A model generated the notes under the pieces. It did no database searches and was not told the origin of the DNA. It was given only the letters and a program-made list of their open reading frames with translations. A stretch of 22,232 bases of DNA from positions 1 to 22,232 of IMG/VR virus record IMGVR_UViG_3300017742_000144; one strand, 5' to 3'. Positions 1 to 22,232 of this stretch are shown here, in pieces. The translations under genes and the position numbers were made by a program. This DNA comes from a virus. Each line of letters begins with the position of its first letter. Position 1 is the first letter of the stretch.

Positions 1-525
1 CACAAAGTGTGGGTTAACAGTTAAAAATTCTGTAACCATCTCATCGACAGATAACAGATCACCTTTATCATTATATCTAGGTGTTCCGTTATTATCTACA
101 ATCTCGACAACACCATCATCATTGAGTCTGGTCTTGCCTTTCAAGAGTTGTGTTACTTGTGCTGTGTCAACTGCGTTATTCCGACTAGCCGCACTGGTTA
201 ACTGTCCATCAATTAACGTCTCTTGCAATCTAGTTTTGTAACTGTTGATTACTGCATCTTTCTTTTCGACAGTATTCTTCAAGATAGAATCAAACTCTCC
301 GCGCTGTTTCTGTTGCTCAATCTCAGCTTGTTCCTTTTGAGTAAGTAACTCTTTGGCTTCATCTAAGTTGATGCCACCTAGCTTCTTATCAAACTTGCGC
401 TGTTCTCTAGCAATCCGATCAGCCACGATTCGGTCTAGCTCTTCTTGTGAAAATGTCTTTGCCTGAGTTTCTACTGCCGCTGTCTCAGTCTCAGCTTCTA
501 TGGTTTCCATGATTTCATCGCTCAT
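1..525 (-). CDS. Scaffold-like head protein, 3' end cut by window edge
   Basis: Open frame of 175 codons from ATG at 525 to the left edge with no stop, so the C-terminus is missing. The start has a GAGG ribosome site nine bases upstream. The N-terminal ~110 residues are highly charged and helical: an acidic leader rich in Glu/Thr/Ala, the motif FSQEELDRIVADRIAREQRK, then Gln/Glu/Lys-rich coiled coil, and further on a QLLKGKTRLNDDG segment. This organisation (FSQEELDRIV..R..RE, long coiled coil) is typical of phage scaffolding proteins located between portal/MuF and the major capsid gene, which is exactly its place here. It would direct procapsid assembly and then leave the shell. Family assignment rests on motif recall and position; the capsid gene itself should lie just beyond the left edge. 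Confidence 0.75.
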   Translation of the reverse strand, partial: MSDEIMETIEAETETAAVETQAKTFSQEELDRIVADRIAREQRKFDKKLGGINLDEAKELLTQKEQAEIEQQKQRGEFDSILKNTVEKKDAVINSYKTRLQETLIDGQLTSAASRNNAVDTAQVTQLLKGKTRLNDDGVVEIVDNNGTPRYNDKGDLLSVDEMVTEFLTVNPHFV

Positions 526-574
526 GTTGCGTGCCTCACTAGGAGTAGTTGGTGAATCGTTAGTTTAACACAAG

Positions 575-649
575 TTATTTCTTTGTCTTGCGTTTCTTTT
601 TCTTAGGTCTTCCGACCTTGCTTCCGTATGTTCCTGCGCCTTTTGGCAT
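575..649 (-). CDS. 24-residue basic protein in head operon
   Basis: A very short frame starts at ATG 649, three bases after the stop of the MuF-type gene, with a GAGG site at ideal spacing overlapping that gene's end. The product begins MPKGAGTYGSKVGRPKKKKR and ends in more Lys/Arg: 12 of 24 residues are Lys or Arg. A Gly/Pro-Lys rich tail following GTYGSKVGRP suggests nucleic acid binding or a flexible charged tail. Phage head operons often carry such tiny basic frames, but I do not recognise a defined function. Spacing and ribosome site support real translation; length alone does not. Confidence 0.55.
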   Translation of the reverse strand: MPKGAGTYGSKVGRPKKKKRKTKK

Positions 650-652
650 AGC

Positions 653-1402
653 TTAATCCTCGAATACTGGTCTAAATCTATGGCGGCAATTATAGCCACC
701 TGCGCTCACAAAAGCATTGCTACTGCTCTTGCCTGTCCACTCACCCTGCCATATCTCATTGATCTCATCAATCGTGTAGACCTTATTTAAATGCTCTTTA
801 CAGTGTGGTCTTGTCTTAGCCACTAAAGTTCCTGTGTACTTAAATCTAGTAGCACCTGAGTCTAACGCTATCTTTGTATTAACTGTGCGGTCAAACTGAG
901 TAAGAGAATCATGCACCTGCTGACTAGCATATCTAGCCATATCCTTGCCTACTACCTCTTTGACTGCGGCAACACTAGCGGCAAACGTAGTGCCTGTTAG
1001 AGTGCTTTCATAAACCTGCTTTGCCAAGACATCTAAATACTCGTTAGCTATGTCCTCAAAGCCTTGAAACGTCAACTGCTGTAACTGGCTAACGACACTC
1101 TGGTCTAGCTCTACTATGTCGCCATATTCTCTGAGCATATCAGTCGCACCCACTGCCACTTCGTCATACTCACGAATAATGCCGTCAACAGTCGCTAGGT
1201 ATTCTTCACTAATCAACTGTCTCAGCTCAGTACGCGCATTGGTAGCCCACTCTAAATCAAATAGCTGTCCATCTCTTAGCGGTGCAGTAGCCATTAGATC
1301 GCTCACACGCTCTTCTAAGGTAACTAAGGCAGAAGCTAAACGCTCTTCATGCCTATCTGCTAATCTGTCTAAGGCGTTAAAATGATCGGTATCTGCCGCC
1401 AT
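653..1402 (-). CDS. Minor head protein, Mu F-like (SPP1 gp7 family)
   Basis: A 249-aa protein starting by a TAATG overlap with the portal stop. Residues ~1-190 are mainly helical and charged. The C-terminal ~60 residues carry the diagnostic Phage_Mu_F pattern: RPHCKEHLNKVYTIDEI, then W..EW.GK, then AGGYNCRHRFRPV. The spaced Cys/His (HC..H, then GYNCRHRF) are the conserved part of the family. Proteins of this family (Mu gpF, SPP1 gp7) are internal minor head proteins that associate with the portal and affect packaging or DNA release. The order portal-MuF-scaffold agrees. Length is near the common 250-400 residue range without an extra toxin-like C-terminal domain. Confidence 0.85.
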   Translation of the reverse strand: MAADTDHFNALDRLADRHEERLASALVTLEERVSDLMATAPLRDGQLFDLEWATNARTELRQLISEEYLATVDGIIREYDEVAVGATDMLREYGDIVELDQSVVSQLQQLTFQGFEDIANEYLDVLAKQVYESTLTGTTFAASVAAVKEVVGKDMARYASQQVHDSLTQFDRTVNTKIALDSGATRFKYTGTLVAKTRPHCKEHLNKVYTIDEINEIWQGEWTGKSSSNAFVSAGGYNCRHRFRPVFED

Positions 1403-2913
1403 TAGACTTGCTCTGAACTACCGCCATCTTCACGCGGCTCAATAAGCACATCACCACCTGCCACATCTTCCAGACCAATCTTCTCTCTAACCTCGTTAGG
1501 AGTAACAACACCTGCATCAATGTGGTAGCTATAGATCTGTGTCTTCTCTGAGAAGTCACCAACAGTCTGCGTGCTAGTCTCAATCTCGTTGTGTGACTTA
1601 GCAAGCATATCGTCATCAAGCACTAGATCAGCAATCTTCTTGTCTATCTCTTGCGCTAGGGTCACTGACTTAACGCCTGTGGCTCGCATCTGTTGTAGGA
1701 ATACTAACTCTTTGTCGTAGTCTCTAAGGTCAAACGCATCAGGATAGAAAACCTCTACGTCATTGGTTACTTGTTGCCACTGACAGAACAGGTCAAATAT
1801 CTGCTCTTCTGCTAATTCCAATATATCTGCTTTCTCAGCCAGTTTAGCATTTAGCATTTGAAACTCTGTCTGCATAGCTACGCCTGATTGAGTCATTGCC
1901 TGTGTGCCTCGCACTGCGCCCATGTGAGACATTCGGTTAATAGACTCAACCTTTTCCTTAATAGACTTCATGACAGCATCTAGGTTAGCCCCTGATGGTT
2001 GCATCTGATAAGGCTTTAGGTTGCCATCCATATCATCAGGCAAGTTAATCACTGCACCTGCACCTGCACTAGCATCAGTCTCAAACGTCTTAACTAGTGT
2101 CGGGTGGTTACTGATACGAATCAACTGCTCTACTTCTGATAACTCTTGATAGATTGCTCTTTGCATATACGACACATCAGCAATATCGCTTGTACCAATA
2201 CCGCGTAAAGGCGATCTGTTAGCAGGTAGGAAAACAGCAGGTATCTTGCCTAATGTATTGTCGATAGTCTCTAGGTGCTGTTCTTCGTTGTTAGTAGCGC
2301 GCCAAGTCTCGATAGTGTCTTCACGCCATACTCTGTAATAAACCTCAGTCTCAGTGTTGCTGATGCGATCTACTGATTCTCTTACCTTTAGGTAAACTAG
2401 CTTATGCCGACCACTGGGGGTGCGCTCATACTTCCAATCAAACACATTCTCTGGCGTGATCAGAGTCATGTAAGGGCGAATCTCTTGCTCTAGTTCTTCT
2501 GCTCTTGTAGATGCATTAGACTGCGGCTTATCAATCATCAACCAAACGTGACCATATACGCTAGACCAAACCTGCGCCTGTCTCATAAACGCATCGAAAG
2601 AACGACCATCAAGATCAGCATCTTTCATAAAGGGTGTTAGTGCGCTGTTGTTGGCTAGGCTGTTAAATGCTCTGGTTGGCGGTACGCGCCAAAGGAAACT
2701 AGAGTAGATGTGAACAATGTTCTTACAGTGATTGTCCATCGGTGTTAGATCTAAACGTCTAGCATACTCGTCTTTGTCTTCTGAGATGTAGCTTGTTAGG
2801 TAGCCACCCTCTTTATAATCTTCTCCACCCATGTAGCTTCTGAGATAGAACGACCATCTGTGTTTGTAGTCTTCATAGACTGGGTGAGTGTTTTCAATTA
2901 CGCTGTTTTCCAT
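1402..2913 (-). CDS. Portal protein
   Basis: 503 aa from ATG 2913, chosen because the TerL stop and this ATG form TGATG; a GTG three codons earlier is in frame but less likely. The ring forms the single capsid vertex where DNA enters and where the terminase and connector dock. Supporting signs: position directly after TerL and before the MuF gene, ~500 residues, an N-terminal alpha/beta body, and a long middle helical region (residues ~230-400) including SYMQRAIYQELSEVEQLIR, MKSIKEKVESINRMSHMG and AMTQSGVAMQTEFQMLNAKL, followed by LELAEEQIFDLFCQW, typical of the portal stem/wing helices. The C-terminus ends in an acidic, flexible tail with VVTPNEVREKIGLE, a pattern common at portal ends. Which portal subfamily is not settled. 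Confidence 0.9.
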   Translation of the reverse strand: MENSVIENTHPVYEDYKHRWSFYLRSYMGGEDYKEGGYLTSYISEDKDEYARRLDLTPMDNHCKNIVHIYSSFLWRVPPTRAFNSLANNSALTPFMKDADLDGRSFDAFMRQAQVWSSVYGHVWLMIDKPQSNASTRAEELEQEIRPYMTLITPENVFDWKYERTPSGRHKLVYLKVRESVDRISNTETEVYYRVWREDTIETWRATNNEEQHLETIDNTLGKIPAVFLPANRSPLRGIGTSDIADVSYMQRAIYQELSEVEQLIRISNHPTLVKTFETDASAGAGAVINLPDDMDGNLKPYQMQPSGANLDAVMKSIKEKVESINRMSHMGAVRGTQAMTQSGVAMQTEFQMLNAKLAEKADILELAEEQIFDLFCQWQQVTNDVEVFYPDAFDLRDYDKELVFLQQMRATGVKSVTLAQEIDKKIADLVLDDDMLAKSHNEIETSTQTVGDFSEKTQIYSYHIDAGVVTPNEVREKIGLEDVAGGDVLIEPREDGGSSEQV

Positions 2914-4124
2914 CAAGTCCACCTAGTAGGTTGCGGAGTGTTATATTCAGTTCTGATTGGGAACAAATACTCTACCAGATAGCCTAACGCATCATTCATA
3001 TGATCAGTGCCATCCTTGTTAGGAATACTTGTACCCTCTTTATAAGTCTGTCTTTCTAAACTCTTAATCGTTTGCTTGCACTTAGGGCTTACAAACAAAT
3101 GACGTTCACCATCACCTGACAGTAAACGACTATTAACCGCATTGATTCTATCCCTGACCAATGGGTGAGCTTTCTTCGCCTTAACGCTAAATCCTGCGTT
3201 TTGTAAGATCGACAAATCAGTCCGACCACCTGCGCTTGTCTTGCGCTGTCTTGATGCGGGATCAGGGTAGATAATACAGTGCCGATCAGGATATCTATCC
3301 TTTATCTCAGCAACCATTTCATCTGTGTTTGATCCAAACATAACGATCTCATCTATAGCCAGTAAGTCTTGCCCATGCCTTAAGCATATAACAGCACTCA
3401 TTGGATCTAAGTTGAAATCCATGCCAATGTGTAGTGTACCACCATTGTCGCTCACATCCAAAACTGATGCCTCGCGATTGAACCCGTAGTATATACACCC
3501 CTGATAGGTTATGAACTCAGCGCAATACTCTTGATTGAAAGTTCTATCGTCTAGGTCTTGCCTAGCCTGATCAATCTCTTCTGAGGCAACATTTCCGCCT
3601 TGCAGTGTCGTGTACTGGAATGAATCCCATCCCTCTGCACCATCCAGACCTTTAGTCCATAGATCATAGAAATGGTTTCTGCCTTTAGGCGTACCGATAA
3701 ACAATGCGCTTCCCTGCCTATCTGATAGAGATGGTCTTAGAACCTCATACCATGCCTCTGGGCGCATATCTGCAAACTCATCTAGCACTACAAAGTCTAA
3801 TGCTCTGCCTCGTAGGTTGTGAGGTTTTTCTGCACCTTTAAGAGCTATTACACTGCCGTTGATTAGCTTAATGGTTAATGCTGTCTCATTGGTCTTGGCA
3901 ACATACTCTTCTGGGATAGTCTGGATAAGCATATCCCAAGCAATCTCCTTACTCGCCCCATATGTGGGAGCTACATACCAACAGTTTCTGTTAGCACCCC
4001 CGATAGCGGCTCTAAGTATCTCCCCAGTTGATAGGAAAGTTTTGCCGAATCGTCTTCCTGCTACTACCGCTCTAAACCTAGAGGGTGAGCAGAAGATCTC
4101 ACTCTGAGGCTTTGTTAATTGCAT
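2913..4124 (-). CDS. terL: Terminase large subunit (ATPase/nuclease)
   Basis: 403 aa. The N-terminal ATPase powers DNA translocation: Walker A AGRRFGKT at residues 22-29, Walker B FVVLDEFAD at 111-119 with catalytic Glu, and the coupling-type motif LFIGTPKGRNHFYDLW at 141-156. The C-terminal RNase H-like nuclease, which cuts the concatemer, shows GMDFNLDP (Asp236), IIYPDPAS (Asp288) and a late DHMNDALGYL (~residues 377-386) giving the acidic metal-binding set. The start overlaps the end of TerS by 26 bases with no clear ribosome site, suggesting translational coupling. Slightly short for the family (400-500) but all motifs are present, so it looks intact. Packaging strategy cannot be decided from motifs alone. 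Confidence 0.95.
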   Translation of the reverse strand: MQLTKPQSEIFCSPSRFRAVVAGRRFGKTFLSTGEILRAAIGGANRNCWYVAPTYGASKEIAWDMLIQTIPEEYVAKTNETALTIKLINGSVIALKGAEKPHNLRGRALDFVVLDEFADMRPEAWYEVLRPSLSDRQGSALFIGTPKGRNHFYDLWTKGLDGAEGWDSFQYTTLQGGNVASEEIDQARQDLDDRTFNQEYCAEFITYQGCIYYGFNREASVLDVSDNGGTLHIGMDFNLDPMSAVICLRHGQDLLAIDEIVMFGSNTDEMVAEIKDRYPDRHCIIYPDPASRQRKTSAGGRTDLSILQNAGFSVKAKKAHPLVRDRINAVNSRLLSGDGERHLFVSPKCKQTIKSLERQTYKEGTSIPNKDGTDHMNDALGYLVEYLFPIRTEYNTPQPTRWT

Positions 4125-4464
4125 CAGGGTGAACAGTTATGTTGATTGGTGGTATCTCTTTGACTGGTTCTATGTACTGCTCGCCCCAGTTTTCTCTGTC
4201 TCTAGTCTTTAGGTAGAAGATCATAGAAGTATTGTCACCTGCTTTAGCTTTCTCAAACAAAGCATTAGTGATTTCATCCATCCCTTTACTTCTTCCCCTT
4301 TTTATAGACTCCATAAACTCTAAATACTCTTCCTGCTTGTTGTACAGGGTCGATTCAGATACCCCTAAGCAATCAGCTATCTGAGCTACAGTTAAGCCCC
4401 TAGAAGCCATTTCTGAAGCTCTAGCGCATATATCTGCATCTGGAATCCACTTGGGTCTTCCCAT
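4099..4464 (-). CDS. terS: Terminase small subunit (HTH DNA-recognition)
   Basis: 121 aa, directly upstream of and overlapping TerL. The N-terminal half has a helix-turn-helix: GLTVAQIADCLGVSESTLY at residues ~23-41, expected to bind the pac/cos site. The middle AGDNTSMIFYLKTRDRENW at ~75-93 is a pattern common in small terminases and related phage HTH proteins, where helices oligomerise. The C-terminal tail VKEIPPINITVHPDAI would contact TerL or the portal by analogy. Start ATG lies one base after the preceding gene's stop (TAAGATG), so coupling is likely. Function follows from position plus HTH; sequence identity to known TerS is unproven. Confidence 0.85.
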   Translation of the reverse strand: MGRPKWIPDADICARASEMASRGLTVAQIADCLGVSESTLYNKQEEYLEFMESIKRGRSKGMDEITNALFEKAKAGDNTSMIFYLKTRDRENWGEQYIEPVKEIPPINITVHPDAINKASE

Positions 4465-4465
4465 C

Positions 4466-4720
4466 TTACATATCTGCCCCGAACACCTGTCTGGTATTCA
4501 TCTTGGGGTTCTTGATTATTATATCATGCTCTTGCGGGGGTAGACCTTTGGTGCGACAGTCAACCGCATCTTTCCAAAAGACTAATGCAGTTTTGATCTG
4601 GTGACCTGCACTTGGGTTCTCGATTAGGCTCTGGGTGATCTCGTCTAGCTTAGACAATAGATCAGTCCATCCGTTCTCTTTACAAGTGTTGATCTTGTTA
4701 GTTAGCTCTAGGCTCATCAT
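4466..4720 (-). CDS. Unknown 84-aa protein upstream of terminase
   Basis: Starts at the first of two ATG codons, with GAGG eight bases upstream. It is the first gene after the promoter-like sequence at 4755-4784 and precedes TerS by one base. The protein is soluble and probably helical (TNKINTCKENGWTDLLSKLD, then LIENPSAGHQIKTALVFWKD) with a C-terminal segment QEHDIIIKNPKMNTRQVF. No signal peptide, membrane segment or Cys motif. I do not recognise a family. Placement in the packaging operon suggests a role linked to terminase or to the early/late switch, but that is only inference. Confidence 0.7.
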   Translation of the reverse strand: MMSLELTNKINTCKENGWTDLLSKLDEITQSLIENPSAGHQIKTALVFWKDAVDCRTKGLPPQEHDIIIKNPKMNTRQVFGADM

Positions 4721-4754
4721 AGTAGTTACCTCATTATTGGTTCTATCTATCGCC

Positions 4755-4784
4755 TATATACTATAACCAATGCTTTACAGTCAA
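4755..4784 (-). promoter_or_regulatory. Candidate sigma70 promoter of the head operon
   Basis: On the minus strand TTGACT (4784-4779, five of six consensus) is followed after 18 bases by TATATA (4760-4755, four of six). An AT-rich region and a ~35-base leader separate it from the ATG at 4720. It lies in the gap before the packaging genes, where a new transcription unit would begin. Confidence 0.5.
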
Positions 4785-4788
4785 GCAA

Positions 4789-4890
4789 TTAATTTTCAGG
4801 TTGGTCTTCTTTTCTCAAATATCTACCGCCAAGATCATCATAGGCAATGAATACTAGGGCGATTATCGCCAGTATAAGGATGGTTTTCAT
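4789..4890 (-). CDS. 33-aa single-span membrane microprotein
   Basis: A short frame from ATG 4890 to TAA 4789. The product starts MKTILILAIIALVFIAYDDL: one N-terminal hydrophobic span (residues 3-17) followed by a short charged tail with Arg-Tyr-Leu-Arg-Lys-Glu-Asp. The ribosome site is weak (GAG about nine bases upstream), but a TATAAT -10 lies a little upstream at 4917-4922. It sits alone between the small early genes and the head operon. Similar to small phage membrane peptides in layout only; could be a chance frame. Composition is convincing, translation signal is not. Confidence 0.45.
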   Translation of the reverse strand: MKTILILAIIALVFIAYDDLGGRYLRKEDQPEN

Positions 4891-4916
4891 AGGGGTTCTC
4901 AGGTTGTTAAGGCAGG

Positions 4917-4922
4917 ATTATA
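4917..4922 (-). promoter_or_regulatory. Isolated TATAAT -10 element
   Basis: A perfect TATAAT on the minus strand, 27 bases before the ATG of the 33-aa microprotein. I see no good -35 at 16-18 bases (nearest are TAGATT-like), so this is a partial promoter call. The surrounding 4891-5054 contains no gene I can support, only short imperfect inverted repeats such as GGTTC/GAACC at 4985-5010. Confidence 0.35.
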
Positions 4923-5054
4923 TAGAGGGCTTAGAACGCAATCTAATGCTTTTTAGCTATGGGGGTTATTACCTGAATGGATGGTTCGTTTCGTAGCACC
5001 AGTGAACCAATCTGGCTAATCAGGCTGAAGGATGCCTTGCTACTAGGGGTTACA

Positions 5055-5249
5055 CTATGAAGCTGTACTGACTATGACAATCATTACAACTGCCGCTAGT
5101 AGAATCTTTCCGCGCTTAAATCCATGTACCTCTGAATTAAGCCAACACAAACCTGCCGCATATATCCCTGCAAGTTTAGCTTTTAAAATCGCCCTGTCTG
5201 CCATTTGATTAACTTCTTTTACTGCTCTTTTAGTTTTTGTCACTATCAT
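5055..5249 (-). CDS. 64-aa protein with C-terminal membrane span
   Basis: Start chosen at ATG 5249, immediately after an AGGAGAG ribosome site; an upstream TTG extends the frame four codons but is not preferred. The first ~35 residues are basic and amphipathic (MIVTKTKRAVKEVNQMADRA), and the end is a single hydrophobic span after a Lys/Arg pair: FKRGKILLAAVVMIVIVSTA. The shape is a tail-anchored, cytoplasm-facing membrane protein. It overlaps the preceding gene by 20 bases. No family recognised; a role in membrane modification, superinfection control or lysis timing are all possible and unproven. Confidence 0.6.
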   Translation of the reverse strand: MIVTKTKRAVKEVNQMADRAILKAKLAGIYAAGLCWLNSEVHGFKRGKILLAAVVMIVIVSTAS

Positions 5250-5394
5250 CTCTCCTATCAATTGCTATTAAACCATCAAATCCCATTTCTGCAACCCAGT
5301 TCTCAAACGCTGTGCGCTCTTCCCTATCGTGCGGTATTTCAAGAGGCGGGTATTCATCCCGCAGTTCTTGCCATTTCTTTGATAAATCAGTCAT
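5230..5394 (-). CDS. Unknown 54-aa acidic protein
   Basis: Start placed at ATG 5394, which overlaps the stop of the preceding gene by eight bases, with GGGAG about ten bases upstream; longer in-frame starts would run deeper into that gene. The product MTDLSKKWQELRDEYPPLEI continues with PHDREERTAFENWVAEMGFD and a charged C-terminus RRDDSDKN. Predicted small, soluble and largely helical, with no Cys or membrane segment. No function recognised. It belongs to the run of small early genes. Confidence 0.55.
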   Translation of the reverse strand: MTDLSKKWQELRDEYPPLEIPHDREERTAFENWVAEMGFDGLIAIDRRDDSDKN

Positions 5395-5851
5395 AGATTC
5401 CATGCTCCCTATCGTTTTCGCCTTTCTGCTTTGCAAACTCCTCAAAGATTGCTTCTTCTATTGTGTGTTCTAGGTACAGGTAGATTCGATCTCTCAGGTC
5501 ATCAGCAAAGTTACCTAAGTTAACAGTGCTATCTAGGTGCGCTTCTAACGCCTCTGACCACCACCTGTCATCTTTGTCGTACTCATCAGGTGAGTCTTCT
5601 GCCATAGCAATGAACAGGTTAGATACTATCTTGCTTGCTGATGGTGCTTTACCAAACAGCATCTCTGTGGCTATCTTGCCTACGCCCCTGCTAAATGTTG
5701 CAGGGTAGATATCCTCGAACCAAGTCTTGTGACTGTTAAGCCAGATGTAAACAGCCTCATCCATTGCTTCATCAGGCAGATCAGACAACCTAGAATCTTC
5801 CTTATACAAAGCATCGTAGTGCTTAGATACAAAGTCCTCATAGATTAACAT
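5387..5851 (-). CDS. Unknown 154-aa acidic protein
   Basis: 154 aa, strongly acidic, mainly helical. Its ATG overlaps the upstream microprotein by seven bases. Visible features: LPDEAMDEAVYIWLNSHKTW near residues 25-45, a Gly-bearing middle SRGVGKIATEMLFG, an acidic SPDEYDKDDRWW patch, and a C-terminal YLYLEHTIEEAIFEEFAKQK helix. There is no signal sequence and no enzyme motif I can name. Many phage early regions contain host-takeover proteins of this size and charge; that is only a possibility. Confidence 0.7.
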   Translation of the reverse strand: MLIYEDFVSKHYDALYKEDSRLSDLPDEAMDEAVYIWLNSHKTWFEDIYPATFSRGVGKIATEMLFGKAPSASKIVSNLFIAMAEDSPDEYDKDDRWWSEALEAHLDSTVNLGNFADDLRDRIYLYLEHTIEEAIFEEFAKQKGENDREHGIYD

Positions 5852-6012
5852 GATGTAGCACCTCGCAAGCAGTCTTGGTAGTCCATAGTTGAAACGATTG
5901 CATACAAAGCAAACAAAGTAACTGCCGCTAGAATGCCCTTGATACTGTCGCGCTTCTCTGTAGCTTGGCTATCTCTGCGCTTAATATCCATGTAAGTTAA
6001 TTGATGTTCCAT
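5845..6012 (-). CDS. 55-aa single-span membrane microprotein
   Basis: A frame from ATG 6012 to TAA 5845 with a strong AGGGGA ribosome site in a leader that is duplicated upstream of another gene (6321-6340). The product has a charged N-terminus (MEHQLTYMDIKRRDSQATEK) and one span around ILAAVTLFALYAIVS, then DYQDCLRGATSC with two Cys. Probably a bitopic inner-membrane protein; the Lys/Arg-rich N-terminus should stay inside. Overlap with the next gene (TCATGTTAA) supports coupled translation. No family recognised. Confidence 0.65.
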   Translation of the reverse strand: MEHQLTYMDIKRRDSQATEKRDSIKGILAAVTLFALYAIVSTMDYQDCLRGATSC

Positions 6013-6029
6013 AGTATTCCCCTTGATTA
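6010..6029 (-). repeat. 20-bp leader repeat, copy 1
   Basis: A 20-base block containing the ribosome site and start codon (minus strand TAATCAAGGGGAATACTATG) is identical to 6321-6340. It begins at the stop codon of the upstream gene. The duplication covers the stop-to-start junction, not flanking coding sequence. Confidence 0.85.
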
Positions 6030-6323
6030 TTTTAATGCCTGAACTAAGTCATCGTAGTTACTGTACTCGCTTTCAGCTTGTGCAAACAAATCTGACATAG
6101 CGTTAAGCAACTTATCCTGACCAACCATAGAAAAGCCCTTGTAGCCACTCACTTCATTCCAGACAATAGTGCTTCTGGCAAGATCAACTGCAAGCCATGC
6201 TTTTTTGTTGCCCATATAATTAGCAAACCAAAGTAACGCTAGGCTTATTTTGAAAAGATGCCCATCATCAGCTTTTACTGTTGCGGCAAATTTGCTAATA
6301 AAGTTTTGATTAAATTCTTTCAT
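6027..6323 (-). CDS. Unknown 98-aa protein
   Basis: 98 aa from ATG 6323 with an AGGGGA ribosome site. The protein begins MKEFNQNFISKFAATVKADD and has a central aromatic part, SLALLWFANYMGNKKAWLAV, that is only moderately hydrophobic and interrupted by Asn and Lys, so I read it as a buried helix rather than a membrane span. The C-terminal third is acidic (FAQAESEYSNYDDLVQALK). No family recognised. It is preceded by a GAAA-loop hairpin and the 20-bp repeated leader. Confidence 0.65.
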   Translation of the reverse strand: MKEFNQNFISKFAATVKADDGHLFKISLALLWFANYMGNKKAWLAVDLARSTIVWNEVSGYKGFSMVGQDKLLNAMSDLFAQAESEYSNYDDLVQALK

Positions 6324-6340
6324 AGTATTCCCCTTGATTA
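6321..6340 (-). repeat. 20-bp leader repeat, copy 2
   Basis: Identical to 6010-6029. It directly abuts the 22-bp hairpin repeat at 6341-6362, giving a 42-base composite of repeated elements between two genes. Confidence 0.85.
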
Positions 6341-6362
6341 GTTGCCCCCTTTCGGGGGCTGT
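6341..6362 (-). repeat. 22-bp GAAA-loop hairpin, copy 1
   Basis: On the minus strand GCCCCC-GAAA-GGGGGC forms a six-base-pair all-GC stem with a GNRA tetraloop. The 22-base block is identical to 11734-11755. No T-run follows on the minus strand, so it is not a classic terminator; it may protect or process mRNA between the two genes, or slow polymerase. Confidence 0.8.
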
Positions 6363-6366
6363 TTGA

Positions 6367-6666
6367 TTAGGCTTCGATTACTTGGTAGCTTTTTAAGTGC
6401 TTATCTTCATGTTTCCATTTTGTATGCCAAGAATCAGGTTTTGCAGTAAAGCCAAAATAGCAAGCAGGTGTGTTGTGTTCTGCCTTGTAATTTACAAACT
6501 TGTTGTATAGCTGAACCGCCTTTGGAATTTTGTTGCTTGTTTTCTTTAGAACAATTTTTTCACCTGACTCTAAAACCGCATCTATTCTGTATTTTGTTTG
6601 GCTACCTACCGCAACAGCTACCGCTTCAATGTGGTCGATTGAGTTTAATAATTGAGTTGAGTTCAT
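6367..6666 (-). CDS. Unknown 99-aa basic protein
   Basis: Start ATG 6666 with AAGGA upstream and a perfect TATAAT at 6715-6720. The N-terminal half looks beta-rich: MNSTQLLNSIDHIEAVAVAV then TKYRIDAVLESGEKIVLKKT, a two-strand hairpin. The C-terminal half is helical and then Trp/His/Lys-rich (KPDSWHTKWKHEDKHLKSY). It is the first gene after the NinG gene and has its own promoter, so it may be expressed separately. No family recognised. Confidence 0.65.
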   Translation of the reverse strand: MNSTQLLNSIDHIEAVAVAVGSQTKYRIDAVLESGEKIVLKKTSNKIPKAVQLYNKFVNYKAEHNTPACYFGFTAKPDSWHTKWKHEDKHLKSYQVIEA

Positions 6667-6714
6667 GTGTATTCCTTATGTATTTGATTAATATGTACCC
6701 ATAGTAAAGGAAAC

Positions 6715-6720
6715 ATTATA
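6715..6720 (-). promoter_or_regulatory. Perfect TATAAT -10 before small-gene cluster
   Basis: TATAAT on the minus strand in a very AT-rich gap between ninG and the 99-aa gene, leaving ~48 bases of leader before the ATG at 6666. No convincing -35 at 16-18 bases (the region reads AGTTAT/GTTATA), so an activator or -10-dominant promoter is implied if it is real. Confidence 0.45.
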
Positions 6721-6748
6721 CATTGTAAACACTTTGTATAACTTTATT

Positions 6749-7180
6749 TTAATATTCGCCTATCCTGTACTCTTCATCCTTGATTTTTTCCTTCAATTCC
6801 CTCTGAAACTCAATCACTTCTACCCTGTTAAACTTAGGTGATGCTCTCCAAGATAGCTTTTGCATCGCCCTGACTCGCCTTGCTCCGTACATATCTTCCA
6901 TGTATATGCGGTAGGCTTCCTGCGTTCTGGTTGTTTTCATGCCGTAGACATTACAGGCAGGGCATTGGGGGTGAATGTTCTCCTCAAACAGCTTAAAGAC
7001 TGTGTGTCTTCTGCTGTAAAAGTGACCGCCTTGCATCGCCTTATAGTGATCTACCTTGCCGCAGGTTACGCACTGGCAGTAGCCGTTATCGTCTGAGGCT
7101 TTGAGCCTGACGTATCTCTGAAGTAGCTTAGCGGCTTTCTCTACCTCTTGGGCTACTGTTGCTTTTTTGCGCTTTGCCAT
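6749..7180 (-). CDS. ninG: NinG/Rap-like recombination nuclease
   Basis: 143 aa. Matches the lambda NinG family layout: basic N-terminus with a helix (VEKAAKLLQRYVRLKASDDN), a metal site with CQCVTCGK at residues 35-42, MQGGHFYSR at 49-57, then ENIHPQCPACN at 67-77, and the family's trailing QEAYRIYMEDMYGARRV. Cys37/Cys40 with Cys73/Cys76 form a zinc knuckle, and His53 lies in an HNH-like core. Lambda NinG (Rap) is a Holliday-junction/branched DNA nuclease acting with phage recombination. The ATG directly follows the zinc-ribbon gene's stop (TAAATG). Shorter than lambda's 204 aa, losing C-terminal sequence, but the core is complete. Confidence 0.85.
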   Translation of the reverse strand: MAKRKKATVAQEVEKAAKLLQRYVRLKASDDNGYCQCVTCGKVDHYKAMQGGHFYSRRHTVFKLFEENIHPQCPACNVYGMKTTRTQEAYRIYMEDMYGARRVRAMQKLSWRASPKFNRVEVIEFQRELKEKIKDEEYRIGEY

Positions 7181-7387
7181 TTAATGCTCAGTAGTCTTAA
7201 CAAGTATAATGGGCTGTGAACCAACTCCCATATCACAATAAGAACAAACACCATAAGCCACAAGGTCGCTAGAAGTCCACAACTCAAGCCCGCCACCACA
7301 AGTAGAACAGAACTCTTTAGTAACTCTGATATCGTTGTCATCAGTTCCATCATCATCGCCCTCTGGGAATTTAATTACTCTGCTCAT
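7181..7387 (-). CDS. 68-aa zinc-ribbon protein
   Basis: Small acidic protein with four cysteines as two CxxC pairs (Cys26/Cys29 in FCSTCGGG and Cys47/Cys50 in VCSYCDMG), spaced 17 residues apart: a classic zinc ribbon. The N-terminus RVIKFPEGDDDGTDDNDIRV is acidic and disordered. Its ATG overlaps the metallophosphoesterase stop by four bases (ATGA) and its stop abuts ninG, placing it between two DNA-processing genes. Similar tiny zinc ribbons occur in phage replication/recombination clusters; the specific role is unknown. Confidence 0.75.
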   Translation of the reverse strand: MSRVIKFPEGDDDGTDDNDIRVTKEFCSTCGGGLELWTSSDLVAYGVCSYCDMGVGSQPIILVKTTEH

Positions 7388-8565
7388 TTGACTGCATCCA
7401 CATTAATTTTCACTCTTGAATCTTCGCCATAGTCTTTATGGTAAACAATCGCTGTCATAGATCTGTTTGCATTATAGCCCGAATCGCTGTGCCATTGATC
7501 GGTAGAAGTCATGCTCGAAAAATGCTCGAAAATGAGAGTTCCTATTTCTTTAGACATTTGATGGTGTATGTGTCCCATATGACAATATCTATGTTTACAG
7601 CGCGACCATTCTTCATCTAGATTAGTCACTACAGCTTGTAAAATCTGCTCATGCTTTACTCTATCACCATGATGGTAGACAAATAAATTGTTTTCCCATT
7701 CCCAGTGCAGGAACTTTGAGTAGTTTTTAAGCACATCAACTCTAGGCTCTCTGTCGTATAGCAACTCTAAGCAACTCGATAGGTGGCAAGCCATATCAGA
7801 ATCATGGTTGCCGCGTACGTTAATTACGACCACTTCCTGATGCGTTTCTAGCATCTTATCTATAAGTATCTGGAACAACCGACCTGCTAGTTTAAAGGTC
7901 TTTCCAATGCGTGTATCAACGTCTACTGGCGTTCCTGCTGTAGTGGTGTTAGCACTGCTATCAGCGTGAAAGAAATCACCTACGTTAACCAGAACACCTG
8001 TATGCGCGTTACCTACCCTTTGCGCTAACCTATCTACTGAGTTGCTTAATATCTTTGTAGCAATCTTAACATCCCAATCATTGTCATCAAACTTGGTATC
8101 TGAGTCAGCAAGCATCCCAAAATGGTGATCGCCTATCAGATACATGGCGCAATAGTCTTCATCTACCTCTTTAGGCGGCTTAGATGGCTTTTTAAGCCCT
8201 GTTATATCATCAACCAGTCCATCCAATAGGGATTCGATTTTTGCCCGCATATCGCGTTTTAGTGGCTCTTGGATAACCCATTGCAATGCTACCGAGCCGT
8301 CTTCTTTGTATGCTGTTGAGATTCGTTTGGCTTCAAATCCCTCTGCTGTTTGGCGTGTTAAGTCTCTGTGTGGTGCTACACCTGCTAAGGCGGCTTTGTG
8401 TTCTACCAGTTTGATACTGCGGTCAATTGATCTGCGGTTAATGCCTAGCTTCTCAGCGGCTTTAGAGTTTGAGCCGTATTCTATGACGGCTTTCAGGTAC
8501 TCAATTTGTCTATCGGTTTTTGGTATGTCAAGTTCTAACAGTGTTCTTGGGTCAATCTTACTCAT
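7384..8565 (-). CDS. HTH-calcineurin-like metallophosphoesterase fusion
   Basis: 393 aa. Residues ~15-60 form a helix-turn-helix (DRQIEYLKAVIEYGSNSKAA, then LGINRRSIDRSIKLVE), resembling the DNA-binding domain of phage and transposon proteins. Residues ~138-340 hold all metal-binding motifs of the calcineurin-like superfamily: GDHHFG (145-150), GDFFH (196-200), GNHD (252-255), HHGD (298-301) and GHIHH (331-335). This active site hydrolyses phosphoesters; in SbcD/Mre11 it is a nuclease. The combination with an HTH and the neighbours NinB, NinG and annealase suggest a DNA-end or structure-specific nuclease. No SbcC-like partner is in view. Ribosome site GGAG nine bases before ATG 8565. Confidence 0.85.
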   Translation of the reverse strand: MSKIDPRTLLELDIPKTDRQIEYLKAVIEYGSNSKAAEKLGINRRSIDRSIKLVEHKAALAGVAPHRDLTRQTAEGFEAKRISTAYKEDGSVALQWVIQEPLKRDMRAKIESLLDGLVDDITGLKKPSKPPKEVDEDYCAMYLIGDHHFGMLADSDTKFDDNDWDVKIATKILSNSVDRLAQRVGNAHTGVLVNVGDFFHADSSANTTTAGTPVDVDTRIGKTFKLAGRLFQILIDKMLETHQEVVVINVRGNHDSDMACHLSSCLELLYDREPRVDVLKNYSKFLHWEWENNLFVYHHGDRVKHEQILQAVVTNLDEEWSRCKHRYCHMGHIHHQMSKEIGTLIFEHFSSMTSTDQWHSDSGYNANRSMTAIVYHKDYGEDSRVKINVDAVK

Positions 8566-8568
8566 TCC

Positions 8569-9027
8569 CTATTGCTCCTGTTGATTTTTTAACTCCGCAT
8601 ATTCGCTTTCTCGCGGTATGGTTAGTTTTATCCCCTGCTCACTTGCCCAATGATAGCACTGATCTAAGAAATGCACCATCTCGCCCTTTCCCAGTTGGCT
8701 ACTGCGTTTGACCTGACCGCTGATTTCTGTCTTGCTTATCCTGAAATCATCTGTGCCTAAGAATCTGCGCTTTAGCCAGAGCTTCCACGCCTCTACTGGG
8801 TCACCCTCTGAGACCTCAAAACCTTTCTTTTTCATACCCTTAACGATCTCTCTGCACCACATATGCAACAAGGCATTCTGGTTAAGGCTTCTTGGGTTCT
8901 GGTATGGCTCTAGCTTTACCGATAAGGGGGTGGTGAAATCCCAGTTGAGCATATCCTCAATCAGGAACTTCACCTTTTTATTTACTTCTTCTTTGTTGTT
9001 AAACTTCACAAATGCACCCTCTGTCAT
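8569..9027 (-). CDS. ninB: NinB-like recombination protein
   Basis: 152 aa. The sequence fits the NinB/YbcN family: an N-terminal strand region, LSVKLEPYQNPRSLNQNALL at residues 35-54 followed by HMWCREIVKGMKKKGFEV, a WLKRRFLG motif near 89-96, and the C-terminal block KGEMVHFLDQCYHWASEQGI then LTIPRESEYAEL. Lambda NinB (Orf) binds single-stranded DNA and helps the phage recombinase by replacing RecFOR-type mediators. This fits the neighbouring annealase, SSB and NinG. Start overlaps the upstream stop as ATGA. Complete by length (lambda NinB 146 aa). Confidence 0.8.
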   Translation of the reverse strand: MTEGAFVKFNNKEEVNKKVKFLIEDMLNWDFTTPLSVKLEPYQNPRSLNQNALLHMWCREIVKGMKKKGFEVSEGDPVEAWKLWLKRRFLGTDDFRISKTEISGQVKRSSQLGKGEMVHFLDQCYHWASEQGIKLTIPRESEYAELKNQQEQ

Positions 9028-9314
9028 ATCCTACGACTAAGCCACTTTTGTGACGTTTCTTCTATTGCTGTTTCAAACCTACTGTAGACTATATCTGTCT
9101 CACCTGACCATTCAGCGCGCCACTTTTTTGGTATGTTATGTGTTTTTAGTGGTCGCAAATCTTTATCAGTAACGTAGGATTTGCCGTACAGTCTAGAATA
9201 CAAACACTTGTAACCAACACCTGCAACCTTAGCAAATTGTTCGTAAGTGTAGGACTGTCCATTAACTAGATCAGGGTGCTTGCCCTTAAATGGTAGTTTT
9301 TTTATATTACCCAT
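9024..9314 (-). CDS. Putative DNA-binding protein, unknown family
   Basis: 96 aa from ATG 9314, which overlaps the preceding stop by eight bases and has GGAG about ten bases upstream; earlier in-frame starts sit further inside the previous gene. The N-terminus is basic (MGNIKKLPFKGKHPDLVNGQ). Residues ~20-50 contain SYTYEQFAKVAGVGYKCLYS, a likely helix-turn-helix, followed by RLYGKSYVTDKDLRPL, a pattern seen in phage HTH proteins. The C-terminal part is Trp-rich and acidic. Position between replication and recombination genes fits a DNA-binding accessory role; family not recognised. Confidence 0.65.
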   Translation of the reverse strand: MGNIKKLPFKGKHPDLVNGQSYTYEQFAKVAGVGYKCLYSRLYGKSYVTDKDLRPLKTHNIPKKWRAEWSGETDIVYSRFETAIEETSQKWLSRRI

Positions 9315-9675
9315 GTTTTCTCTCTCCATCCCAGTAGAAACCATACTTTCCCATGAAGTGATTGATGGCTCTGTTTTTTGCTTCTACGTTAGCAATCCAC
9401 GACACATCAGCTAGGCTGTCTTCAATGTTCCTATTCCTGATGCTGTGAGTTTTTGATTTAACCTGCGGTGAGCCGCCTTTGTCTTGCGCTCTAGCCAACC
9501 AAGAGTTAATAAACCTCTTAATGCCTTTAGGTGTTTTCCTGCGCGTAGGATTAGCATCTAACCAAGACTCCATTGCATTCAGCTCTTGGTAAACATTGAT
9601 CGCAGGATAAGTCTTTTCCCATTGGATAATGTCTGCCTGATCTGCCTCGTAGGTATCTCCGTTATTTAGAAGCAT
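9307..9675 (-). CDS. Replication protein, O/DnaT-like C-terminal domain
   Basis: 122 aa from ATG 9675, overlapping the previous gene by 14 bases; a longer frame exists but starts inside that gene. The core IIQWEKTYPAINVYQELNAM, then ESWLDANPTRRKTPKGIKRF and INSWLARAQDKGG, is the signature seen at the C-terminal end of phage replication initiators and DnaT/DnaD-like helicase loaders. Here it stands almost alone, preceded by the separate HTH_39 gene, as if a normal two-domain replication protein were split into two polypeptides. It likely recruits the host DnaB helicase, since no phage helicase is visible. Confidence 0.7.
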   Translation of the reverse strand: MLLNNGDTYEADQADIIQWEKTYPAINVYQELNAMESWLDANPTRRKTPKGIKRFINSWLARAQDKGGSPQVKSKTHSIRNRNIEDSLADVSWIANVEAKNRAINHFMGKYGFYWDGERKHG

Positions 9676-9886
9676 TGTTATCACCCATATAGTATTCAGC
9701 GACACTGCATTTTTCATCGTATCGGTTGGTCACTGTAATCATCTTCTTCTGGATTGGATGCCCTAGCTCTTTAAGCTCAAAGATTCTAGCGGCAACCTGT
9801 GTAATGCCTAGCTCATTAAAAGCATTTAGGCAGGTTAGTTTTTTGCCATCTTCTAAGTATTGTAGAACTCTTGATGTCTGTGTCAT
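9662..9886 (-). CDS. HTH_39-type winged-helix DNA-binding protein
   Basis: 74 aa, ATG 9886 with a GGAG ribosome site. Residues 1-50 match the HTH_39 pattern: MTQTSRVLQYLEDGKKLTCL, then NAFNELGITQVAARIFELKE, GHPIQKKM; a helix-turn-helix plus a short wing. Such proteins are common next to phage replication genes, where they bind origin DNA or regulate the operon. It is first after the 400-base inverted-repeat region and its promoter (9931-9959), so it is well placed to bind those repeats, either as origin-binding partner of the following replication protein or as an autoregulator. That pairing is inference. Confidence 0.8.
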   Translation of the reverse strand: MTQTSRVLQYLEDGKKLTCLNAFNELGITQVAARIFELKELGHPIQKKMITVTNRYDEKCSVAEYYMGDNNASK

Positions 9887-9930
9887 TTTTATAACTCCTA
9901 TGGCTCGGACAAGCCTCGCCTGATTATGTG

Positions 9931-9959
9931 ATTAAATGTGTATTTAAATATATATTCAA
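9931..9959 (-). promoter_or_regulatory. Sigma70-like promoter of replication genes
   Basis: Minus strand TTGAAT (9959-9954, four of six) then 17 bases then TTTAAT (9936-9931, five of six), in a very AT-rich stretch, ending ~45 bases before ATG 9886. It would drive the 9886-to-6749 operon. Confidence 0.55.
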
Positions 9960-9974
9960 AGACACGTTTCACCC

Positions 9975-9994
9975 TTTAACTTCGCAAAGTTAAA
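9975..9994. repeat. Inverted repeat, 8-bp arms
   Basis: TTTAACTT-CGCA-AAGTTAAA, a perfect palindrome with a four-base centre, just upstream of the 9931-9959 promoter. A CCCTTT/AAAGGG pair (9972-9977 and 10004-10009) brackets it. Could be an operator or origin element. Confidence 0.75.
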
Positions 9995-10008
9995 AATTCG
10001 ATCAAAGG

Positions 10009-10023
10009 GCAAAGCGACTTTGC
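10009..10023. repeat. Inverted repeat, 6-bp arms
   Basis: GCAAAG-CGA-CTTTGC, perfect arms with a three-base centre, 15 bases from the previous palindrome. Confidence 0.65.
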
Positions 10024-10064
10024 GGTTATTTCGTTATCGTATCGAATATCTAATCTATCCATCA

Positions 10065-10080
10065 GCAGAAACCGATCTGC
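10065..10080. repeat. Inverted repeat, 5-bp arms
   Basis: GCAGA-AACCGA-TCTGC; weaker than the others but part of the same array. Confidence 0.45.
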
Positions 10081-10184
10081 ATCAGGGGCTATGTCAAGAG
10101 GGTCAACTTCGCTCTAGTGTTTAATTTAAGATATTCACTAGCCTCTAGCCCGATAACTAAAGCGCGAAAAAAGAAAGGGAGATG

Positions 10185-10214
10185 TTACAAGACAGTAAAA
10201 TACTGTGTTAAGAT
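10185..10214 (+). promoter_or_regulatory. Weak promoter pair around a palindrome
   Basis: Plus strand TTACAA (10185-10190) and TAAGAT (10209-10214) with an 18-base spacer; the reverse reads TTAACA (10210-10205) with TAACAT (10186-10181) at 18 bases. Both directions are weak to moderate matches. The palindrome 10192-10206 fills the spacer in each case, a repressor-operator arrangement. Direction is uncertain. Confidence 0.35.
10192..10206. promoter_or_regulatory. Operator-like palindrome ACAGTA-AAA-TACTGT
   Basis: Perfect six-base arms with a three-base AT centre, ~80 bases downstream of the XRE regulator gene. Size and symmetry fit the binding site of a dimeric Cro/CI-type protein, the most likely candidate being the regulator encoded at 10291-10485. 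Confidence 0.5.
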
Positions 10215-10220
10215 TACCTT

Positions 10221-10292
10221 TCTCTATCCGCACATAGAGTATTGCAATTCTAATTGCATTTGTAAAGCCCCCTTAACAGGGGGTTTTCTTTT
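10221..10292 (+). ncRNA. Candidate ~70-nt structured small RNA
   Basis: Downstream of the weak plus-strand promoter lie three consecutive stem-loops: CTCTAT/ATAGAG (10222-10239), TGCAATT/AATTGCA (10243-10258) and CCCCC/GGGGG (10268-10283), the last followed by TTTTCTTTT. A plus-strand transcript starting near 10221 would consist almost wholly of these stems and end at an intrinsic terminator. It would be the only plus-strand unit in the window. The same stems also fold in minus-strand RNA (3' region of the XRE message), where the T-tract is poor. No known RNA family recognised. Confidence 0.35.
10268..10292 (+). terminator. Intrinsic terminator, stronger on plus strand
   Basis: CCCCC-TTAACA-GGGGG followed by TTTTCTTTT on the plus strand. 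On the minus strand the same stem follows the XRE stop codon directly but is trailed only by CTTTACAAAT, so termination of the XRE message there would be partial; the element may act in both directions. Confidence 0.65.
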
Positions 10293-10485
10293 ATAGCCCG
10301 ATAAACTCATCTAAATTGTATTCTAAGGCACTGCAAATCTTAATAGCAGTATCTAACCTAACGTTGGTTTTATTGCGCCAGATGTTAACCTGCTGTCTGT
10401 GAACGCCAACCAGTCGTGCAAGCTGTGAACTGTTTACGTTTTTTTCTTGCTGTGCTTTCTTTAAGCACTCGCCAAAATCTATCAT
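10291..10485 (-). CDS. XRE-family (Cro/CI-like) regulator
   Basis: 64 aa from ATG 10485, chosen for AGGAG eight bases upstream; an in-frame GTG/ATG at 10536/10533 would add 16-17 residues with a poorer site. Single HTH_3 domain: FGECLKKAQQEKNVNSSQLA, then RLVGVHRQQVNIWRNKTNVR, LDTAIKICSALEYNLDEFIG, the five-helix fold with recognition helix near RQQVNIWRNK. No dimerisation or autocleavage domain, so Cro-like or a single-domain repressor. It follows SSB after a GC hairpin and is followed by the inverted-repeat control region, where it probably binds. Absence of an integrase here leaves lysogeny open. Confidence 0.85.
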   Translation of the reverse strand: MIDFGECLKKAQQEKNVNSSQLARLVGVHRQQVNIWRNKTNVRLDTAIKICSALEYNLDEFIGL

Positions 10486-10548
10486 TGGTTTTTCTCCTGT
10501 GGTATATTGTCGGTGATGGTTTTCCCCGATCATCACTCCTATGGTTTA

Positions 10549-10574
10549 CCCGCCCTTTCGGGGGCGGGGTTTTT
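10549..10574 (+). terminator. GC hairpin with T5 on plus strand
   Basis: CCCGCCC-TTTCGG-GGGCGGG then G and TTTTT on the plus strand, located between the SSB stop and the XRE start. In minus-strand RNA it forms the same seven-pair stem with a CCGAAA loop but lacks a T-tract. It may block antisense transcription or, as mRNA structure, separate SSB from regulator expression. Confidence 0.55.
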
Positions 10575-10576
10575 AA

Positions 10577-10900
10577 CTAGAACGGAATGTCATCTTCTAG
10601 TAAATCAGCTTCCTGCATTACCTGCTTAACTTTCCCAGAGTTACCATATTCGCTAGTGCCATCAGGTGAACTGCTGTCTGTATAGAACACTTTTACATTG
10701 CCAAGAATAGGCGTTTTCTTTTTAGCATCGCGTTCTTCTTTGGTCTGACTCTGGCTGATAAAGCCATTGTTCTCGTATTGGTCTGCAACCGCAGTATCAA
10801 CAAAGGTGGTCAGGTCTAAATAAGTTCCTTTCGCGCCCTTGTACAGTCGTGATTTATCAATCTTGGTTACGTCAATTCTTACATTAATTCCTACTTTCAT
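10577..10900 (-). CDS. ssb: Phage single-stranded DNA-binding protein
   Basis: 107 aa. The N-terminal ~85 residues are strand-rich (MKVGINVRIDVTKIDKSRLY, GTYLDLTTFVDT, NNGFISQSQT, LGNVKVFYT) consistent with an OB fold, and the protein ends in an acidic linker and LLEDDIPF, the same DDIPF tip by which bacterial SSB recruits partner proteins. It would coat single-stranded DNA in replication and annealing. Gene order annealase-SSB is common in phages. Shorter than bacterial SSB (~170 aa), lacking the long Gly/Gln linker. Start has an AGGAG-type site; it follows the annealase by 11 bases. Confidence 0.8.
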   Translation of the reverse strand: MKVGINVRIDVTKIDKSRLYKGAKGTYLDLTTFVDTAVADQYENNGFISQSQTKEERDAKKKTPILGNVKVFYTDSSSPDGTSEYGNSGKVKQVMQEADLLEDDIPF

Positions 10901-10911
10901 TTTTACTTCTC

Positions 10912-11523
10912 CTAGTTGGCTTGTCTAAATTCAGGTAGTTTCATTATGGCGCGTTCTTGAGTAGTGAACACCCCACCTTTGCTCGGTGCTTTCCATAGCA
11001 GTTGCTTCTCTGTGTCGCTTAACTCTTTCCATGCCTCGTTTGCTGTTGAGTAATCATTAACCGCAATGCCGTCTTTAATAGCTTTAACGCTAGGCAGTAG
11101 GTCAACAATCAAGTCTTCATAGGCTTCCTTTTCCTTTGTCGCATCAGTTACTTTTTGCGGCTTAACCTCACCCATGTACAAGCACATACCAAGACCATGC
11201 ATTGCAATCGCCTTAACTAAACAGCGTATGCGCGCATCAGATATGTCTCTGCTTGTTGGGTTCTCAACAGCCTTGTTTCTAAAGTCCATAACAGGTAGCC
11301 ACATTGTGACCGCCTTTCCCTCAACTGTTACTGTCACCTCGACCTCGACAGTGTTGGTCTTGTCGCACCATCTAGGCTCGGTGTAGCTGTAGCTAGAATC
11401 AGGATAGTGTTCGCAGAGGGTAGACCAAGCCCACCCCCAAGATAGATAATGCAAGCCGCCTTTAGTGTCTATGTGATTAGACACATCAATAGCAGATAGC
11501 GTTTTCCATACGTTAGATTTCAT
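10912..11523 (-). CDS. Single-strand annealing protein, Sak3/DUF1071-like
   Basis: 203 aa. The N-terminus carries the family hallmark: NVWKTLSAIDVSNHIDTKGG followed by LHYLSWGWAWSTLCEHYPDS, then a beta-rich stretch (VEVEVTVTVEGKAVTMWLPV, MDFRNKAV) and the helical RDISDARIRCLVKAIAMHGL with GMCLYMGE. This is the DUF1071/Sak3 group of Rad52-like annealases that pair complementary strands in recombination-dependent replication. The C-terminal ~70 residues are charged and probably flexible. It forms a plausible set with SSB, NinB and NinG; no exonuclease of the lambda Exo type is visible, so the strand-resection partner may be the metallophosphoesterase or a host enzyme. Confidence 0.85.
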   Translation of the reverse strand: MKSNVWKTLSAIDVSNHIDTKGGLHYLSWGWAWSTLCEHYPDSSYSYTEPRWCDKTNTVEVEVTVTVEGKAVTMWLPVMDFRNKAVENPTSRDISDARIRCLVKAIAMHGLGMCLYMGEVKPQKVTDATKEKEAYEDLIVDLLPSVKAIKDGIAVNDYSTANEAWKELSDTEKQLLWKAPSKGGVFTTQERAIMKLPEFRQAN

Positions 11524-11719
11524 TGTATTTTTCTCCCATAGTTTGTTTTATAAATGGCTCAAAGATTTGCTCAGAGTACCAAGTTGCATTTGCTTCTTTG
11601 GCATAAGTCTCGCCATAGCCTCTGTAGTATTCATCTGAGTCGCAATCTCTTGCTGTGTGACCATGAACGCAATCCCATTCCCCGCGCTCGTAGTCAGAAA
11701 GTTTATTTATATCTGTCAT
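11513..11719 (-). CDS. Unknown 68-aa protein
   Basis: ATG 11719 with AAAGGAG seven bases upstream; end overlaps the annealase start by 11 bases. The sequence has a GEWDCVHGHTARDCDSDEYY pattern followed by RGYGETYAKEANATWYSEQI, a Cys/His/Tyr-containing motif that recurs in small phage proteins of unknown role. Acidic, soluble, no membrane segment. A metal site with the two Cys and His is possible. Early-operon position suggests a host-interaction or DNA-metabolism accessory role. Confidence 0.7.
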   Translation of the reverse strand: MTDINKLSDYERGEWDCVHGHTARDCDSDEYYRGYGETYAKEANATWYSEQIFEPFIKQTMGEKYNEI

Positions 11720-11733
11720 ATTAGACTCCTTTG

Positions 11734-11755
11734 GTTGCCCCCTTTCGGGGGCTGT
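11734..11755 (-). repeat. 22-bp GAAA-loop hairpin, copy 2
   Basis: Perfect 22-base copy of 6341-6362, again between the stop of one gene and the ribosome site of the next. Minus-strand RNA forms GCCCCC-GAAA-GGGGGC. No T-tract follows. Confidence 0.8.
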
Positions 11756-11758
11756 AGT

Positions 11759-11995
11759 TTATAACAAACCATAAACTGGCGTTTGCTCCTGCACTCGATA
11801 ATCGTTAGCATTTTTTATATTTGCCAACAATGCTGTTTGCGCCTCGCCTTTGGTTTTGTATTTTTTATGCAAACCTTTTTCTACAATTACTTTTTCTAAC
11901 TTTTCAACTCTTTCCTTTTCTTGTCGCCAGTTTTTAGGGCGAAAGTTTTGGCAAGGAATAATGCAGTAATGTGGCTTGCCATGTGTAATAGCCAT
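11759..11995 (-). CDS. Unknown 78-aa basic protein
   Basis: Start at ATG 11995, which has an excellent AAGGAG site at eight bases; the frame is open 12 codons further upstream but those cover the leader. First gene of the early unit after the 12050-12077 promoter. The product MAITHGKPHYCIIPCQNFRP has a Cys-x5-Cys near the N-terminus, then a Lys/Arg/Glu-rich helix (NWRQEKERVEKLEKVIVEKG) and TKGEAQTALLANIKNANDYR. Probably soluble and helical, perhaps nucleic acid-binding. No family recognised. Confidence 0.7.
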   Translation of the reverse strand: MAITHGKPHYCIIPCQNFRPKNWRQEKERVEKLEKVIVEKGLHKKYKTKGEAQTALLANIKNANDYRVQEQTPVYGLL

Positions 11996-12049
11996 AATTT
12001 TCTCCTTTTGATTAAATTTTAAAGAACACATCTCTATTGATGTAAAGCG

Positions 12050-12077
12050 ATCATATCACATATTAAGAGAAAGTAAA
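12050..12077 (-). promoter_or_regulatory. Early promoter with extended -10
   Basis: Minus strand TTTACT (12077-12072) then 16 bases then TATGAT (12055-12050, five of six), preceded by TGA, giving an extended -10 (TGnTATGAT). It lies just past the late terminator and ~55 bases before ATG 11995, so it marks the start of the early/replication transcript. Confidence 0.65.
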
Positions 12078-12098
12078 ACTTTTATTTAACTATTAGGC

Positions 12099-12124
12099 AA
12101 AAAAAAGCCCCACATAAGTGAGGC
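12099..12124 (-). terminator. Strong intrinsic terminator of the late operon
   Basis: Minus strand GCCTCAC-TTAT-GTGGGGC, a seven-pair stem with one G-U pair, followed by eight T. It begins ~20 bases after the endolysin stop and ends the tail/lysis transcript. Confidence 0.9.
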
Positions 12125-12144
12125 AAAGGGAGTTTACTATGAAA

Positions 12145-12567
12145 TTAGTACGACCAGATAGTCTCTTCTGGGTAGTTCTCGATCTCAGGAAAGTCATCTT
12201 GGGTACAGGCATCAATGTGAATGAATCGACCTGAACCTTTTTGCTGTATGCCAATGCGGGTAATGCCAAACGCTATAGCAACAGAAACTAGCTTTACGGC
12301 ATTTTCTCCGCGACATAGTATGTCAACAGCCTTTCCTGATGTGTGCGCTCCTGCGCGTGATTTACGCATCTCAATCGGGTGCTGTGGTGATCGGTAAGCA
12401 CTAGAGATAGCGAATGGAAAATCACATTCGATTCTGATCTTGGTTAGCAAGTCTAAAAAATCAGGGTCAAACTTGTTCTCGCCTGTGTGCTTGCACTTCA
12501 ATTCTTTGTGTGAGAAATACTTGTTCTCTACGTTTTCGCTTTTAGCCTTTGGCTTTTTGCTAGTCAT
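12145..12567 (-). CDS. Endolysin, peptidase M15 family
   Basis: 140 aa. A zinc peptidase that cleaves the peptide stems of peptidoglycan. The N-terminal KYFSHKELKCKHTGENKFDP matches the start of the M15_3 domain; SSAYRSPQHPIE lies at 55-66; zinc ligands are His75 and Asp82 in GAHTSGKAVD and His117 in RFIHID. No signal peptide or SAR-type anchor, so it needs a holin to reach the wall, and a holin gene ends one base upstream. No cell-wall-binding domain, as usual for Gram-negative phage lysins. ATG 12567 has GAGG upstream. Last gene of the late unit. Bond specificity (L-Ala-D-Glu or D-Ala-linked) is not decided by the sequence. Confidence 0.88.
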   Translation of the reverse strand: MTSKKPKAKSENVENKYFSHKELKCKHTGENKFDPDFLDLLTKIRIECDFPFAISSAYRSPQHPIEMRKSRAGAHTSGKAVDILCRGENAVKLVSVAIAFGITRIGIQQKGSGRFIHIDACTQDDFPEIENYPEETIWSY

Positions 12568-12568
12568 G

Positions 12569-12940
12569 TTACTTCCTCATATTCATTAGCTTAGAAGCAC
12601 CTTTAATGCCAAAGCTAGAACTTATACAAATAAACAACAGGTATTGATACCATTCTGGTAAGCCTGAAAGCGCATCAAAACCCTCTTTTACCCTGTCAAT
12701 AACTGTCAAATCATTAACTACTATAGCATATCCAACCATGAATACAGGTATTGATAATACTATTGTCCAGAACTCGTCTTTCCAACTGTGTGCAGATGCA
12801 TCAACCATTTTAGATTCCCAGTCTGCATCATTCTTGATCATGCTCATCTTGGCTTTGTGTTTAGCTTGCTTTTCTTCTGCTTTGTTTTTGATCAGCCCAC
12901 CTGCTAACTTGGCTACAGGTGCAATTAAATTCATCCACAT
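12569..12940 (-). CDS. Holin, GTA_holin_3TM-like
   Basis: 123 aa. Begins with a short amphipathic/hydrophobic segment (MNLIAPVAKLAGGLIKNKAE), a charged stretch, the conserved AHSWKDEFWTIVLSIPVFMV, then a first clear span (~residues 57-77) and a second near WYQYLLFICISSSFGIKGAS. Layout and the WKDEFW motif agree with the GTA_holin_3TM family, inner-membrane proteins that release the lysin in phages and gene-transfer agents. AGGAG lies nine bases before ATG 12940. Located between the coiled-coil membrane protein and the endolysin, as expected. Confidence 0.8.
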   Translation of the reverse strand: MWMNLIAPVAKLAGGLIKNKAEEKQAKHKAKMSMIKNDADWESKMVDASAHSWKDEFWTIVLSIPVFMVGYAIVVNDLTVIDRVKEGFDALSGLPEWYQYLLFICISSSFGIKGASKLMNMRK

Positions 12941-12955
12941 AGTTATCTTCTCCTG

Positions 12956-13426
12956 TTATAAGGGCATGGCTAGTGCATCAAGTGCTTGCCAAATATCGTC
13001 ATACTCCGTCTTGGCAGTATCCCAGTTTTCTTTAATCTTGGTTACATCTTCTACAACTAGTTCAGCCTTTGCAACAATGGCTTTCATAGCCTCTATTTCT
13101 TTTTCTAAATTAGATACGCTTGTATTGATTTCTAAGAGCTTTTCTTGCTGAGACGATATAGTTATCAGGTTTGTGCCTAAAGTCGCTAATTTCGCGCTTA
13201 ATTGGCTTATATCGTTGTCTTTAAGCTGTTGTTCTATCAGTTGGATAGATTCGTGCAAAGGTGCTACGTCTGGAACGCTAACAGCCTCGACTGCTTCTAA
13301 TCGTGAATACAGGCTTGATGCAGTCCATACGCCACCGCCAATGGTAGAGCCAATCGCCAAAACCACTGCGATCCAAGCACCCTTAAAGGTTTGACCGCCT
13401 ATCTTTAATTCGCTGTCTTCAATCAT
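12956..13426 (-). CDS. Membrane-anchored coiled-coil protein
   Basis: 156 aa from ATG 13426, which overlaps the upstream stop as TAATG; an in-frame TTG three codons earlier is not preferred. Residues ~12-36 (FKGAWIAVVLAIGSTIGGGV) form one membrane span; the rest is a long periplasmic-side or cytoplasmic coiled coil (ESIQLIEQQLKDNDISQLSA ... SSQQEKLLEINTSVSNLEKE). This topology resembles inner-membrane spanins, though there is no paired lipoprotein o-spanin in view. Being in the lysis cassette, an envelope-disruption role is plausible but unproven. Confidence 0.65.
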   Translation of the reverse strand: MIEDSELKIGGQTFKGAWIAVVLAIGSTIGGGVWTASSLYSRLEAVEAVSVPDVAPLHESIQLIEQQLKDNDISQLSAKLATLGTNLITISSQQEKLLEINTSVSNLEKEIEAMKAIVAKAELVVEDVTKIKENWDTAKTEYDDIWQALDALAMPL

Positions 13427-14256
13427 TATTCGCAATCCATATTAAAGAAACAATCATAACCCATAGCAATAGGTGATGTTTGGTAGAACTCTGTTTCTGT
13501 GCCTAGCGCAAGAATATCTGCCTCGCTGTAGTACAGGTCTAAACCATGCGTACCAGTTCCGTTTAGCATAACAGCAGTCAGGTTTCTGGTTGTGTTGTAG
13601 CCCATAGCTAACCACTGGGCATTTTGATCGTAAAAAATATTTACGTTATCGGTAGTGGTGTTTGCATCTTCTACACTTTGCTGTAGGAAATCTGCCGCCT
13701 CAGAGTTTGCAACACTCAGGTAGACTGCCGCTTCATTAGCTGATGATTCAATCTCATCAAGACTTGTGTTGTATGTGTCAACATCGTTTTGGTCGATAGT
13801 AAGCATATCCTGATTCTGCGCTACAAAGGTCTGCACTTCTTCTTCTTGCTTGGGGGTGCTTGCTGATTCAGCCTTTTCTGCTACCTGTGCAACTGTAACT
13901 AGGTCAACAGTTACATCAACAAAAGTATCAATGTGAGTCTCCATTTCTGCCAGTGAATCCATTGCCATGTTTTCAAGCACTTCTTTGACAGGTGCGCCAT
14001 AGGGCAAGTAATTAGACATATTAGACAATGCAGAGTTATAGGCATCAACCTGCTCTGCGCTGATGTGCGCTGTGCTAGAAAGTGTGCCGTCAGATATACC
14101 ACCGCCAGTGTACGCATACTCAGTAGCCGCACCAGTAAGGGCTATGCCTGTCTGAATCTGACTAACTATGCTGTTGCTAGAGTCAATCAGATCATCTAAC
14201 TCATTGCTTTGTACTGCGGTACTTATTGCTAATAGAAATGCTATCTTCTTCCACAT
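13426..14256 (-). CDS. Exported protein of unknown function (lysis cassette)
   Basis: 276 aa. Starts inside the end of the upstream gene (56-base overlap) with AAAGG nine bases ahead of ATG 14256. A Sec signal peptide is clear: MWKKIAFLLAISTAVQS, probable cleavage before NELDDL. The mature protein is acidic, poor in Lys/Arg and rich in Ala/Thr/Ser/Asn, with long helical stretches (SLAEMETHIDTFVDVTVDLV) and two Cys only at the extreme C-terminus (DCFFNMDC). No enzyme motif. Export, coupling to another exported protein and to lysis genes suggest a periplasmic or outer-membrane role; a structural role in the virion is also possible. Confidence 0.65.
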   Translation of the reverse strand: MWKKIAFLLAISTAVQSNELDDLIDSSNSIVSQIQTGIALTGAATEYAYTGGGISDGTLSSTAHISAEQVDAYNSALSNMSNYLPYGAPVKEVLENMAMDSLAEMETHIDTFVDVTVDLVTVAQVAEKAESASTPKQEEEVQTFVAQNQDMLTIDQNDVDTYNTSLDEIESSANEAAVYLSVANSEAADFLQQSVEDANTTTDNVNIFYDQNAQWLAMGYNTTRNLTAVMLNGTGTHGLDLYYSEADILALGTETEFYQTSPIAMGYDCFFNMDCE

Positions 14257-14821
14257 CTTCGCTTACCTTTCCTATCTGGAGAATGCCGTTGTAATATTTC
14301 CGATTCTTTTTGTAATCAGGAATATATAATTCTGGGTTTTGCTTTATTAGCATCAACCCCCGCTTCCCCGCTACTAATCTCCCATTGTTTATAAACGGGC
14401 ATGGTGAACCCGCTAACAACATACTCTTATAGACCTCTTCACTTTGGCACAACATAGACACTGCCGCCACTTTTAACCCAAGAGTCGACAGCATCCTAGA
14501 ATACTTTAACCTAGTACAGTCTACATCTAGTTCATAACCACCGCTAGAAAAGCCAACAGCTACAGTTTGTAAAGAACCTGCTGTACCTTTCAAACAAGTA
14601 TCAGAACCATTAGACATAAATGTTGGGCTAATTGCAGAACCTACTGGGATTTCGCTTGCCGCACCTGCGCCATTGTAGGTGTTTTCTGTTGTGCTACTTG
14701 TGTCAGTAGTCGTGTTGTTGCTGTTAGCTACGCTGTTCTCGCCATGATAGTTGTTTAAACTACCCTGCTCATTAGCAAAAGCCACTGATGAAAGTAGCCA
14801 TAGGATAGCTAATCTTTTCAC
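14201..14821 (-). CDS. Exported Ser/Thr/Asn-rich cysteine protein
   Basis: 206 aa starting at a GTG that overlaps the stop of the holin-like gene as GTGA. Signal peptide MKRLAILWLLSSVAFA, then a low-complexity linker (NSNNTTTDTSSTTENTYNGA) and a globular part starting GAASEIPVGSAISPTFMSNG, with four Cys (DTCLKG, DVDCTR, SMLCQS, GSPCPF) likely in two disulfides. The C-terminus is basic and polar. I recall similar secreted frames in marine phage lysis regions, without known function. Coupling to the holin-like gene and the next exported protein argues for one envelope-acting unit. Confidence 0.65.
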   Translation of the reverse strand: MKRLAILWLLSSVAFANEQGSLNNYHGENSVANSNNTTTDTSSTTENTYNGAGAASEIPVGSAISPTFMSNGSDTCLKGTAGSLQTVAVGFSSGGYELDVDCTRLKYSRMLSTLGLKVAAVSMLCQSEEVYKSMLLAGSPCPFINNGRLVAGKRGLMLIKQNPELYIPDYKKNRKYYNGILQIGKVSEDVEEDSISISNKYRSTKQ

Positions 14822-14985
14822 TTTTTAGGCAACAACTTCTGTACTGTATCTGATTCATAGATACGAATACCCAACCAGACAATCGTGAATAAACTGGCAA
14901 CAGGGGGCAACCAAGCCGCTAACGACATGACTCCAGTTGATGCCGCGAATACGTCTACAGTTTGTTTTGTTTCTTCCGTTACCAT
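14818..14985 (-). CDS. 55-aa holin-like membrane protein
   Basis: A frame from ATG 14985 to TGA 14818, preceded by an AGGA-type site. N-terminus MVTEETKQTVDVFAASTGVM is followed by a long hydrophobic stretch, SLAAWLPPVASLFTIVWLGI, then RIYESDTVQKLLPKK with a basic tail. The WLPP break, central span and charged tail resemble small holins of marine podo- and siphoviruses. First gene of the lysis cassette after the tail genes; translationally coupled to the next gene. With the 3-TM holin it gives two candidate holins, one of which may act as antiholin or pinholin. Confidence 0.65.
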   Translation of the reverse strand: MVTEETKQTVDVFAASTGVMSLAAWLPPVASLFTIVWLGIRIYESDTVQKLLPKK

Positions 14986-15001
14986 GTTGTTTTCCTAATA
15001 A

Positions 15002-15208
15002 TTATCGGGGTATTTCGTGTACTATATTATAAACTACATCATCGCCATATCTTGTACCGCGATAAACTTCACCAACAGTTTCATCGTCAATAGATGCTGT
15101 AACAAGGGCTTCTGCTACTTGAAGAGATTCTTCTTCTGTAGAACATTCTTGATGTATAACCTCTACCACTCTACCCTCGCTGTTTAGTTTGCTATATCCA
15201 ACAATCAT
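15002..15208 (-). CDS. Unknown 68-aa protein after tail fibre
   Basis: ATG 15208 with AGGA eight bases upstream, two bases after the fibre stop. Acidic and probably alpha/beta: MIVGYSKLNSEGRVVEVIHQ, an EEESLQVAEALVTASIDDET helix, then VYRGTRYGDDVVYNIVHEIP. No export signal. Position suggests a fibre assembly chaperone or accessory, but no family recognised. Confidence 0.65.
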   Translation of the reverse strand: MIVGYSKLNSEGRVVEVIHQECSTEEESLQVAEALVTASIDDETVGEVYRGTRYGDDVVYNIVHEIPR

Positions 15209-15210
15209 AC

Positions 15211-17970
15211 TTATATTCCTGTGCTTGTTATTCTTACTCGTGCATCTTTGACCTGAGCCGAATCAGTTGAAGACAGTTCTTTAACATTTAACTTATAAGC
15301 CAAATTTTCATCGGTGTAGGGTAGTTTAAAGCTAACATTATGTCGTTCAGCACCTGCCCTATATTTCTCTGCAAAGTCTTTATAAACAAGAAGTTGTGCG
15401 TTTGCGTTTTGCCACGCATAAGGGTGGAAATAAACAGTATCGCCAGTTGCTATAGGGTCTGTAGTGTTTGTAGCGCAGAAGTATGTTCTATCCGAATCAG
15501 ATTGATACTGTACTGCTACAACTTGCTGTTTAACATTGCCTGAACTAGTTTGAGATACTCTGCCGAACTCTGTGAATAAGTGTTCGTAATTTCCTGTAAC
15601 GTAATACCACTGCTCATTACTTTGCCGTGTGCTATAATAGGATGAAGATGAAAAAGCATTAGCAGTTCCTATGCTAACGGCTGAAACAGTGCTTGGTACA
15701 GTTAGATAAAAAGAAAGTCTAATGTCATTATTAGAAGTGCTTATATAACTCCAAAATGTAGTCCACTCTATATCAACAAAACGCATAGTCTCTACAGGGG
15801 TGCTAGGGTGATAAAGAGTTTGATATTGCCCTAGATTCTGGTTTGCTGTTGTTAAGGAAAGTTGCTGATTAAAAGAACTTATCCTATCATCTCTAACTCT
15901 ATGATAAGGAATAGTATCTAACTTAGTACCATCTGTGGCTACGTCTCTGCCGTCTACTGTACCGCCTACAGTTATGTCACCTGCTACGTCTAGATCAGTT
16001 CCGTTAGTCAACTCTAATGCTGTCGGAGTTAGCGACATTAGTTTAGTTTCTGAACTGTTTTTGCGAGTGTAGAAGTCTAACTGACCATCATGGCTAGCAG
16101 GTGTTACATCATTGAGAACAGCTTTTATTCCTGCATATTCTCTGATCGCTGATGCACCAACTTTACCATAAAACTCTATCTGACCAATTTGGTCTGCATT
16201 TGCCTGACTTGCTGAGTTCCGCACCAACCTCATAGTTGGCGACTCTACAGTCCCATCATCAGTACTAGTAAGAGTCAAAGCGGGTACTGTGGTAGAAGCC
16301 TGCGTGATACTTATGTTGCCTGTACCAGTAATGTCATTGCCGTTAAGGTCTAAATTACCGCCTAGCTGTGGGCTAGTATCATCTACTAAGTCCTGCATTG
16401 CAGAGTTAGCAGTTGTAGTCGTAGAAGTTAGAACTGCATCTCGTGCCGCTATGTCTACCCCATCTACTGTTCCATTTGCTGTAATGTTGCCCGCAACAGT
16501 AAGAGACTGTGTGCCTGATGGCGGAGTGCCTATATTTACATTGCCAGTAAACGTAGCACCCGACAAGTTTGCTTTACCTGAAATGTCTTGATGTGTTGTA
16601 AGGTATGTTTGCAAATCACTTATTTGTGATTCAGTAATGCTTATTGCCGCTTGGTGCTGAGTAACACTGCTTTCTGTAATGTTTGCATCTGGTACGTTTG
16701 CCCAAGTTACAGTTGTTGATAGGTCATTAGTCTCTGCTGTTAAGTAACCCTCAGTGCTGTGATCGCCCCAACTATAGGCTGTATCCCAGTTAGAAATCTT
16801 AGTCGCATCTTCCGTCCACTTAGTACCAATGCTATTGGTTACTGTAGTAGAGAAGTTAGCATCATCACCTAATGCAGATGCTAGTTCGTTTAGAGTATCA
16901 AGGGTAGCAGGTGCAGAATCCACAAGACCGCTAACAGCTGTGTCTACATAGGTTTCAGTTGCGTAGGTGCTAGAGTCTACAGAGTAACCGCCAGAACCAT
17001 CTGTGGTCATTATCCCTGCGCTAGTAAAATCACCATCAACAACTACGTCAGCATGACTAGTCTCTGCTGATGCTACCTGAGTAGCAAAGCTCGCAGTTGT
17101 AGCTAGGTTATTGCTATCGCCAATAAAAATGTTGCCATTGTTAAGGTTAGGTGTAGCGTTAGTACGCCCTGCGCCCATTACTTTAATGTTTCCGCTAGTA
17201 TGCGCCCTAACTACTTTGGCAATCTTCTGGACTAGGTTGCCCTCGCCTGATGGTGCAGTAGCAGTTAATTGCCCTGCTGTTGTGGATACATATAGCTCAT
17301 CGCCATCAGTGTAAGTACTTGTGTCGATAGACTTCAGAGTTCCAAAGGTTACAACATCTACATTAACGCCAACTGGGTCTGCGGCAACAATACCGAATGC
17401 AGGCATCTTATCACTGTCGCTTGCATCTGCTAAGTCGACTTCTGTCTTTTGCCCAGAATGACCAGACACATAGACAACATCGCCTTTAGTTAAAGTAGCA
17501 CCGCTTGCAACTGCGCCTTTGAAATGTACTGCGCCCTCTATATCGCCTTTAAATAATTCTGCTTCTGCGCTTCCGTTAACTGTTAGTTCGCCATTTGTAA
17601 TGGTTACATCGCCAGTGAAGTCTGCACCAGTAAGCATAGCCGCACCTGCGGCAGATACGTTTGCAGATGTAATGTATTGGACAACACTAGACTCAGTGAT
17701 ATTGGCATCAGGTACGTCAGCCCAAGTTACTGTAGTAGTCAGGTCATTTTCTTCTGTTACTGCGGCAAGCTGATCTATTGCACCCTGAACATTAGTAGCG
17801 GTGACTAAGCCTGATGGCGTCACGGCTAAATATGAAGCATCAAAAACAACAGAGGGAATAGCTGTATTAACTGTGATTGGCTGTACTACTTCAGCAGTCG
17901 AAATCACCACATCATCAGTTGATATAGAGATATTATTTGAAATTTTATTGACCGCTATAGTGATCGCCAT
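15211..17970 (-). CDS. Large tail fibre / receptor-binding protein
   Basis: 919 aa, Thr/Ser/Ala/Asp-rich, start coupled by TAATG. Residues 1-74: N-terminal attachment with TNVQGAIDQLAA; 75-99 and 415-437: two near-identical units (NDLTTTVTWADVPDANITES / NDLSTTVTWANVPDANITES); 150-260: a beta domain GAVASGATLTKGDVVYVSGH typical of phage fibres; 340-382: DSAPATLDTLNELASALGDD, widely shared fibre motif; 465-690: triple beta-helix style repeats with GNITANGTVDGVDIA and GDITVGGTVDGRDVA; 700-919: a unique C-terminal domain (aromatic, probable receptor-binding tip). No S74 self-cleaving chaperone end. It should trimerise at the tail tip and determine host attachment. Confidence 0.88.
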   Translation of the reverse strand: MAITIAVNKISNNISISTDDVVISTAEVVQPITVNTAIPSVVFDASYLAVTPSGLVTATNVQGAIDQLAAVTEENDLTTTVTWADVPDANITESSVVQYITSANVSAAGAAMLTGADFTGDVTITNGELTVNGSAEAELFKGDIEGAVHFKGAVASGATLTKGDVVYVSGHSGQKTEVDLADASDSDKMPAFGIVAADPVGVNVDVVTFGTLKSIDTSTYTDGDELYVSTTAGQLTATAPSGEGNLVQKIAKVVRAHTSGNIKVMGAGRTNATPNLNNGNIFIGDSNNLATTASFATQVASAETSHADVVVDGDFTSAGIMTTDGSGGYSVDSSTYATETYVDTAVSGLVDSAPATLDTLNELASALGDDANFSTTVTNSIGTKWTEDATKISNWDTAYSWGDHSTEGYLTAETNDLSTTVTWANVPDANITESSVTQHQAAISITESQISDLQTYLTTHQDISGKANLSGATFTGNVNIGTPPSGTQSLTVAGNITANGTVDGVDIAARDAVLTSTTTTANSAMQDLVDDTSPQLGGNLDLNGNDITGTGNISITQASTTVPALTLTSTDDGTVESPTMRLVRNSASQANADQIGQIEFYGKVGASAIREYAGIKAVLNDVTPASHDGQLDFYTRKNSSETKLMSLTPTALELTNGTDLDVAGDITVGGTVDGRDVATDGTKLDTIPYHRVRDDRISSFNQQLSLTTANQNLGQYQTLYHPSTPVETMRFVDIEWTTFWSYISTSNNDIRLSFYLTVPSTVSAVSIGTANAFSSSSYYSTRQSNEQWYYVTGNYEHLFTEFGRVSQTSSGNVKQQVVAVQYQSDSDRTYFCATNTTDPIATGDTVYFHPYAWQNANAQLLVYKDFAEKYRAGAERHNVSFKLPYTDENLAYKLNVKELSSTDSAQVKDARVRITSTGI

Positions 17971-18308
17971 TATCGTGTAACCTCTTGGGTAAGATCAACC
18001 TCACCCTGTAGAAGCCTAGAGACAAGCGCATCATTGCCAGTATGTATTTCAAGATCATAATAGTAGCGACCTGCCTCTAGCACCTTAGAAGTGCCGTTAG
18101 GTAGTTCCATTTTAATGATGCCATTAGTCGGGGTAGCTATCGTGCAGGTGAAAGTTGCTGAAACGTCAGCCGCACTCTTAGCCTTACGCATTTGCGCTCT
18201 TGCAGAATAGTTTGTTAAATCTTTAGCACTGCCATCTTCAGACAATGTAAATTCAACAGAAAAATCTGAACCTTGATCGATTACTAAATTATAAATTGCG
18301 GCTGTCAT
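17970..18308 (-). CDS. Small tail/baseplate protein, BppU-N-like
   Basis: 112 aa: MTAAIYNLVIDQGSDFSVEF, then SEDGSAKDLTNYSARAQMRK, a predicted beta-sandwich with a YYYDLEI strand and a C-terminal LLQGEVDLTQEVTR. The pattern 'Y.L.I.QG..F...F...d....DLT.Y.AR.Q.R' is common in phage proteins just before fibres and resembles the N-terminal domain of the lactococcal upper baseplate protein. It likely joins the fibre to the tail tip. The following fibre start overlaps its stop by one base. Confidence 0.75.
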   Translation of the reverse strand: MTAAIYNLVIDQGSDFSVEFTLSEDGSAKDLTNYSARAQMRKAKSAADVSATFTCTIATPTNGIIKMELPNGTSKVLEAGRYYYDLEIHTGNDALVSRLLQGEVDLTQEVTR

Positions 18309-18347
18309 ATCAATCTCATCTTTATATTTGGTTGCAATATTTTTTCA

Positions 18348-18563
18348 TTATAGCGGTTTGTCGTGATAACCACCAATGTCATATTCATCTGGTGATGTTT
18401 TTATACCCCAGAAAAAGTCGTTTATTGTCGCATCATCTTTCTTGTCCTCTATCATACGATAGAAAGAGCTTCTAAATTCTGCAAAAACTTCCCATTCTTC
18501 GAAAACTACATTAGGGTCTTGATCTTCACTTGGGTCTGCTAATGTGTATCCTATAACGTACAT
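18348..18563 (-). CDS. Unknown 71-aa acidic protein
   Basis: Strongly acidic: MYVIGYTLADPSEDQDPNVV, then FEEWEVFAEFRSSFYRMIED and KTSPDEYDIGGYHDKPL. ATG 18563 follows GTGGGG about seven bases upstream and the previous stop by three bases. Aromatic residues and net negative charge; no membrane segment. Not recognised. In a tail operon it may be an assembly factor rather than a virion part. Confidence 0.6.
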   Translation of the reverse strand: MYVIGYTLADPSEDQDPNVVFEEWEVFAEFRSSFYRMIEDKKDDATINDFFWGIKTSPDEYDIGGYHDKPL

Positions 18564-18566
18564 AAA

Positions 18567-19829
18567 TTACCCCACTATCCTTGCTTGCATATGTATATTT
18601 GAATGCGTAACTGTGACATTTGTAATGTTAGAAATGTCGTGTTTCATTCGCAATCTGCACTTTATGTCTTTTTGAAATCTTCCTAAATATGCTTCTGTAA
18701 TATCAGAAAAATACCAGTTACTACTGCCATTGTTATCCATACCTAACAGCCTAGTTGTCATGGCAACCCAAGTGCCAACATTGTTACCTGCGCTTAACCC
18801 TGAAAAACATAGTTCAGAAGTTGAGATGGGGTTTGATGGATAGGCGCTAACATCTACCCAAGTCCTACCCTGCAACTCATGAATTGAAACATTTTCAAAA
18901 AAGAAACTAACTCCACCTGCAGTCTCGTTTTCAATTATGACATGAAAGTCATCAACGTCTTTGTCCAAGGTAAATTCAAACGCTATATGATTTAATTGAT
19001 CGTATGTATTAAATTCAACATCTCCGCTATCACCTACGTCTGTAAGAACGTCAGCAGGGTCAGCAGAAGCACTTATATAAACATTAACGTCATTAGTAGT
19101 GCTAGGTCTATAAAATTTGAGCCTAAATTTACGCGGTGGCTCAGGGTAGGTCTGTGGGTTAGGGGATGCCAAAGTTATCTGCTGAGATGTTCTAGCTTTT
19201 TCAGGGCTATTAGCTATTCCTGCTAGTGCCGCGTAATAACCTGCTGTCAAAGTGCCATTAACAGTTGTCCATCCTGTAGTGTTAGTACCAAGACCGCCAT
19301 TTGTAACTAGTTCAGCTAACTCATAATCATACTGGTAATGCAGGTTCTTATAAGTCTTATAGGTCGGGCTAGAGTAGCTACCAATATGAATCATATTGCT
19401 TGCAAATTTATTAGTGTGATTGCCAATCGCATAAATTCTTTGCCAGTAAGATTCTGGATTGCTATCAGCGTAAAAAGTAGAAATAGGATTAGCAATAAAC
19501 TGAATTGGAACTTGCACTTCTACTTGCGTGTAAAAAGTGCCTGATCTTGCCGCAGTTGTTCCTGCTGTCATTTGGAAATGTGATTTTATATCTATATGCT
19601 TTCCCTTAAACAGATTCCATTCAGCCGCAGGAAAATCAAATTCAAGAACAGTGTTGTAAGTGTTATAAGCACTTATATCATAATCACCCGCATAGGCTAG
19701 GTACTCTTCCTCTACCGCGCCAGTAAACTTGTTAGCACTGATGGTGTCGGCTTTTATCTGCCTACCCTCAATAGTGCCATCAACTATAAGTTTACCAACT
19801 ATTATAGGTTGTGCTTCTTGCCAACTCAT
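18567..19829 (-). CDS. Tail tip companion with carbohydrate-binding-like insert
   Basis: 420 aa. The N-terminus IIVGKLIVDGTIEGRQIKAD followed by TISANKFTGAV is the signature found at the end of J-type central fibres, here encoded separately. Residues ~174-318 look like a jelly-roll carbohydrate-binding module: VTNGGLGTNTTGWTTVNGTL, strand-rich RKFRLKFYRP and VNVYISASADP, ending FFFENVSIHEL, the usual N..G..W.. to FDNV.v pattern. The flanking halves (40-173, 319-420) seem to be one tail domain interrupted by this insert (SWTD-like MIHIGSYSSP and TWVAMTTRLLGMDNNGSSNW). AGGGG lies eight bases before ATG 19829, after the J stop. Probable role: host glycan contact at the tail tip. Confidence 0.75.
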   Translation of the reverse strand: MSWQEAQPIIVGKLIVDGTIEGRQIKADTISANKFTGAVEEEYLAYAGDYDISAYNTYNTVLEFDFPAAEWNLFKGKHIDIKSHFQMTAGTTAARSGTFYTQVEVQVPIQFIANPISTFYADSNPESYWQRIYAIGNHTNKFASNMIHIGSYSSPTYKTYKNLHYQYDYELAELVTNGGLGTNTTGWTTVNGTLTAGYYAALAGIANSPEKARTSQQITLASPNPQTYPEPPRKFRLKFYRPSTTNDVNVYISASADPADVLTDVGDSGDVEFNTYDQLNHIAFEFTLDKDVDDFHVIIENETAGGVSFFFENVSIHELQGRTWVDVSAYPSNPISTSELCFSGLSAGNNVGTWVAMTTRLLGMDNNGSSNWYFSDITEAYLGRFQKDIKCRLRMKHDISNITNVTVTHSNIHMQARIVG

Positions 19830-19831
19830 GT

Positions 19832-22232
19832 TTAAACCCCTTGATCGTATGGGTGAATAATAGCTTTTGCGCTAATCGGAATGGTTTTATACTGATATCC
19901 TGTTCCATCACCTGATATATAATACCTTACCACAATATCAGCATTGTACTGCACCCACTTGTAACCGCTATCATCAGTTATAGTTGCGGTGTTATAAAAA
20001 GATGGCGGTACAGTAAGCACTGTTCTATGATAGGGTTGCCCGTTAAGAATTTTATATGTAGGATAGTTATTAGTGACAGTTACATCATTCATAGTAGCAC
20101 CGATATTAGATGTAAGGCTCTCGTTTGTTGGAGTAAAATAATATACGTAACCTGCGTAACTTCCGTAACTATTAGTACCAATCCATACATGTGTGGTCGC
20201 ATCAGATGTACCAGATGGCTGTCCTGATTCGTAAGGATAATATATAGGCAGTCGATAAACAGGTAGTCCAAAGCCTGCGGGTTCTGTGAAACGTATTCTT
20301 TTAACCTCTACTGGTAATTCTGGCTCAAAAAGATAAATTTTCACATCTTCCACAAATCCATCAGCATCATTTTGGACAAGTGTTAGCTTGTCCCCAAATA
20401 CGGGGTTTCTTCCTATTAAAGCAAACCATTCTTCCGCACTTGGAACACTATTAACGTCATCAACAATCAAAAAATGATCAGTTCTGGCGGCTGTGCTAAC
20501 TGAATAAGTTGGTTGATTTAATAATTCAGTAGTTTCGTGTAAGCCCGCCATGTTAACAGTCTTGATTATTATATTGTAAGTAGGACTATTACTATTAAGA
20601 TAAAATGTTGCACTAGTAGTAGTCGTTGATACCCAATCGGGATAGTCTATATACGTTCCTGCTGTTGTTACGCCTAGTAAATAATTTTTTACATTGACAC
20701 CTACTGGCGCAGTCCAATTTACAGTGACAGCAGTTCTTTGTTCGTTAAAGTTTGTAAATTCCACTTGTGTGTCATAAGTAATAGTACTCGCTAAAACAGG
20801 CGCGCTTTTAGGTGCTGTTGGTAACTCAACCACCTCGCCTGCAACAAACTCAACATCAGTGCTTGCTGTATGGTCGTAAATATCTGCGCTGTTTTCTCTA
20901 GCCTCAATGTCAACATATACACCATTTTCTGAATCAAAGCCTATAGTACAGTTTGTGATTTCGTAAATATTATCTACAATTCCAAATTTAGCATTAGTGA
21001 TAGAAACATTGTCACCTACCCTGTAATCTAATGCTTTTGCGCTAAGGCGCGCTTTAATCCTAGCTTGCATTCGCGATCGCAACAAAACTAACTTGGCTAG
21101 TCTTTGCGCTCTAATTGTGTCAGTAGTGAAAGGCAGGTCTAAATTTAAAACGTGTTCTCCGCCATCAGCAGTAACATAATCGTTATTAGTGCTTTCCTGC
21201 TGAGGATATTCAGTCTTTATGTAGTCAATTTCTTTGCTTATGAACGTGCCTTTCACAACATTGTAATTATCTTGTCTTGGCGTTTTTGCTAAAAAGGTGA
21301 AATTGCCCGTAATTATGTCTTCATTAAGGGGGGTTGAGTGTGGTGTTGCATACCTGTAAGGCTCAATTCTTAGCTTTCCACCGGCATAAGTAATTCTACC
21401 ATTCATACAACTCAAAAGGTTTTTGATGTTTGCACGAATAGATTGTTTTGTATCAACAATCCCATCGCACCTATATCGTGTTCTTGATGGGCTACCAACC
21501 GAGGCATCGCAAAAGTTCGCGGCAGAAATTATCTGCGCTTCATCAAACTGATCAGCAGAAATGCCCGCACCATAACTTTCATGTCTTAGGTAATCAAATA
21601 AACATAAAACTGGATTAGAAGAATAAGACCATGAATCTTCATCATCTACATCATGTTGGCTGATTCTAGGGTCATATACTTTGCGCCCTTTGATTAAAGC
21701 GGTAACAGTTGGAACTCCGTTAGGATATTTTTCGTTGTCAAATTCAAACCTAGTCCAAACGTAAGCAATGCGCTGTAATCGGTGCTTATAAGTCCCGTTA
21801 TTAACCCAGTAATCAACGTGAGTGTCTGTATTGGCACTGCCTGTGCTTATTTCTGATTGCGCTCTACCACCATCTCTAACCTGAACATCTAGCTTAACAC
21901 CGCCACCACTTTGCCACCAATCGCCTTGATAAGTTCCGTTGTACCAAACAAGATCTCTATCTAAATATACTTTTTCAATACCCTCGCACATATCATGCGC
22001 TAGAGCAGTTATCTGATAAAGGTATTTATTATTGCTTCCTGCGACATCCTGCCAAAGTATGTTGCCGCCTTTTCTAATTTCTCCGTAGACTATTTCTCGG
22101 GATTTTGTGGTTTCTTTAGTGTTGACGTTTCTGCCACCCATTGTATCGACAGCGGCATCTTCCATCATGGAATCCATCGCATAATCTACTGCATATGCTG
22201 ATGCAATACCTACGCCAATCGCAACAACAGCA
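19832..22232 (-). CDS. Lambda J-like central tail tip protein, 5' end cut
   Basis: The frame runs without a stop to the right edge, so although an ATG occurs at 22177 the true start is probably outside. The extra upstream codons encode an Ala/Gly/Val-rich stretch (AVVAIGVGIASAYAVDYA) continuing into MDSMMEDAAVDTMGGRNVNT, as in J homologues. Then comes REIVYGEIRKGGNILWQ, the tail-hub region with LFDYLRHESYGAGI, a RYRCDGIVDTKQSIRANIKN block and RITYAGGKLRIEPYRYATP, then beta domains and a fibronectin type III-like domain near residues 490-560 (of the 781-aa part). J proteins form the tail tip hub that contacts the receptor and starts DNA release. Long-tailed morphology is inferred from it. Confidence 0.88.
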   Translation of the reverse strand, partial: AVVAIGVGIASAYAVDYAMDSMMEDAAVDTMGGRNVNTKETTKSREIVYGEIRKGGNILWQDVAGSNNKYLYQITALAHDMCEGIEKVYLDRDLVWYNGTYQGDWWQSGGGVKLDVQVRDGGRAQSEISTGSANTDTHVDYWVNNGTYKHRLQRIAYVWTRFEFDNEKYPNGVPTVTALIKGRKVYDPRISQHDVDDEDSWSYSSNPVLCLFDYLRHESYGAGISADQFDEAQIISAANFCDASVGSPSRTRYRCDGIVDTKQSIRANIKNLLSCMNGRITYAGGKLRIEPYRYATPHSTPLNEDIITGNFTFLAKTPRQDNYNVVKGTFISKEIDYIKTEYPQQESTNNDYVTADGGEHVLNLDLPFTTDTIRAQRLAKLVLLRSRMQARIKARLSAKALDYRVGDNVSITNAKFGIVDNIYEITNCTIGFDSENGVYVDIEARENSADIYDHTASTDVEFVAGEVVELPTAPKSAPVLASTITYDTQVEFTNFNEQRTAVTVNWTAPVGVNVKNYLLGVTTAGTYIDYPDWVSTTTTSATFYLNSNSPTYNIIIKTVNMAGLHETTELLNQPTYSVSTAARTDHFLIVDDVNSVPSAEEWFALIGRNPVFGDKLTLVQNDADGFVEDVKIYLFEPELPVEVKRIRFTEPAGFGLPVYRLPIYYPYESGQPSGTSDATTHVWIGTNSYGSYAGYVYYFTPTNESLTSNIGATMNDVTVTNNYPTYKILNGQPYHRTVLTVPPSFYNTATITDDSGYKWVQYNADIVVRYYISGDGTGYQYKTIPISAKAIIHPYDQGV

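Follow-up and report, generated by a model that had tools for sequence, protein, structure and literature searches.

In ColE1-type origins a promoter drives a long folded transcript, the RNA II pre-primer, and an AT-rich region precedes or coincides with the place where synthesis starts. In a replisome organizer, the DNA-binding half usually finds the origin and the C-terminal half recruits the helicase machinery. The EAR antitermination leader, a folded leader RNA, also has a pseudoknot. The R-loop origins of bacteriophage T4 combine a promoter with an easily melted tract, and the RNA serves as leading-strand primer (PMC3016281). ARRPOF is a large conserved structured RNA that is tied to plasmid replication (PMC12641628).

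We analysed a stretch of marine phage DNA of 22,232 nucleotides (the window), in which a gap between genes encodes a structured RNA upstream of a short gene, CL1. The locus resembles ColE1-type origins in that the site would be set by RNA and not by an initiator protein, and in that the conserved predicted promoter and the AT-rich tract would bring a folded transcript over an easily melted site. It differs from them because neither sequence nor fold matches (the best match to Rfam RNAI is at chance level), and because an initiator fragment, CL1, is always present here. The Pfam families listed (25 of 26) include no full initiator. Promoter and easily melted tract also recall the phage origins of T4, although an RNA-DNA hybrid is only proposed here. 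We know of no conserved RNA fold that defines the T4 origins, in contrast to the phage RNA. With ARRPOF the locus shares a large conserved structured RNA tied to the replication of a mobile replicon, but host range and partner gene are different and the phage RNA matches no Rfam family. HK022 put and EAR are likewise folded leader RNAs at the 5' end of an operon transcript; the phage RNA has a much larger fold, is tied to CL1 and lost with it, and matches no Rfam family. Finally, the C-terminal domains of phiRgIBDN1 gp42 and of the VPBES replication initiation protein are homologous to CL1, which differs from both in standing alone, without the N-terminal DNA-binding domain.

Inverted repeats and the structured RNA core

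The gap spans 404 bases (9887-10290) and is bounded by minus-strand genes ending at 10291 and starting at 9886. The genes around it are:

7384..8565, minus strand: 'DNA repair exonuclease' with a winged helix and a calcineurin-like phosphoesterase, through which relatives were sought independently of the RNA
9307..9717, minus strand: CL1, a stand-alone C-terminal domain of a replisome organizer/replication initiator (by homology and co-occurrence)
9662..9886, minus strand: HTH_39 winged helix-turn-helix gene, one of several alternatives directly after the RNA
10291..10536, minus strand: XRE/Cro-like regulator, the gene that usually precedes the element
10912..11523, minus strand: Sak single-strand annealing protein, on the upstream side of the locus

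An earlier, sequence-only reading had described the region as free of genes, packed with inverted repeats, lacking a DnaA box, and flanked by SSB, annealase and XRE genes on one side and HTH_39 on the other. All of this agrees with our results, with Sak as the annealase and an SSB-like gene in the SSB position. Two plus-strand open reading frames overlap the gap (9726-9923 and 10117-10296); since indels among the relatives are not multiples of three, neither frame is conserved. We counted 8 perfect inverted repeats with arms of at least 6 and loops of at most 20 bases, against 1.9 (sd 1.2) in 100 dinucleotide shuffles, none of which reached 8. With loops widened to 60 there were 15 repeats against 5.8 (0 of 100 shuffles), while the excess was weaker for arms of at least 7 (5 against 1.5; 4 of 100 shuffles). 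Both strands of the gap also had better fold energies than the shuffles (z of -3.3 and -3.6). No DnaA box was found near the gap; the single TTATNCACA of the whole window lies at 15571, compared with 1.45 expected. Iteron arrays were absent from 7000-12000, and an origin of the iteron/DnaA type was not recognised.

Relatives were gathered via neighbouring genes, a short conserved motif and a distant operon gene (the exonuclease). A profile search of the first 290 loci located the core in 178; some of these loci overlap on one contig. This gave 64 core sequences less than 96% alike, of which 60 were aligned for pair counts. The following elements were assigned:

9969..10158, minus strand: structured RNA core of 190 nt (60-sequence alignment, RNAalifold, covariance model)
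10151-10157/10033-10039, minus strand: core helix P1
10146-10150/10087-10091, minus strand: core helix P2
10136-10141/10114-10119, minus strand: core helix P3
10107-10109/10096-10098, minus strand: core helix P4
10076-10086/10059-10069, minus strand: core helix P5
10054-10058/10041-10045, minus strand: core helix P6
10018-10022/10003-10007, minus strand: core helix P7
9988-9994/9975-9981, minus strand: core helix P8
10023..10074, minus strand: pseudoknot of hairpin loop CGGU (10071-10074) with ACCG (10023-10026)

This structure has 49 pairs. In the 60-sequence alignment 97.1% of the cells were paired, and two-sided changes occurred in 34 of the 49 pairs. Cells with two-sided changes numbered 435, against 127 in shuffles and only 34-43 when the partner strand was slid by one to three columns. 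RNAalifold, unaided, returned the same nested helices, with two-sided changes in 31 of 39 pairs. The pseudoknot was paired in 98.8%, with the partner 45-52 nt downstream of the loop. Relatives showed compensatory swaps to CGAU/AUCG, CGGC/GCCG and CAGU/ACUG, and in a divergent group recovered with the covariance model the pseudoknot was swapped whole to UGAC/GUCA. Read on the minus strand, the core pairs contained 103 G-U against 7 A-C, which implies that the functional molecule is an RNA of minus-strand sense, like the downstream genes. The covariance model found one copy in the window, at 214.8 bits. Compensatory changes above the controls and strand specificity (G-U over A-C) identify a structured noncoding RNA, with fold, strand and conservation established by computation. 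We are nearly certain that this RNA family is real and previously undescribed.

According to the alignments, then, the repeats are helices of one conserved, covarying RNA, which the earlier reading had missed, and not separate protein sites. That reading had seen in the region a candidate origin or switch and had offered either several binding proteins or a folded RNA or DNA structure. Conserved arms with compensatory changes in the aligned relatives strongly support the folded structure, as RNA; for the core, several binding proteins found no support. DNA sites, in the form of a protein-bound origin or an operator cluster for the HTH_39 and XRE proteins, were half suggested by the earlier reading and are disfavoured as an explanation of the core. 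The palindrome in the promoter spacer and the AT-rich palindrome at 9934-9969 do look like operators. However, a G-U count 15 times that of A-C in the core, together with the pseudoknot, fits RNA and not double-stranded binding sites, and HTH_39 is missing in a third of the RNA-bearing loci. Overall, we regard DNA sites as highly improbable.

The core varies in a few respects. Extra hairpins are inserted at two different places (L173:8064-8272 and L166:2556-2771) and mark loops that tolerate growth. A shortened core of 177 nt without the CCCTTTGATC segment occurs in L168, L266 and related loci (e.g. L367, L368 and L370), where the loop TTGGC and a downstream GCC could still form the pseudoknot. 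An early candidate pairing in the core, GAGG/CCUC, was dropped as it is broken in two relatives.

Searches of the window with the Rfam 15 covariance models gave no family at the gathering threshold. The best permissive match was Phe_leader (31 bits against a threshold of 55), which lies over the terminator, outside the core. We found no covariance-model matches outside this phage group and no direct sequence matches to the element in phage isolates or plasmids, and the RNA was absent from all twenty other records searched. The 23 pattern matches in genome contigs, considered as bacterial prophage copies, were judged to be chance by the profile and the covariance model. Few new RNA families reach this size while also showing clear covariation and a pseudoknot.

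Promoter, leader hairpin and AT-rich tract

The core is surrounded by further elements:

10264..10287, plus strand: terminator-like hairpin between the XRE gene and the promoter
10238..10266, minus strand: predicted promoter TTTACA-17-AATACT (from sequence; conserved in relatives)
10243-10258, minus strand: candidate operator, palindrome TGCAATT-C-TAATTGCA in the promoter spacer (palindromic in relatives)
10159..10231, minus strand: optional 5' domain (GCGGATAGAGAAAGG ... CCTTTCTTTTTTCGCGC), whose covariation was not counted separately
9924..9968, minus strand: AT-rich tract following the core, candidate unwinding site
9895..9920, minus strand: leader hairpin with tandem GA and ribosome-binding site (kept in relatives)

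Both the promoter and the hairpin terminator noted from the sequence alone were recovered, the former on the minus strand and kept in relatives, the latter in plus-strand direction. In 13 representatives 6 nt separate the end of a promoter of this type from the core, so that the core begins at about +1. Only members with a promoter about 80 nt further up, as in the window, carry the 5' domain. The sequence of the promoter spacer varies between relatives while its palindromy is retained; the palindrome thus appears to behave as expected of an operator.

Downstream of the core, the AT content was 83-91% at +10 to +40, compared with about 63% further on (mean of 63 loci). In the window this tract contains an imperfect palindrome of 36 nt (9934-9969). 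It is followed by the tandem-GA hairpin GGC-GA-GG...CC-GA-GCC at 9902-9920 and the ribosome-binding site AGGAG at 9895-9899. Covariation was seen in the outer stem of this hairpin (GGC/GCC, GGT/ACC, GAC/GTC, TTC/GAA) as well as in the inner stem (GGC/GCC, AACT/AGTT, CGC/GCG).

This arrangement bears on the main rival to a role in replication, a cis-regulatory leader of the early/replication operon. Such a leader, whether a processive antiterminator of the HK022 put or EAR kind, an attenuator or a translation switch, would act on RNA polymerase or the ribosome and not on DNA replication. The RNA starts at about +1 and leads up to a ribosome-binding site, beyond which lies a long operon on one strand. 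The GA hairpin and the ribosome-binding site beside it are retained unchanged whichever gene comes next. A long structured 5' leader fits control of transcription or translation equally well, and the family matches listed include no recognisable antiterminator. We nevertheless consider a regulatory leader less likely than a replication origin, because of the gene content described below.

An antisense RNA resembling RNA I of ColE1 would run on the plus strand; the plus-strand terminator at 10264-10287 is there, but no plus-strand promoter was found nearby. Two further perfect G+C-rich intergenic hairpins (10549-10568 and 11737-11752) have T runs on the plus strand and are thus oriented opposite to all genes of the window.

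Gene neighbourhood and co-occurrence with CL1

The order of the locus is Sak, SSB-like gene, XRE, RNA, a variable gene, CL1, CL0, NinB and exonuclease. In the relatives the RNA always precedes the same replication/nin operon in the same orientation, a constant position that was likewise established by computation. In four loci (L200, L131, L256 and L166) the upstream Sak/SSB side is inverted, yet the RNA keeps its orientation towards the downstream operon, which implies that it belongs to that operon. A free-standing, trans-acting RNA that is merely made here, for instance for host take-over, as a decoy, in anti-defence or in packaging, would agree with the compact, conserved, pseudoknotted fold and the RNA's own promoter. 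We found no minus-strand-sense terminator after the core, however, and with position and orientation towards the replication operon fixed in relatives, we consider a trans-acting RNA improbable.

The slot directly after the RNA varies and looks like a cargo site. It holds HTH_39, C5 and N6/N4 DNA methyltransferases, HNH-like and other genes, and possibly Mom-like acetyltransferase proteins (read by eye), as seen in L020, L022, L023, L169, L170, L174, L193 and others. HTH_39 was rejected as a constant partner, as its homologues occur without the RNA and the gene is absent in 28 of the 83 RNA-bearing loci. The latter also makes binding by HTH_39 unlikely as the core function.

Conversely, CL1 accompanied the RNA throughout. 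Selecting loci solely by the exonuclease gene, and requiring one or more upstream markers, gave 85. RNA and CL1 occurred together in 83 of these and were both absent in two, a pairing obtained by computation from the gene content. The two loci without RNA and CL1 form one lineage and carry an O-like replication initiator (PHROG 270, 4e-15). These two, like three more contigs of the lineage, have the O-like initiator together with an unclassified protein of 157 aa at this place. In this lineage (L336, L341 and L410-L412) the O-like gene holds two 13-nt direct repeats 22 bases apart. Identities were 62% for HTH39, 39% for CL0 and 44% for NinB, compared with 78% for the exonuclease. This larger divergence suggests exchange of the whole block, so that the joint loss of RNA and CL1 does not represent two independent events; the lineage is in effect one independent case.

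These observations speak against a regulatory leader. The gene right after the RNA changes freely, the RNA is absent with the O-like initiator though the same downstream operon remains, and a purely regulatory RNA would not be expected to track CL1.

CL1 is a protein of 136 aa. Over 86 residues it is 48% identical to the C-terminal end of phiRgIBDN1 gp42, a 'replisome organizer'. It aligns only to residues 169-252 of gp42, whose N-terminal part is common to replication initiators of lactococcal and streptococcal phages. Furthermore, 22 of 43 CL1 members matched the C-terminal part (188-253 of 281) of PHROG 1032, 'replication initiation protein'. Compared with a replisome organizer or O-like initiator, CL1 has the C-terminal domain and lacks the N-terminal, origin-binding winged-helix domain. 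By homology, CL1 is therefore the C-terminal half of a replisome organizer without its DNA-binding half. Its AlphaFold2 model (mean pLDDT 78) resembles parts of longer phage proteins, while comparison of the modelled fold with the PDB gave no match. Within the Pfam families listed (25 of 26) for one complete RNA-bearing genome there was no initiator, helicase or primase; the PHROG listing covered 25 of 82 entries. Pelagiphage HTVC111P, which by terminase is the closest cultured relative, has a DnaD-domain gene. CL1 was found in only two of the twenty other records, the vibriophages 1.122.A and 1.275.O.

Proposed replication-origin model and a possible parallel in vibriophages

Since CL1 lacks the DNA-binding half and is constantly accompanied by a structured RNA, we propose that the RNA takes the place of the origin-binding domain. 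The RNA would fold while it is transcribed through its own origin, and the folded RNA would mark the site in place of the DNA-binding initiator domain. Perhaps the RNA would remain hybridised across the AT-rich tract, forming an R-loop or acting as a primer. CL1 would bind and bring the host helicase machinery to the RNA-marked site. On the same transcript, the GA hairpin and ribosome-binding site would then serve translation of the operon. Each step of this mechanism has a precedent in the T4 R-loop origins and ARRPOF.

We put the chance that the cis-acting RNA, made from its own minus-strand promoter, and CL1 together constitute a replication origin at about even, and the same holds for a role of the RNA in the initiation of replication. 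The specific R-loop version is less likely than this replication role. More tentatively, below an even chance, the co-transcribed RNA may replace the origin-recognition half of the initiator, mark and open the origin, and recruit the truncated organizer. This arrangement would have arisen at least twice in marine phages, the second time with the apparently unrelated vibriophage element described below. If true, RNA would have taken over origin recognition from a protein. The tracking of a headless initiator offers a concrete idea of how replication may start in small marine phages that have no recognised initiator.

The sequence-only reading had expected the skew to change at the gap, but GC skew showed no sign change there. 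Across 15 genomes, the third-position GC split peaked within three of twenty bins of the RNA, while the T-A split ran opposite to it and tail-fibre genes dominated the signal. GC skew was therefore rejected as an origin test: there was no sign change, the GC and TA splits disagreed and tail fibres confounded them. The earlier suggestion of a candidate origin is plausible but unproven. It gains new indirect support, in that the RNA tracks a headless organizer and is absent with an O-like initiator; the skew does not change sign.

In the vibriophages 1.122.A and 1.275.O the stand-alone CL1 is preceded by about 600 gene-free bases. These contain a second conserved element (L466:2762-3373 and L467:3136-3739, respectively), located before a methyltransferase and CL1. 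Most of the stretch is conserved in phage NF (L471), and a 41-base piece of it in about twenty other vibriophages. The genes after the element in NF include a replication protein of 185 aa that matches only C-terminal parts of O-like and DnaD-like initiators. The covariance model of the phage RNA did not match the vibriophage region, which implies that the vibriophage element is unrelated or too diverged. Rfam gave no match to the element either, and we found no relatives of the vibriophage CL1 in IMG/VR. In several element-bearing vibriophages (jenny 12G5, 1.071.A and K68) no C-terminal initiator was seen near the element, which makes the parallel a lead and not proof. It sits in cultured isolates, so that the idea is testable at the bench. 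Folding of the single sequence was no better than shuffles (z of -0.06). An alignment of eight elements hints at structure, with a weaker signal in the same direction as in the phage RNA: two-sided changes occurred in 15 of 59 predicted pairs, and G-U numbered 69 against 16 A-C.
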